Assembly: GCF_007362775.1 (NCBI RefSeq) | Contig: NZ_CP041692.1 | Coordinates: 2,852,001-2,916,000, forward strand | Length of the DNA stretch: 64,000 nucleotides | Direction of reading: 5' to 3' | Source of the DNA: Microlunatus elymi | Lineage (GTDB): Bacteria; Actinomycetota; Actinomycetes; Propionibacteriales; Propionibacteriaceae | Part shown: piece after piece, positions 1-64,000 of the stretch | Layout: every line of letters starts with the position of its first letter | Position numbering within the stretch: the stretch's first letter is position 1 | The notes under the pieces: model-generated | Database searches by the model: none | Seen by the model: the letters and a program-made list of their open reading frames with translations, nothing else | Told to the model about the DNA's origin: nothing | Program-made: the position numbers and the translations under genes

Positions 1-846
1 GTGCGGCAGTTGATCATGGAACAGGGCGCCCGGGTCGCGGTTCGTCGCGGCGGTGAGAACCTTGATCATTATCGGGACAACCTGCGCGCCGTACTCGGCC
101 GGGAACCCGATGATCAACTTCTCCGGGCCGGCGTCGCCTCGTACCTGCGCAACTGGATCGAGGTGTTCTCGCTGCCGGGCTGGTCGACGGCCAGGATCGT
201 CGGCACCGTGTCCACCACCGGCGAGGCCGAGTTGCGCCGGGCGTTGCGGGAGGAGGGCGCGGTGGTCGCGTTGCCGCACAGCGGCAACTGGGACCTGGCC
301 GGTGCCTGGGCGTGCGTCACCGGCATGCCGGTGACCACCGTGGTGGAACAGCTCGAGGCTCCCGAGTACGCCGCCTTCAAGCGATTCCGCGAGCAGCTCG
401 GGATGGAGATCATCTCCAACCATGATCCGGCCGCGTTGCCGCGGCTGATGACCGCCGTCCGGCAGCACCGGGTCGCCTGCCTGGTGGCCGATCGTGATCT
501 GCTCGGCAGCGGCCTACCGGTCGACTGGGCAGGCCATCGGGTGACCATGCCCGCGGGTCCGGCAGTGGTGGCGCGCCGCACCGGCGCCTCGCTGTTTCCG
601 ATGGTGTGTCGATTCACTCCTGACGGGCTGCGGCTGGACATCGGCCGGCCGATCGAGCACCGACCCGGCCGCGACGGACTGATCGCGATGATCCAGGACG
701 AGGCCGACTACTTCGCCGAACGGATCGCCCGTACGCCGCAGGACTGGCATCTGATGCAGCCGTTCTTCACCGCCGGGACCGGGGCGTCGGGTAAAGATCG
801 TGGGGTTCCGGGAGAAGATGATCATGGTGTCGAGGGGAGACCATGA
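1..846 (+). CDS. patA: Phosphatidylinositol mannoside acyltransferase, 5' end cut by window
   Basis: Membrane-associated acyltransferase of the LpxL/HtrB-like family that in mycobacteria acylates the 6-position of the mannose on phosphatidylinositol mannosides at the inner face of the membrane. The catalytic HX4D motif is visible as HSGNWD (H93 to D98 of the readable part), and the later 'ADRD' and 'PAGPAVVA' segments are typical of the family. The 281 readable residues are about 30 short of the usual size. The GTG at base 1 is probably internal and the true start lies upstream of the window. The stop overlaps the next start (ATGA at 843-846), so it is translationally coupled to pimA, the order seen in mycobacteria. 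The C-terminal 25 residues are polar and probably disordered. Confidence 0.85.
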   Translation: MRQLIMEQGARVAVRRGGENLDHYRDNLRAVLGREPDDQLLRAGVASYLRNWIEVFSLPGWSTARIVGTVSTTGEAELRRALREEGAVVALPHSGNWDLAGAWACVTGMPVTTVVEQLEAPEYAAFKRFREQLGMEIISNHDPAALPRLMTAVRQHRVACLVADRDLLGSGLPVDWAGHRVTMPAGPAVVARRTGASLFPMVCRFTPDGLRLDIGRPIEHRPGRDGLIAMIQDEADYFAERIARTPQDWHLMQPFFTAGTGASGKDRGVPGEDDHGVEGRP

Positions 847-2111
847 CCGAGCTGTTGCGGCCGGACCAACGCGCAGATCCGACCCGGGACGGGGCGCTGG
901 GCGTCGGGCTGGTCTGCCCGTATTCGCTGAGCACGCCAGGCGGTGTGCAGAGTCACGTGCTCGGGCTGGCCGGCTACCTGACGTCGATCGGCGACCGAGT
1001 GCAGATCCTCGCCCCCGGAGAACTCGATCCGCTCCGCGCACGGCAGTACGGTCTGGAACGCGACCAGTTCACCTCGGTCGGCCCGGCGCTGCCGGTCCCG
1101 TACAACGGATCGGTGGCCCGGATCACCTTCGGCCCGATCACAGCCGCCAGGGTCCGGCGCTGGCTGGACACGCATCGGCTGGATCTGCTGCACATCCACG
1201 AACCGCTGGCGCCGAGCGTTTCCATGATCAGCTTGATGTCGGCCGCTGTTCCGGTGGTCGCGACCTTTCACACGGCCACCCCGCGGTCGCTGCTGATGCG
1301 GCTGGCCGGCAGCTGCCTGCGTTCGGCGGTGGACAAGATCGAGGCCGGCATCGCGGTGTCGGATTCGGCCCGCCGGGTGGTCGTCGATCATCTCGGGCGT
1401 CACCCGCAGGTGATCCCGAACGGCATCCGGTCGGCTGATTTCCGGCGCCCCGACCATGATCAACAGGGACCGAACGTTGATCATCATGACGCTGTTGATC
1501 TCAGCGATGTTGATCATGGCGGCGTTGATCATGACGGTATCGATCATGGTGGGGTGGCGGCGCTGCGTCGGAGCGGCGACCAGCCACGGCTGGTCTTCCT
1601 CGGTCGGTTGGACGAGCCGCGCAAAGGGCTCGAGGTCCTGCTCCAGGCGCTGCCGATGATCAAGCAACGGCATCCCGAACTCGAGGTGGTGATCGCGGGC
1701 CAGGGTCGGCTGTCACGGATCGTACGCCGGTTGCCGCCCGGTTGCGTGGCCCTCGGCGAGGTGGACGACGCTGCCCGGTCGGCCCTGCTCCGCAGCGCCG
1801 ACCTCTTCATCGCACCGCACCTGAACCGGGAGAGCTTCGGCATCGTACTGATCGAGGCGATCAGCGCCGGGGCCAGCGTGATCGCCTCCGACCTGCCGGC
1901 GTTCACCGACCTGCTCACCGACGGTCACGATGAACTCGGCTTCATGTTCCCCGCCGGAGATGCGGCGGCCCTTGCTGCCACCGTCGATCGCGCCCTGGCC
2001 GCCGATCGGCGCCGGATGAATCGTCGAGCCCAATCCTTCGTCGACCGCTACGACTGGTCCCGGGTCGGACCGGCCATCCGCCAGGTCTACGCCCAGTTGC
2101 TGCCCAGCTGA
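843..2111 (+). CDS. pimA: Phosphatidylinositol alpha-mannosyltransferase (GT4)
   Basis: Transfers the first mannose from GDP-mannose to phosphatidylinositol at the cytoplasmic membrane face. The N-terminal half has the glycine-rich loop TPGGVQSHVLG (residues 31-41) and 'VPYNGSVAR', close to mycobacterial PimA. The C-terminal half has the GT4 nucleotide-sugar segment ESFGIVLIEA near residue 330. At 422 aa it is longer than the usual 375-385. The excess is largely a low-complexity Asp/His/Gly stretch at residues 204-238, between the two Rossmann domains, encoded by reiterated TGATCA words (see the repeat entry). The start overlaps the patA stop by 4 bp. A gene-free 1.25 kb follows, so pimA probably ends this transcript. 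Family assignment is firm; effect of the insertion on activity is unknown. Confidence 0.88.
   Translation: MTELLRPDQRADPTRDGALGVGLVCPYSLSTPGGVQSHVLGLAGYLTSIGDRVQILAPGELDPLRARQYGLERDQFTSVGPALPVPYNGSVARITFGPITAARVRRWLDTHRLDLLHIHEPLAPSVSMISLMSAAVPVVATFHTATPRSLLMRLAGSCLRSAVDKIEAGIAVSDSARRVVVDHLGRHPQVIPNGIRSADFRRPDHDQQGPNVDHHDAVDLSDVDHGGVDHDGIDHGGVAALRRSGDQPRLVFLGRLDEPRKGLEVLLQALPMIKQRHPELEVVIAGQGRLSRIVRRLPPGCVALGEVDDAARSALLRSADLFIAPHLNRESFGIVLIEAISAGASVIASDLPAFTDLLTDGHDELGFMFPAGDAAALAATVDRALAADRRRMNRRAQSFVDRYDWSRVGPAIRQVYAQLLPS
1454..1555 (+). repeat. In-frame TGATCA-rich expansion inside pimA
   Basis: This 102-bp coding stretch holds TGATCA at 1457, 1478, 1511 and 1526 plus two near copies (TTGATC at 1495, CGATCA at 1541), mostly within a GTTGATCATG(G/A) context. 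It encodes repeated VDH / DHD / GGV tripeptides using GAT and CAT codons, whereas neighbouring sequence prefers GAC and CAC. It lies between the N- and C-terminal GT4 domains, where a linker insertion is least harmful. Confidence 0.8.
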
Positions 2112-2204
2112 CCCGGTACGCACGCGACTGGTCGCCTCGCACCCTGGTCGCCTCGCACCCTGGTCGTCCGCGTTCCGATCCCCGGACCACGCTTCACCCG
2201 CGTA

Positions 2205-2268
2205 CCCGCGCACCGACGGCGCTCCCGCGCAAGTTCGTACTTCCGCGGCAGCGCCGTAGGTGCGCGGG
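2205..2268. repeat. Palindromic intergenic element, copy A
   Basis: A 64-bp near-perfect palindrome. The outer arms are CCCGCGCACC (2205-2214) and GGTGCGCGGG (2259-2268); inner arms CGGCGCT and AGCGCCG follow, then CCGCG/CGCGG and a small AAG..CTT centre. Further copies occur at 3064, 22018, 29060 and 29394. Either strand would fold into a long hairpin, so it could also stop transcription behind pimA. Confidence 0.8.
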
Positions 2269-2380
2269 AATTCTGATCCGACCGCGATCCCCGGTGAACG
2301 CAGCCAGTCATCCGCCCCACAACCGCCGACACTGACGCCGTCGGATATCGGCCATCGGGCCCGGCCGACCCGAACTCGAC

Positions 2381-2832
2381 CGTGGTGGGGAAACGTACGA
2401 CCCGATCGACCTTGGGCTCGCACGAAGTCGACTGTGGTGGGGAAACGTACGACCCGATCGACCTTGGGCTCGCGCGAAGTCGACTGTGGTGGGGAAACGT
2501 ACGACCCGATCGACCTGGGGCTCGCACGAAGTCGACTGTGGTGGGGAAACGTACGACCCGATCGACCTGGGGCTCGCGCGAAGTCGACTGTGGTGGGGAA
2601 ACGTACGACCCGATCGACCTGGGGCTCGCGCGAAGTCGACTGTGGTGGGGAAACGTACGACCCGATCGACCTGGGGCTCGCACGAAGTCGACTGTGGTGG
2701 GGAAACGTACGACCCGATCGACCTGGGGCTCGCGCGAAGTCGACTGTGGTGGGGAAACGTACGACCCGATCGACCTTGGGCTCGCGCGAAGTCGATCGTG
2801 GTGGGGAAACGTACGACCCGATCGACCTGGGA
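2381..2832. repeat. 52-bp tandem array, 8 full units plus a partial ninth
   Basis: Units start at 2381, 2433, 2485, 2537, 2589, 2641, 2693, 2745 and 2797, exactly 52 bp apart. The unit begins TGTGGTGGGGAAACGTACGA and ends in a GTCGAC site. Variation is limited to a few positions (CTTGGG/CTGGGG, GCACG/GCGCG, first and last units CGTGG), so recent homogenisation is likely. There are no variable spacers, so it is not a CRISPR. Read on the minus strand it carries the T-tract core shared with the loci at 29161, 50155 and 59297. Confidence 0.95.
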
Positions 2833-3063
2833 ATGAATGGCTCAGCGGCGCTGTCCACCCCCGCCGGCGAGTTCGGGGAGTTGGGCGCGCCGGTCGGAAT
2901 CCTGGAAATGCGGACGGAGTCGGCGGAATCGGGCTCGTCGAGGTCGGATCCGGGCGTCTGCGTCCGCAATGTCAGGTTCGTGATCGGGGGGCCATGATCG
3001 CCGGCATGTCGCGCGCCCTAGTCCCGACCAGGCCGCGCGCCCGAACCCAGCGCTTCTCCTGCG

Positions 3064-3131
3064 TTCCCGCGCATCCACGGCGCTGCCGCGGAAGTACGAA
3101 CTTGCGCGGCAGCGCCGACGATGCGCGGGAA
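3064..3131. repeat. Palindromic intergenic element, copy B
   Basis: A 68-bp palindrome with outer arms TTCCCGCGCAT (3064-3074) and ATGCGCGGGAA (3121-3131). The inner arms CGGCGCTGCCGCG and CGCGGCAGCGCCG are perfect complements, and the centre is AAGTACGAACTT. The outer arms carry a compensating pair of changes relative to copy A (CACC/GGTG to CATC/GATG), which suggests that pairing is kept by selection or conversion. Confidence 0.85.
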
Positions 3132-3360
3132 GGGGTTTGAAGCGGCGCGGCCGGACGATCCCGGGCCGGCCGACTGCTCCTGCGCACCCACGGCGCTCCT
3201 GAGCAGTACGAGGGAGTCCGAAGCTGCCCGGCATCGACTGGGGCAGGCGGAGACCGGGGCCGGAAGGTTTGGGCACGGGCGGGGTGGCGCCGGTAGATTC
3301 ACCGGCGAGCCCGGGCGATCGGCGCCATGGCGAACCTGACGCGGTCGGAGGGAGGCCACC

Positions 3361-4188
3361 TTGTCTGCTGGTGACACCGGCTCGGTGCGCCGGACGCCGG
3401 ACGCCAGCATGGATCTGCTCAAACAGATCATCGAGCACCCGATCGACCCCGACTACGCGGTGGTCGCAGCTCGGGAATCGGATCACGGCGACCGCCCGAG
3501 CACCGGCCGCCGGGTGGCGTTCGGGTTGGCCGCGTTGCTGATCGGCGCGATGTTCGCGGTGGCGGCGTTGCAGACCACCCGCAGCCAACCGGCCATCCAG
3601 CACGAACGCAACCAGTTGGTCGGCCAGATCAAGAACGCCCAGGCCAACCGGGACCGGTTGAAGGAACGTGCTGATGATCTCGCGGCGGACAACGCGCGGT
3701 TGCGGACCGCCGGCCTCGGCGACGACAGCCAGGACCGCGCCCTGAAGAGCCGACTCAACGATCTCGAAGCAGCAACCGGAGCCGCCCCGGTGTCCGGACC
3801 GGGAGTCAAGATCACCGTCGACGACGCGGCCGGCGGAACCGGACAGGGCCGGGTGCTCGACGTCGATCTTCAGGTGCTGGTCAACGGACTCTGGCAGGCC
3901 GGTGCGGAGGCCATCGCCGTCAACGGACTGCGGGTCACCAACCTGACCGCGATCCGAGAGGCCGGCCAGGCGATCACCGTGAACTACCGCTCGTTGACCG
4001 CGCCGTACCAGGTGCAGGCGATCGGGAATTCCGGGACACTGCAGACCCGGCTGTTGGATAGCTCGGCCGGTGCGTGGTGGAATGCCCTGAAGCAAAATCA
4101 AGGCATGCGCTACGACATCAGCGCGGCCGCCGAGCTCAAACTCGACGGCGTACCCGGACTGAGCGTACGCATCGGAAGGACGCGATGA
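3361..4188 (+). CDS. DUF881 membrane protein (first of two)
   Basis: Single-pass protein of the actinobacterial DUF881 family (Rv1823-like), whose role is not established but which is genetically tied to the division/envelope region. It has a cytoplasmic N-terminus of about 50 residues, a membrane segment at 52-70, a coiled coil at 80-116 and an extracytoplasmic DUF881 domain to residue 275. I use TTG at 3361 because a strong GGAGGGAGG lies 7 bp or so upstream; the in-frame ATG at 3409 has no ribosome site. The stop overlaps the start of the small basic protein (ATGA at 4185-4188). It heads the Rv1823-Rv1832-like block. Confidence 0.85.
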   Translation: MSAGDTGSVRRTPDASMDLLKQIIEHPIDPDYAVVAARESDHGDRPSTGRRVAFGLAALLIGAMFAVAALQTTRSQPAIQHERNQLVGQIKNAQANRDRLKERADDLAADNARLRTAGLGDDSQDRALKSRLNDLEAATGAAPVSGPGVKITVDDAAGGTGQGRVLDVDLQVLVNGLWQAGAEAIAVNGLRVTNLTAIREAGQAITVNYRSLTAPYQVQAIGNSGTLQTRLLDSSAGAWWNALKQNQGMRYDISAAAELKLDGVPGLSVRIGRTR

Positions 4189-4517
4189 TCCCGCTTCTTG
4201 GCCTCATCGCCGGCATCATCGTCGGTCTGGTGCTGGAACCCAACGTGCCGACCTTTCTGCAGCCCTATCTGCCGATCGCCATCGTGGCGGCGATGGATGC
4301 GCTGTTCGGCGCCTTCCGTGCCTACCTGGAAGGGACGTTCACCGACAAGGTGTTCGTGGTCTCCTTCATCTCCAACGTGTTGATCGCCGCCGCGATCGTC
4401 TTCATCGGCGACCAGATCGGCGTCGGCGCCCAACTGTCCACCGGCGTGGTGGTCGTCCTCGGCATCCGCATCTTCACCAACGCCGCAGCCATCCGCCGGG
4501 CCTTGTTCCATGCCTGA
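4185..4517 (+). CDS. sbp: Small basic protein family (DUF1290), membrane protein
   Basis: A 110-residue integral membrane protein with three hydrophobic segments (about residues 2-18, 25-45 and 60-95), starting MIPLLGLIAG and containing the conserved 'AYLEGTFTDKVFVVSF' stretch of the family (Rv1824-like). It sits between two DUF881 genes, overlapping the first by 4 bp and the second by 8 bp, which implies tight co-expression and probably a shared membrane complex. Molecular role not established. The start was set by the ATGA overlap; a longer upstream reading frame in the same phase is noncoding. Confidence 0.88.
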   Translation: MIPLLGLIAGIIVGLVLEPNVPTFLQPYLPIAIVAAMDALFGAFRAYLEGTFTDKVFVVSFISNVLIAAAIVFIGDQIGVGAQLSTGVVVVLGIRIFTNAAAIRRALFHA

Positions 4518-5355
4518 TCCGCAGCGAGAGCCCGAGGCGGAGACGACCACGTCCGAGGTGCCCGGAGCGGGCGAATCAGCCACAGCCTCGGCAGCTGCTG
4601 GCGCGAGGCCGAGCCCCGCTGCGGCGGCCCGGCAGCGACTGCGGCGGCTGCTCACCAAACCCGGACGCGGCCAGTTGATCGCCGGAGTGCTGGTGTTCCT
4701 GGTCGCCGTCGGCGCGGTCACCCAGGTCCGCACGCACGCCACCGACAAGGCGTACAGCAATGCCCGGCAGGACGATCTGGTGCAGATCCTGGACGGTCTG
4801 AACAGCGAGTCCCGCCGGCTGCAGGGCGAGATCGAGGACCTGGAGCAGACCCGGCAGAGTCTGCGTTCGGGGGCCGACCGGGAGCGGGTTGCCCGCAGCG
4901 AGACCGAGCGCCGAGTTGGCGAACTCGGCATCCTGGCCGGTACGGTGCCCGCCGTCGGTCAGGGCGTACGGATCACCGTCACCGATCCCGATCACAAACT
5001 CAGCCCGGAGCTGATGTTGGAGGGGATCGAGGAGTTGCGCGACGCCGGTGCCGAGGCGATCGAGATCAACGATCGGGTCCGGGTGGTGGCCTCGACCTCG
5101 TTCGGCGGCGGGCCCGGAGCGTTGCGGGTGGACGGAGTCAAGATCAAGACGCCGGTCGTGCTCGACGTCATCGGCGACTCGGACAGCCTGGCGACCGGGG
5201 CCAGTTTCCGCGGCGGATTCGCCGATCAGGTCAGCGGCAACGCCCACGGCGAGGTACGGATCAGCAAACAGGACAAGGTGTTGATCAACTCCTTGCACCG
5301 CGCCCGCGACAATCAGTACGCTCACCCCGCGTCCTCGCCCACCGGCCGGCGTTGA
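4510..5355 (+). CDS. DUF881 membrane protein (second of two)
   Basis: A paralogue of the preceding DUF881 protein (Rv1825-like). It has an Ala/Glu/Thr-rich disordered N-terminus (1-45), a membrane segment at 55-72, a coiled coil at about 88-118 and the DUF881 domain from about 130 to 270 with the 'LRDAGAEAIEINDRVRV' core; the first paralogue has the equivalent 'LWQAGAEAIAVNGLRV'. The start overlaps the small basic protein by 8 bp. Two DUF881 proteins around one small membrane protein suggest a heteromeric complex (inference). The stop codon forms the first three bases of the TGACACAATGC repeat that precedes gcvH. Confidence 0.85.
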   Translation: MPDPQREPEAETTTSEVPGAGESATASAAAGARPSPAAAARQRLRRLLTKPGRGQLIAGVLVFLVAVGAVTQVRTHATDKAYSNARQDDLVQILDGLNSESRRLQGEIEDLEQTRQSLRSGADRERVARSETERRVGELGILAGTVPAVGQGVRITVTDPDHKLSPELMLEGIEELRDAGAEAIEINDRVRVVASTSFGGGPGALRVDGVKIKTPVVLDVIGDSDSLATGASFRGGFADQVSGNAHGEVRISKQDKVLINSLHRARDNQYAHPASSPTGRR

Positions 5356-5414
5356 CACAATGCGGCCCTGACACAATGCAGGGCCCTGACCATGCGGGCC
5401 TGACACAATGCAGG
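5353..5414 (+). repeat. Short direct repeats TGACACAATGC upstream of gcvH
   Basis: TGACACAATGC occurs exactly at 5353, 5369 and 5401, with a decayed copy TGACCATGC at 5387, a spacing of 14-18 bp. The first copy extends to TTGACA, a -35-like hexamer, but no convincing -10 follows at 16-18 bp. The array fills the gap between DUF881 and gcvH and may be an activator or repressor site for gcvH. Confidence 0.7.
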
Positions 5415-5459
5415 CTGGCAGCGCCACCGCGTACTCAAGACCATCGAGGAGAAACAGTC

Positions 5460-5852
5460 GTGCCCGACTTCCCGGAGGACCTCAAATACACCACCGAACA
5501 CGAGTGGGTGCGCGAGGGCAACGAGTCGACCGTACGGATCGGCGTGACCGACTACGCGGCCGAACAGCTCGGCGACATCGTCTTCGTCTCATTGCCGGCG
5601 GTCGGCGACGAGGTCACCGCCGGCGATGCCTGCGGCGAGTTGGAGTCGACCAAATCGGTGTCGGACATCTTCAGCCCGGTCTCGGGTGTGATCAGCGCGA
5701 TCAACGATCAGCTCGACGACAGCCCGGAGTCGGTGAACGCCGATCCGTACGGAGACGGCTGGCTTTTCGAGGTCGACACCGCCGACGGCACCGATCTGGA
5801 CAGCCTGCTCGATGCGGACGCCTACGCTGACCATGTGGAGAGCCCGACCTGA
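5460..5852 (+). CDS. gcvH: Glycine cleavage system H protein
   Basis: A 130-aa lipoyl carrier that shuttles the aminomethyl group between GcvP, GcvT and Lpd in glycine catabolism. The lipoylated lysine is K65 in ELESTKSVSD, and the hydrophobic 'GDIVFVSLPAVGD' strand precedes it. The GTG start at 5460 follows GAGGAG at 5446-5451; a longer in-phase frame would run back through the direct repeats and is unlikely. It overlaps the FHA gene by one base. It sits in the same conserved block as gcvP (4 kb downstream); gcvT is not in the window. Confidence 0.95.
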   Translation: MPDFPEDLKYTTEHEWVREGNESTVRIGVTDYAAEQLGDIVFVSLPAVGDEVTAGDACGELESTKSVSDIFSPVSGVISAINDQLDDSPESVNADPYGDGWLFEVDTADGTDLDSLLDADAYADHVESPT

Positions 5853-6400
5853 TGATCTACTGCACCAACTGCGGCCACCAGAACTCCGACCGCGCGAACT
5901 TCTGCAGCCAGTGCGGCACGGCGCTGGAACGCCCCCAGCGGCAGGCTGAGGACACCCGCGAAGCCGATCCGCAGAGCGGTGACGCGCGGGGCAGTGACGC
6001 TCGGGTCGGGGACACCACCCGGACGATGCCGGCCATGCCGGAGGAACGCGAGGGTTCGCGGCTCAGCGACGACGACGAGGAGGCCGTCAACGCGCTCCCG
6101 CACGGTTCGGCACTGCTCATCGTCCGTCGCGGCGCCGATGCAGGCAGCCGATTCCTGCTGGACACCGAGGTCAGCACGGTCGGCCGCAGTCAGGACGCCG
6201 ACATCCTGCTGGACGACATCTCGGTGTCGCGCCGGCACGCGACCTTCACCCGTACCGATCAGGGTGTCGTGGTCCGCGACGTGGGCAGTTTGAACGGCAC
6301 CTACGTCAATCGGCAGATGGTCGACGAGCAGTTGCTGCAAGCCGGCGACGAGGTGCAGATCGGCAAATTCCGGCTGGTGTTCTACGCCGCTCGGTCCTGA
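5852..6400 (+). CDS. garA: FHA-domain protein with N-terminal zinc ribbon (GarA/OdhI-like)
   Basis: By position (between gcvH and ftsR) this is the counterpart of mycobacterial GarA, a phospho-switch that inhibits 2-oxoglutarate dehydrogenase and glutamate dehydrogenase. The FHA domain spans about 100-180 with GRS at 111-113, SRRH at 126-129 and NG at 148-149. Unlike GarA, it begins with a zinc ribbon (C4, C7, C18, C21) and a long charged linker. The GarA ETTS phosphosite is not present as such; DTTRT at 54-58 is the nearest candidate. The symbol is therefore given on synteny, and function as a 2-oxoglutarate switch is inference. Confidence 0.75.
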   Translation: MIYCTNCGHQNSDRANFCSQCGTALERPQRQAEDTREADPQSGDARGSDARVGDTTRTMPAMPEEREGSRLSDDDEEAVNALPHGSALLIVRRGADAGSRFLLDTEVSTVGRSQDADILLDDISVSRRHATFTRTDQGVVVRDVGSLNGTYVNRQMVDEQLLQAGDEVQIGKFRLVFYAARS

Positions 6401-6540
6401 CCTCGCTGACGTCGGCCTGCCCGGTGTCGGCTCGGCCTGGGTCGCTGTACGTCGCCAGGTGTTCCGGCGATTAGGCTGACCCAGATCCCCGGTGACCTCG
6501 TGCCGGGAGTGAACGACCGGGAGGGGGCGCCGAGACCCGT

Positions 6541-7347
6541 ATGGCCGCAGCATCGACCCAGCGAAGCATCGGACAGGTGCTCGCCTCGCTGAAGGGCGAG
6601 TTTCCCGACATATCGATCTCCAAAATCCGGTTCCTGGAGAGCGTCGGGCTGGTGTCGCCGGAGCGCTCGCCGTCGTCGGGGTACCGTCGCTACGCCGAGC
6701 GTGACGTCGACCGGCTGCGCTACATCCTGCGGGTGCAGAAGTCGCACTACCTGCCGCTGAAGGTGATCCGCGAGCACCTCGAACTGATGGATCGCGGCCT
6801 GCAGCCGCCTCGACTGGAATCGCTGCGACCACAACCTCCGGTCGAGGAGCCGAACAACTCTGGACCTGTAGTCAACGGTGACGTTGCTGGTGGCAAACCG
6901 TCAGCTTCAGGGTCTGGCACCTCGGCCACCGCGACGCCGCCGCCGGCCGGACCCGCTGCCGCGACCAACGGCAGCGCGCGGCAACAGAACAAGCCGATCC
7001 GGCTCTCCCGCGACGATCTGCTGGAGGCGAGCGGGCTGACCGAGTCGGCGCTGTCGGAGCTGGAGTCGATTCAGGTGATCGTGCCCAGGCGCGGCACCCA
7101 CTACTACGGACGCGAAGCCCTCGCCATCGCCGTCGCCGCCCGCCGGCTCGCCGTCTACGGCATCGACAGCCGGCACCTGCGCGCCTTCAAACTCGCCGCG
7201 GATCGTGAGATCGGCCTGGTCGAACAGGCGATCGCCCCGCACGTGCGGCGGAGCCAGCGCGACGGCCGCGGCGACGTCGCCGCCGAAGTCACCCAGTTGG
7301 TCATCGGTGTCCATGCGGCGCTGATCCGTACGGGTATGGAGCGGTAA
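6541..7347 (+). CDS. ftsR: MerR-family cell-division regulator FtsR
   Basis: A DNA-binding regulator of the Rv1828/FtsR family, reported in Corynebacterium to activate ftsZ. The MerR winged helix-turn-helix covers residues 7-78, with 'ISKIRFLESVGLVSPERS' and 'GYRRYAERDVDRLRYI'. An acidic/Gly-Ala-Pro linker follows (about 85-145), then a helical C-terminal domain (150-265). At 268 aa it is in the usual range. GGGAGG lies just upstream of the ATG. The 140-bp gap to the FHA gene is larger than others in the block and could hold its own promoter; a TAGGCT hexamer is at about 6472. Confidence 0.85.
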   Translation: MAAASTQRSIGQVLASLKGEFPDISISKIRFLESVGLVSPERSPSSGYRRYAERDVDRLRYILRVQKSHYLPLKVIREHLELMDRGLQPPRLESLRPQPPVEEPNNSGPVVNGDVAGGKPSASGSGTSATATPPPAGPAAATNGSARQQNKPIRLSRDDLLEASGLTESALSELESIQVIVPRRGTHYYGREALAIAVAARRLAVYGIDSRHLRAFKLAADREIGLVEQAIAPHVRRSQRDGRGDVAAEVTQLVIGVHAALIRTGMER

Positions 7348-7738
7348 CGCCTGCTCCACGCGGTCGTGTCAGTCCCGCTGCCGCGATCTGGTCTGGCGTC
7401 CTACGTTTGCGCGCCCCGCATCCCGCTAATCGATGACGGTGTCGCCAGGCTGTTGCAGGGCCGGCCGCAGATTGTCGATGTCAGCAGGACCCGGGACCGG
7501 TTTGGAGTGCGCCCTACCAAGGAGCCGCAGGACAAACCGCCGCGCCAAGTCTTGAAGGTCACATTGAACTCCTGTCGAGCGCGCCAGCGCGAGACCGGCT
7601 CCGGAGCGAAGCGGAGGAGTCGACGTGAGTGATCGCGTGGGTAACCACGGCGGGAGCGCGAGGGTCGGCCCTCGCAACGTAAGCCGCCAACAAAGATCGC
7701 GGCAGCGGCGCTAACTCGACCGCGCGTAGGGTGGTCGC
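7348..7738. other. Gap between ftsR and DUF151, no gene supported
   Basis: 391 bp. Open frames on the minus strand (about 7401-7781) have no ribosome site and no recognisable protein. A GC-rich imperfect palindrome lies around 7577-7620 (GAGCGCGCCAGCGCGAG and CTCCGGAGCGAAGCGGAG). The region may contain the promoter for the DUF151 gene. I see nothing else. Confidence 0.5.
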
Positions 7739-8254
7739 ATGCGCGAACTCGATGTGGTCGGTGTGCGGGTGGAGATGCCATCGAACTCGCCGATGGTGCT
7801 GCTGCGCGAGGTCGACGGGGCTCGGTACCTGCCGATCTGGATCGGTGCCGGCGAGGCCTCGGCGATCGCCAATGCTCAGGAGGGGATCGTGCCCCCGCGG
7901 CCCCTCACCCATGACCTGATGGTCGACGTACTGTCGGGCCTGAACCACACATTGTCCGAGGTGCACATCACCGAATTGGACGGCGGCACCTTCTACGCGG
8001 TGCTGGTGATCGACGGTATCGAGATCAGCTCCCGGCCGTCGGACGCGATAGCCCTCGCACTCCGGGTCGGCTGCGACATCTACTGCGCCGACGACGTACT
8101 GGACGAGGCGGGCATCCCGATGCCGGACGATGTCGACGGCGAAGCGGACGAGCCGCTGGACTCCGACACCGAAGTGGCGAAGTTCCGGGAATTCCTGGAT
8201 CAGGTCAATCCGGACGACTTCGTCACCGGTGACGAACCGCGGCCCGATCACTGA
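7739..8254 (+). CDS. Bifunctional nuclease family protein (DUF151)
   Basis: A 171-aa DUF151/BFN protein (Rv1829-like). The first 125 residues form the domain, starting MRELDVVGVRVEMPSNSP and containing 'LREVDGARYLPIWIGAGEA' and 'SSRPSDAIALALR'. A short acidic tail follows. Plant and archaeal relatives have nuclease activity; the actinobacterial role is not established. It lies between two MerR regulators in the same conserved order as in mycobacteria. A perfect 12-bp hairpin terminator follows at 8371. Confidence 0.88.
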   Translation: MRELDVVGVRVEMPSNSPMVLLREVDGARYLPIWIGAGEASAIANAQEGIVPPRPLTHDLMVDVLSGLNHTLSEVHITELDGGTFYAVLVIDGIEISSRPSDAIALALRVGCDIYCADDVLDEAGIPMPDDVDGEADEPLDSDTEVAKFREFLDQVNPDDFVTGDEPRPDH

Positions 8255-8370
8255 TCGGTACGACGTTGGTTGCCTGCCATTCGACGGGCTCAAGGCTCTT
8301 CCAGCGACAGGTTCAGGCTCTGCGAGCGACGGGCTGATGGCCCTGCGCGCTTGGATCGGGATGGTCTTCT

Positions 8371-8401
8371 CGCGTCCCTCAAGTTGCGGTTGAGGGACGC
8401 G
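8371..8401 (+). terminator. Rho-independent-type hairpin after DUF151
   Basis: CGCGTCCCTCAA (8371-8382) pairs perfectly with TTGAGGGACGCG (8390-8401) around a 7-nt loop, followed by CGTTTGTG. It is 117 bp beyond the DUF151 stop and ahead of the next merR gene. The remaining bases of the 8255-8557 gap hold no gene. Confidence 0.75.
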
Positions 8402-8557
8402 CGTTTGTGATCACGCGGTCCGGCGTGTCGTTGACCCTCGTCAAGCACGCGCCGTAGGTTCGGGTCTGTAATCCCGGCGATGGAATTACCCCGTTGGTAT
8501 CGGCACTGCGGTCCGACGGTTCTTTGCCGGCAGCGTACGGCGTAGTGGAGGCATCCG

Positions 8558-9193
8558 GTGAGCAGCAAGGGACAACCCGTCCGTCCGACGGGCCACGACA
8601 ACCAGCCGACCCTGCCGATGGGCGATCCGACGGCGGAGACCCAGGGGCTGCTGTTCGAGGGTGACTTCTCGCCGCTGCCGCAGGACTACGGCTTCCGCGG
8701 GCCGGTGGCCTGCAGCGTGGTCGGCATCACCTACCGCCAGCTCGACTACTGGGCCCGCACCGGCTTGGTCACCCCGGAGCTTCGCGGCGCCAAGGGTTCC
8801 GGGAGCCAGCGGCTCTACAGCTTCCGCGACATCCTGATCCTGAAGGTGATCAAGCGGCTGATCGACGCCGGCATCTCGCTGCAGCAGATCCGTACCGCGA
8901 TCGAGCACCTGCGCGCCCGCGGTGTCAACGACCTGTCCGAGGTCACCCTGATGAGCGACGGGGTCAGCGTCTTCGAATGCACCTCCGACGACGAGGTGAT
9001 CGACCTGCTGAAGGGCGGCCAGGGCGTCTTCGGCATCGCACTCGGCGGCGTCTGGAAGGACATCGAGGGCAGCCTCGCCGAGCTTCCGGTCGAGCGTCTG
9101 GAGGAACATCGGGCCGACGCCGAGACCGAGGCGATCCTGGACCGCGCCGACGACGAACTCTCTCGCCGTCGGCGCGCACGCGCCGCTGGATAG
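8558..9193 (+). CDS. MerR-family transcriptional regulator (Rv1830-like)
   Basis: A 211-aa regulator with the MerR helix-turn-helix at about 45-115, with 'SVVGITYRQLDYWARTGLV' and 'GSQRLYSFRDILILKVIKRL', and a helical C-terminal half. Mycobacterial Rv1830 is the syntenic equivalent. The GTG start has GTGGAGG 7 bp upstream. The last codons (RARAAG then TAG) lie within the first copy of a 28-bp tandem repeat that continues beyond the stop. Confidence 0.85.
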   Translation: MSSKGQPVRPTGHDNQPTLPMGDPTAETQGLLFEGDFSPLPQDYGFRGPVACSVVGITYRQLDYWARTGLVTPELRGAKGSGSQRLYSFRDILILKVIKRLIDAGISLQQIRTAIEHLRARGVNDLSEVTLMSDGVSVFECTSDDEVIDLLKGGQGVFGIALGGVWKDIEGSLAELPVERLEEHRADAETEAILDRADDELSRRRRARAAG

Positions 9194-9280
9194 GGCCCGG
9201 CGCGCACGCGCGGCTGGATAGGGCCCGGCGCGCACGCGCCGCTGGATAGGGCCCGGCGCGCACGCGCCGCTGGATAGGTC
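9171..9280. repeat. 28-bp tandem repeat, four units, starting inside the merR 3' end
   Basis: Units begin at 9171, 9199, 9227 and 9255. Each carries GGCGCGCACGCG, then CCGCTGGATAGG (CGGCTGG in unit 2). Unit 1 encodes the C-terminus and stop codon of the merR gene, so the array looks like three extra copies of the gene's own 3' end. GGCGCG..CGCGCC within each unit can pair, so the array may also act as a terminator. Confidence 0.92.
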
Positions 9281-9349
9281 GAGGTCCGGAACAAATCGAC
9301 CGGCTGCCGGTGCTGACGTCATGGAGCGACATCAGACCAGGAGGCACGG

Positions 9350-9781
9350 ATGCCAGGACCGCAGGACTTCAACACGCGCAACATCGAGGAATTTCGCCGC
9401 CGCGGCGGCCACGTCGGTGGACCGTTTGAAGGTGCGCCGCTGATCTTGCTGCACCACCGCGGACGCAGGAGCAACCGGGAGTTCGTGGCCCCGGTGATGT
9501 ATCTCGCCGCCGACACCGATCCCGACAACGTCATCTACGTGTTCGCGTCCAAGGGCGGCGCACCGACCAACCCGGATTGGTACGACAACCTGGTCGCCGC
9601 CGGTGCCACGATCGTCGAACGGGGCACCGAGACCTATCCGGTCGCCGTGCAGGAGATCACCGGCGAGCAGCGGGACGCCATCTACGCCGAGCAGGCCGAG
9701 CGCTATCCCGGCTTCGCCGAGTACGAGAAGAAGACCGCCGGCATCCGTACCATTCCGGTGTTGCAATTGACCCGGCGCTGA
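9350..9781 (+). CDS. Nitroreductase/quinone reductase family protein (DDN-like)
   Basis: A 143-aa protein of the deazaflavin (F420)-dependent nitroreductase family to which mycobacterial Ddn belongs. It shows the split-barrel signature 'LILLHHRGRRSNREFVAPV' (residues 31-49), 'FASKGGAPTNPDWYDNL' (64-80) and 'RDAIYAEQAERYPGFAEYEKKT'. These enzymes reduce quinones or nitro compounds with reduced F420. Substrate unknown. The ATG has GGAGG 6 bp upstream. It lies ahead of the gcvP riboswitch and is probably a separate transcript. Confidence 0.85.
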   Translation: MPGPQDFNTRNIEEFRRRGGHVGGPFEGAPLILLHHRGRRSNREFVAPVMYLAADTDPDNVIYVFASKGGAPTNPDWYDNLVAAGATIVERGTETYPVAVQEITGEQRDAIYAEQAERYPGFAEYEKKTAGIRTIPVLQLTRR

Positions 9782-9836
9782 AGCCGCGGAATGCCGGCTG
9801 GCGGAGCCGGTGGGCTAGAGTTGCCGCAGCCGCAAT

Positions 9837-9930
9837 CAGTCGACGCGAGAGAGACCATCCCAACCCGAGGATGGCGCCGAAGGGGCAACCTCCCCGGAAC
9901 CTCTCAGGCACCCGGACCGCGTACCGACTG
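9837..9930 (+). promoter_or_regulatory. Glycine riboswitch aptamer upstream of gcvP
   Basis: The P1 strands CAGTCG (9837-9842) and CGACTG (9925-9930) pair, extended by CGCG/CGCG. Between them are the conserved glycine-aptamer cores: GAGAGACC, GCGCCGAAGGGGCAA, CTCTCAGGCA and GGACC. Only one aptamer is clear; the bases after 9930 lack a second full set of core motifs. It should sense glycine and control gcvP. Confidence 0.9.
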
Positions 9931-9957
9931 GCGATCTGAAGCCGTCCGGCGACAGAG

Positions 9958-9993
9958 GGGAGTCGGGGTACGACGCGTACCCTCCGACCTCCC
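9958..9993 (+). promoter_or_regulatory. Hairpin between glycine aptamer and gcvP (expression platform)
   Basis: GGGAGTCGGGGTAC (9958-9971) pairs with GTACCCTCCGACCTCCC (9977-9993) with a 5-nt loop and two small bulges. It lies 13 bp before the AAGGA ribosome site at 10006-10010. It could act as a terminator or sequester the start region depending on glycine. No U-run follows, so its mechanism is uncertain. Confidence 0.6.
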
Positions 9994-10019
9994 GCATCGC
10001 CAGCGAAGGACCGCTCGAC

Positions 10020-12897
<2,878 letters not shown>

Positions 12898-12899
<2 letters not shown>

Positions 12900-12947
12900 G
12901 TTGTCAGTCGGTGGTTTGCCTATGGCCAATCCACCGACTGACAACTC
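12898..12947. terminator. Bidirectional terminator between gcvP and pterin dehydratase
   Basis: GAGTTGTCAGTCGGTGG (12898-12914) pairs perfectly with CCACCGACTGACAACTC (12931-12947) around a 16-nt loop. It overlaps the gcvP stop and ends 2 bp before the stop of the convergent gene, so it can serve both. Confidence 0.85.
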
Positions 12948-12949
12948 GG

Positions 12950-13231
12950 CTATTCGCCGGAGCTGATCCGGTGGGCCATCTCGATGTCGCGCTGGGTCAG
13001 GCCGCCGGAGTCGTGGCTGGTCAGCACCAGGCGGACCTTGTTCCAGCGGATGTCGATGTCCGGGTGGTGATTGGCGTCCTCGGCCAGCGCCGCGACGCGA
13101 TTGACGAACACCATCGCCTCGCCGAAATCAGCGAAGGTGAAGTCGGCCGCGATCTCGTCGCCGTCCAGTTTCCAATCCGGCAGGTCTTGCAACTGCCGGG
13201 TGATCTCGTCCGTATCCAGTAGCCGGCTCAT
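12950..13231 (-). CDS. 4a-hydroxytetrahydrobiopterin dehydratase (PCD/PhhB)
   Basis: A 93-aa pterin-4a-carbinolamine dehydratase that recycles hydroxylated tetrahydropterin; in bacteria lacking pterin hydroxylases it has also been linked to molybdopterin or folate metabolism. The family signature is complete: E51, H55-H56-P57, W63, H73 and D82 (in EDANHHPDIDIRW, SHDSGG and TQRD). Single-domain, usual length. It faces gcvP tail to tail across a strong hairpin. Confidence 0.93.
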   Translation of the reverse strand: MSRLLDTDEITRQLQDLPDWKLDGDEIAADFTFADFGEAMVFVNRVAALAEDANHHPDIDIRWNKVRLVLTSHDSGGLTQRDIEMAHRISSGE

Positions 13232-13248
13232 GGCCTCACGTTAGCCGG

Positions 13249-13839
13249 TCAGTCGCCGGCCTTGCTGCCGTCGATCGCATCCGGGCCGGCGGGCTCGGTG
13301 CCGGGGCGAGTGGCGATGGACGGGTCGGTCGCGAACCAGAGCGACATCGGCAGCTGGAACGCGGTGAAGCAGTAGTTGCCCATCGGCAGCCAGTACGCGT
13401 ACTCGTCCACACTGGACCCCTGGTAGACGACCACGAACTGCAGCTGGTCGGCGTACATCGCCCAGAGCCGCCGCTTCCGGGTCGCACCGTCCTCGGTGAA
13501 GGTGTAGGTGCGTTCCAGCTTGACGATGTTGTTGTACGTGTCGTCGCGACTCTCCAGCACCTGCAGGTCGGCCAGGTTGTCCAGTCCGGCGTCGAAACCG
13601 GCCCGCAGATCGGACAGGTCGTCGGCGACCACCCCGATCTCGAGCGGATTGACCCAGACGGCGAAATAGGTGGCGGGCTCGTCCTCCTCCGGCTGCACGA
13701 TCACGCCCTCGCGATCGTCCTCCAGCGTGGAGATGATCCAGTCCGACGGGTAGCGGAATTCGAACCGCTGCTGATCGTCGGTGTAGGTCGTGGTTCCGGT
13801 GAAGCGGGGGCGGCCGACGCGCGACTGTGTCTGGTTCAT
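13249..13839 (-). CDS. Conserved hypothetical protein (PsbP/DUF1795-like fold possible)
   Basis: 196 aa, no signal peptide or membrane segment. The stretch 'RFEFRYPSDWIIS' (residues 25-37) followed by alternating strands ('GVIVQPEED', 'ATYFAVWVNP', 'YNNIVKLERTYTF', 'LQFVVVYQGSS') resembles PsbP/LpqN-like beta sandwiches that begin with a 'YP.gW' motif; that resemblance is my inference only. The C-terminal 25 residues are Pro/Gly/Asp-rich. It lies 17 bp upstream of the pterin dehydratase on the same strand, probably in one transcript. Confidence 0.7.
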   Translation of the reverse strand: MNQTQSRVGRPRFTGTTTYTDDQQRFEFRYPSDWIISTLEDDREGVIVQPEEDEPATYFAVWVNPLEIGVVADDLSDLRAGFDAGLDNLADLQVLESRDDTYNNIVKLERTYTFTEDGATRKRRLWAMYADQLQFVVVYQGSSVDEYAYWLPMGNYCFTAFQLPMSLWFATDPSIATRPGTEPAGPDAIDGSKAGD

Positions 13840-13926
13840 GGTCCTTTTCGAGGTTCGGAATCTGGTCAGGATGTGGTCAGGTGCAAACTACCGGGTCGAG
13901 GCCCCGGCTCTGTCAGGCCGGCTTCG

Positions 13927-15069
13927 TCAGGCTGACGGCGTCGTGGACTTCACCTCGGTCACGACGTCCGGTTGGGCGTCGGGCAACGCCTCGGCGGACG
14001 GCACCACCGCACCCTTGAGGTTCAGTTGGTCGGAGAAATGACAGGCGGCCTGCCGGCCCTCGCCGACGTCGCGCAATAGCGGTGTCTCGACCGAGCAGAT
14101 GTCCTGCGCATACGGACAACGGGTGTGGAAGTAGCAGCCGGACGGCGGATTGGCCGGACTCGGTACGTCGCCGGTCAGCGGCACCACCTCGGTCCGGGTT
14201 CGCGGATCGGGTTGCGGCACCGCCGACAGCAACGCCTCGGTGTACGGGTGCTTCGGCTTGCTGAACAGCTCCTGGGTCGGGCCGGTCTCCACCAGCTTGC
14301 CGACGTACATCACGGCCACCCGATCGGAAATGTGCTCCACCACCGACAGGTCGTGCGAGATGAACACGTAGGTGAGCTTCAACCGGTCCTGCAGATCCTC
14401 CAGCAGGTTGATCACCTGAGCCTGCACGGACACGTCGAGGGCGGACACCGCCTCGTCGCAGATGATCAGATCCGGGTCCAGAGCGATCGCTCGGGCGATC
14501 CCGATGCGTTGGCGCTGGCCGCCGGAGAACGCGTGCGGATACCGGCTGGCGTGCTCCGGGCGGAGCCCGACCATGGTCAGCAGATCGGCCACCCGATCGC
14601 GCAGCTGCTGGCCCTTCATCACCTTGTTGATGATCAACGGCTCGGCGATCACCCGGCCCACGGTCATCCGGGAATCCAACGAGGCAAACGGATCCTGGAA
14701 GATGATCTGCATCCGCGGACGGATCTGTTGCATCGTGTTGCTGTCCGCGGTGGCGAGATTCACCGGACCGAGCTTGGGATGATGGAAGACCACTTCGCCG
14801 TCGGTCGGTTCCTCCAACCGCAGGATGGTCCGCCCAGTGGTGCTCTTGCCGCAGCCCGACTCGCCGACCACGGCCAGCGTCTCGCCGCGGTTGACGGTCA
14901 GGTTGACGCCGTCGACCGCCTTGACCGCGCCGACCGTACGGCGGAACAGGCCGCCCTTGATCGGGAAGTGCTTCTTCAGGTCGCGGACTTCCAGCAGCGG
15001 TCCCTCGGCGGCGTTGGCGGAGTCGTCGGGGGAGTCGTCGGGCCGCGATTCGATCTTCGTGTCAGTCAT
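13927..15069 (-). CDS. oppF: Oligopeptide ABC transporter ATPase (OppF/DppF type)
   Basis: Cytoplasmic ATPase subunit of a peptide importer, 380 aa. Walker [10 protein letters not shown] (69-77), signature FSGGQRQR (181-188) and Walker B LIICDE (201-206) are intact. The C-terminal oligopeptide-transporter extension includes the cysteine cluster [14 protein letters not shown]. It starts one base after the stop of oppD on the same strand and is the last gene of the oppABCDF transcript. Confidence 0.92.
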
Positions 15070-15070
15070 C

Positions 15071-16249
15071 TCACGCCTCCGCCTTCACCGACGATGCCTC
15101 GGATTCGATCTCGGCCTGTTTGACAGCCTGGCCTTCTTCGGTATAGAGGTGACACCGCACCCCGTGCCGGGTCGGTCCGGCCAGCACGGTCTCCACCGGA
15201 ATCACGGTGTCGCACAGCCCCGGCATGAACTCCGGACAGCGCGGATGGAAGGTGCAGCCGGACACCTTCGAGTACGGGTCCGGGATCGACCCCTTGATCA
15301 CCTCGAGCTTTGTTCCGGTGGAGGTCCCGATCCGGGGGATCGACCGCAGCAACGCCCGGGTGTAGGGATGCTTCGGCGCGTAGAAGATCTCGTCCACCGA
15401 GGCACGTTCGACGACCCGGCCGAGATACATCACGATCACCTCGTCGCACAGCTGGGCGACCACGCCCATGCTGTGGGTGATGAACATGATCGACATCCCG
15501 ATCTCGTCCTTCAGCTTGCGCATCAGGGACAGGATCTGGGCCTCGGTGGTCACGTCCAGGGCGGTGGTCGGCTCGTCCGCGATCAGCAACGCCGGGTGGC
15601 AGGACAGCGCCATCGCGATCATGGCGCGCTGCCGCATGCCGCCGGAAAGCTCGTGCGGATACGACTTGGCGATCCGCTCCGGGTTCGGCATGCCGACCTG
15701 CCGCAGCATGTCGACCGCCTGCTGCTGGGCCACTTTCTTGTCCCGGGTCTGATGCAGCAGGATCGCTTCCTCGATCTGCGAGCCGATCGTGTAGACCGGA
15801 TTCAGCGAGGTCATCGGCTCCTGGAAAATCATCGCGATCTCGGCGCCGCGGATCGACCGCATCGTCGGCCCGCGCGGATCGAGCTTGCTGATGTCGACCC
15901 CGCCGGTGTCGGACTTGGCCGCCTTGAGCTCACTGTCGTCGTCGGGAAGCAGTTCGGACTGCTTGCCGTTGCCGGCTGCGCGGGCGGCGCGATGGAAGTC
16001 GATCGTCCCGGCGGTGATCTGGCCCGGACGCTCGATGATCTGCATCAGGGCTCGGGCGGTCACACTCTTGCCGCAGCCGCTCTCGCCGACGATGCCGACG
16101 ACCTTTCCCCGTGGAATGTCGAAGCTGACCCCGTTGAGCGCGCGGACCAGGCCGAGCGCCGTCGGGAAGCCGACCTCGAGATCTCGTACGGAGATGATCG
16201 CGTCGTCGTCGGTGTCTTCGGCGGATCGGACGGACACAGTTTCTGTCAT
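15071..16249 (-). CDS. oppD: Oligopeptide ABC transporter ATPase (OppD/DppD type)
   Basis: The second ATPase of the importer, 392 aa. It shows Walker [10 protein letters not shown] (55-63), signature LSGGMRQR, Walker B LLIADEPT and the C-terminal Fe-S-like cysteine motif ([11 protein letters not shown]). Residues 100-125 hold an extra basic/acidic insertion (around [14 protein letters not shown]) not usual in OppD. It forms a heterodimer with the adjacent OppF-type subunit. Confidence 0.92.
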
Positions 16250-16258
16250 GAAGGCGGC

Positions 16259-17398
16259 CTAACTGTACGGGTCGACGGCGTCGCGGATGCCGTCACCGAG
16301 GAGCTGGAAGCAGGTGATCGCCAAGATCACGAAGAGTCCTGGAATGAGCACCCATGGATACTGCGTCAGCACGTCCAACTTGGAGGCGTCCTGCAGCAGC
16401 ACCCCCCAGCTGATCGCCGGGTCCAGCATGCCGATGCCGAGGAAGGACAACGCGGTCTCGGCCAGGATGGTGGCCGGCACCGCCAGCATGGCGACGGCGA
16501 CGATGTGGCTCGTGGCGTTCGGCAGCAGGTGGGTGGTGATGATCCGCATGTGCGACGACCCGGCCGAACGTGCGGCTGCCACGTAGTCCGCGGACTTGTA
16601 CGCCATCACCTTGCCGCGCACTTGTCGAGCAAGACCGGTCCAGGCGACCAGAGACAGGATGATGGTCATCACGAAGTACCGCTTGGTGACCGTCATGTCC
16701 TGCGGTAGCACGGCCGCCATGGTGGCCCACAACGGCAGCGTCGGGATCGAGATGATCACCTCGATGAACCGTTGGATGATGTTGTCGGTGGCGCCCCGGG
16801 CGTAGCCGGAGATGGTGCCGATGATCGATCCGAGGATTGTTGCGATCGCCACACCGAGCAGGCCGATGGTCATCGACACCCGAGCGCCGTAGATGGTGCG
16901 GCTGAAGATGTCCCGGCCGTTGCTGTCGGCGCCGAAGATCAACAACTTCCCGTCGGAGACCGTCATCAGGTGCCGGTCGGTCGGGATGATGCCGAGCACC
17001 TTGTAGTCGAACCCCTTGCCGAAGAAGTGGATCGGGATCGCGTTGTTGCAGTCGGTCTTGTACGTGGTGGTGATGTTGATCGGGTCGATCTCCTGGGTCG
17101 TCCGGCAGATCGCCGGGCCACCGGACCAGGTCCACGAACTCGGCTTGGCGAACTTGTAGTTCTGATCGACCTTGGCCGGATCGTTCGGCGACAAGAACGG
17201 CGCGAAGATCGCCGCCAGGTAGATCAAGATCAACACGATCCCGCTGACAACCGCCAGCTTGCTGCGGCGGAACCGCATCAGCATCAGGCGCCACTGCGGG
17301 ATCTCACCGACCTTGCTGTCCACCAACGGCACTTCGACGAGCTCTTCGGGCTCGTGATCTTCCTCGGTCTCGGGGGCAATGACTTCCTGTTGAACCAT
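16259..17398 (-). CDS. oppC: Oligopeptide ABC transporter permease (OppC/DppC type)
   Basis: 379-aa inner-membrane permease. After an acidic cytoplasmic tail (1-40) and the first membrane helix (about 53-71) there is a long extracytoplasmic insertion of roughly 90 residues containing two cysteines (AICRTTQEI and KTDCNNAIP) that could form a disulfide. The BPD_transp_1 domain follows, with the EAA-loop equivalent 'ADYVAAARSAGSSHMRII'. It starts 9 bp after oppB ends. The insertion resembles that in a subset of DppC proteins for large or glycosylated substrates; substrate not predictable. Confidence 0.9.
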   Translation of the reverse strand: MVQQEVIAPETEEDHEPEELVEVPLVDSKVGEIPQWRLMLMRFRRSKLAVVSGIVLILIYLAAIFAPFLSPNDPAKVDQNYKFAKPSSWTWSGGPAICRTTQEIDPINITTTYKTDCNNAIPIHFFGKGFDYKVLGIIPTDRHLMTVSDGKLLIFGADSNGRDIFSRTIYGARVSMTIGLLGVAIATILGSIIGTISGYARGATDNIIQRFIEVIISIPTLPLWATMAAVLPQDMTVTKRYFVMTIILSLVAWTGLARQVRGKVMAYKSADYVAAARSAGSSHMRIITTHLLPNATSHIVAVAMLAVPATILAETALSFLGIGMLDPAISWGVLLQDASKLDVLTQYPWVLIPGLFVILAITCFQLLGDGIRDAVDPYS

Positions 17399-17406
17399 GT
17401 CGCTCC

Positions 17407-18393
17407 TCAGTCCGTCAGCTTGACCCGCGGGTCAATGATCGTCAGCAGGATGTCGGAGATCAGGTTTCCGATCACCAGCAGGGCGGACAGGAACACCAGC
17501 AGCGTTGCCGCGACGTAGGTGTCCTTGTTGATCAAGGTCTGTAACAGCGCCTGACCCGTGGTCGGCAGACCGAAGATGATCGACACGATCGCCTCACCGG
17601 AGATCAACACCGACAAGGTCGTGCCGATCGTCATCACCAACGGGTGCAGGGCATTGCGCACCGCGTGCTTCCAGATCACCTTGCGCTCGGCAACACCCTT
17701 GGCACGTGCGGTCTGCACGTATTGCTGGGTGAGCACGTCGAACAGGTTGGCGCGCATCACTCGGGTCAACCAGGCCGTACTGCCGACGGCGATCACCAGT
17801 AACGGCAGCCACAAGTGGTTGAACGTGTCGACCAGTTTGTCGAAACTCATCGGCGCATTCCTGTACTGGTTGGAGTTCAGGCCGCCGACATCGATCCCGA
17901 ACCACTTCGACGCGGCGGTCATCACGCCCAGCGCCAGCAGGAACTCCGGGATCGCGACACCGACGAACTGCAGCACGGTGATCACGTTGTCCGGGATGTT
18001 GTAGCGGTGGGTCGCCGAGTAGACGCCGACCGGGATCGCGATCACCCAGGCAACGATGATCGCCCCGACCGACAGGGCGACCGAGAGTGCTAACCGGCTC
18101 CAGATCAGCTGGCTGACCGGCATCCGGTAGGTGAACGAGGTGCCGAAGTCGCCACGGAAGAATCCGCTGGCCCACTTCCAGTACTTGACCAGCCAGGGGT
18201 CGTTGACTCCGTACGCCTTCTCCAGCGCGGCCATCTGCGTGCCGGAGATGACGTCACCTTGTGCCTGCAGGCGCGCGATCTCCGCCGTCAGAGCCGACCC
18301 GGGGGCCAGCTCGACGATGAAGAACGCGATCAAGGACACCGCGACCAGGGTCAGTACTGCGTAGCCCAGTCGCCGGACGATGAAGATGATCAT
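17407..18393 (-). CDS. oppB: Oligopeptide ABC transporter permease (OppB/DppB type)
   Basis: 328-aa permease with six predicted membrane helices. The N-terminus MIIFIVRRLGYAVLTLVAV is characteristic. The EAA-type cytoplasmic loop 'QQYVQTARAKGVAERKVI' precedes 'HAVRNALHPLV'. It lies 9 bp downstream of the oppA stop and pairs with OppC as the channel. Confidence 0.92.
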   Translation of the reverse strand: MIIFIVRRLGYAVLTLVAVSLIAFFIVELAPGSALTAEIARLQAQGDVISGTQMAALEKAYGVNDPWLVKYWKWASGFFRGDFGTSFTYRMPVSQLIWSRLALSVALSVGAIIVAWVIAIPVGVYSATHRYNIPDNVITVLQFVGVAIPEFLLALGVMTAASKWFGIDVGGLNSNQYRNAPMSFDKLVDTFNHLWLPLLVIAVGSTAWLTRVMRANLFDVLTQQYVQTARAKGVAERKVIWKHAVRNALHPLVMTIGTTLSVLISGEAIVSIIFGLPTTGQALLQTLINKDTYVAATLLVFLSALLVIGNLISDILLTIIDPRVKLTD

Positions 18394-18402
18394 GAACGAC
18401 TC

Positions 18403-20520
18403 CTACTTGTGCGAGTCGGGATTCTCCCAGTACCAGCATTCGGGGTCGTACACCGCCGGCGACGGCACGATCCACGGATTCACGAAGCCGCCCTGAGCAA
18501 GATTGTCCTTGCGGGGAACGTTCTTCAGGTCCGTCTTCGCGATCTCGACCTGCGGGTAGTTGGCCACCGTGCCCTGGAAGAACGGTCCGTCCGAGACGTG
18601 GATCTTGATCAGGTCCCAGACCAGCTGATGCCGCTTCATCTCGTCCGGCTCGACCTTGGTCTGGTTGTAGATGTCCCACATCTTCTGGATCGGTCCGTTC
18701 GGATCCGGCTTCATCCGCGGAGGATGCCGCTTCCACGGGCTCAAGCTGAGCTCCTTCTCGTTGGTGCTGGTGCCGATCTGCTGATACCACTGACCCTCCA
18801 GCGGCGCCCAGCGGGTGTACTCCAGCGGCACCAGCCACTGCGGGTAGACCAGATGGTTCGGTCCGTCGCCGACCTCCCAGTTGCTGTGGGCCATCAGCTT
18901 GCCGGACTTCCACTGGTCGTCGTAGGTCTGCGGCGGGATCGGGTTCATCGACATGATCACCCCGACCGCCTTCAGGTCGGCGACGAGCTGATTGTCCTTG
19001 GTCTTGTGCTCGGTCGACTCGTCGGCCTGGTAGTCCAGCCGCAGCTTGAGCGGCTTGCCGTTGGGCAGCGTCCGTACTCCGTCGCTGCCCTTCTTGCAGC
19101 CGAGCTCGTCCAGCAGCTGATTGGCCTTGGCCTGGTCGTACTGGACGTAGGAGTCGCGCCAGTCGGCGTAGGCCTTCTTTCCGGTGTCGTTGACGTGATA
19201 CTCGATCGCCTTCGGGCTGAGCGTGCCGGTGGTCCGCTCGCCGGTGTTGAAGTACACCGACTTCTGCACCGCCTCGCGATTGAACGCGTGCGAGATGGCC
19301 TGGCGGAACTTCGGCTCGCGGATCAACGCCCGAAGATCATCATCGGGGTAGTCGTAGTTGAGGAAGAAGATCGAACCGGTGCCGGATCCGCTGTCCCACA
19401 GGAAGACCTCGGTCTGCGCCTTGGACTGGCTGTCGCGCATGCCCTTGACGTCGTTCAACGTGATCTGGTTGAAGTTGCCGTGACAGAAGTCGACACTGCC
19501 TTGCTGCACCTGCAGCTTGCCGGCCTCGGCGTCGTTGACGGCGTTGATCTGGATCTCGTCGATGTAGGGAAGTTGATCACCGTTGGGCATCACGGCGTAG
19601 TAGTACGGGTTGCGTTCCAGCACGACGCCCTTGGTGTCGTTGAAGGACTTGCACTTGTAGCCGATCATGGTCGGGCAGGCGGGGTTGCGGTGCCAGTCCG
19701 AATGCGTCTGCATGATGCCGCCGACCTTGTCCCAGTCGGCCGGCACCTTCTTGTTGTACTTGGGCAGGAACTGCTTCAGGTAGTGGCTCGGCATCACCCA
19801 GATCGGTCCGTTGCCGCCGTTGTTGCCGTTGACCCACATCGCCATTCGGTCGGCGGTCAGTGGTGCCGGCGCGTCGAAGCTCATCTTCAGCGTGGTGTCG
19901 TCGACGGCGTCGAACTTGGCCAGCGTGCCCTTGCCGGAACGAGCCTCGTCCGGCGGCGTCTGGGCCATCTTCTCGTCCAGGATGAAGTTGTCCCACCAGA
20001 ACATCACGTCGGCGGTGCTGAACGGCTCGCCGTCCGACCACTTCAGGCCCTTGCGGAAGTGGAACGTCCACTCCGAGGCGTCGTCGTTGGATTCCCAGCT
20101 CTCGACCAGGCCCGGCCCGACGTCCTTGCCGTCGTTGAGCCAGCGCAGCGGGGAGTGGCCGTAGAAGAACTCGCGGTCCGACGTCGCGTTGCTGATGCCG
20201 GTGCTGGTGAACGTGTTCATGTTCAGCGTGCCGCCGTACTTGCCGGGCTTGGCCCAGCGGTGCGGAATCACGTACGGATTCTCCGGCAGGCGTTCGGCCA
20301 CGTCCGGCAGCCCCTTGCCGTCCAGCGACGGTGCCTGGTTGTACTTACCCGGCTTGGCCAGCGGCTTGGGATCCGAGCCCTTGGCCGCGGACGCCGTACC
20401 GCCTGAACCGTTGCCGCTGGGACTGTTCCCGCCCCCGCTACAGGCGGACAGCGCGGCCGCTCCGGCGACAAGCGCCGAACCGTACAGCAGGCTGCGCCTG
20501 GTGATCTTGGAAGAAAGCAT
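18403..20520 (-). CDS. oppA: Peptide-binding lipoprotein of ABC importer (OppA/DppA family)
   Basis: A 705-aa extracytoplasmic solute-binding protein (SBP_bac_5). The start at 20520 follows a GGAGG ribosome site; an upstream in-phase extension is not supported. The signal has a twin-arginine pair (R8-R9 in TRRSLLYGS) and a lipobox LSAC with C27, so Tat export and lipid anchoring are likely. A Gly/Ser/Asn linker follows. It is the first gene of oppABCDF. The leader of about 110 bp lies downstream of a possible minus-strand -10 TACTAT (20633-20638). At over 700 aa it is large for the family, consistent with bulky ligands. Confidence 0.9.
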
Positions 20521-20742
20521 CTTTGGTCCTCCAGAGTGGTGCCCGACATCGACGTCTGTTCTGCGAACGGCGGCCCGGGTCCTCCGGGGTTCCCCACCGA
20601 TCTGGCGCCGTCCTGCTCGCGCCTGATTGGCGATAGTAGAAGACAAAGTCCGGGCAGTTGATGAATCCGGGTGAAATTCCGCGAGTCGGGCCCAATCGTT
20701 ACCGATCTCAGGTTGCTGCGGCCCGTCTTCGGCCGTTCGGGT

Positions 20743-20805
20743 GCCGGTCTTCTGTCGTTCTGGGCCGGTCTTCTGTCGTTCTGGGCCGGTCTTCTATCGT
20801 TCTGG
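20743..20805 (+). repeat. 21-bp direct repeat x3 in front of ArsB-like gene
   Basis: GCCGGTCTTCTGTCGTTCTG units start at 20743, 20764 and 20785 at exact 21-bp spacing; a decayed copy precedes them (about 20720). The third copy differs by one base (TGTCGT to TATCGT at 20795-20800). The repeat is in phase with the following gene, so an upstream GTG would add FCRSGPV repeats, but there is no ribosome site there. Confidence 0.85.
20795..20800 (+). promoter_or_regulatory. Possible -10 box for a leaderless ArsB-like transcript
   Basis: TATCGT fits TANNNT and ends 6 bp before the GTG at 20807, the spacing expected if transcription begins at the first base of the start codon. The A that makes it fit is the only base distinguishing this repeat copy from the two upstream. 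Confidence 0.45.
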
Positions 20806-20806
20806 G

Positions 20807-21916
20807 GTGGACCTCCTCCCGCTGGCCGCCCGGGTCGGGCCGATCTTGGGATTCCTGGTCTGCATCACCGTGATCGCCGAGTTGGCGGACGCGATCGGCG
20901 TGTTCCGGCTGCTGGCGTACGGGGCCGCGCGGCTGGCGCGTGGGTCGGTGCTGGCGCTGTGGCTGCTGGTCGTTGCGGTGTCGACCGCGGCGTCGGCGGT
21001 GCTCTCGTTGGACACCACCGCGGTGTTGATCACTCCGGTCGTGCTGGTGCTGGCACGTCGGCTCGGTCTCAATCTGGGGCTGTTCGCCTTCACCGCGGTC
21101 TGGCTGGCCAACACTGCGTCGTTGATCTTCCCGGTGTCCAACTTGACCAATCTGCTGGCGATGTCGTGGCTGGAGAAGGGCGTGCCCGGCGGTGCCGCGG
21201 CGAGCAGCGTCGGCGGCTTCGCCGCTTTGATGTGGCCGGCCGCGCTGGCGGCGTTCATGATCACGGTCGTCGCCCTCGCGGTGCTCTACCGCAAATCCTT
21301 GCGAGGGCGATATGCCATGCCTGGTTGGCGTCCCGTACGTGATCGTCCGTTGTTGATCATCGCCGGTGTGGTCTGTGCGGGGCTCGGCCCGGCCTTCGCC
21401 GCGGGGGTGAGTGTGTTCATCGCCGCCGCTGTCGGTGCGGCGATCTTGGTGGTCGCGTGCGCGGTGCGTGACCGGCGGATGCTGTCCTGGAAGCTGCTGC
21501 CGTGGAAGATGGTGCTCGGTGTGGCGGCACTCTTCCTGGTCGTCCAGTTCGCTCATGATCATGGACTGGCGCGACTGCTCGGGATGATCGCCGGTCACGG
21601 TGATCGGCCCGCCGACCTGCTCCGGCTGGGCGCGGTTGCCACCGGCGGCGCGAACGTGATCAACAACCTGCCCGCCTATCTCGCCCTGGAACCCTTGGCC
21701 GACTCGACGCTGCGGGTGGCCGTGCTGCTGGTCGGAACCAACTCCGGCCCGCTGATCCTGCCGTGGGGGAGCCTGGCGACCCTGCTCTGGGCCGCCCGCT
21801 GCCGATCCGCCGGCGTACGCGTCGGCTGGCCCCGATTCATCCGCCGCGGCCTGATCCTGGTCCCACTACTCCTGATCGGCTGCACCGCCGCCACCATCCT
21901 GGTGCATGGCACCTGA
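20807..21916 (+). CDS. ArsB/SLC13-type anion transporter
   Basis: 369-aa integral membrane protein with about 10-11 helices, of the ion-transporter superfamily that includes arsenite efflux ArsB and Na+/dicarboxylate carriers. Visible features are 'LSLDTTAVLITPVVL' near the N-terminus, 'NTASLIFPVSNLTNLL' and 'TGGANVINNLPAYLAL' towards the end, the two repeated N-rich hairpin motifs of the family. No arsR or arsC neighbour, so arsenite export is only a possibility. I choose GTG at 20807 because upstream codons are the 21-bp repeats; there is no ribosome site at either GTG. Divergent from oppA. Confidence 0.75.
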   Translation: MDLLPLAARVGPILGFLVCITVIAELADAIGVFRLLAYGAARLARGSVLALWLLVVAVSTAASAVLSLDTTAVLITPVVLVLARRLGLNLGLFAFTAVWLANTASLIFPVSNLTNLLAMSWLEKGVPGGAAASSVGGFAALMWPAALAAFMITVVALAVLYRKSLRGRYAMPGWRPVRDRPLLIIAGVVCAGLGPAFAAGVSVFIAAAVGAAILVVACAVRDRRMLSWKLLPWKMVLGVAALFLVVQFAHDHGLARLLGMIAGHGDRPADLLRLGAVATGGANVINNLPAYLALEPLADSTLRVAVLLVGTNSGPLILPWGSLATLLWAARCRSAGVRVGWPRFIRRGLILVPLLLIGCTAATILVHGT

Positions 21917-22017
21917 TCCTCGACCGCCACACCGCAACCAGGGTCCTGAGCCTGCCGAAGGACCGATGGGTCACCCGGATCCCACCCCGCCAAGGGCCTC
22001 GAGCCGAACGTCGCCGC

Positions 22018-22083
22018 TCCCGCGCACGTTCGGCGCTGCCGCGCAGGTTCGTACTTCCGCGGAAGGGCCGTGGGTGCGCGGGA
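22018..22083. repeat. Palindromic intergenic element, copy C
   Basis: TCCCGCGCAC (22018-22027) pairs with GTGCGCGGGA (22074-22083), followed inward by CGGCGCTGCCGCG and a diverged CCGCGGAAGGGCCG arm. It is less perfect than copies A and B, with the same overall size and centre (GTTCGTACTT). Confidence 0.7.
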
Positions 22084-22140
22084 ACGCAAGTGCGGCGGTG
22101 CACCCGAACTGTGCGCTCTCGCGGCCGCCGGGGGGCCGTA

Positions 22141-22214
22141 CCACAGCCGCGCGCAAGATCGACTCGCGCACCCGGTATTCCGCGCGCGGCGGCAGGTTTC
22201 GCGCGCGGCTGTGG
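22141..22214. repeat. 14-bp inverted repeat with 46-bp loop
   Basis: CCACAGCCGCGCGC at 22141-22154 and its exact complement at 22201-22214. It lies 97 bp before the YihY start and is unrelated to the CCCGCGCACC family. Confidence 0.7.
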
Positions 22215-22310
22215 CGGCGGCGGCGTAGTGCCGGCGGTACATGAAAGGGTTAGCGGGTACCGACGTACACGCGGCGTAGCTGAAGATCGCTGATCCGAAG
22301 GAAGTCGATC

Positions 22311-23570
22311 ATGTCCCAGCTGAAGGAACGGTTGACCAAGATCACCGAGCGGCCGATGGTCGCTCATCTGCTGCGAGCCAACAAACGGTTCGGGGAGCGT
22401 CTGGGCAACCAGTTCGGCGCCGCCATCACCTACTTCTCGGTGCTGGCGATCGTGCCGATCATCATGCTCGGCTTCTCCGCGCTCGGTTTCATCCTGGTGA
22501 CGGCGGCGCCGCAACTGCTGGACGAGGTCCTGGGCCAGGTCAACAGCGCGCTCAGCGGCTTCGACAAGAGCACGCGGGAAAGCATCAACAACATGATCGA
22601 GACGGCGCTGCGCAACTACAAGGCCATCGGCATCGTCGGCGGGGTGTCGGCGCTCTACTCCGGCGCCGGCTGGATGGGCAATCTGAAGAACGCGGTACGG
22701 GCGCAATGGCGGGAGAGCTTCGACGTCCAGGTCAAGAAACAGAACTTCATCCTCAACGTGGTCAGCAACATCATCATCCTGATCGGGATGTTGATCTTGG
22801 TCGCGATCACCTTCGCGCTGGCGTCGGTGTCCACGTCGTTGAGCGACAACATCATCGGCTGGCTGGGGCTGGACTCGGTCGGCTGGCTTCACCCGGTGCT
22901 GCAGTTGGTACCGATCGTGATCTCGATCGGTGCCGGCTGGTTGATCTTCATGTTCCTCTACCTGGTGCTCCCGGAGACCCGGGAACCGTGGCACGCGGTA
23001 CGACGTGGGGCGCTGATCGGGGCGATCGGGCTGGGCATCCTGCAGTATCTGACCAGCTTCCTGATCGGGAAGTTCACCGGCAACCCGGCCGCCGCGCTGT
23101 TCGGTCCGGTGATCGCGCTGATGCTGTTCCTGAATCTGTTCGCCCGGTTGATCTTGTTCGTCGCCGCCTGGATCGGCACCGCCGAACATCCGGCCGAGCC
23201 GGAGTACGCCACCGAGGAGGAGCAAGCCAACGCGTCGGCCGAGTCGCCGTCGCGTCCGGAGTCGGTGGACGACGAACGGGTTCCGGCAGGCGCACATGCC
23301 AACGGCTCCGGCCGGCCCGTCAGCGTCGGCGGCGTGAGTGTTGGCCACGGTGTGAGGAGCGCCCGCGGTGTGAACGGTGCGCAGGGAGCAGGAGGCTCTG
23401 AGGATTCGCGTGGCCCCTGGTCGAGCACGCCCGGCCTGATCCCGGAACAGCTCGCCGCCCGTTCGGTCCAGGCCGGCACCCGCGTCGGCTACCTGATCGG
23501 TGCGGCAACCGGGGTCGGCGCCGGATCGGCGCTGACCCGATTCCTGATGCGCCGCCGCGCACGCGGCTGA
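22311..23570 (+). CDS. YihY/BrkB family inner-membrane protein
   Basis: 419-aa protein of the YihY/virulence factor BrkB family (once mislabelled RNase BN). Membrane helices lie at about 35-70, 100-125, 145-175, 190-225, 230-255 and 260-290. The 'GAAITYFSVLAIVPIIMLG' first helix and 'PETREPWHAVRRGALIGAIG' are diagnostic. After residue 300 there is a long Gly/Ser/Val/Glu-rich disordered extension ending in a second hydrophobic glycine-rich segment (395-415). ATG at 22311 follows GAAGGAAG. Cellular role not established. A second family member lies at 37427. Confidence 0.85.
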   Translation: MSQLKERLTKITERPMVAHLLRANKRFGERLGNQFGAAITYFSVLAIVPIIMLGFSALGFILVTAAPQLLDEVLGQVNSALSGFDKSTRESINNMIETALRNYKAIGIVGGVSALYSGAGWMGNLKNAVRAQWRESFDVQVKKQNFILNVVSNIIILIGMLILVAITFALASVSTSLSDNIIGWLGLDSVGWLHPVLQLVPIVISIGAGWLIFMFLYLVLPETREPWHAVRRGALIGAIGLGILQYLTSFLIGKFTGNPAAALFGPVIALMLFLNLFARLILFVAAWIGTAEHPAEPEYATEEEQANASAESPSRPESVDDERVPAGAHANGSGRPVSVGGVSVGHGVRSARGVNGAQGAGGSEDSRGPWSSTPGLIPEQLAARSVQAGTRVGYLIGAATGVGAGSALTRFLMRRRARG

Positions 23571-23692
23571 TCGCAGCCGGCCCATACGCTTTTTCGCGGA
23601 CCGGACCCGGGCCGTCGCCACGGATCGTCGCCCAGGTTTGCCGAACGGCGCTGTGCCGCCGCCCCCACGGACGCGCTCGGCAGGCGACATGG

Positions 23693-23711
23693 TTTGATTA
23701 GGCTCACCTAA
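23693..23711. promoter_or_regulatory. IdeR/DtxR iron box upstream of siderophore-binding protein
   Basis: The bases TTTGATTAGGCTCACCTAA match 16 of 19 positions of the actinobacterial IdeR/DtxR consensus TTAGGTTAGGCTAACCTAA. It lies 23 bp before the start of the iron-transport lipoprotein gene, as expected for iron-dependent repression. Confidence 0.8.
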
Positions 23712-23734
23712 CTCATACCGGAGATTGAGAGTCG

Positions 23735-24727
23735 ATGAGCACGTTCACCCGTCGTACGTTCGCCCTGCTCACCCTTGCTGCGGGATCCGCGGCCGTTGTC
23801 GGCTGTTCCTCCGGCGCCACCGCCGGCGGCTCGGCCGACGCTGCCGGCACACCCGCCGGAACCGGCTATCCGATGACGTTCGATCACGCGTTCGGTCGTA
23901 CCGAGCTGACCGCGGTCCCGCGACGGGTGGTGGCGCTCGGCGTCAACGACGGCGATGCCCTGCTGGCGTTGGGATCCGTGCCGGTCGGGAACACCGGCTA
24001 CACGTTCTACGCCGACGGCTTCGGCCCCTGGGCCAAGCCCTATCTCAAGGGCGCCGAGCTGACCTTGATCGAATCCGACTCCGAGCCGAAACTGGAGCAG
24101 ATCGCCTCCCTGCGGCCCGACCTGATCAGCGCCCTGAACGCGGGCATCGACCAGGCGGCCTACGACAAGCTGGCCAAGATCGCCCCGACCCTGGCTCGAC
24201 CGGCCGATGTCGCCACCTACGCCGTACCGAGCAGTCAGCAACTCGATCTGCTGGGCCGAGCGCTGGACAAGTCGTCCCGAGCCGCGGACCTGACCGCCGG
24301 ACAACAGAAGTTGATCAAGGAAACAGTCGCGTCCCATCCTCGACTGAAGGGCAGAACCGGCGTGGTGATCTTGCCCTACGACGGACAGTACGCCGCCTAC
24401 CTGCCGCGGGATCCGCGGGGCGCATTCCTTGCTGCGTTGGGCATCCAGCTGCCGAAGAAGGTCGCCGACCTGGACGACGGCAAATCCTTCTTCACGCCGA
24501 TCTCGGCCGAACAGGTGCCCCTGCTGGACGGTGATCTGCTCGTCGTCATCGGCGCCGAGGACAAGAGCGAATTCACCAAGGCATCCAGCCTGTTCCGTCG
24601 GCTGAAGTCCAAGATCGTCTTCGCCGACACCGACCAGCGCGGTGCGATCAGCTACAACTCGGTCTTGTCCATCCCGTACGCGATCACGTCGCTGGTGCCC
24701 AAGATCGACAAGGCGATCGGCTCCTGA
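23735..24727 (+). CDS. Iron-siderophore ABC transporter substrate-binding lipoprotein
   Basis: 330-aa periplasmic-binding (FepB/FecB type) protein. A twin-arginine signal (R6-R7) ends in a lipobox with C24 (VVGCSS). The binding domain starts with 'FDHAFGRTELTAVPRRVVALG', with 'LRPDLISALNAGI' marking the first lobe. Ferric siderophore uptake is supported by the iron box 23 bp upstream. No permease or ATPase gene is adjacent, so it must work with transport components elsewhere. It converges on the PPi-PFK gene 36 bp beyond its stop. Confidence 0.88.
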   Translation: MSTFTRRTFALLTLAAGSAAVVGCSSGATAGGSADAAGTPAGTGYPMTFDHAFGRTELTAVPRRVVALGVNDGDALLALGSVPVGNTGYTFYADGFGPWAKPYLKGAELTLIESDSEPKLEQIASLRPDLISALNAGIDQAAYDKLAKIAPTLARPADVATYAVPSSQQLDLLGRALDKSSRAADLTAGQQKLIKETVASHPRLKGRTGVVILPYDGQYAAYLPRDPRGAFLAALGIQLPKKVADLDDGKSFFTPISAEQVPLLDGDLLVVIGAEDKSEFTKASSLFRRLKSKIVFADTDQRGAISYNSVLSIPYAITSLVPKIDKAIGS

Positions 24728-24763
24728 TCACCTGGTCGGCAGAGCCGGATCCAGGAGCCAGGA

Positions 24764-25987
24764 TCAGGCCGGCTGAGGTGCCGGTTGGCCGATCGCGGCA
24801 ACCAGTTCGGTGAACCAGTCGGCGGTGATGTCGAACGGCTTCCCGCCACCGATCCTGGGAAATTCGATCGCCCGCAGCTGGTCGCCGTGCTCGACGTCCT
24901 GGCCGATCACCCCGGACTCGCCGCGCAACGCGCAGTCCACCGCGAGCTCGGTCATCTGCTTGATCAACTTCAGATCTTGATCATTTGCCGGCGCCGATCG
25001 GGAGAAGTAGCCGGACTTCTGCACCAGCACCTTCTGCGCGTCGAGCCGATCGGCGAATTGATCACCGAACCAGGCGCCCGGATTGATCTTGTCCAACTTG
25101 ACGTGACCGAACGGATCCCGGGGGACCTCACCGCCGGATTGCTGCAGTTGTTCGACGATCGCATCGATCCCGGCGCCCTCGGAGATGAACAGGTTCACCG
25201 AACCGATCTCGTCCATCACCGTCTTCAGTCGGGCCGCCTCGGCATCAAGATCGAGTGCGGCCTCCGGCACGTAGACGCCGTGGATATCCCAGGCACGAGG
25301 GTCGAGGCCGATCGCCGGCAGCCAGCGCTGCTGCTGATGCCAACGCCGGTACGCCGCCGCAGTGGCCGCGGTCAGCCAGCCGCAGTTACGCCCCATCACC
25401 TCGTGCACGATCAACATCCGCGAGCCGGAGTTGTGCTCGGCGATGATGTTCTGCGCGTACCGCGCGCCCTGGTCGGCCGCGGTCCAGGCGCCCAGCGACT
25501 GCTTGATCGGCACGATGTCGTTGTCGATCGTCTTCGGCAGACCGACCACGGTGAGATCGTGGCCGTGCTCGGCGAGGTAGCCGGCCAGGTCTGCGGCGGT
25601 GGTGTTGGTGTCGTCGCCGCCGATAGTGTGCAACACGTCCACCCCGTCGGCGCTGAGTCGTTCCGCCGCGGCCTGAAGCGGATCGACGCCCTCGGCGACC
25701 AGACCTCGTTCGACCAGGTCGGCAGCGTTGGTGAGCTTGACCCGCGAATTGCCGATCGGGGACCCGCCGAAGTGATCCAGCAATCCGGCGTCGGCTCGTA
25801 CCTCGTCGGTGATAGTGATCGAATCCCCGCTGAGCAGGCCCTGGTAGCCGTACCGATAGGCGATGATCTCCAGTTCGGGCGCCAGCGCTGTGTAGCGTTC
25901 GATCAGACCGCCGATTGCCGCCGACAGACAGGGCGCGAACCCGCCCGCCGTGAGCAGCGCGACCTTGGAGACTGACTTCTCGGGCAC
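24764..25987 (-). CDS. pfp: Pyrophosphate-dependent 6-phosphofructokinase
   Basis: 407-aa group-II-type PFK, near the size of the Propionibacterium freudenreichii PPi enzyme, catalysing reversible PPi + fructose-6-P to Pi + fructose-1,6-bisP. The phosphoryl-donor signature is the PPi type: GGDDT at 123-127 (Asp126 where ATP enzymes have Gly) and PKTIDND at 151-157 (Lys152 where ATP enzymes have Gly). The catalytic aspartate lies in the TIDND motif. It suggests use of PPi in glycolysis/gluconeogenesis as in propionibacteria. Monocistronic; soxR follows upstream on the same strand with a 49-bp gap. Confidence 0.93.
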   Translation of the reverse strand: MPEKSVSKVALLTAGGFAPCLSAAIGGLIERYTALAPELEIIAYRYGYQGLLSGDSITITDEVRADAGLLDHFGGSPIGNSRVKLTNAADLVERGLVAEGVDPLQAAAERLSADGVDVLHTIGGDDTNTTAADLAGYLAEHGHDLTVVGLPKTIDNDIVPIKQSLGAWTAADQGARYAQNIIAEHNSGSRMLIVHEVMGRNCGWLTAATAAAYRRWHQQQRWLPAIGLDPRAWDIHGVYVPEAALDLDAEAARLKTVMDEIGSVNLFISEGAGIDAIVEQLQQSGGEVPRDPFGHVKLDKINPGAWFGDQFADRLDAQKVLVQKSGYFSRSAPANDQDLKLIKQMTELAVDCALRGESGVIGQDVEHGDQLRAIEFPRIGGGKPFDITADWFTELVAAIGQPAPQPA

Positions 25988-26036
25988 GTGGACATCCTTC
26001 CTCGGGGCCAGCGGATGCTCAGACCTTAGTGCCGGT

Positions 26037-26492
26037 TCACTCGCCGGCTGCCGCCGGTTCCAGATAGCGCGCGCCGGTGCCGGTCCGGCCGGCCTCGTCG
26101 TCGGGATTCTGCAGCGCGCACCGGCTCAGGCTGAGGCAACCGCAGCCGATGCAACTGTCCAGCTTGTCCCGCAGCGCCTCCAGTCGCTGGATCTGCTCGT
26201 CGATCCGCGGCCGCCAGTTCTGCGACAACTGAGCCCAGTCCGTACGGGTCGGGGTCCGGCCCTCGGGCAGCGTCGCCAGCGCCGCGCTGATCTCCTCCAG
26301 GGAGAGCCCGACGCGTTGTGCGGTCCGGATGAACGCCAGCCGGCGCAGGGTGGACCGACGGAACCGCCGCTGATTTCCCGCCGTGCGCTCACTGTTGATC
26401 AGCCCGTGTGTCTCGTAGAAGCGGATCGCCGACGGCGCCACACCCGATCGGGCGGAGATGTCGCCGATGGTGAGGAAGTCGGTGGTCTGCAT
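26037..26492 (-). CDS. soxR: Redox-sensitive transcriptional activator SoxR
   Basis: 151-aa MerR-family regulator with the [2Fe-2S] cluster motif CX2CXCX5C (C114, C117, C119, C125) after the dimer helix. The helix-turn-helix spans 5-72, with 'IGDISARSGVAPSAIRFYE'. In actinobacteria SoxR typically responds to redox-cycling metabolites rather than controlling soxS. It lies 31 bp downstream of metG on the same strand. A CCTCAAG half-site is in that gap. Confidence 0.95.
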   Translation of the reverse strand: MQTTDFLTIGDISARSGVAPSAIRFYETHGLINSERTAGNQRRFRRSTLRRLAFIRTAQRVGLSLEEISAALATLPEGRTPTRTDWAQLSQNWRPRIDEQIQRLEALRDKLDSCIGCGCLSLSRCALQNPDDEAGRTGTGARYLEPAAAGE

Positions 26493-26510
26493 GGGCCGAG
26501 CCTAGCCCGA

Positions 26511-26528
26511 CCTCAAGTTTGGTTTAAC
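26511..26528. promoter_or_regulatory. Possible SoxR half-site in metG-soxR gap
   Basis: CCTCAAGTTTGGTTTAAC has the left half CCTCAAG of the SoxR operator (CCTCAAG..CTTGAGG), but its right half matches at only three of seven positions. It overlaps the last codons of metG and lies 19-36 bp upstream of the soxR start, so autoregulation is possible but unproven. Confidence 0.4.
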
Positions 26529-28068
26529 TAACGTCCGGATGCCGGAGCCGCTCGAACGCCGGTACGGGTTGGCCGAGCCCGGCGCCGCGGCCCAGGGCGT
26601 CAGCCAGCCGCTGCGCCCCGTCGGGCACGAAGGGGCGCAACTCTGCGGCGAGTTGCCGGCAGAGGTGGATCAGCGGCGGCAGTACGGGGTTCAGTGCAGC
26701 CAGCGCCTCCGCGTCACCGTCGGCCGCGGCAGACAGGTGTTGCCAGGGACGTGTCGACTCGACGGCGATGTTGGCCGCGGTGGCCGTGGCGGTGATTGCT
26801 CGGGCGGCCCGCCGAAGATCGAAGTCCGCCAAGGCAGCATCGATCTGTGTCGGCAGCCCTTCCGCGGCGCGGACTGCGGTGATCAACTCGTGCGGTCGCG
26901 TCTGACAAGGAACCACTGTGGCAGCCGGTTCGGACAGCTGGGGCAGCCGTTCTCCGTAGGCGCGCCGAGCCAGCGTCACGCACCGGTTGATCAGATTGCC
27001 GATCGTGTTGACCAGATCCTCGCTGTAGCGATCGGCCAGCCGTTGCTCGGTGAAGTCGGTGTCACCGACCCGATTGACATCGCTGACGAACCACCAGCGC
27101 AGCGCGTCCCGGCCGTAGCGGTCCAGCAGTTCCTCGGGGCTGCTGAGACCGGCTGCCGGCGCCGACTTGGAGATCTTCCGTCCGCCGGCCTGCAGGTATT
27201 CGTGGACCGCGATCCGGGTCGGCAGCGGCTCGCCGGCACTGAGCAGGGTGGCCAGCCAGAACACCGCATGAAAGCGGATGATTCCCTTGCCGACAAGGTG
27301 AATCCGCGCTTCGGCATCGGCCCAGCGGTCTCGATAGGAATCGGCGTCGGTGCCGTAGCCGGGTGCGCTGATGTAGTTGCACAACGCGTCCCACCAGACG
27401 TAGATGGTCTGCTCCGGATCGCCGGGGACGGGGATGCCCCAGCCGTCCGAACGACCGCTCGGTCTGGAGACGCTGTAATCGTTCAGACCGGCCCGGACGA
27501 AGGCGAGCACCTCGGCCCGGCGATGCGCCGGCTGGATCTCGACCTGGCCGGAGCTGATCAGCTGTTCGAGTTGATCTTGGTAGCGGGACAGCGCGAAGAA
27601 CCAGTTCTGCTCGGTCACCTCGTCGGGCACGGTGTCATGCTCCGGACAGCGTCCGGCCGCGAGTTCTGCGGGTTGGTAGAACTGTTCGCAGCCGAGGCAG
27701 TAGAGCCCGGTGTAGGTGCGTCGATAGAGATCGTGACCGACTCCGTGCCACAGTTTCTCGACCGCCGCGCGGTGCCGCGGATCGGTGCCCGTGTGCAGGA
27801 CGTCGTCGTACCCGACGCCGAGTCGGTCGGCGAGCCGGACGAACACCTCGCCCGTCCTGGCAACGAACTCGGCCACCGGCACTCCGGCTGCTGCCGCTGC
27901 CGCGACGTTCTTGGCGGCGTTATCGTCGGTCCCGGTGAGCAGATAGGTGGCACGCCCCCGGGATCGTTGGTGCCGAGCCAGTACGTCGGCCTGGACGAAC
28001 TCCAGCGCATGCCCGAGATGAGGTCGGGCGTTGACGTAGGGGGTGGAGGTGCTGATGAAGATGGTCAT
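26524..28068 (-). CDS. metG: Methionyl-tRNA synthetase (class I)
   Basis: 514-aa synthetase charging tRNA with methionine. The HIGH motif is HLGH (17-20) in STPYVNARPHLGHALE, and KMSKS appears as KISKS near residue 297. A cysteine/histidine zinc knuckle (CLGCEQFY ... GRCPEHD) lies near 125-145. There is no C-terminal EMAP-like tRNA-binding domain. I start at 28068 because CAGGAG precedes it; a 14-codon upstream extension is weaker. Whether this is the only MetRS or a second, divergent copy cannot be told from the window. It is followed by soxR. Confidence 0.9.
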   Translation of the reverse strand: MTIFISTSTPYVNARPHLGHALEFVQADVLARHQRSRGRATYLLTGTDDNAAKNVAAAAAAGVPVAEFVARTGEVFVRLADRLGVGYDDVLHTGTDPRHRAAVEKLWHGVGHDLYRRTYTGLYCLGCEQFYQPAELAAGRCPEHDTVPDEVTEQNWFFALSRYQDQLEQLISSGQVEIQPAHRRAEVLAFVRAGLNDYSVSRPSGRSDGWGIPVPGDPEQTIYVWWDALCNYISAPGYGTDADSYRDRWADAEARIHLVGKGIIRFHAVFWLATLLSAGEPLPTRIAVHEYLQAGGRKISKSAPAAGLSSPEELLDRYGRDALRWWFVSDVNRVGDTDFTEQRLADRYSEDLVNTIGNLINRCVTLARRAYGERLPQLSEPAATVVPCQTRPHELITAVRAAEGLPTQIDAALADFDLRRAARAITATATAANIAVESTRPWQHLSAAADGDAEALAALNPVLPPLIHLCRQLAAELRPFVPDGAQRLADALGRGAGLGQPVPAFERLRHPDVS

Positions 28069-28259
28069 GATCGGCTCCTGACGGCTGAATGCACCCGCTG
28101 GAGCCGCCATCCGGATCCCTCGGTGTGCAAGGGAAAACGGATGTCTGCGTGATCGATCGCCCGGTTGCCCTCAACCGGTCCGCATGACGGTGATCACGAC
28201 GTTCATGACGACATCCTGCGCTGCCCCCGGGACGGTGTCGAATCAATTACGCTGCGGCC

Positions 28260-29021
28260 ATGCGATTCGACGATCAGGTCGTCTTCATCACCGGCGCGGG
28301 CAACGGGATCGGCGCCGCCACCGCACGCCGCGTCCACGGCGAGGGCGGCATCGTGGCGATCGCCGACCATGATCATTCCGCTGCCGAACGGCTGGCCCGC
28401 GAGCTCGGCGTACGAGCGCTGGCACTGAACTGCGACGTCACCGACCGGGCCTCGGTCGATGCGGCGATCGATACGGTGCGCAGCCGCCACGGCCGGCTCG
28501 ATCAGTTGATCCTGGTCGCCGGCGGATCGGCTCCGATGCCCGGTTTCGCCGAGCAGGAAGATCAACTCTGGCAGCAGCTGATCGACCTGAATCTGGTCGG
28601 GGTGATGCGCTGCATCCGTGCCGCGCTGCCGCTGTTGCAGCAGAGTCCGCGGGCAGCCGTGGTTGCGGTCTCGTCGGTGAACGGGCTGGCGGCGTTCGGC
28701 GAGGAGTCCTACGGTGCCGCCAAGGCCGGATTGTCCAACCTGGTCAGGAATCTGGCCGTACGCCACGGGCCGGACAAGATCACCTTCAACGTCGTCGCAC
28801 CTGGCACCGTACGGACTCGGGTCTGGGACCACCAGCCCGGATCACTGCAACGGCTGCGGCAGTTCTATCCGCTCGGCCGAGTCGGCGAACCGGAGGACAT
28901 CGCCGCCGCAGTCTGCTTCCTGGCCTCCGATGACGCCCGCTGGATCACCGGCGTCACCCTCCCGGTCGACGGTGGCGCGCTGGCCGGGCCACTGCAGTGG
29001 TTCGACCGCGCCTTCTCCTGA
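28260..29021 (+). CDS. SDR-family NAD(P)-dependent oxidoreductase
   Basis: 253-aa classical short-chain dehydrogenase/reductase. It shows the cofactor loop TGAGNGIG (11-18), the Ser-Tyr-Lys triad (S139, Y151, K155 in YGAAK) and the 'PLGRVGEPEDIAAAVCFLAS' C-terminal motif. Asp36 at the end of the second strand (IADHDH) favours NAD over NADP. Substrate unknown. Divergent from metG. No clear ribosome site precedes the ATG. Confidence 0.88.
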   Translation: MRFDDQVVFITGAGNGIGAATARRVHGEGGIVAIADHDHSAAERLARELGVRALALNCDVTDRASVDAAIDTVRSRHGRLDQLILVAGGSAPMPGFAEQEDQLWQQLIDLNLVGVMRCIRAALPLLQQSPRAAVVAVSSVNGLAAFGEESYGAAKAGLSNLVRNLAVRHGPDKITFNVVAPGTVRTRVWDHQPGSLQRLRQFYPLGRVGEPEDIAAAVCFLASDDARWITGVTLPVDGGALAGPLQWFDRAFS

Positions 29022-29059
29022 CCCTGCATCGCTGCTGCCGGTCGGGCTTCGCCACCACG

Positions 29060-29134
29060 CTCCCGCGCACCCACGGTTCTCCCGCGGAGGTCCGACAGTC
29101 GAGCTTGCACGGCAGCGCCGAAGGTGCGCGGGAG
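29060..29134. repeat. Palindromic intergenic element, copy D
   Basis: CTCCCGCGCACC (29060-29071) and GGTGCGCGGGAG (29123-29134) are perfect outer arms. The inner left arm (CACGGTTCTCCCGCGG) is diverged from the right arm (CGGCAGCGCCG), so this copy is decaying inside. Confidence 0.75.
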
Positions 29135-29160
29135 TAGGAATCAGGGGGGGCCGGGGTCGC

Positions 29161-29264
29161 TGTGGCCGGTCGTTTTCCAGCCGGGGTTGAGTTTTCGCGG
29201 GGCTTGGGTGGGTGTGGCCGGTCGTTTCCCAGCCACAGCTGAGTTCGAGCGGATTGGGACGCTC
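29161..29264. repeat. Two-unit member of the 52-bp repeat family
   Basis: TGTGGCCGGTCGTTT begins at 29161 and again at 29213, exactly 52 bp apart. Both units continue with CC(A)GCC, about 12 bases, then a TTTTCG/GTTCG tract. The core matches the minus-strand reading of the 2381 and 59297 arrays. Confidence 0.8.
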
Positions 29265-29393
29265 TGACCGTGCGCTTCTCGACCAGGGACGAGTTCCGGC
29301 CGCGGTTGACCTGGCCGCCGGCGTTCACCGGGCCCGCGGCGGTGACAGTGCGAGGCACTATCACGCGCATGCCGCGGATCGGGGTCGAGGGAT

Positions 29394-29515
29394 GCTTCCC
29401 GCGCACCCGCGGTGCTCCCGCGTACGTTCGAACCTGCGCGGCAGCGCCGAAGGTGCGCGGGAAGCGTCCCCGGCGTCAGGAAGGTACGCGGGAGCATCCC
29501 AGGTGCGCGGGAAGC
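29394..29515. repeat. Palindromic element copy E with two extra right halves
   Basis: GCTTCCCGCGCACC (29394-29407) pairs with GGTGCGCGGGAAGC (29452-29465). The right-arm motif then recurs as GGTACGCGGGAGC (29483-29495) and AGGTGCGCGGGAAGC (29501-29515) without left arms. Confidence 0.8.
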
Positions 29516-29555
29516 ACCCCCGGGCGCGAAACTCCCACGCGGCGAGGGGCCGGAG

Positions 29556-30911
29556 TCAGGAGGCGACCTGGTCGAGGCGTTCGTCCTTGGTTTCCGGCAG
29601 TCGGGTCACGCACAGCAGGGAGATGACGGCGATGATCGAGATCATCACGCCGATCGCCCAGCTGCCGGTCCAATCCTGGAGCCGGATCGCCAGCAGCGGC
29701 GGCAACGCACCACCGAGTACGCCGCCGAGGCTGTAGGAGAGGGCGGCCCCGCTGTAGCGATAGCGGGTGGCGAAGAGTTCCGGCAGATACGCGCCCATGG
29801 TGCCGAAGCTCAACCCCATCAGCAGCAGACAGCCGGCCAACGCGACCCACATCAGCAGGTAGGACTTGGTGTCCATCAACGGGAAGATGACCAGACCCCA
29901 GGCGATCGAGATCGAACAGGCGATCAGCAGCACCCGCTTGCGGCCGATCCGGTCGGCCAGGTTGGCGCTGATCACCGTACCGACGCCGAGCATCAGCACC
30001 GCCAGCATCACCACGATCAACATCGGCGTCTGCCCGACCCCGAGGATCTTGGTGGCGTAGCTGAGGCAGTAGGCGGTCGAGGTGTAGAACAGCGCGTACT
30101 GGATCATCATCACGCCGGCGCCGAGCAGCAGCTGCTTCCACTGCCGCTGCAGCAACTCCTTGAACGGCGTACGCGACAACCGGTCCCGCTCCATCGCCTG
30201 CTGGAAGACCGGCGTCTCGGCGATGGTCATCCGCACCCACAATCCGACCAGCACCAGCAGGAAGCTGATCAAGAACGGGATCCGCCAACCGAACGTGGCA
30301 AAGGAATCCGGTGCCGCGATCCTGGCCAGCAGGAACGACGCGTTCGCCAGGATGAAGCCGATGGTCGGGCCGAGCTGGGGGAACATGCCCCAGCGCGCTC
30401 GTCGGCCGGCCGGTGCGTGCTCGGTGGCGAGCAGTGCCGCGCCACCCCATTCGCCGCCCAGGCCGATGCCCTGGATGACCCGCAGCACGACCAGCAGGAT
30501 CGGAGCCAGCACACCGATCTTGTGGTAGCCGGGCAGCACCCCGACCAGGGCGGTACTGAGACCCATCATCAACAGCGAGATGATCAAGATCGACTTGCGG
30601 CCGATCCGGTCGCCGAAGTGACCGAAGATCGCGGCGCCGAGCGGGCGGGCGACGAAGGCAACCGCGTACGTGGAGAAGGCAGCCAGTGTGCCGGCAACCG
30701 GGCTGAGCTCGGGGAAGAACGCCTCGTTGAGGACCAGTGCGGCCGCCAGCCCGTAGGCGTAGAAGTCGAAGAACTCGATGGTGGTGCCGATGAAACTGGC
30801 CGCCGCCACCTTGGCCATCGACTCCGTCGACGCCGATGAATCCGCTGACTCCGCCGACTCCGCTGACGCCGCGGTGGCCGGGGCCCGCCGGCTGCTCTCC
30901 TGGGATTGCAT
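29556..30911 (-). CDS. MFS transporter, metabolite:H+ symporter (MHS) family
   Basis: 451-aa, 12-helix major facilitator related to shikimate/ProP-type symporters. 'FIGTTIEFFDFYAYG' in the first helix, 'GHFGDRIGRKSIL' (loop 2-3 motif) and 'RVIQGIGLGGEWGGA' are diagnostic of the MHS branch. The N-terminal 30 residues are a low-complexity Ala/Ser/Glu/Asp run (SAESAESADSSAS) encoded by reiterated GACTCCGC-like triplets. Substrate is probably an organic acid; it cannot be fixed from sequence. Divergent from the yciO gene. Confidence 0.85.
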   Translation of the reverse strand: MQSQESSRRAPATAASAESAESADSSASTESMAKVAAASFIGTTIEFFDFYAYGLAAALVLNEAFFPELSPVAGTLAAFSTYAVAFVARPLGAAIFGHFGDRIGRKSILIISLLMMGLSTALVGVLPGYHKIGVLAPILLVVLRVIQGIGLGGEWGGAALLATEHAPAGRRARWGMFPQLGPTIGFILANASFLLARIAAPDSFATFGWRIPFLISFLLVLVGLWVRMTIAETPVFQQAMERDRLSRTPFKELLQRQWKQLLLGAGVMMIQYALFYTSTAYCLSYATKILGVGQTPMLIVVMLAVLMLGVGTVISANLADRIGRKRVLLIACSISIAWGLVIFPLMDTKSYLLMWVALAGCLLLMGLSFGTMGAYLPELFATRYRYSGAALSYSLGGVLGGALPPLLAIRLQDWTGSWAIGVMISIIAVISLLCVTRLPETKDERLDQVAS

Positions 30912-31017
30912 GCGGCGAACCGTATCGGTGAGCTAAGCAACTGAGCAATTCACGTTTCACAGGACGGACAGCCGAGCCGTGGCCCGGCGAGCACGGCCGA
31001 ACCGGTAGGGTCTGGGA

Positions 31018-31638
31018 ATGGCGAGATACTTCGACGTACACCCGCAGAATCCGCAGCGTCGGACCATCACTCAGGTGGTCGAGTTGATCAAGGACGACGG
31101 TCTGATCGCCTATCCCACCGACTCCTGTTATGCGCTGGGTTGTCAGCTGGGCAACAAGGACGGGCTCGATCGGATCCGCGACATCCGCAAGCTCGACGAC
31201 AAGCACCACTTCACCCTGGTCTGCCGCGACTTCGCCCAACTGGGGCAGTTCGTCCAGATCGACAACTCGATCTTCCGCAGCATCAAGGCGGCGACGCCGG
31301 GCAGCTACACGTTCATCCTGCCGGCCACCAAGGAGGTGCCGCGGCGAATGCTGCACCCGAAGAAGAAGACCGTCGGTGCCCGCATCCCGGACCATCCGGT
31401 GGTTCAGGCGCTGCTGGCCGAACTGGGGGAGCCGCTGCTGACCTCGACCCTGCTGCTGCCCGGCTCCGAGGAGCCGATGACCGAGGGCTGGGCGATCAAG
31501 GAGGCTCTCGATCATCAGGTCGACGCGGTGATCGACTCCGGGGACTGCGGTCCGGAGCCGACCACGGTGATCGACTTCCGCTCACCGCAACCCGAGGTCG
31601 TACGACGCGGCGCCGGCGATCCGTCGCTCTTCGAGTAG
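31018..31638 (+). CDS. Sua5/YciO/YrdC-family protein (YciO type)
   Basis: 206 aa, the same length as E. coli YciO. The ATP/threonine/bicarbonate-binding YrdC fold is indicated by 'LIAYPTDSCYALGCQLGN', 'KLDDKHHFTLVCRDF', 'PGSYTFILPATKEVP' and 'KKTVGARIPDHPVVQAL'. The TsaC/Sua5 relatives make threonylcarbamoyl-AMP for tRNA t6A37; YciO proteins carry this fold, but their own role is less certain. Converges on the cardiolipin synthase gene with 17 bp between. Confidence 0.85.
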   Translation: MARYFDVHPQNPQRRTITQVVELIKDDGLIAYPTDSCYALGCQLGNKDGLDRIRDIRKLDDKHHFTLVCRDFAQLGQFVQIDNSIFRSIKAATPGSYTFILPATKEVPRRMLHPKKKTVGARIPDHPVVQALLAELGEPLLTSTLLLPGSEEPMTEGWAIKEALDHQVDAVIDSGDCGPEPTTVIDFRSPQPEVVRRGAGDPSLFE

Positions 31639-31655
31639 GCCAATAGGGTACGACG

Positions 31656-33110
31656 TCACATCAGGGCGGAGGTCAACCGCATCACGTTGTCCAGCGCCTT
31701 CTGCCGACGCGGCCGGCGAAGCCACTCGCCGAGGGTGAGCTGCCGGCTCTTGGAACGGTAGTCGTCCTCCACCATCCGCAGCTCCGAGACCAGCTCGCGG
31801 CCGGACATCATCACCATCAACTCCATGTGCAGACTGAGCGAACGGATGTCCATGTTGCTGGTGCCGATCATCGCCACATCGTCGTCCACGCTGAGATGTT
31901 TGGCGTGCAGCACGGTCGGCGCGCGGTAGAGAAAGATCTTCACCCCGGCCCGTAGCAGCTCCTCGTAGTAGGAGCGTTGCGCGTGATAGACCATGAATTG
32001 ATCACTGATCTCGGACACGAACAGCTCCACGTCCAAGCCCCGTGACCCGGCGGTCACCATCGCCTTCTGGATGGTCTCGTCGGGTACGTAGTACGGGCTG
32101 GTGACGCTGACCCGGTGGCGCGCGTTCTGGATCGTGGCGGCAAACAACTTCAGGTTGTTGTCGTTGTCGAAGCTCGGACCGCTGGGCAGGATCTGCGCGT
32201 CCAGCCGGCGCGGCTGGGTGGCCGGCAGCGGCGGATAGTCCAACGGCAGCAGCTGATCCGTCTCGCTGTACCAGTCGGTGACGAAGACCGCATCCAGCTC
32301 CCGTACCACCGGACCTTCCAGTCGCATCATCAACTCGTGCCAGTGCAGGCCCTGCCGGATCGCCTTCTTCTTGTGATAGTGATCGGCGATCAGGTTCATC
32401 GAACCGGTGTGCCCGACCCGGCCGTCGATCACCACCAGCTTGCGATGATTGCGCAGATCCATCCGCCGCCGCGGATCGGTGATCGGCTTGATCGGCAGCA
32501 TCGGCCGCAGCTCGGCACCCATGTCCTTCAACGCCTGTTCGGTTTTCCTCCGATTCGGATACATGATCAACGACAGGTGGTCCGCCAGCACCCGCACCGC
32601 CACGCCGCGCTCGCGAGCCCGGGCGAGAGCGTCGAAGAACGGTGCCGTGGTGTCGTCGTACACCAGGATGAAGAACTCGACGTGGACGTAATGTTCGGCG
32701 GCGTCGATGTCGTCGGCCATCTTCTTGATCATGGCGTCGTAGTCGGTGATCAACTCGGCCTGGTTGCTCGGCAGCATCGGCAGCGCACCGAGGTTGCGGT
32801 TCAGCGTCACCATGGTGGGCAACCAGTCCGGCCAGGACGAGCTGCGACCGGCATGATCAAGATCATCCTCGGAGCGTTCCAGCAGTCGTTCGGTGACGAA
32901 CCGCTGCTTGTCGCGCCGGCTGCGGGTCAGCTTGGCGGTTCCGATCAACAGGTACAAGATCACCCCGAGCAGGGGCAGGAAGATCACGACCAGCAGCCAG
33001 GCGATGGCCGACGACGGCTTCCGGTTGGCCGAGACGGAGAAGGCGGCGATCAAGATCACGATCACGTGAGCGGCCAGCAGCACGATGCCCCAGGCGTCGA
33101 AGCTGCTCAT
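31656..33110 (-). CDS. cls: Cardiolipin synthase (phospholipase D family)
   Basis: 484-aa membrane enzyme condensing phosphatidylglycerol into cardiolipin. Two N-terminal membrane helices (about 7-27 and 35-57, with 'KPSSAIAWLLVVIFLPLLGVILYLLIG' shared between helices) precede two PLD domains. The HKD motifs read NHRKLVVIDG and HAKHLSVDDD..GTSN. I start at ATG 33110 (AGGGG just upstream, length as for other Cls); a GTG at 33161 would add 17 residues without a ribosome site. Last gene of the abgT-pepA-DUF6325-SHOCT-cls run. Confidence 0.9.
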   Translation of the reverse strand: MSSFDAWGIVLLAAHVIVILIAAFSVSANRKPSSAIAWLLVVIFLPLLGVILYLLIGTAKLTRSRRDKQRFVTERLLERSEDDLDHAGRSSSWPDWLPTMVTLNRNLGALPMLPSNQAELITDYDAMIKKMADDIDAAEHYVHVEFFILVYDDTTAPFFDALARARERGVAVRVLADHLSLIMYPNRRKTEQALKDMGAELRPMLPIKPITDPRRRMDLRNHRKLVVIDGRVGHTGSMNLIADHYHKKKAIRQGLHWHELMMRLEGPVVRELDAVFVTDWYSETDQLLPLDYPPLPATQPRRLDAQILPSGPSFDNDNNLKLFAATIQNARHRVSVTSPYYVPDETIQKAMVTAGSRGLDVELFVSEISDQFMVYHAQRSYYEELLRAGVKIFLYRAPTVLHAKHLSVDDDVAMIGTSNMDIRSLSLHMELMVMMSGRELVSELRMVEDDYRSKSRQLTLGEWLRRPRRQKALDNVMRLTSALM

Positions 33111-33204
33111 CGGCCCCTGCAGCTGTTCGTCATCGCGTCCCTCATTCCGGTTGCCGGACACCCCGGCGTCCGGTCGGCTGCTCGAGCCGTCCGAGCGTAG
33201 CCGG

Positions 33205-33495
33205 TCAGCCGCCCGCGCCGGCGAGCAGCCTGACCTTCTGGATCTCGAACTCGTAATCGGTCAGCACGCCGGTGTCGCGGAGCTCGCCGAATGTCTTGAG
33301 CTGGGCCAGCAACTGGTCGGTGGACGGGGGAGGAGCGATCGGAGCGGGCGGATGGGCTGCCGGATCGGACGGCTGCCCGGCCGGTACGGCGGCCGCCTGA
33401 TCGGCTGCCGCCCATCGCCGCTGCTGACGGCGTTGAACGCGTCCGTGCACCGAACTGGCCACGGCCACCTTGGCGGCGGTCTTGAGAAGTCCCAT
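33205..33495 (-). CDS. SHOCT-domain small protein
   Basis: 96 aa. The N-terminus MGLLKTAAKVAVASSVHGRV is amphipathic and could lie on a membrane. A Pro/Ala-rich linker follows, then a C-terminal SHOCT motif (QLKTFGELRDTGVLTDYEF, about 64-88), a short oligomerisation element. ATG at 33495 has GGAAGGA upstream. It follows the DUF6325 gene by 31 bp; the two families are often adjacent. Confidence 0.8.
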   Translation of the reverse strand: MGLLKTAAKVAVASSVHGRVQRRQQRRWAAADQAAAVPAGQPSDPAAHPPAPIAPPPSTDQLLAQLKTFGELRDTGVLTDYEFEIQKVRLLAGAGG

Positions 33496-33526
33496 CGAAT
33501 CGTCCTTCCGCGATGTCGGTGCCCGG

Positions 33527-33967
33527 TCAGGTCTCGCGGTCGAGGACCTCGACCAGGTCGTCGACGTCGACCGCCCCGGTGGACAGCAGGGTGGCACCGG
33601 ACGCCTGCCACGCGGCCAGCGCCGGGTGCAGACCGAGATCCTCGTAGATCAACACGGCGGCCAGCGACTCCGGTGGCAGCTGGTCGGCCACCTCGGCCAG
33701 GTCCTCGACGTCGAGCAGTCGGGAGGAGGCGCCCGCGAATTCGGCGATCACGTCACCGAGCAGGCTCAACTCCTCGGCCGGCACCAGCCGGTACGAGCCG
33801 GTAGCGGGCTTGGACACGAACTCCAGGTCGAGAATCCGGATCCGGTGCTGCTGCACCAGTTCCAGCAGCGCCCGGAAGCCTGCCAGCGAGGCGTCCGCAT
33901 CGGACAACCGGACGGCGACGAAGCCGAGCAGTCCCAGCTGGTCGTCGGCGTCGGCGGGCGCGGTCAT
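33527..33967 (-). CDS. DUF6325-family protein
   Basis: 146 aa, soluble, acidic, with 'FVAVRLSDADASLAGFRALLELV' at the start and 'SLAAVLIYEDLGLHPAL' near 100-118. This arrangement matches the DUF1269/DUF6325-type proteins frequently paired with SHOCT proteins. No catalytic motif is visible. The ATG comes two bases after the pepA stop codon begins (TGAGATG), so it is coupled to pepA. Confidence 0.7.
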   Translation of the reverse strand: MTAPADADDQLGLLGFVAVRLSDADASLAGFRALLELVQQHRIRILDLEFVSKPATGSYRLVPAEELSLLGDVIAEFAGASSRLLDVEDLAEVADQLPPESLAAVLIYEDLGLHPALAAWQASGATLLSTGAVDVDDLVEVLDRET

Positions 33968-33968
33968 C

Positions 33969-35483
33969 TCAGGCGTCTTGCCCGGCGGGCGAACGGAAGT
34001 TCAACGCCAGCTCGACCAGCAGCCGAGCGCCGAAGCCGGTCGGCCCCTTCGTACGCCAACTGGAAGGACGGTCCGCCTGGGCCGTGCCGGCGATGTCGAG
34101 GTGGGCCCAGGGCCGGTCGCCGACGAACTCCTCCAGGAAGAGGGCGGCGGTGATGCCGCCCGCGTTCGGCCCGCCCATGTTGGTCAGATCGGCGATCGGG
34201 GAGTCCAGTTCGCCGCGGTAGCGCCGGGCCAACGGGAACTGCCACACCTGCTCGTCGGTGTCCTCGGCCGCCGCCTTCACCTGCTCGATCAGCTGCTGGC
34301 TGTTGCCCATCAGCCCCGCGATCTCGACCCCGAGCGCCCGCATCGTGGCCCCGGTCAGGGTGGCGATGTCGACGATCGCGTCGGTCGGTTCCTCGGTGGC
34401 CAACACCAGCGCGTCCGCCATCACCAGCCGGCCCTCGGCATCGGTGTTCAGCACCTCGACGGTCTTGCCGCCGCGCAGGGTGATCACGTCGCCGAGCTTG
34501 AGCGCCGAACCCGACGGCATGTTGTCGGTGCACATCAGATACCCGGTGACCGCGGTCGGGCAGTCCAGCTCGGCCAGCGTGGACATTGCCGCGAGGATGG
34601 CGCCGGCCCCGCTCATGTCGTTCTTCATCGTGGCGTGCACCGCGTCGCTCGGCTTCAGCGAGATGCCGCCGGAGTCGTACATGATGCCCTTGCCGACAAG
34701 GGTGAGCCGACCGCCCTCGCCGGTGCCCGGGTAGCTGAGCTTGATCATCCGCGGCTCGTCTCGGCTGCCCCGATTGACCCCGAGCAGGCCACCGCAACCC
34801 ATTTCCTGCAGGGTCTGGCGATCGAACACCTCCACCGTCAGCCCGGAGTCGGCGCCGATCTGCTCCGCCGCCTCGGCCATCCGCTCTGCGGTGAGCAGGC
34901 TCGGCGGGCAGGTAGCCAGGTCGCGGCTGAGTGCCGCCGCACCGGCCAGAATCGCACCGCGATCGGCGCCGGACCGGACGTCGGCAAGCCGATCCTGATC
35001 CGTCAACACGGTGAACGAGGTCAGCGGCAGTGGCCCGGCCACCCGATCGGACCGAAGATCGAATCGGTACCGGGCCAACAACGCACCCTCGACGACGGCC
35101 TGCGCCGCGGCGGCGGCACCGACGGTCCCGGTGTCCGGCTGGGCGAGTGCGAGGTCGGTGTGCTCCGGGACGGACCGGGCGAAGGCCGCCGCGGCGTCGC
35201 GAAGGTCGGCCGTGGTGAGTTGATCCCGGGGGCCGGCGCCGACGGCGACCAGCGACCCGCCGGCCGAGCGGGCGACGGTGAAAGTCTGGCCGACGCGGCC
35301 GGTGAACCCGACACCCTCCAGTGCGTCGGAGTCCAGTCCAAGATCATCGGGGACCGCGCCATCGGTGAAGACCAACAAGCCGATCGCCGCTGCGGGGCAC
35401 TCTGTCGGTGCAGTCGCCTCGACCTGGATCCGACACGGGCCCCGGCGAGAAGGCGTCACGTCGATCGGTGTCGCGCTGGTCAT
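33969..35483 (-). CDS. pepA: Leucyl aminopeptidase (M17)
   Basis: 504-aa two-metal aminopeptidase of the M17 family. The active-site signature NTDAEGRLVMADAL is intact, and the metal/lysine segment 'LVGKGIMYDSGGISLKPS' precedes it. The variable N-terminal domain covers about 1-170. Start at ATG 35483, with CAGGAG 7 bp upstream; a TTG two codons earlier abuts that site and is less likely. It follows abgT on the same strand (82-bp gap), suggesting uptake and hydrolysis of a peptide-like compound. Confidence 0.93.
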   Translation of the reverse strand: MTSATPIDVTPSRRGPCRIQVEATAPTECPAAAIGLLVFTDGAVPDDLGLDSDALEGVGFTGRVGQTFTVARSAGGSLVAVGAGPRDQLTTADLRDAAAAFARSVPEHTDLALAQPDTGTVGAAAAAQAVVEGALLARYRFDLRSDRVAGPLPLTSFTVLTDQDRLADVRSGADRGAILAGAAALSRDLATCPPSLLTAERMAEAAEQIGADSGLTVEVFDRQTLQEMGCGGLLGVNRGSRDEPRMIKLSYPGTGEGGRLTLVGKGIMYDSGGISLKPSDAVHATMKNDMSGAGAILAAMSTLAELDCPTAVTGYLMCTDNMPSGSALKLGDVITLRGGKTVEVLNTDAEGRLVMADALVLATEEPTDAIVDIATLTGATMRALGVEIAGLMGNSQQLIEQVKAAAEDTDEQVWQFPLARRYRGELDSPIADLTNMGGPNAGGITAALFLEEFVGDRPWAHLDIAGTAQADRPSSWRTKGPTGFGARLLVELALNFRSPAGQDA

Positions 35484-35565
35484 GATCAACTCCTGTCGTT
35501 GCGGTACGGCGGACCGGATGGGGACGTGTCATCGAGCGGGCGGGCCCGGACGCCGTCGGTTGGAC

Positions 35566-37236
35566 TCAGTGCAGATGGACGGGCGCTCCCGGCCCGAGCG
35601 GGATGCCGAGCAGATACCACACCACGAAGAAGATCGTCCAGGTGACCAGCACGATGCCGGTGTACGGCAGCATCATCGAGACCACCGTGCCCATGCCGGC
35701 CTTCTTCTGGTAGCGCTGACAGGTCAGCACGATGAACGGCAGATAGACCATCAGCGGAGTGATCACGTTCATCGGACCGTCACCGACCCGGTAGGCGGCG
35801 ACGACGGTCTGCGGGGCGATGCCCAGCCGGTAGAACAGCGGGATGAAGATCGGCGCCAGGATCGCCCACTTCGGAATCACTCCGGGCATGATCAGGTCGA
35901 CGACCAGCACCAACAGGATGAAACCGATCAGCAACAGCAGCGGGCCGACGTGGGCCTGCTCGAGCAGGTCGGCCAGCCCGACCGCCGCGATTCGCGCGAT
36001 GTTGGAGTAGTTGAAGTAGGCGATGAACTGGGCGATGATCAACATCAGGAAGATGAGCGAGCCGAGTCCGGCGTACGTCTTCTCGATCGCACCGATCACC
36101 TTGGTCGATCCGATCAGCGACTTCGCGCCGCGGCCGTACCCCAGTCCGGCGGCCAGGAACAAGATCGAGATGATGAACAGCAGGCTGCTCATCAGCGGCG
36201 ACGTACCGAAGATCTCTCCGGTTTCGTGGTTGCGCAGCGGCGCGCCCGGGAACACCGTGAGCAGCACGACGATGGCCACCGCGACCAGCAGGTAGATCAC
36301 GGAGAACCGCAGTCCGCGGGACTCCAGCGCCTCCTGCTCGGGAGTCAGCCGCTCGTCGACCGCGGCCTCCTCGCCGGCCTCGCTGGGATCGAGCTTTCCC
36401 AGCCGGGGTTCGAGAAGCCGTTCGGTGACGATGGTCATCACGATCGCGCAGAAGATCGTCGAGCCGATCGAGAAGAAGAAGTTGTGGGTGACGTTGAGCT
36501 CGAGATTCGGGTTGACCAGGCCGATCATCTCGTTGGTCACCTCGGTGATGATGCCGTCCGCCGGAGTGATCAGGATGTTGACGAAGAAGGCCGCGCTGAC
36601 GCCGGCGTACGCGGCCGCGATGCCGGCCAACGGATGTCTACCCAACGAGGCGAAAGCCGCCGCACCCAACGGAATCAGCACCAGATAGCCGGCGTCGGAG
36701 GCGACGCTGGAGATGCCGCCGAGCAACACGATGATGAACGTGATCATGGATCTGGGCGCGACCTTGACCATCTTGCGGATCAACGCGGCGATCAGCCCGG
36801 ACTGTTCGGCAACGCCGACACCGAGCATCGCGACCAAGATCACCGCGACCACGCCGAAGTCGTTGAAGTTGTCCACCGCGCTGGTGAAGATGAAGGCGAT
36901 GCCCTTGGCGGTCAGCAGACTCTCGGCGGTGATCTTCTCGGTGTGCACCTCGTACGCGCCCGGTTGCTTGTCACCGGTCAGCGGATACTCGATCGACGGA
37001 TAGGTGCTGCCGCCGGACTCGGTCACCTCGCCCTGCACGGTCTGCGGTTCGCTGACCTCGGTGGTCACACTGGCGCCGGTCAGATAGAGGACGTGTGAGG
37101 CGATGATCACCAGCACACACAAGGCCAGGAAGATCAACGCCGGGTGCGGAACCTTGTTGCCGACCCGCTCGATCGTGTCCAGCACCCGCTGCATCCCGCC
37201 CCGTTTGCCGGGGTCGACCTCCTCGACGGTGCTCAT
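35566..37236 (-). CDS. AbgT-family transporter (p-aminobenzoyl-glutamate type)
   Basis: 556-aa membrane protein of the AbgT family, which imports p-aminobenzoyl-glutamate in E. coli and has been reported to export sulfonamides in others. Features are 'VPHPALIFLALCVLVIIASHVL' in helix 1, 'SDAGYLVLIPLGAAAFASLGRHPLAG' and 'DLIMPGVIPKWAILAPIFIPLF', which are conserved in the family. A periplasmic segment of about 60 residues follows helix 1. It heads a minus-strand run with the M17 peptidase next. Confidence 0.9.
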   Translation of the reverse strand: MSTVEEVDPGKRGGMQRVLDTIERVGNKVPHPALIFLALCVLVIIASHVLYLTGASVTTEVSEPQTVQGEVTESGGSTYPSIEYPLTGDKQPGAYEVHTEKITAESLLTAKGIAFIFTSAVDNFNDFGVVAVILVAMLGVGVAEQSGLIAALIRKMVKVAPRSMITFIIVLLGGISSVASDAGYLVLIPLGAAAFASLGRHPLAGIAAAYAGVSAAFFVNILITPADGIITEVTNEMIGLVNPNLELNVTHNFFFSIGSTIFCAIVMTIVTERLLEPRLGKLDPSEAGEEAAVDERLTPEQEALESRGLRFSVIYLLVAVAIVVLLTVFPGAPLRNHETGEIFGTSPLMSSLLFIISILFLAAGLGYGRGAKSLIGSTKVIGAIEKTYAGLGSLIFLMLIIAQFIAYFNYSNIARIAAVGLADLLEQAHVGPLLLLIGFILLVLVVDLIMPGVIPKWAILAPIFIPLFYRLGIAPQTVVAAYRVGDGPMNVITPLMVYLPFIVLTCQRYQKKAGMGTVVSMMLPYTGIVLVTWTIFFVVWYLLGIPLGPGAPVHLH

Positions 37237-37426
37237 CGCGATCCTCCGACCGGGTTCGGTCCCGCGGTGATCACTCGGCGGCGGGAGGCCGTCCCCCAGG
37301 GACGGCTGACTGGGGACGTCATAGGGCTGAACGTATTCATCCGGGCCGTTCTGCCTCTACGGCTGTGACCAACAATCACCCGCTACGGGTGGGTGAGAGA
37401 TCAGCCGCAGGCTTTGCACTGGTCGC

Positions 37427-38254
37427 ATGCGCGCGACGGGGGCGAAGTTGATCACCGCCTTCCGGATGTTCAACGCCGACCAGTGCCCGCTGTTGGCGGC
37501 GGGGATCGCCTTCTACACCTTCCTGGCACTGTTCCCGGCACTGATCGCGTTGGAATTCCTGTACGGGTTGGTGGCCGACCCGGCGACCCTGGTCAGCCAG
37601 ATCGAGACGATCACCAGCACGCTGCCCGGCGTGGCCCGCAAGCTGATCGCCGAGCAGTTGGCGGTGATGGCGAGCAGCCCGCGGCCGGTGCTCGGGATTG
37701 GCTTCGTGATCGCGGTGCTGACCGAACTGTGGAGCGTCAGCGGCGTGGTCGGCAATCTGTTCGGCGCGGTCAACACCGCCTACCGGGTGCCGGACGATCG
37801 CGGCTGGGTCCGCCGCAAGCTGCTCGCGTTGGCAGCGGCCGTGGTCTCGATCCTGTTCATGGCGGTGGTCGTGGTCATGGTCGTCCTGGCACCGCAGCTG
37901 ATCGCCATCGTCGGCGGGCCGGCCGTCCTCGGCTGGGTCCTGGAGGGGCTGCGGTGGCTGATCCTGGTGTCGTTGACGGTCGTCGGTGTCCGGCTGGTGT
38001 ACCGGTTCGGGCCGCACCGACGCGCGACCCGGCCGCGGCTGATCTCGGCCGGCGCGGTGGTGGCAACCCTGATCTGGTTCGCCGCCTCGGCGGGCTTCGC
38101 GATCTACGTCGACCTGTTCGGGTCGCACGCCGAGACGTACGGTGCGCTGGCGGGCGTCGCCGTACTGCTGTTGTGGCTGTGGCTGGCCGGCTACGCCATC
38201 CTGCTCGGCGCCGAGATCAACTCCACCTTCGACGCGGATCAGAGCAGCCCCTGA
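37427..38254 (+). CDS. YihY/BrkB family inner-membrane protein (second copy)
   Basis: 275-aa, six-helix YihY protein without the C-terminal extension of the copy at 22311. 'CPLLAAGIAFYTFLALFPALIAL' opens the domain and 'YGALAGVAVLLLWLWLAGYAILLGAEIN' closes it. The ATG at 37427 has no clear ribosome site within the 190-bp upstream gap. Its last 16 bp overlap the last 16 bp of the convergent LuxR-type gene. Confidence 0.85.
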   Translation: MRATGAKLITAFRMFNADQCPLLAAGIAFYTFLALFPALIALEFLYGLVADPATLVSQIETITSTLPGVARKLIAEQLAVMASSPRPVLGIGFVIAVLTELWSVSGVVGNLFGAVNTAYRVPDDRGWVRRKLLALAAAVVSILFMAVVVVMVVLAPQLIAIVGGPAVLGWVLEGLRWLILVSLTVVGVRLVYRFGPHRRATRPRLISAGAVVATLIWFAASAGFAIYVDLFGSHAETYGALAGVAVLLLWLWLAGYAILLGAEINSTFDADQSSP

Positions 38255-40920
38255 CTCCGTCCGGCCTGGATCGCCTCCCGCCGCGAACCCACGCCGAGCT
38301 TGCCGTAGATGGAGCGGACATGGGTCTTGACGGTGTTCAGCGAGACCGTCAGGTCACCGGCGATCTCCTCCAGCGATCGCATGCTCTGCAGCCGGTTCAG
38401 CACCTGCCGTTCGCGTTCGGTCAGGGAGACGGTGACCTCGTCGGTGGTCTGCCGCCGTGCCAACACCGTACGGGCGGTCTGTTCGTTCGCGCCCCAGCTG
38501 CCCAACTGCTCGGCCAGCAACGCGAGCACCACGGCCGGCGCTCGGAGGAGGGGCCGCAGCGCCGCCGACCGGGTTGCCTCGTCGAGGGCGGCGGCCAGCC
38601 CGTCGATCGCCCGTTCACGCTCGCCGCAACGCAGCCTGATCCAGGTCTCCAACACCCAGCCGTCGACGAGCGCGGACAGCATCAGCGGCTGTGCGCTGCC
38701 GTTCAGCAACGGGCCGAGGTCGGCTCGCGCCGAGGTGAATCGGCTGATCTTCGCCGAGCTGCGGGCCCGGAGCAGGCGCAGGTCGGGCACCGGACCGAGC
38801 GCCTCCTCGGCCCAGGCGATCACCTCGCGAGCCCGGCCGGTGTGGTTCAACTGGAGCGCGGCGTCGTGCTCGATCATCGCGTGCGCTGCGATCAGGGCCG
38901 GCGGGGCGTGTTCGGTGCCCAGCCCGGATCGCAACGCGGCAAGACGTTCCAGGGCCCGGGCACGGTTGCCCAGGTCGTGATCGGCGGTGGCGGACAGCAG
39001 CCGGATCCAGCCGGTCACCGGGTGCGGAGTGGCCGGGCCGCCGGCCGCTCCCGCTTGCGGCCGCAGCCGGGCGAGCAGTTCCTGACAACGGTCCGGCTGC
39101 CCGCCCGCCAGAGCCGCCTGCGCCCGGAACACATGCATCAGTACGTCGTCGGCGGTGCCCCGCCAGAGTTTGGGATCGGCCGCCGAGCCGACCCGATCCG
39201 ACAGCGTCGCCACCGAGGCCAGGTCGCCGCCCTGCGCGGAGGCGATGGCGAGCAGGGCCAGCCCGCGGGCGGTGAGGTAGCCGTTTCCCACGCCGCGGCC
39301 GAGTGCCACCACGGTCTCGGCCAGCTCGCGGCAACGGTCTGCGGCACCTTCGGCCGCGGCAACCGTCGCCCGGGCCAGCACATTCAGGGCTTCGGCGTCC
39401 GGGTCGGCCGGGTCGGCCGAGGCGGCCCGCGACGCTGCGACGAGCCGCGGCGACAACGGATGATCGATCGCCACCCGATGTTCGCCGGCCAGCACCAGCC
39501 GTCCGTTCACCAACTGCCACAGGTCGGCGAGCGTCGGATCGGGGCGGTCGGGCCAGCCGGCCGCCGCTGCCTCGACCGAGTGTCGGGCGGAATCGGCTCG
39601 AGCGACGTCGAGCTGAGCCGCGGCCAGCAGCAGAGCCGATCGCGGGTCGGTCCGGAACAGCTGCGTGAACGCGCCCGCGGCCGACCGGAGCAGGGCATGC
39701 TGACCGCTCAGCAGCAGCCGGATCCCGTGGCGTTCGACCAGCGCCGCGACCAGCGCCGGATCTCCGCCGGCGATCGCGTGGCGGAGTGCGTCGTCCGGCT
39801 GGTCCTGCTGCTCGAACCAGCCGGCGGCGTCGGCATGCAGTTCGGACTCGAGGTCGGGGTGCAGCCGGCGCAGGTCCATCAGCAGATGGGCGCGCAGCAG
39901 CGGATGCACCTGGAACCAGCGCCGGCCGCCGCCGTGGCTGGTGACCAGCGAGTTGGTGGACTCCAGTTCGGCCAGCACCTCGCCCGCGTCGGGCAGATCG
40001 GTCAGGCAGCCGGCCAGGCCGGCGGTGATCCGGGTGCAGACAGCGGTGCGGTCCAACAGCCGGCGGGCCCGCGGCGACAGCCCGGAAAGCACCTCGCCGA
40101 CCAGGTAGTCGGAGATGGTCTTCGTGCTGCCGATCAGGTCGGTGAGCACCGCGGCCGGTTCGGATCGACGCATCGCCAGCACTGCCAGCCGCAGCCCGGC
40201 CGCCCAGCCGCCGGTCTGCTCGATCAGCAGCCGGACCTGATCGTCGGTCAGGTTCAGGCCGCTGTGGGCGAGGAGGAGCTCGGTCTCCGGTCGGGTGAAG
40301 GCGAGGTCGGGGCCGCGCAGCGCGAGCAGCCGGTCGTCCAGCCGCAGCGGGCCGAACCGGAGTGCCGGATCGATCCGTCCGGAGAGCACCAGCCGGATCT
40401 GCGGGCCGGCGTAGGTGATCAGGTCGTCCAGCCCTTGCAGCGGTGCCGGGTCGGTGAGTTCACCGATGTCGTCCAGGATCAGCGTCACCGGCGTCGTGTC
40501 GGCCGCCTGCGGGCTCTGCTCGCCGGCGATCGATTCCGCGATGGCGGTCACGTACGTGACGTCGAGACTGCGACTCGGCGCCACGCCGCTGCGCGGCAGT
40601 GGTACGGCAGTCGGCACCGGGGCGCAGCTCCGCAACGCGCTCACCACCGCCGACCAGAATCGTTGCTCGTCGTTGTCGGCACGATCAACCTTCACCCAGG
40701 CAGTCGGGCCGGTACGCGACCCGGCCCACTCGGCCAGCAGTTGGGTCTTGCCGGATCCCGCCGGCGCGCTGAGCAGGACGACCGTGTCCTCGCCGGCCCC
40801 GTTCAGTCCGGCCAGCAACCGTTCCCGAGGAACCTGCGCCGCCGGCAGCTGCGGCGGCGTGATCTTGACGGCCGGGGGTGGCGACAGCCGGCCGCCGGCC
40901 GATCCGTCCGCGCGGCTCAT
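38239..40920 (-). CDS. Large ATP-binding LuxR-family regulator (MalT-like)
   Basis: 893-aa regulator of the LAL/MalT type. Walker A APAGSGKTQ lies at 52-60, 'VTLILDDIGELTDP' gives Walker B, a helical repeat (TPR-like) middle region runs from about 330 to 800, and a LuxR helix-turn-helix closes the protein (LTERERQVLNRLQSM and SLNTVKTHVRSIYGKLGV). Start chosen at ATG 40920, which has GGAAGGGA upstream. It is divergent from an SLC13 transporter; the 85-bp gap contains several CTCAA(G/A) repeats that could be its operator. Likely activates a nearby transport gene (inference). Confidence 0.88.
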   Translation of the reverse strand: MSRADGSAGGRLSPPPAVKITPPQLPAAQVPRERLLAGLNGAGEDTVVLLSAPAGSGKTQLLAEWAGSRTGPTAWVKVDRADNDEQRFWSAVVSALRSCAPVPTAVPLPRSGVAPSRSLDVTYVTAIAESIAGEQSPQAADTTPVTLILDDIGELTDPAPLQGLDDLITYAGPQIRLVLSGRIDPALRFGPLRLDDRLLALRGPDLAFTRPETELLLAHSGLNLTDDQVRLLIEQTGGWAAGLRLAVLAMRRSEPAAVLTDLIGSTKTISDYLVGEVLSGLSPRARRLLDRTAVCTRITAGLAGCLTDLPDAGEVLAELESTNSLVTSHGGGRRWFQVHPLLRAHLLMDLRRLHPDLESELHADAAGWFEQQDQPDDALRHAIAGGDPALVAALVERHGIRLLLSGQHALLRSAAGAFTQLFRTDPRSALLLAAAQLDVARADSARHSVEAAAAGWPDRPDPTLADLWQLVNGRLVLAGEHRVAIDHPLSPRLVAASRAASADPADPDAEALNVLARATVAAAEGAADRCRELAETVVALGRGVGNGYLTARGLALLAIASAQGGDLASVATLSDRVGSAADPKLWRGTADDVLMHVFRAQAALAGGQPDRCQELLARLRPQAGAAGGPATPHPVTGWIRLLSATADHDLGNRARALERLAALRSGLGTEHAPPALIAAHAMIEHDAALQLNHTGRAREVIAWAEEALGPVPDLRLLRARSSAKISRFTSARADLGPLLNGSAQPLMLSALVDGWVLETWIRLRCGERERAIDGLAAALDEATRSAALRPLLRAPAVVLALLAEQLGSWGANEQTARTVLARRQTTDEVTVSLTERERQVLNRLQSMRSLEEIAGDLTVSLNTVKTHVRSIYGKLGVGSRREAIQAGRSQGLL

Positions 40921-40967
40921 CGGTTCACGTCCCTTCCGGTGATCATCGGCACGCCCCACGACCGGCT

Positions 40968-41000
40968 CAAATTCGGCTCAAGCGCTCAAGACTTCGATCA
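40968..41000. promoter_or_regulatory. Clustered CTCAA repeats in LuxR/SLC13 divergent gap
   Basis: The gap reads GGCTCAAATTC, GGCTCAAGCG, CTCAAGACTTCG and ATCAAG in succession, so TCAA(G/A) recurs four times within 33 bp between the two divergent genes. Placement suits an operator, but no consensus is available. Confidence 0.35.
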
Positions 41001-41005
41001 AGATA

Positions 41006-42907
41006 GTGCAAATTCGCGATGCCGAGCACGACTTCCCACCCGTGGCGGGCGACGCAGCCGCTGGCACCGTCCCGCAGATTTGGCCGGTGGACATCGTGAT
41101 CACGCTGACGATTCTCGGGCTGTCCGTCGTCGTCTTCGTCTGGAACCGGCTGCCGGTGGAGATGGTGGCGTTGCTGACCAGCCTGGCGCTGCTGGCCACC
41201 GGCATGATCGGATTCGACGACGTCTTCGAGGGTTTCGCGAGCCCGACGATCGCCTTGATCGCGGCCCTGTTCGTGGTCGCGGAGGGGATCGACGCGGCCG
41301 GCATCACCACCTGGCTGGGCAGTCTGCTGGTCCGGTTGGCGGGCACCAGCAGGGCCCGACTGTTGATCTTGATCATGTCCGCGGTGGCGCTGCTGACGGC
41401 GTTGATCAGCGTGAACGGCGCGGTGGCCGCGCTGCTGCCGATGATCGTCGTGTTGTGCGTGCGATTGGGTCGGATGCCGTCGAAGGTGTTGCTGCCGATG
41501 GTGTTCGCGGCCCATGCCGGATCCTTGCTGGTGTTGACCGGTTCGCCGGTGAACATCCTGATCGCCCAGGCTGCGCACGACTCCGGCGGCGAGATCGGCT
41601 TCTTCGAGTTCGGCCTGGTCGGGGTGCCGATCTTCGTCGGTACGGTGCTGGTCGCGCTGCTGCTGGGCGAGAAGTTGTTGCCGGAGCGGCGCGGCGAGAC
41701 GCCGCGGGATCTGTCCGCGCACTCGCGAGTGCTGAAGGAGCACTATCTTGCCGATCAGCGACTCGCCCGGGTACGGATCCTGGCCGGCTCGCCGTTGATC
41801 GGTCGTACCCCGTGGCTCGGGCTGGCGGCCGATGAGTTGATGCCGGAACCGGCGGCCGTGCACGTGCTGAGTCCGCAGACCGGGCGGGGCCGGCCACTGA
41901 CCGGGCGGGACCTGATCGCCGGTGATCAACTCGTGGTCCGCGGCCGGGATGCCGAGCTGCTCGACTTCTGCGAGCGGCTGGGGCTGGAGATCGACAGCAC
42001 CAACAGCGAGTTGTTGCTCAAGAACGGCTTGATCAACAAGGAGTTCGGGGTGGCCGAGGTGCTGATCCCGCCGCGATCGTCGTTGGTCGGCACGTCGGTC
42101 TATCCCGGCATGGTGACCGAGAGCGAACAACTCGTCGTGCTGGCGCATCAACGGGTCGGCGAACGACTGGGCGAGCAGCCGACGACGATCATGCCGGGGG
42201 ACAGCCTGCTGTTGCAGGGTCGCTGGGATGCGTTGGACGAGCACACTGCCGGCGACGACGTGATCCTGGTCGACTCGCCGGATGCGATCCGCCGCCAGGC
42301 TGTGCCGCTGGGCCCGCGGGCCAAGCCGGCGGTGATCATCCTGGTGCTGATGGTTGCCTCGCTCACCGTCGATCTGATCCCCGCCGCGATCAGCTGTGTG
42401 CTGGCGGCGATCGCGATGGTGCTCTTCCGGGTGGTCACGCCCAAGCAGGCCCATCGTTCGATGCAGTGGCAGACGTTGATCTTGGTCGCGGCGATGTTCC
42501 CGATGTCCACTGCGATCACCGACACCGGCGTCGCGCACCTGCTGGCACACGGCATCGTGGATCTGGTCGGCGGCAGCAGCCCGTACCTGTATCTGCTCGG
42601 TTTGTCCTTGGTGACAGTGATTCTCGGCCAGTTGATCAGCAACACCGCGACCGCGTTGATCTTGATCCCGATCGGGATCTCGGTGGCCGCCCAGGCGCAC
42701 ATCTCGCCGCTGACCGTGTTGATGGCGATCAGTACGGTCTCCTCGGCCGCGTTGCTCACGCCGGTGGCCACGGCGTCGAACACGATGGTGATGCAGCCGG
42801 CCGGCTACCGCTTCGGCGACTACTGGAAATTCGGCGGCGCGGTGATGGTGATCTATCTGGCCGTGGCGGTGCTGCTGGTGCCGGTCTTCTGGCCGTTCGG
42901 TGGATGA
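41006..42907 (+). CDS. SLC13-family transporter with two TrkA-C domains
   Basis: 633-aa anion/Na+ symporter-like protein (CitT/SLC13 superfamily). Five or so helices (28-200) precede two regulatory RCK-C (TrkA-C) domains at about 225-300 and 325-405, then six further helices. 'SVNGAVAALLPMIVVL', 'AGSLLVLTGSPVN' and 'GQLISNTATALILIPIG' are the paired SNT-like substrate motifs. Substrate could be sulfate, dicarboxylate or another anion. The GTG at 41006 lacks a ribosome site; a start at GTG 41087 is an alternative. Confidence 0.83.
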   Translation: MQIRDAEHDFPPVAGDAAAGTVPQIWPVDIVITLTILGLSVVVFVWNRLPVEMVALLTSLALLATGMIGFDDVFEGFASPTIALIAALFVVAEGIDAAGITTWLGSLLVRLAGTSRARLLILIMSAVALLTALISVNGAVAALLPMIVVLCVRLGRMPSKVLLPMVFAAHAGSLLVLTGSPVNILIAQAAHDSGGEIGFFEFGLVGVPIFVGTVLVALLLGEKLLPERRGETPRDLSAHSRVLKEHYLADQRLARVRILAGSPLIGRTPWLGLAADELMPEPAAVHVLSPQTGRGRPLTGRDLIAGDQLVVRGRDAELLDFCERLGLEIDSTNSELLLKNGLINKEFGVAEVLIPPRSSLVGTSVYPGMVTESEQLVVLAHQRVGERLGEQPTTIMPGDSLLLQGRWDALDEHTAGDDVILVDSPDAIRRQAVPLGPRAKPAVIILVLMVASLTVDLIPAAISCVLAAIAMVLFRVVTPKQAHRSMQWQTLILVAAMFPMSTAITDTGVAHLLAHGIVDLVGGSSPYLYLLGLSLVTVILGQLISNTATALILIPIGISVAAQAHISPLTVLMAISTVSSAALLTPVATASNTMVMQPAGYRFGDYWKFGGAVMVIYLAVAVLLVPVFWPFGG

Positions 42908-43051
42908 CGGTCGGCCGGCAAAGCTCACCAGCAACGGGTGAACCGATCGCGCTGCCTGCTGGCCAGGCTGACGCCATGACGGCAGAATGGCGGTTCCGAG
43001 GCTTGGGGCAACGGGGATCGTGAATTCCGACGACGTGGTGTGAGGACTCCG

Positions 43052-44188
43052 ATGGCTGACGCGCAAGGCATTCCTTCCCAACCCGCGCCGGACGGCGATT
43101 CCGGCCGGCCGGACACCACGACCGCCGGCCGCAGGTCGTGGCCGGGCTGGCGTTGGGTCGTGGTCGGGGTGGTGGCGCTGGCGCTGGTTGCGGCGGGCGG
43201 CGTGATCGGCGGGCTGGTGGCGTTGCGGCTACGGCCCGCCTTCGGCACCGGCTGCTCTGTCGAGCAGACCGCCGAGCAGGTGCTGCCGACCGTGGTGACG
43301 CTGGCCGTGCAGGGGCCCTCCGGCGGCAGCAACGGCAGCGGCCAGGTGATCGACAACAACGGCAACGTGCTGACCAATGATCATGTGATCAGTCCGGCCG
43401 GTTCGTCCGGCACCATCGACGTCATCTTCAACGACGGACGTACGGTCCGGGCCACCGTCGTCGGCCGGGCACCGGAGTTGGACCTGGCTGTGGTGCATAT
43501 CCAGCCGGAGCGGTCGACACCGGTGATCAACATCGGCTCGTCGGAGGACCTGCGGGTCGGCGAGCAGGTGATCGCCCTGGGGGCGCCGCTCGGCCTGTCC
43601 AACACGGTCACCACCGGGATCGTCAGCGCCATCGGGCGCGATGTCCCGGTGCCGGCCGACAACGGCGGCCAGGCCGTGATCGCCGGCGCCATCCAGACCG
43701 ATGCCGCCATCAACCCAGGCAACTCGGGAGGCGCGCTGGTGGACTGTTCCGGTGACCTGGTCGGTGTCAACACCGCGATCGCCACCGTGCCCAACGCGTC
43801 CGGTGAAGCGGGCGGCGGCAACGTCGGAATCGGCTTCGCCATCCCGGTCGACCTGGCCATGCAGGTCGCCGATCAGTTGATCGCCAAGGGCAGCTTCACC
43901 CCGGTCTACTTCGGGGCCGAGACCTCGCCGATCAGTCCCGAGGCCGCTGACCGGCTCGGTCTCGACGGCGGTCTGGTGGTGCTGGACGTGTCCTCGGGCG
44001 GGCCCGCCGCTCAAGCCGGCCTGAAGCGTGGCGACGTGATCACTGCGGTGGACGGCAAGCCGACCCGGTCCGCCGACAGCATCTGGTTGATCACGTTGAC
44101 GAAGAAGGCGGGGGATCGGGTCCGGGTTCAGTACACCCGGGGGACCGAGCAGAAGACGGCGACCGTGACCCTGGCCGACCAACCGTAG
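43052..44188 (+). CDS. HtrA-like S1C serine protease with PDZ domain
   Basis: 378-aa membrane-anchored envelope protease. A polar cytoplasmic N-terminus (1-33) is followed by a single membrane helix (35-58), a trypsin-like domain with triad H111 (TNDHVIS), D144 (ELDLAVV) and S225 (GNSGGAL), and one PDZ domain (about 285-372). The ATG at 43052 has GAGG 6 bp upstream; the GTG at 43040 is weaker. Expected to degrade or process misfolded envelope proteins, as mycobacterial PepD/HtrA proteins do. Confidence 0.92.
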   Translation: MADAQGIPSQPAPDGDSGRPDTTTAGRRSWPGWRWVVVGVVALALVAAGGVIGGLVALRLRPAFGTGCSVEQTAEQVLPTVVTLAVQGPSGGSNGSGQVIDNNGNVLTNDHVISPAGSSGTIDVIFNDGRTVRATVVGRAPELDLAVVHIQPERSTPVINIGSSEDLRVGEQVIALGAPLGLSNTVTTGIVSAIGRDVPVPADNGGQAVIAGAIQTDAAINPGNSGGALVDCSGDLVGVNTAIATVPNASGEAGGGNVGIGFAIPVDLAMQVADQLIAKGSFTPVYFGAETSPISPEAADRLGLDGGLVVLDVSSGGPAAQAGLKRGDVITAVDGKPTRSADSIWLITLTKKAGDRVRVQYTRGTEQKTATVTLADQP

Positions 44189-44224
44189 GCAGCGACCTGT
44201 AGGCAGCGAGAAGAGGAATCGAAG

Positions 44225-44824
44225 ATGGCAGAGCAAGGTTCGGCGATCCAGAGCGCTGCCGGGTTCGCCCGGCGGTTGGGCTGGTTCGGCGTCGTACTCG
44301 GCGTGTGTTTGATCATCCTCGGGTTGATCGTCCTGATCAGGCCCGGCGCATCGCTGCTGTTGCTGGCCATCCTCGTCGGCATCCAGTTGATGTTCCTCGG
44401 CGTCGTACGGGTGATCTCGGCGCTGACCAGCAAGACTGTCTCCACCGTCTGGCGGGTGCTGGTGATCATCGCCGGCGTCCTGACCGCGATCGTCGGCATC
44501 ATCTGCCTGCTGCGACCGGAGAAATCCCTGTCCCTGTTGGCGATCTTGGTCGGCATCGGCTGGCTGATCGACGGCGTGGCGACGATCGTGTCGGCCTTTC
44601 TCGCCCCGCGGAAGCGCCGGGCCCGGGTGAGTCAGGTGATCTTCGGCCTGTGCAGTCTGATCGCCGGCATCATCGTGATCGTGTGGCCGGAGAAGAGTCT
44701 GGTCGTGATGACCCAGCTGGTCGGCGTGATCTTGATCGTGCTCGGCGTTCTGGCCATCTCAGTGGCCCTGCCGCAGGTGCGGGCCAAGGACGAGCCGGCC
44801 GCCGGAACCCCTGCCCGGCCGTGA
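44225..44824 (+). CDS. DUF308/HdeD family membrane protein
   Basis: 199 aa with six predicted helices arranged as three helix pairs: 'VVLGVCLIILGLIVLIRPGAS', 'VLVIIAGVLTAIVGIICLLRP' and 'LIAGIIVIVWPEKS' are repeats of the (V/I)xxGxxxxxxP motif typical of HdeD. E. coli HdeD is linked to acid resistance; the role here is unknown. GAGGAA precedes the ATG, and it follows the protease by 36 bp, probably in one transcript. A hairpin terminator follows 7 bp after the stop. Confidence 0.85.
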   Translation: MAEQGSAIQSAAGFARRLGWFGVVLGVCLIILGLIVLIRPGASLLLLAILVGIQLMFLGVVRVISALTSKTVSTVWRVLVIIAGVLTAIVGIICLLRPEKSLSLLAILVGIGWLIDGVATIVSAFLAPRKRRARVSQVIFGLCSLIAGIIVIVWPEKSLVVMTQLVGVILIVLGVLAISVALPQVRAKDEPAAGTPARP

Positions 44825-44831
44825 CATCGCC

Positions 44832-44854
44832 GGCCACAGACCGGGGTTGTGGCC
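44832..44854. terminator. Hairpin between DUF308 and hydrolase genes
   Basis: GGCCACA (44832-44838) pairs with TGTGGCC (44848-44854) around a 9-nt loop, in the 46-bp gap between convergent genes. No U-run. Confidence 0.6.
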
Positions 44855-44870
44855 TCAGGGTGGCGTCTGA

Positions 44871-45425
44871 TCACAGTGAACGGGCAAACGTGTCGACCCG
44901 GTGAGCCAGCGCGGTGATGGCGACCATCGTCCGATCCAGGTCGCCGGGGATCTGCAGTGAGTGGTCGGCATCCTCGATCTGCAGGGTCTGGGCCCCGGTC
45001 CGGTTGGCGATCGTCCTGTCCCAGTAGGGATCGGCGGTACCGCCGACCAACAGGTGCTCCGGGCCGAGTTGCTCGGCCAGCCGCCCGACCCGCGGCTCCT
45101 TGAGGACCGGTGTCAGCCAGATCCCGGGCAGGGTTGACTCGACCGCGACCGGCATCGCCAGCGTGCCGAGTGACTTGCCGATGATCAGGATCTGTGCCGT
45201 CGGATGATCGGTACGGAGCCGGTTGATCAACTCCGAGGCGATCTCCGGCACCTGTCCCGGGGTCATGTCGTCCGGCCAGGCGACCAGCTGGCAGGTCCAG
45301 CCGAGATAATCCAGGGCGGTGCCCGGATACCACAGCACCGGTCCGGCGACGGTGTAACCGCCGCCCGGCAGCAGGATCGCCTGTCGATCGGGCGCGCCGT
45401 CGACAACCTGTACGGAGAAACTCAT
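44871..45425 (-). CDS. Small alpha/beta hydrolase
   Basis: 184-aa hydrolase. The nucleophile elbow is GKSLG with S85, the acid is probably D132 (in GGTADPYWD) and the base H155 (in DADHSL). 'AILLPGGGYTV' supplies the oxyanion region. It lacks a lid insertion. ATG at 45425 has GAGG 8 bp upstream; a GTG three codons earlier is possible. No substrate can be assigned. Confidence 0.8.
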   Translation of the reverse strand: MSFSVQVVDGAPDRQAILLPGGGYTVAGPVLWYPGTALDYLGWTCQLVAWPDDMTPGQVPEIASELINRLRTDHPTAQILIIGKSLGTLAMPVAVESTLPGIWLTPVLKEPRVGRLAEQLGPEHLLVGGTADPYWDRTIANRTGAQTLQIEDADHSLQIPGDLDRTMVAITALAHRVDTFARSL

Positions 45426-45545
45426 CGAAGTCACCTCGCGGCCAGGCTAGCGGCGGGACTCGTGCAGGTGAAAGGCGTGGGTGCCGTAGGTTGATGCTCG
45501 GCGCCGTACCGGACGGGCGCCCGGGTGCGACCAGGAGGACAGCAG

Positions 45546-46385
45546 ATGACAGCCGGCACCATCGACGGCACCGCGGTATCGAGGAAGTTGTTGGCCGAGA
45601 CCGCGGAGCGGGCGGCGGCGTTCACCGAGAAGGCCGGACGCGCGCCGTGCCTGGCGACGGTACTGGTCGGACACGACCCGGCGTCGGAGACGTACGTGAA
45701 GATGAAGCGGAACCGGTCCCGCAAGAACGGCATCACCTCGCGCGCCGTCGAGTTGCCGGAGACCACCACGACCGACGAACTGGTCGCGGTGATCACCGAG
45801 CTGTCGAACGATCCCGAGGTGGACGGCATCCTGCTGCAGCACCCGGTCCCGGCCCAGATCGACGAGCGCGCCGCGTTCGAGGCGATCGCGCCGGGCAAGG
45901 ACGTCGACGGCGTCACCATGTACAGCTTCGCGGCGATGGCGTTCGACCTGCCCGGCTTCCACTCCTGCACCCCGGGCGGCATCATGCGCCTGCTCGACGC
46001 GTACGACGTGGAGCTGTCCGGCAAGCACGCGGTGGTGGTCGGCCGCAGCCCGATTCTGGGCAAGCCCGTCGGCATGCTGCTGCTGAACCGCCACGCCACC
46101 GTCACCTACTGCCATTCCCGCACCACCGACCTGGCCGATCAGGTCGGCCGCGCGGACGTCGTCGTTGCCGCGGTCGGTAAACCGGAGTTGATCAAGGGGG
46201 AGTGGCTGAAGCCCGGCGCGGTGGTGATCGACGCCGGCTACAACCCGGGCAACGTCGGCGATGTCGAACAGTCGGTCGCCGCCGAACGTGCCAGCCTGAT
46301 CACTCCCGTCCCCGGCGGCGTCGGCCCGATGACCATCGCGGTCCTGCTGGAGCAGACCGTCTCCGCCGCCGAAGCGACGATCTGA
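45546..46385 (+). CDS. folD: Bifunctional methylenetetrahydrofolate dehydrogenase/cyclohydrolase
   Basis: 279-aa FolD, interconverting 5,10-methylene-, methenyl- and 10-formyl-tetrahydrofolate with NADP. The catalytic Y50 and K54 lie in YVKMKRN, 'DGILLQHPVP' binds substrate and 'VVGRSPILGKPVG' binds NADP; 'PGGVGPMTIAVLL' ends the protein as expected. The segment after K54 (RNRSRKNGI) is unusually basic; most FolDs have a Lys-Ala-Glu-rich helix here. GGAGG precedes the ATG. One-carbon units from the glycine cleavage system feed this enzyme. Confidence 0.95.
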   Translation: MTAGTIDGTAVSRKLLAETAERAAAFTEKAGRAPCLATVLVGHDPASETYVKMKRNRSRKNGITSRAVELPETTTTDELVAVITELSNDPEVDGILLQHPVPAQIDERAAFEAIAPGKDVDGVTMYSFAAMAFDLPGFHSCTPGGIMRLLDAYDVELSGKHAVVVGRSPILGKPVGMLLLNRHATVTYCHSRTTDLADQVGRADVVVAAVGKPELIKGEWLKPGAVVIDAGYNPGNVGDVEQSVAAERASLITPVPGGVGPMTIAVLLEQTVSAAEATI

Positions 46386-46400
46386 TCATTTCGCCGCGCC

Positions 46401-47678
46401 TCAGGCCGGCAGGATGTTGTGGGCCGGCCGGAGCAGGTTGGCCGGGTCGTAGCGCCGCTTCAGCTCGCGCAGTCGGTAGTAGTCGGTGATCCTGTACGCC
46501 GTACGGGTGCGGCTCGGGTCGGCGAGGAAGTTCAGGAACTGCTTCCCGGTAGCCGAATCGGCCAGGCGATCGACGGTCGCGGGTTCGGCGTTGATCTTGA
46601 TCGAGAACGGCACGTCCCGGTGGCCGACCGGACCATGATCAATTCCGGGCCGCGCGGTCGCTCCGCCCCAGTGACGGAACTCCAACGCCTGAGCCTCGCC
46701 GTCGGGTGCGGCCACCGCATCGATCACGGCCCTGATCAATTCCTCGTCGAGTCCGTCGTACAGCTCGAAGCCGCGCGGCGGCGTACCCGGAATGTTGATC
46801 TTGGCGTACGGCATCGACCGCAGCTCCTGGCCGAAGTCGACGCCGGTCACCCGCCGCAGGACCCGCAGCGCGCCGGCAGCGTAATCGACATCACCGGCCC
46901 AGACCGCGCCGATGGCCAGCTGCGGACCATGATCATCGACCGATCGGCGCAGGGTCGGCGCCAGCGTCAGCTCATCGGGCACCTGGTCCGCGTGATCACC
47001 GAACCAGCGCAGGAAATCGGCAGCGCGATCTATCGGAACGTTCACCGTCCCGGACAGCACTCGCGACACCGGCGCCAACGCGATCTCCAGTTCGGTGATC
47101 ACACCGAAGTTGCCGCTGCCACCGCGTACCGCCCAGAACAGGTCGTCATGATCATCGGCGCTCGCCGTGATCAAGCGACCGTCGGCGGTGACCAGGTCCG
47201 CCGAGACCAGATTGTCTGCCGCATAGCCGTACTTGCGCGAGAGCCAGCCGACGCCGCCGCCGGTGGTGAAACCGACCACGCCGACGCCGGGAAAGTCGCC
47301 GGACGTCGGGCTCAGTCCGTACGAGGCGGCCGCAGCGATCACGGCCGACCAACGGGCTCCGGCCCGGATCCGCGCAACCTGCCGCCACGGGTCCACGGCC
47401 ACCCCGGTCATCGCCGCCGTGCTCAGCAGCAGCCTTCCGTCGACGCCGGCGACCGAACCGTGTCCGGTGCCACGCACCGTCAGCGGAACACCCAGCCGGT
47501 CCGCGGTGATCACCGCGCGCTGTACGTCGGCGGTCGAGGCGGCCTCGACGATCGCGGCCGGGTACTGATCACCCACGATCCGCGCCCGTGCCGCGGCGTA
47601 CTCGGCGCTTCCGGGCAGCAGGGCGCCGCGATCGATGGTGCGGGCGGATCCCGGGCGATGGATGGTGGCGATGCTCAT
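46401..47678 (-). CDS. FAD-binding oxidoreductase (BBE/PCMH family)
   Basis: 425-aa flavin oxidase of the berberine-bridge type. The FAD-binding PCMH domain has 'VTVRGTGHGS'-like LTVRGTGHGSVAG with H73, the residue that is 8-alpha-linked to FAD in relatives, and 'FTTGGGVGWLSRKYGYAADNL'. The usual second-bond cysteine is absent in that segment, so mono-covalent FAD is likely. The C-terminal BBE tail ends 'YDPANLLRPAHNI'. Start at 47678 follows GGAGGAC. It converges on folD with 15 bp between. Substrate unknown. Confidence 0.87.
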   Translation of the reverse strand: MSIATIHRPGSARTIDRGALLPGSAEYAAARARIVGDQYPAAIVEAASTADVQRAVITADRLGVPLTVRGTGHGSVAGVDGRLLLSTAAMTGVAVDPWRQVARIRAGARWSAVIAAAASYGLSPTSGDFPGVGVVGFTTGGGVGWLSRKYGYAADNLVSADLVTADGRLITASADDHDDLFWAVRGGSGNFGVITELEIALAPVSRVLSGTVNVPIDRAADFLRWFGDHADQVPDELTLAPTLRRSVDDHGPQLAIGAVWAGDVDYAAGALRVLRRVTGVDFGQELRSMPYAKINIPGTPPRGFELYDGLDEELIRAVIDAVAAPDGEAQALEFRHWGGATARPGIDHGPVGHRDVPFSIKINAEPATVDRLADSATGKQFLNFLADPSRTRTAYRITDYYRLRELKRRYDPANLLRPAHNILPA

Positions 47679-48313
47679 CGTGATGTCCTCCGTGTCGAAG
47701 AATCCGGTCGGATTCGCTCTCTCGATGGTTTCGTCGAACGGCATCGGCCCACATCGACAGCGGAGCGGCACCTCCTCTGCGTCCGAGCGCGTAGTCGGCT
47801 GCGCCCCGACCCGTATCCCGCACGATCCCGGGCGTACGCGGCCGCGATCCTGGGCCGGGCGATCCGCTGTTCGGCTGAGCCGGCCGCTTCGTCGATTGCG
47901 GATGTCGGGCGCTGATAACTCAGGAATCCGTACACTCGTCGGCCGCCGATCGCGGGCTGCACGCTCAGCGGATCGCAGATGGTCGAACGAGTGTGCCGAT
48001 TCCTGAGTTATGTACTGCCCGCCGCTCGTCCCATCCCAGGGATGAGCGGTCGGCCGGCAGCCGTTGCGGTCGCGGCAGGTCGGCTGTGGCCGATCCGACG
48101 CGGTGGGACTCGAACCGGTAACGGTCCCACTCGGCACCGCGGGTGGTTCGGACTTCGACGAGCCGAACCCCTACGCTAAGCCGCGATGACCGCACGTCAG
48201 CGGCTGCGCCGCTCCTTGACCGAACACCGGGCTAACGTCGATCCGACGTCCGCCCTCCGTCGTGATACCCGGCCCCGCGAACGAGCGGCACGGATGGCGC
48301 GGGGGAGCGGTCG
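47679..48313. other. Gene-free region upstream of mraY
   Basis: 635 bp without a supported gene. It contains a 97-bp stem-loop with 25-bp arms (47915-48011) and a smaller inverted repeat GTGGGAC/GTCCCAC (48103-48109 / 48124-48130). Promoters for the divergent flavin oxidase and mraY genes must lie here, but I cannot place them. Confidence 0.6.
47915..48011. repeat. 97-bp inverted-repeat element with 25-bp arms
   Basis: The left arm 47915-47939 (ATAACTCAGGAATCCGTACA...) and right arm 47987-48011 (...GATTCCTGAGTTAT) are complementary except at two positions. The arms are less GC-rich than the surroundings. The 47-bp loop has no coding capacity. It could be a minimal MITE-like remnant or a strong structured RNA. 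Confidence 0.85.
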
Positions 48314-49411
48314 GTGATCGCGCTGATCGTCGCGGGTGCGTTCGCGCTCGCGTTCACCCTGCTGACCATGCCGTTCTTCATCCGGCTGGTGCATCGGCTC
48401 GGCTGGGGACAACCGATCCGGGTGGACGGCCCGACAACCCATCAGATCAAGCGCGGTACGCCGACCATGGGCGGGTTGGTCTTCGTGATCGGCGCCGTTG
48501 CCGGCTACTTCATCGGCCATCTCGTGGTCGGAGCCAGTACGCCGATCACGGCCAGCGGATTGTTGGTGGTGCTGATGATGGTGGGGCTGGCGGCGGTCGG
48601 TTTCCTGGACGACTTCACCAAGACCCGCCGACAGCAGAGTCTCGGCCTGACCGGCTGGCAGAAGATCGGCGGCCAGGTCGTGGTGGCGACCGTGTTCGCG
48701 CTGCTGGCCTTGCTGTTCCGCGACCCGGAGAGCGGCCTGACGCCGGCCACCGCGGCGATCTCGGCGATCCGGGACATCGGCTGGTTGAACCTGATGGCGC
48801 TCGGCCCGGTGATCGGCGTGATCGCGTACGTGCTCTGGATCAATCTGCTCACCGTCTCGGTGTCGAACGCGGTCAACGTCACCGACGGTCTGGACGGTCT
48901 GGCGACCGGGGCCACCATCCTGGCGCTGTCGGCGTACATCTTCATCGGGTTCTTCCAGTTCAAGCAGGCCTGCCACAACGTCGGTGCCTCGGCACGCGGT
49001 TGCTTCGAGGTGCGTGATCCGCTGGACCTGACGATCATCTCCGTCGCGCTGGCCGGCAGTCTGGTCGGCTTCCTGTGGTGGAACGCGAGCCCGGCGCAGG
49101 TGTTCATGGGCGACACCGGGTCGTTGGCGATCGGCGGCACGCTCGGCGCGCTGGCGATCCTCACCCACACCGAACTTCTGCTGATCGTGATCGGCGGCCT
49201 GTTCATCATCGAGACCGGTTCGGTGATCATCCAGCGGGCCTACTTCAAGGTCACCCACGGCCGCCGGATCTTCCGGATGAGTCCGATCCATCACCACTTC
49301 GAGCTCAAGGGTTGGGAACAGGTCACCATCACCATCCGGTTCTGGATCCTGGCCGGCCTCTTCATGGTGATCGGCGTGGGCGTGTTCTACCTCGGCTGGC
49401 TGTCCAGTTGA
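48314..49411 (+). CDS. mraY: Phospho-N-acetylmuramoyl-pentapeptide transferase
   Basis: 365-aa, ten-helix enzyme making lipid I from UDP-MurNAc-pentapeptide and undecaprenyl phosphate. Catalytic motifs are intact: D99-D100 in GFLDDFTK, NVTDGLDGLATG, FMGDTGSLAIGG and IHHHFELKGW. The loop after D100 reads KTRRQQSLGL. No mur or fts gene flanks it, so it is separate from a dcw cluster; either the cluster is split or this is a second copy. GTG at 48314 follows GGGGGAG. 600 bp of noncoding DNA lies upstream. Confidence 0.93.
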   Translation: MIALIVAGAFALAFTLLTMPFFIRLVHRLGWGQPIRVDGPTTHQIKRGTPTMGGLVFVIGAVAGYFIGHLVVGASTPITASGLLVVLMMVGLAAVGFLDDFTKTRRQQSLGLTGWQKIGGQVVVATVFALLALLFRDPESGLTPATAAISAIRDIGWLNLMALGPVIGVIAYVLWINLLTVSVSNAVNVTDGLDGLATGATILALSAYIFIGFFQFKQACHNVGASARGCFEVRDPLDLTIISVALAGSLVGFLWWNASPAQVFMGDTGSLAIGGTLGALAILTHTELLLIVIGGLFIIETGSVIIQRAYFKVTHGRRIFRMSPIHHHFELKGWEQVTITIRFWILAGLFMVIGVGVFYLGWLSS

Positions 49412-49811
49412 ATCTCGGTCGAATGGGTGCCGCTCCCGCGTTCCGGTCTGGCGTAGGGCGTTTGCGGGGACGACCCCGCACCCCGCCGACGTCACCCACG
49501 TCGACTGTCTGGACTCGGCACCTCCGCTGCGCTGCGGTGCCGGTCTCGCGCTTGGGGCGCTCGACGGGCATGCGATTGCTGTTTCAGACGATCGTGGCGG
49601 CGGTCGCTGAAGCCTCGGCCGGCTCCTGCACAAACGCTGCTCGGGTCAAAGCGGTAACTATGTAGGAGCAGATTGCAGACGGGCCCGATTCGGGGCCATT
49701 TGGGCAATCTGCCCCTGCATTCTTACCGCCGAGCGCTGGACTCTTGCGTGTCGTGGGGGATCCGACGAGGCTGGTAGGGGTCGCAAACCTGATCGGGCAG
49801 GAGGACCAGTC
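49412..49811. other. Gene-free region between mraY and DUF1918
   Basis: 400 bp without a supported gene. It contains the hairpin GCAGATTGC (49668-49676) / GCAATCTGC (49704-49712) with GGGCCC / GGGCC inside. The sequence around it resembles the hairpin at 52544-52592. Confidence 0.6.
49668..49712. repeat. Hairpin element, copy 1 (related copy at 52544)
   Basis: 9-bp arms with an inner GGGCCC/GGGCC pair. Reading on the minus strand, GAATGCAGGGGCAGATTGC ... AATCGGGCCCG is shared with the other hairpin. Confidence 0.65.
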
Positions 49812-50003
49812 ATGATCATCAACATCGGGGATCGGATCGAGGTCGAATCCGAAACGGTGGGCCGCTCGACCCGCTGCGGGGAAGTGGTCGGCAAGGACGG
49901 CGACCGGCTGCACGTCCGCTGGGACGACGGCCACGAGTCGACCATGATCGGCTACGCCGGCAACATCCGGATCCTGAGCTCAAACGGACCGTCGCAGAAG
50001 TAG
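49812..50003 (+). CDS. DUF1918 family small protein
   Basis: 63 aa. The SH3-like domain is seen in 'VGDRIEVESETVGR..GEVVGKDGDRLHVRWDDGHESTM', the usual DUF1918 pattern. Function not established; relatives are common in actinobacteria. AGGAGG lies 7 bp before the ATG. Monocistronic. Confidence 0.9.
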   Translation: MIINIGDRIEVESETVGRSTRCGEVVGKDGDRLHVRWDDGHESTMIGYAGNIRILSSNGPSQK

Positions 50004-50301
50004 TCGCCGATCGACGACCCGCGTGAACGCCTACCGGCCGGTTCGGTAACCGGTGTCGGGATATTTCGGGTGCGCCGGTGCCCTCGGCGCTCGTTCGGCA
50101 ACCGGGGACCCGTACGGCGGTCATCGCGCTCCCCGCGGATCGCTGGTGCCCGGCGTTCGTTTTCCCGCCGATGTGGGGTTCGACCGGGCTGTTGGATACT
50201 ACGGCCGTTCGTTTTCCAGCCGGAGTGGACTTTCGCCTGCCGCTGCGACGGTCAGCGCACGGGCGAACAGACCGGGACCAGGTCAGAGTGGTCCGATCGG
50301 G
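50004..50301. other. Gap holding a two-unit 52-bp repeat
   Basis: 298 bp between DUF1918 and the LssY-C gene. It has no gene. The only structure seen is the 52-bp repeat pair at 50155-50258. Confidence 0.6.
50155..50258. repeat. Two-unit member of the 52-bp repeat family
   Basis: GTTCGTTTTCC starts at 50155 and at 50207, exactly 52 bp apart. Each is followed by GCC, about 9 bases and then GGTTCG or CTTTCG. The outer parts of the two units have diverged. Confidence 0.75.
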
Positions 50302-51678
50302 TCAGCCCAATCGGTTGGTCATCCCGGAGATCGCCGCGCGGGCGTCCTTGCGCAACTGGCGGGCGGCCACCGCGTACTCGCGGGACGAGTTGCTGGACAA
50401 CATCATCAGTGCGGCGATCTGCAACCCCATCGCCGGGATGCTGGTGCCCAGCGGGCTGGCGAACAGGCCGAAGTGGTCGAGCATGCCGACGGTGATGCTG
50501 ACCAGCAGGATCGTCATCAGTACCAGCCGCGGCAGCTGGCTGCCGCGCAAGGTCAGGATGATCAAGATCAACTGGGCGACCAGGGCCGCGGTGCCGATCA
50601 CACCGGCGACATCGGCGTACTGGCTGTGATAGCCGAGACTGAAGTCGCCGGTACGGACCAGGTCGGCGACGCCGAGCGCGATCAGGATCGCCGCGCTGGC
50701 CAGCAACAACACCGCACTGGCCAGCACCGACAGGGGCCGACGCTGCGAGGCACGCGTCTCGTCCAGTACGTTGGCCAACCCGATCGGGCGCAGGATCCGC
50801 TCCTGGTGCCGGCCGATCTCCAGCGGTGAGTCGTCGGCATCGGGCAGCTCGACCACCGGCAGGTCACCGTCGGTGTGGATCGAGTCGCCGCCGCCGTTGC
50901 GGGAGTGGTAGCCGGTGGTGAAGTCCTTGAGCAGGTCGATGTCGCTGCCCGGCACCGTCTTGGTGATCGAGGCCGTGACGTAGTCGCGTTCGACGTCGAT
51001 GTCGGCGTCGATCTTGTGGGTCACCTGCATGGTGAAGAGGCTGAAGCCGATCGCCCGGTCGTAGGTCGCTGCCGCCAGCCAATCGACCCGATGACCGCCC
51101 GGCAGCATCCAGCCGTCCGGACAGCGCCAGAACCGTACGTGATGACGTTTGCCGGGACTGCCGTCCACCTCCTGCTGGTAGGCGAAGTCCTGCTGCCGCC
51201 CGAACAGCAGCAACGGGGACACCGGAGCAGCCCGATAGCTACGCCGGGACAGCGTCGCCTTGACGATCTCCCAGGCCGACTCCAGCGTCAGCTCGTCGGC
51301 CAGCGTCCAACCGGCCTTGTGCATGGACTGATGCAACTGCTGCTCGTCGCCGCGGAACGCGATGTTGATCGGATCGCCGAGCAAACCGTCGCTGGTCCGG
51401 GTCCGGCCGATGAAGTAGTTCGGGACGTAGATGTCGGACAGGATGCGGTGCATCCGCGGCAACGTCAGGTACGCGGCCATCCCCCAGAAGACGATCAGCA
51501 GCAGCCAATTCGCCCAGTGCCAGTGGAAGCTCTCCCGGAGCAGGTAGATGGTCAGCCAGATCGCGGCGATGCCGGCGACGATGAAGAAGAACTGGTCGAT
51601 CGGACCGGCCTCGGGCACCCGGACCCGGATCCGCTTGGGGAGCCGAAGCGTTCGGTGCCGCACCTCCTCCTCTGACAT
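50302..51678 (-). CDS. LssY C-terminal-domain membrane protein
   Basis: 458 aa. Two N-terminal helices (about 28-48 and 54-72) precede an LssY-C domain (about 80-270), recognised by 'GDPINIAFRGDEQQLHQSMHKAGWT', 'APVSPLLLFGRQQDFAYQQ' and 'HHVRFWRCP'. Four or so helices follow (330-435), with a cytoplasmic tail. LssY was named from a Legionella secretion-associated locus; function here is unknown. The start is ATG 51678; a GTG just before it is also possible. No ribosome site is strong. Confidence 0.75.
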   Translation of the reverse strand: MSEEEVRHRTLRLPKRIRVRVPEAGPIDQFFFIVAGIAAIWLTIYLLRESFHWHWANWLLLIVFWGMAAYLTLPRMHRILSDIYVPNYFIGRTRTSDGLLGDPINIAFRGDEQQLHQSMHKAGWTLADELTLESAWEIVKATLSRRSYRAAPVSPLLLFGRQQDFAYQQEVDGSPGKRHHVRFWRCPDGWMLPGGHRVDWLAAATYDRAIGFSLFTMQVTHKIDADIDVERDYVTASITKTVPGSDIDLLKDFTTGYHSRNGGGDSIHTDGDLPVVELPDADDSPLEIGRHQERILRPIGLANVLDETRASQRRPLSVLASAVLLLASAAILIALGVADLVRTGDFSLGYHSQYADVAGVIGTAALVAQLILIILTLRGSQLPRLVLMTILLVSITVGMLDHFGLFASPLGTSIPAMGLQIAALMMLSSNSSREYAVAARQLRKDARAAISGMTNRLG

Positions 51679-51755
51679 CACCCGCAGAGTGTAGGCAACT
51701 CGGCAACCGGGCGTGGCCGACGCGGCGAGGAGCCCCGGCAAGTAGCGTCAGGCCC

Positions 51756-52535
51756 GTGAACGCGACCGAGCAGCAACGGCAGGGTGTGGTGGATCGGCTG
51801 CGGGCCGCCGGTTGCGTGTTCGCCGAGGACGAGGCTCAGTTGCTGCTCTTGGAGGCCGGCGATGTCGAACAGCTGGAGCGCCAGGTGGCCCGCCGAGTCG
51901 GCGGTGAGCCGCTGGAGCAGATTGTCGGCTGGGCCGAATTCGGCGGTCGCCGGTACGCCGTCGCGCCGGGGGTGTTCGTACCCCGCCGGCGGACCGAGTT
52001 GCTGGCCCGGGCCGCGGTCGAAGGATGCCGGCCGGGTTCGGTTCTGGTCGATCTCTGTTGCGGTGTCGGCGCGGTCGCCGGTTACGTCGTCGACCGGGTG
52101 CCAGACCTCGAGGCGTACGGGACCGAGCTCGACCCGGTCGCCGCCGACTGCGCCCGCCGCAACCTCGGGCCTCGGGTCAAGATCAACTGTGGCGACCTCT
52201 ACCGGCCACTACCCGCCGAACTGCGCGGGCACGTCGACGTGATCGCCGCCAACGCCCCGTACGTGCCGACGTCGGAGATCATCTTCATGCCCACCGAGGC
52301 TCGTGATCATGAAGCCCCGGCCACCCTGGACGGTGGCGAGGACGGCCTGGAGTTGCATCGCAGGATCATCGACCAGGCGCCGTTGTGGTTGGCGGCGGGC
52401 GGCCGGCTGCTGATCGAGACCGGCCGCGAACAGGCCCAAGTTGATCTTGACCTGCTCCGCGCCGCCGGCTTCACCGCGACCATGATCACCGACGACGAGA
52501 TCGACGGCACCGTGGTGATCGGCGAAACCCCCTGA
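51756..52535 (+). CDS. Putative protein N5-glutamine methyltransferase (PrmC-related)
   Basis: 259-aa class I SAM methyltransferase. It has the N-terminal helical domain of PrmC (residues 1-75, 'EQIVGWAEFGGRRYAV'), the SAM loop VDLCCGVGAVAG (about 94-105), and NAPYVP in place of the NPPY of PrmC/HemK, which marks the PrmC-related family rather than release-factor methylase itself. Target protein unknown. GTG at 51756. Divergent from the LssY-C gene. Confidence 0.85.
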   Translation: MNATEQQRQGVVDRLRAAGCVFAEDEAQLLLLEAGDVEQLERQVARRVGGEPLEQIVGWAEFGGRRYAVAPGVFVPRRRTELLARAAVEGCRPGSVLVDLCCGVGAVAGYVVDRVPDLEAYGTELDPVAADCARRNLGPRVKINCGDLYRPLPAELRGHVDVIAANAPYVPTSEIIFMPTEARDHEAPATLDGGEDGLELHRRIIDQAPLWLAAGGRLLIETGREQAQVDLDLLRAAGFTATMITDDEIDGTVVIGETP

Positions 52536-52543
52536 GATCGAGT

Positions 52544-52592
52544 CGCCAGTTGGCCGAATGGGCATCGCGGGCCCGATTTTCGCGATCTGGCG
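52544..52592 (+). terminator. Hairpin after PrmC-related gene (copy 2 of the element at 49668)
   Basis: CGCCAG (52544-52549) pairs with CTGGCG (52587-52592), extended by TCGCG/CGCGA inside. It begins 9 bp after the stop codon. The shared sequence GGGCCCGATT and ATCTG.C.CCT.CATTC links it to the hairpin downstream of mraY. Confidence 0.6.
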
Positions 52593-52760
52593 CCTCATTC
52601 CCAGGGTGTCCGCGAGATCACCCTCGTCCGGGCGCGGTCAGCCGGCCGGACGGACCGGGCCCGGATTCCGGGCCCCCATCGCAATGCCCGTAGGATCGCC
52701 TCTTGGGCCTGTCGCGAGCCGACGGGCGCATTCGTGAGCAGATCTCGTACGGAGGAACCA

Positions 52761-54581
<1,821 letters not shown>

Positions 54582-54897
54582 GTTGCCGCCGTGGCCGACG
54601 AATCCGGAACGGCGGTGGTGGTGCTGTCCACCACCGGTATTTCGGCTGCAAGCGATCGGTCGTCGGACGTTGATCGGTCGACGCGGGCCGATCCGGTTGA
54701 TCATGGTCCCGGTCGACGACGGGTTCGGATCGCGGCACCCATCGATGAAGGCCTTCGCCGGCAGGTTCGGCGCCGAGCCCGGGGCGTACGGGATGCCGCT
54801 GGGACCCAACTACCCGATCGCACGCAAACTCGACGCCGCGTTGCGGGCAGCCGCGGCACCCGGTTACCCCGGACTGGAAGCATCCTGGATCACCCGG
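54582..54897. other. Gap between aspS and a membrane-protein gene
   Basis: 316 bp. A 66-codon frame from 54703 to 54903 reads as a plausible peptide but has no ribosome site and runs past the stop of the convergent gene. Nothing else is seen. Confidence 0.4.
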
Positions 54898-55587
54898 TCA
54901 TGAGATCAGGATCGGCAGGGTGGCCGCGATGATCACCCCGGCCAGGAAGAGTGCCAGCGCGAACGCCAGCATCAGCCATTGGGTGAGCGGTCTGGCCAGC
55001 CGGGGTGAGACCGCGGCGAAGAACAGCACGATCGCGAACAGCACCGTCAGCACGGTGTAGTGGTCGCCACGGGTGTTGTACTCCAGCGCGGTGGCGAACT
55101 TCCGGTCGGCGTCTCGGTCGGCGGCGACGGACGCGGCCTGCCCGGGCGGTTGGTAGGCGGCCAGCGCGAAGGGCGAGTCGGCCTTCTGACCCTGCGCCTG
55201 CCACGCCTTGTAGGCGATCTCGAGGCGATCGGGAAACCGAGCCTGCACGTACGAGGCCAGCTGCTTGTCGCCGGTCGCGGTGGCCTGGACGAACAGCGTC
55301 CACAGGCTGACGTCGATCTGCCGGGCCGAGTTGGCCTCACCCTGGTCGCGGGCGGCCGCGATCCGGGCGCTGGACGCCTGGCTGAACGAGATCGACATCG
55401 CCCCGCCCCACTTGGAGGACTGGAACCCGCACCAGGCGGTGACAACCGCGGTCACCGACAACAGCACCAGCACGATCACGTCCCGGACGCGGGCGGTCGG
55501 GTCCTTCGGCCTCGTCTGATCGGACTCGGTGGCGATGATCTCGGCGTCGGCGAATTCCTCTTCCGCGCCCGAGGCGTTCCCGGACAT
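54898..55587 (-). CDS. Hypothetical membrane protein (DUF4337-like topology)
   Basis: 229 aa. An acidic N-terminus (1-32) precedes a helix at 36-57, an extracytoplasmic helical region with 'WCGFQSSKWGGAMSISFSQASSARI' (52-76), and two C-terminal helices (about 175-195 and 200-226). The layout, one helix then two after a long helical ectodomain, is shared with DUF4337 proteins; the match is by topology only. Start ATG 55587 follows GGAGGG. It is divergent from the sugar ABC operon. Confidence 0.65.
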   Translation of the reverse strand: MSGNASGAEEEFADAEIIATESDQTRPKDPTARVRDVIVLVLLSVTAVVTAWCGFQSSKWGGAMSISFSQASSARIAAARDQGEANSARQIDVSLWTLFVQATATGDKQLASYVQARFPDRLEIAYKAWQAQGQKADSPFALAAYQPPGQAASVAADRDADRKFATALEYNTRGDHYTVLTVLFAIVLFFAAVSPRLARPLTQWLMLAFALALFLAGVIIAATLPILIS

Positions 55588-55805
55588 TGATGCCCTCCGT
55601 GGCTCAGCTGATCGCTCGGCGGTCAGCACAGTCATTCAGTTGTGTGGCACACCTGCGCCAGACCTGATGTTTTTACCCTGCCGGTGTCGATCACGGCAAG
55701 CGACACCACCGCCGGACACCGGACCGTGCCGTACTTGTTGTTGATCTTGGTTCCACAGTGGCCCCGTACAGCGTGAGCAATTTCACAACGGTTGGGCAAA
55801 GTTGG

Positions 55806-55834
55806 TTGACACGTCCACCTGCCTGAGACATGAT
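55806..55834 (+). promoter_or_regulatory. Sigma-70-type promoter of the sugar ABC operon
   Basis: TTGACA (55806-55811), a 17-bp spacer and CATGAT (55829-55834). Transcription would begin near 55841, within or next to the operator. Confidence 0.65.
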
Positions 55835-55842
55835 CCCGGCAC

Positions 55843-55858
55843 GATGAACCGTTTCATC
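55843..55858. promoter_or_regulatory. LacI-family operator
   Basis: GATGAACCGTTTCATC is a 16-bp palindrome with one mismatched base pair near its centre and the TGAA..TTCA halves typical of LacI-family sites. It lies just downstream of the -10 box, a repressing position. No lacI-type gene is in the window. Confidence 0.7.
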
Positions 55859-55917
55859 GATGCCGTATGGACAACGTAGTCAGGTCGCCCGGCGACCTAC
55901 GGGAAGGGACCGAATCC

Positions 55918-57258
55918 ATGAATCCCCACGGAAACCTCAGTCGCCGACAGTTGCTGGCAGGCATCGGCGCGACCACCGCTCTGGGTCTGGCCGGTTGCAG
56001 CGCGGGCAGCCTCGGCTCCAGCGATTCCGGCGGCAACTCGAATGCGAAGGTGACGCTCAAGTGGCAGGTCGGCAACACCGAGGACGGCATCGCGTCGGCC
56101 AAGAACGTCGTCAAACACTTCACCGCCAAGCACCCCGACATCGCGATCACGCTCGACCCGGTCCCGGGCGGCACCGAGGGCGACAACCTGGTGAAGACCC
56201 GGCTGTCGACGGGTTCGATGGACGACGTCTTCGGCTACAACTCGGGATCGTTGTTCCACGCCATCGATCCGGTGAAGAACCTGGTCCCGATCAGTGACCA
56301 GTCCTACGTCTCCCAGCTGGAGAAGACCTTCGTCTCGGTCGTCACCGAGCAGGGCAAGGTGTACGGCGTCCCGGCGGCATCCGCGCAGGGCGGCGGGATC
56401 CTCTACAGCAAGCCGGTGTACGAGAAGCTCGGCCTGGAGGTCCCCAAGACCTGGGACGACTTCATCGAGAACTGCAAGAAGGTCAAGTCCGACGCCAAGG
56501 AGGTGGCGCCGATCCTGCAGACCTACGGGACCGACTGGACCGCGCAGCTCTTCGTGTTGGCCGATTATCACAACGTTCAGGCGCAGGACGCCGAATGGCC
56601 GACCAAGTACACCAAGAATCAGGTGCACTACGCCCAGGAACCGGCGCTGGCCGGTTGGATGCATCTGCAGCAGACCCACGACCTGAAACTCTTCAACTCC
56701 GACTTCGCCTCGGCGACCTACGACGACGGGCTGAAGATGATCGCCAACGGCCAGGGGGCGCACTATCCGATGCTGTCCCAGGCAGTGTCGGGCATCGCGG
56801 CCACCTACCCGAACAAGATCGACGACATCGGCTTCTTCGCTCAGCCCGGCCAGGATGCGGCCAAGGTCGGCCTGACCGGCTGGCTGCCGAACGCGGTCTA
56901 CATCCCGACGAGTACGAAGGGCGACAAACTCGAAGCAGCGAAGAAGTTCCTGGCCTTCCTGGCCAGCCCGGACGGCTGTGCTGCCTTCGGTGACTACTCC
57001 CCGCCGAGCGGTCCGTACGCGGTCGACGGCTGCGCGCTGCCGGACGCCGTACCGCAGGCGATCAAGGACGTAGCGGCGTACTTCGACGACGCCAAGGTGA
57101 CCCCGGCGCTGGAGTTCGTGTCGCCGATCAAGGGCCCGGCGATGCCGGCGCTGTGTGTCGAGGTCGGGTCCGGCATCAAGTCCGGCAAACAGGGCGCACA
57201 GCTGTACGACCAGGACGTGAAGAAGCAGGCTCAGCAGCTGGGACTGCCGGGATGGTGA
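55918..57258 (+). CDS. Sugar ABC transporter substrate-binding lipoprotein
   Basis: 446-aa extracellular solute-binding protein (family 1). A twin-arginine signal (R9-R10 in SRRQLLAGIG) and lipobox LAGC with C27 predict Tat export and lipidation. 'LKWQVGNTEDGIASAKNVVKHF' begins the mature domain. ATG at 55918 follows GGAAGGGA; the ATG at 55867 is upstream of that site. It is under a LacI-type operator, implying induction by its sugar. It overlaps the permease start by 7 bp. Confidence 0.9.
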   Translation: MNPHGNLSRRQLLAGIGATTALGLAGCSAGSLGSSDSGGNSNAKVTLKWQVGNTEDGIASAKNVVKHFTAKHPDIAITLDPVPGGTEGDNLVKTRLSTGSMDDVFGYNSGSLFHAIDPVKNLVPISDQSYVSQLEKTFVSVVTEQGKVYGVPAASAQGGGILYSKPVYEKLGLEVPKTWDDFIENCKKVKSDAKEVAPILQTYGTDWTAQLFVLADYHNVQAQDAEWPTKYTKNQVHYAQEPALAGWMHLQQTHDLKLFNSDFASATYDDGLKMIANGQGAHYPMLSQAVSGIAATYPNKIDDIGFFAQPGQDAAKVGLTGWLPNAVYIPTSTKGDKLEAAKKFLAFLASPDGCAAFGDYSPPSGPYAVDGCALPDAVPQAIKDVAAYFDDAKVTPALEFVSPIKGPAMPALCVEVGSGIKSGKQGAQLYDQDVKKQAQQLGLPGW

Positions 57259-58223
57259 CCCAGGCGCCGGACCAGAGCGCGGCCGTCGGCCGAGGAAGGG
57301 GTGCGGCACAGCGCAAGGGCACGTCACCACGGGCAGGCTCCGGGCACGCGCACGCCCGGGGAGCCCAATGGAAGAAGGTCTATCCGCTCTGGTTCTACAT
57401 CGTCCCGGGCGTGATCTATCTGGCCATCTTCATCGTGCCCACGTTCGCGTCGTTCTTCTTCAGCCTGACCCGGTGGACGTTGAGCAGCTGGGAGTTCATC
57501 GGGTTCGACAACTTCGTCTCCTTCTTCCAGGAGCCGTCGCTGAGCCGCGGCCTGGTGAACACGATCATCTACGCCTTCCTCACCTCCGGCGCGAAGGTGG
57601 TGATCGGCCTGCTGCTGGCCGTTCTGCTGACCACCAATCTGGTGGGAAAGACGTTCCTGCGGTCGGTGGTGTTCTTTCCGGTGCTGGTGTCCACGGTCGG
57701 CGTCGGGATCACGTTCAAGGCGTTGATGAATCCCGAGGACGGACTGATCAACCAAGTGCTCGGCTGGTTCGGCGTCAGCGGGCCGGGCTGGCTGACCAGT
57801 CCTGATCTCGCCCTGTTCTCGATCATCATCGTCGACATCTGGAAGGGGCTGGGGATCGCGACGCTGATCTACATCGCCGGCATCGTCTCCATCCCGGCCG
57901 AGTACTACGAAGCGGCGAAGGTGGACGGCGCCGGTGCCTGGTCCCGATTCCGGCATCTCATCCTGCCGCTGTCCAGGCCGGCCACGGCGACCGTGATCAT
58001 CCTGTCCTTGATCGGCGGGCTGCGGTCGTTCGAACTGATCTGGTCGATGACCGGCGGCGGTCCGGGCTACACCTCCGACGTACTGGCCTCGGTGATCTAC
58101 AAGCAATACCAGGCAGGATTCTTCGGGCTGTCGACGGCCGGCAACGTGGTGCTGTTCGTGCTGGTCGCGGTGATCGCGATTCCGCTCAACTACTTCCTCA
58201 CCCGGCGGCAGGTGGAGATATGA
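57252..58223 (+). CDS. Sugar ABC transporter permease (MalF/UgpA type)
   Basis: 323-aa permease with a basic cytoplasmic N-terminus of about 40 residues and six helices. The EAA loop reads 'EYYEAAKVDGAGAWSRFRHLILPL'. Start ATG 57252 or the adjacent GTG overlaps the binding-protein stop. It overlaps the second permease by 4 bp (ATGA). Forms the channel with the next gene product. Confidence 0.9.
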   Translation: MVTQAPDQSAAVGRGRGAAQRKGTSPRAGSGHAHARGAQWKKVYPLWFYIVPGVIYLAIFIVPTFASFFFSLTRWTLSSWEFIGFDNFVSFFQEPSLSRGLVNTIIYAFLTSGAKVVIGLLLAVLLTTNLVGKTFLRSVVFFPVLVSTVGVGITFKALMNPEDGLINQVLGWFGVSGPGWLTSPDLALFSIIIVDIWKGLGIATLIYIAGIVSIPAEYYEAAKVDGAGAWSRFRHLILPLSRPATATVIILSLIGGLRSFELIWSMTGGGPGYTSDVLASVIYKQYQAGFFGLSTAGNVVLFVLVAVIAIPLNYFLTRRQVEI

Positions 58224-59041
58224 GAACCGGTGCGCGGTACGCGCTCAGCGGCCTGACGGTGGCGGTGTTTGCGATCGTCTTCGTGGTCCCCTTCGTGTTC
58301 ATCGCCCTGAATGCACTGAAGAACCGTACCGAGGCGGCTGATCTTGCTTTCAGCTGGCCGACCCAGATTCAGTTCGTACAGAACCTGATCGACGTCATCC
58401 AGGCCCGCGACTTCATGGTGATCATCGCGTTCATCAACAGCGCGGTGCTGACGGTGGCCAGCGTGACGCTGCTGGTGATCTTGTCGGCGATGGTGGCGTT
58501 TGTCCTGCAACGCCGGCCGAGCAGGCTCAACCCGTTGATCAACTTCGCCGTACTGGCCGGGCTGATGATCCCTCCGGCCGTGGTGCCGACGATCTGGGTG
58601 CTGCAGTCGGTCGGCCTGTTCCAGACGATGCCGGGGCTGATCCTGGTGGAGATCGCGTTCGGGATGTCGTTCTCGATCATGCTGTTCAGGGCATTCGTCG
58701 GGACCGTCCCGCGGGAGCTGGACGAAGCGGCGATCACCGATGGTGCCGGGCCGCTGCGGCTGTTCTTCCAGATCATCTTCCCGCTGCTCAAACCCGTGAT
58801 CGTGACCGTGGTCGTGGTGCAGTCGGTGATGATCTTCAACGATTTCACCAATCCGCTCTACTTCACGCCCAGCGTGCCGACGGTTCAGCTGACCTTGTAC
58901 AACTTCCAGTCCCAGTTCGTCTCCGAGTACAACCTGCTGTTCATGAACATCCTGCTGATCACCATCCCGCCGCTGCTGGTGTTCCTGTTCTTCAACCGCC
59001 AGTTGGTGGCGGGCATGACCTCCGGCGCAGTCAAGGGCTAA
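58220..59041 (+). CDS. Sugar ABC transporter permease (MalG/UgpE type)
   Basis: 273-aa permease with six helices. The EAA loop reads 'ELDEAAITDGAGPLRLFFQIIFPLLKP'. It starts in the ATGA overlap with the previous gene and ends the operon. No ATPase gene follows, so the importer probably borrows a shared MsiK/UgpC-like ATPase encoded elsewhere, as is usual for such actinobacterial systems. Confidence 0.9.
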   Translation: MRTGARYALSGLTVAVFAIVFVVPFVFIALNALKNRTEAADLAFSWPTQIQFVQNLIDVIQARDFMVIIAFINSAVLTVASVTLLVILSAMVAFVLQRRPSRLNPLINFAVLAGLMIPPAVVPTIWVLQSVGLFQTMPGLILVEIAFGMSFSIMLFRAFVGTVPRELDEAAITDGAGPLRLFFQIIFPLLKPVIVTVVVVQSVMIFNDFTNPLYFTPSVPTVQLTLYNFQSQFVSEYNLLFMNILLITIPPLLVFLFFNRQLVAGMTSGAVKG

Positions 59042-59193
59042 CGGCTGCTCCCCGACAGCTCGCCGGGCCGGCTCGCCCTTCGTGACTCCGGTCGCGCTCG
59101 CGCGTGGGCGGTGATTCGCGGTTACGGGTCGTTGTGGGCGAATGCAGGTGGTTACCGGCCCGCACCGTGTGCCCGGGCATGGCTCGTCGGACC

Positions 59194-59254
59194 AACTTGC
59201 GTGACGAAGGTGCAGATTTTGGTTCAGCAAACCCGCACCTTCGTTACGCAAGTT
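59194..59254. terminator. Large hairpin downstream of the sugar ABC operon
   Basis: AACTTGCGTGACGAAGGTGC (59194-59213) pairs with GCACCTTCGTTACGCAAGTT (59235-59254) with one G-T position; GGTT/AACC inside the loop extends it. It lies 153 bp after the permease stop. It may end that transcript or be a mobile-repeat relic. Confidence 0.65.
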
Positions 59255-59296
59255 CGCGGGTACGCGCCGCGCCCCGCACCGAGCCGGAAAATCGGA

Positions 59297-59965
59297 CCGA
59301 CTCCCGGGCGGGGCCACCCGAAAACCCCGCACGTGCTGGAATCTCCGGGCCCGACACCGCCCGAGGCCCCCGAAAATCCCGCACGTGCTGGAATATCGGG
59401 ACCCGACACCGCCCGAGGCCCCCGAAAATCCCGCACGTGCTGGAAAATCTGGACCCGACACCGCCCGAGGCCCCCGAAAATCCCGCACGTGCTGGAATAT
59501 CGGGACCCGACACCGCCCGAGGCCCCCGAAAATCCCGCACGTGCTGGAAAATCTGGACCCGACACGGCCGCGGCCCCCGAGAATCCCGCACGTGTCGGAA
59601 AGTCGGACCGACTCCCGGGCTCGGCGCCCCGAAAGCCCCGCACGTGCTGGGAATCCGGGCCGGACACCGCCCGAGGTCCCCGAATATCCCGCACGACGTG
59701 CTGGAAAATCCGGACTCCCACGGGCTTTGAGGACCAGAAAATCCCACACGTCGTGCTGGAAAATCGGGGCCCGACACGGTCCGAGGCCCCCGAGAACCCA
59801 GGACGTGTCGGAAAGTCGGACCGACTCGCGGGCCCGGCGCCCCGAAAACCCCGCACGCGACGTGCTGGATTTCCAGGCCCAACACGGCCCGAGACCCCCT
59901 ATAACCCCGCACGTGCTGGAAATTCCGGACCCGACACCCACCCGAGGACCCGAGAATCCGGGCTT
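59297..59965. repeat. Degenerate 52-bp repeat array, 13 units
   Basis: Unit starts (CCGACAC/CCGACTC) are at 59297, 59351, 59403, 59455, 59507, 59559, 59608, 59660, 59711, 59771, 59821, 59879 and 59931. The central units are exactly 52 bp apart and nearly identical; flanking ones range from 49 to 60. Almost every unit has a GCACGTGC or GCACGNCGTGC centre next to TGGAA. Read on the minus strand, TTTTCCAGC, 10 bases, then ATTTTCGGGG matches the core of the other loci. Confidence 0.92.
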
Positions 59966-60160
59966 CAGCCACGATGATCAGATGTCCTACCCGGCCGGCA
60001 GCATCAACGGCGACTTCGCCGCCGGAACGACCGCGACGGACTGCAACTCCATCGCCCCTGACCCGCTGCTGGCCGCCGCCGAAACCGCTGACTGACCTGC
60101 CGACTATCGTTCGCCTCGGATGCTGCACTGGGGGCACAGCGAAGGGGAGTTCGAGGGCCG

Positions 60161-61537
60161 ATGAGTGAGGACCTGTTCGGCGAGCCGATCGTCGAGCGCG
60201 GACGGGCAGCCGAGGTCACGCCGGCGGGCGGCAGCCTCGGCGCCGGTGATCATGCCGGTACGCCGCTGGCCGTCCGGATGCGCCCGCGCGATCTGGACGA
60301 GATCGTCGGTCAGCAACACCTGCTGGCACCGGGCTCGCCGCTGCGCCGGTTGGCGGCGGGGGAGCCGATGTCGGTGTTCCTCTGGGGACCGCCCGGGGTG
60401 GGCAAGACCACGATCGCCTCGGTGGTGTCGCGGCAGACCGATCGGCGGTTCGTCGAGGTGTCGGCGGTGACCGCCGGAGTGAAGGAGGTCCGGGCGGTCC
60501 TCGACCAGGCCAAACGTGATCTTCGCACCGGCCGGCAGACGGTGCTGTTCGTGGACGAGGTGCACCGGTTCTCCAAGGCCCAGCAGGACGTTCTGCTGCC
60601 CGCGGTGGAGAACCGACTGGTCACCCTGATCGCTGCCACCACAGAGAATCCGAGCTTCTCGGTGATCTCTCCGCTGCTGTCGCGTTCGCTGCTGCTGACC
60701 CTGAAGCCGTTGACCGACGACGACATCTCCGGCCTGCTGGACCGAGCGATCATCGATGAGCGCGGACTCAGACGAGAAGACGGCAGCACCTTCGAACTGA
60801 CCGACGACGCTCGCGCCGCGCTGCTCCGGATGGCCGGCGGTGATGCCCGCAGAGCCCTGACCTACTTGGAGGAATCGGCCGCCGGTGCAGCCGCCACCGA
60901 TTCGTTGATCATCGATCCGCCGGTGGTGGAGCGCGCCGTGGACCGGGCCGCCGTGCAGTACGACAGGGACGGCGATCAGCACTACGACGTGATCAGCGCC
61001 TTCATCAAGTCGATGCGCGGGTCCGACGTGAACGCGGCCCTGCATTACCTGGCCCGGATGATCGAGGCGGGGGAGGATCCGCGCTTCATCGCCCGCCGGA
61101 TCATGATCTTGGCCAGCGAGGACATCGGGATGGCCGACCCGACCGCGATCCAGGTCGCCGTCGCAGCGGCCCAGACCGTCCAGCTGATCGGACTGCCGGA
61201 AGGTGCGATCACCCTTGCCCATGCGGTCATCCACTGCTCGCTGGCGCCGAAGTCCAATGCCGTGGTGACCGCGATCGGCGAGGCACGGGCCGACGTCCGC
61301 GCCGGGAAGATCGGCACCGTACCGCCGCATCTGCGCGACGCGCACTACGCGACCGCCAAGAACTACGGCCACGGCGTCGACTACCTGTATGCCCACGACG
61401 CACCGCATGGCATCGCCGCCCAGCAGTATCTTCCCGACGATCTTGAAGGGGCCGACTATTACCGGCCCACCACCCACGGCAACGAGGCCGGCGTCGCCGA
61501 GCGACTCAAGATCATCAACGACCTGCTGGGTCGCTGA
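60161..61537 (+). CDS. rarA: Replication-associated recombination protein A (RarA/MgsA)
   Basis: 458-aa AAA+ ATPase related to clamp loaders and RuvB, acting at stalled replication forks. Walker A GPPGVGKT (76-83), Walker [11 protein letters not shown], sensor '[18 protein letters not shown]' and the C-terminal MgsA tetramerisation domain (about 270-455, ending '[18 protein letters not shown]') are present. The ATG has GAGGG upstream. Often near alaS in actinobacteria; alaS is not in the window. Confidence 0.95.
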
Positions 61538-61633
61538 GCATCGGCTGAGGCCCGTGTCCAGGGTCAAGTTGTAACCGGCCGATTCGCAAATTTGCTGGAT
61601 AATCTCTGGCAGGGATCGACGAAGGAGTCACCG

Positions 61634-63481
61634 ATGTTCGCACGCAGCGTTGCGATGCGGCCCCGATCTTCCTCAGTGCTGATCGGCGTGCTTGCGGTAG
61701 TTGTCTCTTCACTGCTGGCGATCTGGAGCGGGTCGCCGAGGGTGATCGCAGCGCCGGATTCGTCGTCCGGCTCGACCCTGACGGTCGTCTCGGACACCCA
61801 GATGACCACCTTCAACCCGTTCGTCTCCTACTACGACGGCGAGTTGAACGTGATCAGCATGATCTTCCCCGCGCTGACCTACAGCGACAAGAACAACGAG
61901 CCGGCGCCGTACCTGGCCTCGAAGTGGACCACCTCCTCCGACGGACTCACCTGGACCTTCGACCTGAGACCGAACCTGAAATGGTCCGACGGTCAGCCAC
62001 TGACCTCGAGCGACATCGCCTGGACCTACAACCTGGTGATGACCAACACGGTCGCGGCCACCGCGAACGGCACTCTGGTCGCCAACATCGCATCCGTGGC
62101 CGCGCCCAACGCGAACACGTTCGTGATCAAGACCAAGTCCAAGCAAGCCAACCTGCTGTACGAGTCACTGCCGGTGGTGCCCGAGCACATCTGGAAGAGT
62201 CACGTGGCCAACCTGAAGGCCTACACCAGCAAACCGAGCAAGGGACATCCCGTCGTCGGCTACGGCCCGTATGTGCTGACCGGGTTCAACACCACCTACG
62301 CAACTCTGCAGGCCAACAAGAACTTCGTTCTGGGCGCACCGAAGTACGACACCTTGATCAGTCAGTACTTCTCCAGCACCGACGCCGCGGTCAACGCGCT
62401 GAAGACCGGCCAGGTGCTGCAGAACGGCAGCTTGACGGCGACCCAGTACAACGCGCTCAAGAACACCGCCGGCATCACCACCTATCGGCAGGCACCGAGC
62501 GGCTGGACCGGGATCGAGATCAACCCGGGCGCCAAGACCAAGTCGGGAAAGCGGATCGGCACCGGCAACCCGATCCTCGCCGATCCGCAGGTACGCAAGG
62601 CGATCGCGTACGGGATCGACAAGCAGACGCTGGTGACGAAGGTGCTCGACGGACTTGGCGAGGCCGGCGCCGGCTACATCCCGTCCGGCTATCCGCAGTG
62701 GGCCTGGCAGCCGGATGCCGCGCAGAAGATCAGCTTCGACCAGGCCAAGGCCGATCAGATCCTGGATCAGGCCGGATATCCGAAGGGAGCCAACGGCATC
62801 CGGACCGACAAGAAGACCGGGAAGCCGCTCGAGTTCCGGCTGGGCATCCACTCCGACGACAGCAACGACGCCGCCATCGCGACCTATCTGGTGCCGTGGA
62901 TGAAGGCGATCGGCATCCAGCTCAAGGTCCAACCGATGAGCTTCAGCCAGCTCAACGACAACCTGGCCAAGGGGGATTGGGACATCCTGATGGATGGCTG
63001 GTCGACCGGTCCGGATCCGACCTATCTGCTGAGCATCCAGACCTGCGGGGTGCTTCCCAACGACAACGGCCAGGGTGGCAACACCGACGCCTTCTTCTGT
63101 GATCCGACCTACGACCAGCTCTACGCCAAGCAGCAGACGCAATTCGATCAGTCGGCTCGGGCGGACACGATCCGGCAGATGCAGAACATTCTCTACAACG
63201 CCGACGTCGACATCATGCTCTACTACAAGGACCAGTTGTCTGCCGTCCGCACCGACAAGGTGACCTACATGACGGGCAAGGCCAACGCACAGGGCGTGTT
63301 CCCGCTTCAGAGCCTCTTCTACAACTGGACCCACGCCGCGCCGGTCGCAGCCAAGAGCACCCAGTCGTCCAACACGGGCCTGTTCATCGGCATCGGCATT
63401 GCGATCGTCGTGATCGTCGTCGGCGGAGCTACGGCATTGATCTTGGTGCGGCGTCGCCGGACGGCAGCGGATCGCGAATAG
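61634..63481 (+). CDS. Peptide ABC transporter substrate-binding protein with C-terminal membrane anchor
   Basis: 615-aa SBP_bac_5 protein. A Sec-type signal (about 14-38) without a lipobox cysteine is followed by 'LTVVSDTQMTTFNPFVSYYDG'. The binding domain ends near 570, and a hydrophobic segment (about 585-607, 'TGLFIGIGIAIVVIVVGG') with a basic stop-transfer RRRRT anchors it at the C-terminus. Two cysteines (IQTCGVL, FFCDPT) may form a disulfide. ATG 61634 has AAGGAG 7 bp upstream. Followed 3 bp later by its permease. Confidence 0.88.
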   Translation: MFARSVAMRPRSSSVLIGVLAVVVSSLLAIWSGSPRVIAAPDSSSGSTLTVVSDTQMTTFNPFVSYYDGELNVISMIFPALTYSDKNNEPAPYLASKWTTSSDGLTWTFDLRPNLKWSDGQPLTSSDIAWTYNLVMTNTVAATANGTLVANIASVAAPNANTFVIKTKSKQANLLYESLPVVPEHIWKSHVANLKAYTSKPSKGHPVVGYGPYVLTGFNTTYATLQANKNFVLGAPKYDTLISQYFSSTDAAVNALKTGQVLQNGSLTATQYNALKNTAGITTYRQAPSGWTGIEINPGAKTKSGKRIGTGNPILADPQVRKAIAYGIDKQTLVTKVLDGLGEAGAGYIPSGYPQWAWQPDAAQKISFDQAKADQILDQAGYPKGANGIRTDKKTGKPLEFRLGIHSDDSNDAAIATYLVPWMKAIGIQLKVQPMSFSQLNDNLAKGDWDILMDGWSTGPDPTYLLSIQTCGVLPNDNGQGGNTDAFFCDPTYDQLYAKQQTQFDQSARADTIRQMQNILYNADVDIMLYYKDQLSAVRTDKVTYMTGKANAQGVFPLQSLFYNWTHAAPVAAKSTQSSNTGLFIGIGIAIVVIVVGGATALILVRRRRTAADRE

Positions 63482-63484
63482 CCG

Positions 63485-64000
63485 ATGGCGACCAACATCA
63501 TCGGGCCGACCGAGGGCGAGATCGCCGAGGTCGACGAGGCGGTTCGGGCCGATCGGCGGCCCGAACCGAGCGCGTTCTGGCCGTATCTGATCCGCAAGAT
63601 CATCACTGCACTGGTCAGTCTGCTGGTCGTGCTGGTGATCGGCTTCATCCTGTTCACGATCATGCCGCAGAACCCGGTTGCGTCGATTGCCCGCGCCAGC
63701 GGCAAACCGATGGACGCAGCACAACTCGAGGCGCTGCAACAGTCGCTCGGTCTGGATGAGCCGATCTGGCAACGGTTCATCACCTACGTCTGGCACAGCA
63801 TCACGTTGAATCTGGGTTATTCCTATGGCTACAACCAATCCGTGGCCTCACTGGTTCTGCCGCGGATCGGTCCGACCCTGTTGTTGACCGGGTCGTCCAC
63901 GCTGATCTCGATCGTGATCGGCCTCTGGCTGGGCGCTCGGGCCGGCTGGCGCCCGGGCAGCCTGTTGGATCGGATCTCGTCGGCCGTCTCGCTCACGCTG
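63485..64000 (+). CDS. Peptide ABC transporter permease (DppB/OppB type), 3' end cut by window
   Basis: 172 codons are readable, without a stop before the window edge. After a cytoplasmic N-terminus of about 30 residues, 'YLIRKIITALVSLLVVLVIGFIL' is the first helix, 'RASGKPMDAAQLEALQQSLGLDEP' is the usual OppB periplasmic motif, 'TLNLGYSYGYNQSV' follows, and a second helix (LLLTGSSTLISIVIGLWLG) begins near 132. It starts 3 bp after the binding-protein stop, so it is co-transcribed with it. Confidence 0.85.
   Translation, partial: MATNIIGPTEGEIAEVDEAVRADRRPEPSAFWPYLIRKIITALVSLLVVLVIGFILFTIMPQNPVASIARASGKPMDAAQLEALQQSLGLDEPIWQRFITYVWHSITLNLGYSYGYNQSVASLVLPRIGPTLLLTGSSTLISIVIGLWLGARAGWRPGSLLDRISSAVSLTL

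Follow-up and report, generated by a model that had tools for sequence, protein, structure and literature searches.

Dispersed intergenic arrays of a 28-bp core at near-constant 52-bp spacing in Microlunatus

The usual explanations for dispersed repeats of bacterial chromosomes are transposase activity, CRISPR, and slippage. The MIRU of Mycobacterium tuberculosis occupy about 40 dispersed intergenic loci as direct tandem units of ~53 bp that are alike along their whole length, and iteron or parS-type arrays consist of direct sites at helical spacing. REP elements, according to PMC3733652, are marked by a GTAG or CGTC tag that adjoins a stem of ~6-9 bp, sit behind genes and in convergent gaps, and are sites at which gyrase acts. 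The arrays described here, from Microlunatus elymi, share with REP/BIME elements the character of imperfect palindromes of 20-40 bp that are dispersed, intergenic, species-specific, and often clustered, as well as the placement behind genes in convergent or codirectional gaps. They differ in their direct spacing of 51-53 bp, with up to 10 cores per array (13 in the array A4, below); moreover, whereas the GTAG super-family of REP/BIME is mobilised by RAYT, a search for the Y1 transposase (Y1_Tnp, PF01797) was negative in all 20 Microlunatus genomes searched and positive in 5 of 14 controls. Neither a GTAG nor a CGTC tag beside a stem appears in the core profile, and on these two points an identity with REP/RAYT was rejected.

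The likeness to MIRU lies in dispersed intergenic loci with direct tandem units of ~53 bp in an actinobacterium; the arrays are set apart from MIRU, as the latter are generally described, by keeping only 28 of 52 bp, by the occurrence of several unrelated cores, and by units that lack full-length homology between loci (identity of 0.315 in the linker and 0.68 in the core). As in CRISPR, a 28-bp repeat with a weak dyad and a GAAAC near its end alternates with linkers of a near-equal ~24 bp. Unlike CRISPR, there are dozens of short arrays, the cores are degenerate between units, and unique spacers between near-identical repeats were not found, the A1 units being 97% alike including their linkers and linkers being repeated within many arrays; a CRISPR identity was rejected on the absence of Cas1 from the host, and among the 20 genus genomes Cas1 was found in G024 only. 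With iteron and parS-type arrays the family shares direct sites at helical spacing and differs from them in its dispersal over the chromosome and its lack of a replication-strand pattern; no link to partition or replication genes was seen in the flanks of the arrays in the analysed stretch. In placement and dispersal the family works like REP/BIME and like MIRU, and it fails defining features of each, as it has no RAYT, no tag and stem, and no full-length unit homology; we file it as a new variant among dispersed intergenic repeats. A full-text literature search returned nothing naming such a family in a title or in the opening of an abstract, in agreement with the original prediction, which knew of no described family that fits.

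The window, the whole stretch of 64,000 bp that was analysed, spans positions 2,852,001-2,916,000 of the host chromosome, a single contig of 5,121,194 bp, and contains four arrays. A1, on the plus strand at 2371-2831, comprises nine tandem cores at a period of 52 bp, the first at 2371-2400, and was reported by TRF as 8.9 copies of 52 bp with a 97% match. A2, on the minus strand at 29166-29297, was reported by TRF as 1.9 copies of 52 bp at 29147-29245; reading of the sequence disclosed a third core, so that the array has three cores and not two, at 29166, 29218, and 29268 and with spacings of 52 and 50 bp. A3, on the minus strand at 50153-50234, is missing from the TRF output, and its two cores at 50153 and 50205, 52 bp apart, are plain by eye. 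A4, on the plus strand at 59272-59951, was reported by TRF as 12.9 copies of 52 bp and holds about 13 copies at spacings of 51-57 bp. The 52-bp period had been predicted for all four and was found at each. The same prediction placed one shared core at all four loci; this holds for A1, A2, and A3, which have in common a 28-bp core with the consensus GAACYCRACTNTGGTKGGRAAACGNACG, and not for A4, which carries the different core AAAATCCCGCACGTGCTGGAAAATC. The two T-tracts 18-19 bp apart that had been noticed as recurrent correspond to AA at core positions -1/0 and AAA at positions 17-19. TRF also gave a weak 26-bp sub-period at A1.

The relatedness of these loci was assessed with a profile (position matrix) built from 85 units at 32 loci, all outside the window. 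Best scores were 35.3 bits in A1, 34.5 bits in A2 (34.5, 32.0, and 23.5 bits for its three cores), and 33.5 bits in A3 (33.5 and 32.6 bits for its two), against top maxima in dinucleotide-shuffled sequence of 14.7, 17.0, and 15.3 bits, respectively; the observed score was reached by none of 300 shuffles for A1 and by none of 1000 for either A2 or A3. A4 scored 3.1 bits, which was matched or beaten by 81 of 300 shuffles. An unselected 400 kb of the host genome (L131-L150) contained no place of 13 bits or more. Four further arrays came from a BLAST search of the genome with A1. A sequence-only model, R1, made from 11 units of these four arrays, all of them outside the window, gave nine matches in A1, three in A2, and two in A3, at E values from 1e-10 to 8e-4, and did not match A4; a two-unit model, R2, gave a best E value of 0.098 on A4 with filters off. 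From the profile and R1 results it follows that three of the four loci stand as more alike than shuffled sequence and that A4 fails as a member of the main family. A1, A2, and A3 are members of one main core family with a 52-bp period, and A4 forms a separate family that has the same period and another core.

In the host genome (G000), R1 yielded at least 120 matches at E values up to 10, mostly clustered ~52 bp apart, and at least 75 at E values up to 0.01; these counts are lower bounds, because 150 of 4,332 first-look candidates were scored. At a cut-off of 13 bits the main core is present at no fewer than 37 places, made up of 33 of 34 fetched regions (L074 lacked a core), L162, and the three window arrays. 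Tandem arrangement, defined as at least two cores at a distance of 45-66 bp, characterises 33 of the 37 (the others being L054, L066, L071, and L081), and arrays of the main family have 2-10 cores each. Weighted by locus, information content is high at core positions -2 to 25 and near zero in the ~24-bp linker, both in the host (99 units at 33 loci) and in the related genome G004 (66 units at 16 loci). In the sets used for information, covariation, spacing, identity, and neutral simulation, a unit below 18 bits was counted only if another lay at a distance of 45-66 bp. Under this rule, the 59 pairs of successive cores in the host are spaced by 52 bp in 42 cases, 51 bp in 9, and 53 bp in 4, with 47, 50, 54, and 62 bp occurring once each. 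Without it, 65 pairs of cores are no more than 200 bp apart, and 57 of them have spacings of 51-53 bp, as do 50 of 57 pairs when only units of at least 18 bits are taken. The near-constant spacing that had been claimed is thus borne out; the further claim that every core faces the same way, five turns from the next, does not hold strictly, since spacings of 47, 56, and 58 bp, about half a turn off, are also found.

Units were found to be similar within a locus and dissimilar between loci outside the core, as the original prediction had it, and comparison of adjacent units separates the fate of core and linker. Where the linkers of adjacent units are less than 45% identical, the cores remain 77% identical in the host (26 pairs at 20 loci), and in G004 the cores of unlike-linker pairs are 85% identical (14 pairs at 9 loci). 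Spacing likewise remains at 51-53 bp where linkers are unlike both neighbours, in 27 of 31 cases in the host and 11 of 14 in G004; in a crude simulation of neutral change, for which indel rates were assumed, 28-71% of spacings stayed within 1 bp. These identities and spacings indicate that the core is kept, the spacing is kept less strictly, and the linker sequence is free. Tandem duplication does occur, given that the A1 units are 97% alike and that several units of L067 are identical to each other. The core is imperfectly dyad-symmetric with partial pairing, and at L068 two right half-sites form an almost perfect palindrome, CGTTTCCCAACC-CT-GGTTGGGAAACG. Because the core halves do not covary beyond the margin within the genome (best z of 2.4 among 13 pairs in the host), the dyad may be incidental. 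A ~200-bp element with a conserved tail (CCGGATTTGAGGAGGTTCTGG...) is common to L066, L069, L071, and partly L080; one of its ends bears a core or two, and it might reveal how cores travel.

The A4 core, CCNGCACGTGCNGGAAAATC as a family core, matches 15 host stretches including A4 at E values up to 8.6e-4; some of the 14 others neighbour each other, and in seven of nine stretches read the spacings are 50-52 or 104 bp. Among the 20 genus genomes this family was found in the host alone at the sensitivity of the search. At L056 a main core and an A4-type core stand side by side, and L084 appears by eye to hold both. Further cores occur on the same period: a third dyad at L134 and L149 (spacings of 52 and 50 bp), CGTTTGTGGCCCGNGGGCGCRARACGTAC in G024 at 52 bp, CCGAGGGGTCACAAAATCCCTC in G006 at 52 bp, and GGCGATATCGCAACACATGTCGCC in G011 at 52 and 49 bp. 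When intergenic tandem segments with lags of 30-79 were counted in unselected samples of 400 kb, lags of 50-53 made up 4 of 6 in the host, 4 of 11 in G006, 1 of 7 in G011, and 7 of 10 in G024, compared with 1 of 14 and 0 of 3 in 200-kb samples of two genomes that belong to other families of the order. A number of these segments are weak, resemble coding sequence (L222 and L281), or have a sub-period of ~26 (L137 and L269), and the control is small, with two outside genomes. Compared by eye, the A4 and main cores have the dyad centre, a GG, and A-tract positions in common, and the best register of the matrix on A4 is the by-eye register at a score that is not significant, which makes the likeness a lead only. 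We consider it a speculative and rather improbable reading that species have their own cores on a common lattice of ~52 bp, with the period and not the word conserved, through fast-evolving, co-diversifying pairs of protein and array, one core per protein, that form five-turn nucleoprotein lattices behind genes; if true, it would add a new class to the elements of bacterial chromosomes. At L137 7770-7930 a tandem repeat was also seen whose period, 26 bp, is half of 52. Just ahead of A4, at 59190-59256, lies an inverted repeat, AACTTGCGT-ACGAAGGTGC...GCACCTTCGT-ACGCAAGTT, with related copies at L062 and L066.

Beyond the host, versions of the main core occur in six other Microlunatus species. 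R2 gave matches at E values up to 0.1 in 12 of the 20 genus genomes; they are secure in seven (93 in the host, 122 in G004, 16 in G024, 8 in G012, 7 in G005, 4 in G008, and 3 in G025), and the weak matches of the other five were treated as chance. Arrays are visible by eye in G005, G025, and G024, the last presumably M. phosphovorus NM-1, a studied polyphosphate accumulator. No secure main-core match was obtained in G006 (none) or G011 (best E value of 0.07), and relatives of this type, without a secure core, have 90-92% RarA identity. A pattern scan of a contig collection returned 11 stretches, six from M. speluncae, two from M. endophyticus, and three single ones from unrelated bacteria that we took as chance. 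Among 147 genomes of the order, matches were confined to the host, G024, and three single near-threshold R2 matches in genus g2, which were set aside as they appear by eye to lie inside protein-coding sequence; among 198 genomes of the family, at E values up to 1e-4, five genus members matched and none of the 178 others did. The family search used a stricter filter that missed G024 and G005, so that weak versions outside the genus could be missed as well. At the sensitivity used, the main core is restricted to Microlunatus. Two single exact matches in viral contigs were regarded as chance and a phage origin was dismissed, as the ~180 bp around each are AT-richer and hold no array.

Positions of arrays are hardly shared between species. 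Between 221 array-near proteins of the host and 124 of G004, G012, and G008, a single pair of orthologous flanks was found (L056/L092), and a conserved gene neighbourhood was rejected on this count. A1 lies in a gap flanked by genes for a glycosyltransferase and a DUF881 protein. This gap measures ~1.3 kb in the host, compared with about 130-515 bp in six relatives, and none of these six, in which both flanking genes stand together, has a core at the site. Because positions are hardly shared and the A1 site is empty in relatives, arrays have been gained or lost lineage by lineage; the prediction of one old family amplified independently is thus only partly right, as loci turn over.

Genes were called by a codon-score method in four genomes, and of the 60 clusters there, 57 have a called gene on either side, in keeping with the predicted intergenic location; the exceptions are two single dyads inside genes, which we took as chance, and one cluster at a contig end. 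In the host, all of the 35 places with called gene context (L054 and L162 being left out of the 37) are between genes. The gaps that hold the 57 clusters are codirectional in 33 cases, convergent in 19, and divergent in 5; measured against the base pairs of such gaps at the same loci, convergent gaps are enriched (p 0.006) and divergent gaps depleted (p 0.02). A2 and A3 both lie in a convergent gene gap. Within codirectional gaps, 25 of 30 arrays are closer to the preceding stop than to the next start (p 0.0003), at median distances of 112 and 277 bp, respectively, and a tendency toward gene ends is therefore present. Orientation of arrays relative to genes was not significant (19 of 30 opposite, p 0.2), nor was there polarity with respect to ori and ter, 20 of 35 arrays being on the leading strand (p 0.5) with ori placed close to 0 and ter at about 2.6-3.0 Mb by a noisy GC skew from 22 samples and the window. 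The lack of a replication-strand pattern speaks against a KOPS-like or replication-polar role. Host arrays are on the minus strand in 25 of 35 cases, irrespective of replichore. No common theme emerged from ten genes that flank the arrays of the window or lie close to them.

Our preferred reading, held with a confidence just short of even, is that the core is a double-stranded site for a dedicated DNA-binding protein that acts across about five turns, in genus-specific arrays that spread and turn over. The constrained unit would be the 28-bp core, with a ~24-bp linker that keeps its length and not its sequence; each core would be bound by a dedicated, probably dimeric, putative DNA-binding protein, and proteins on neighbouring cores might make contact over a distance of 51-53 bp, or about five helical turns, such that an array nucleates a nucleoprotein complex behind genes without disturbing promoters. 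Arrays would be gained at new places in each lineage and lengthen as the 52-bp unit is duplicated in tandem, after which linker similarity would be lost while cores and spacing are kept. Placement at gene ends could mean that such complexes are least harmful there or that they act on transcription ends. The data on core and spacing call for a reader of the core that is sensitive to the distance to the next core, for which a DNA-binding protein would be the simplest candidate, and the recurrence of the period with different cores (A4 type, L134/L149, G024, and G006) counts in its favour. Binding by a protein, which the original prediction deemed conceivable, would be compatible with the data. 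Counting against the preferred reading are the half-turn spacings, core halves that do not covary, the better-than-shuffled folding of A2 and L104, the lack of a theme among the genes near the window arrays, relatives without a secure core (such as G006 and G011), positions hardly conserved between species, unlike those of ordinary regulatory sites, and the fact that the sequence analysis found neither a binding protein nor a spreading mechanism. The lineage-specific positions, the six empty A1 sites, the patchy presence inside the genus, the species-specific cores, and the REP-like placement (19 of 57 gaps convergent, 5 of 57 divergent, and 25 of 30 arrays nearer to the stop) are also what a selfish, REP-like miniature element would leave behind, if a mobilising enzyme read the core, arrays were by-products of copying with no benefit to the cell, and insertion behind genes were merely where it is tolerated. 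The lack of a Y1 transposase match in all 20 genus genomes argues against this, as does a near-constant direct spacing of 51-53 bp with free linkers, which would not be expected from independent insertions, and we rate the selfish element as somewhat unlikely. These two readings, protein site and selfish element, appear to be the leading ones, and sequence by itself does not decide between them.

The bias toward gene ends and convergent gaps, the mostly equal orientation of sites within arrays, and the action of gyrase at REPs noted above would also fit a BIME-2-like topology element, in which arrays serve gyrase or a similar enzyme as a platform for taking up supercoils in the wake of transcription units that converge or follow one another. 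Against this stand the six relatives that keep the gene order flanking A1 without the core; moreover, a requirement of gyrase sites for a 28-bp sequence, one that varies from one close species to the next, is not known, and we judge such a role improbable. Slightly less probable still is that the arrays are MIRU/VNTR-like tandem repeats that share an ancestry, arose through slippage during replication, and are under no constraint. Units 97% alike in A1 and identical in L067, the similar ~53-bp length of M. tuberculosis MIRU, and the mildest simulated indel rate, which leaves 71% of spacings within 1 bp and so not far below the observed 87%, agree with slippage, while cores 77-85% identical where linkers are unlike, a fixed spacing, and unrelated cores on the same period disagree with it; slippage alone does not readily explain cores and spacing that persist amid changing linkers. 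An RNA-level element, whether hairpin, terminator, processed repeat RNA, or CRISPR-like array of 28-bp repeat and 24-bp spacer, seems very improbable. It would account for the weak dyad followed by GAAAC, and A2 on the minus strand (z of -2.25), L104 on the plus strand (z of -2.66), and A4 on both strands (z of -3.9 and -4.3) do fold better than most shuffles; 10 of the 12 foldings outside A4 are near shuffle level (z from -0.95 to 0.91), the arrays have no Rfam match in six sources, and the non-significant orientation relative to genes and, for the CRISPR-like form, the lack of Cas1 in the host and G004 and the repetition of linkers within many arrays point the same way. With little support from folding, within-genome covariation, and Rfam, an RNA hairpin was rejected for the main family, and the mostly unremarkable folding makes a DNA-level role the simpler reading. 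Finding the reader of a 28-bp word every 52 bp would bring to light either a new chromosome-binding system or a new way in which miniature repeats spread, and the arrays in G024 would allow testing in a cultured strain; array length may also serve as a strain-typing marker.

Several other repeats and features were noted. A 70-bp imperfect palindrome (TTCCCGCGCACC...GGTGCGCGGGAA) has five near-complete copies in the window, at 2201-2272, 3062-3136, 22015-22086, 29058-29136, and 29394-29466, and a fragment at 29480-29510, as well as two copies in the 400 kb of unselected host sequence. Pairs of it bracket A1, A2, and the array of L086; it is absent from most of the fetched array loci, on which ground it was rejected as a vehicle of arrays, and it constitutes a separate family of MITE-like or REP-like kind. 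A glycine riboswitch (RF00504, 54.4 bits) lies at 9836-9929, upstream of a long open reading frame at 10020-12899, in a region with matches to gcvP on plasmids. About four near-identical tandem copies of a 28-bp palindromic unit, CGGCGCGCACGCGCCGCTGGATAGGGCC, are found at 9170-9278.
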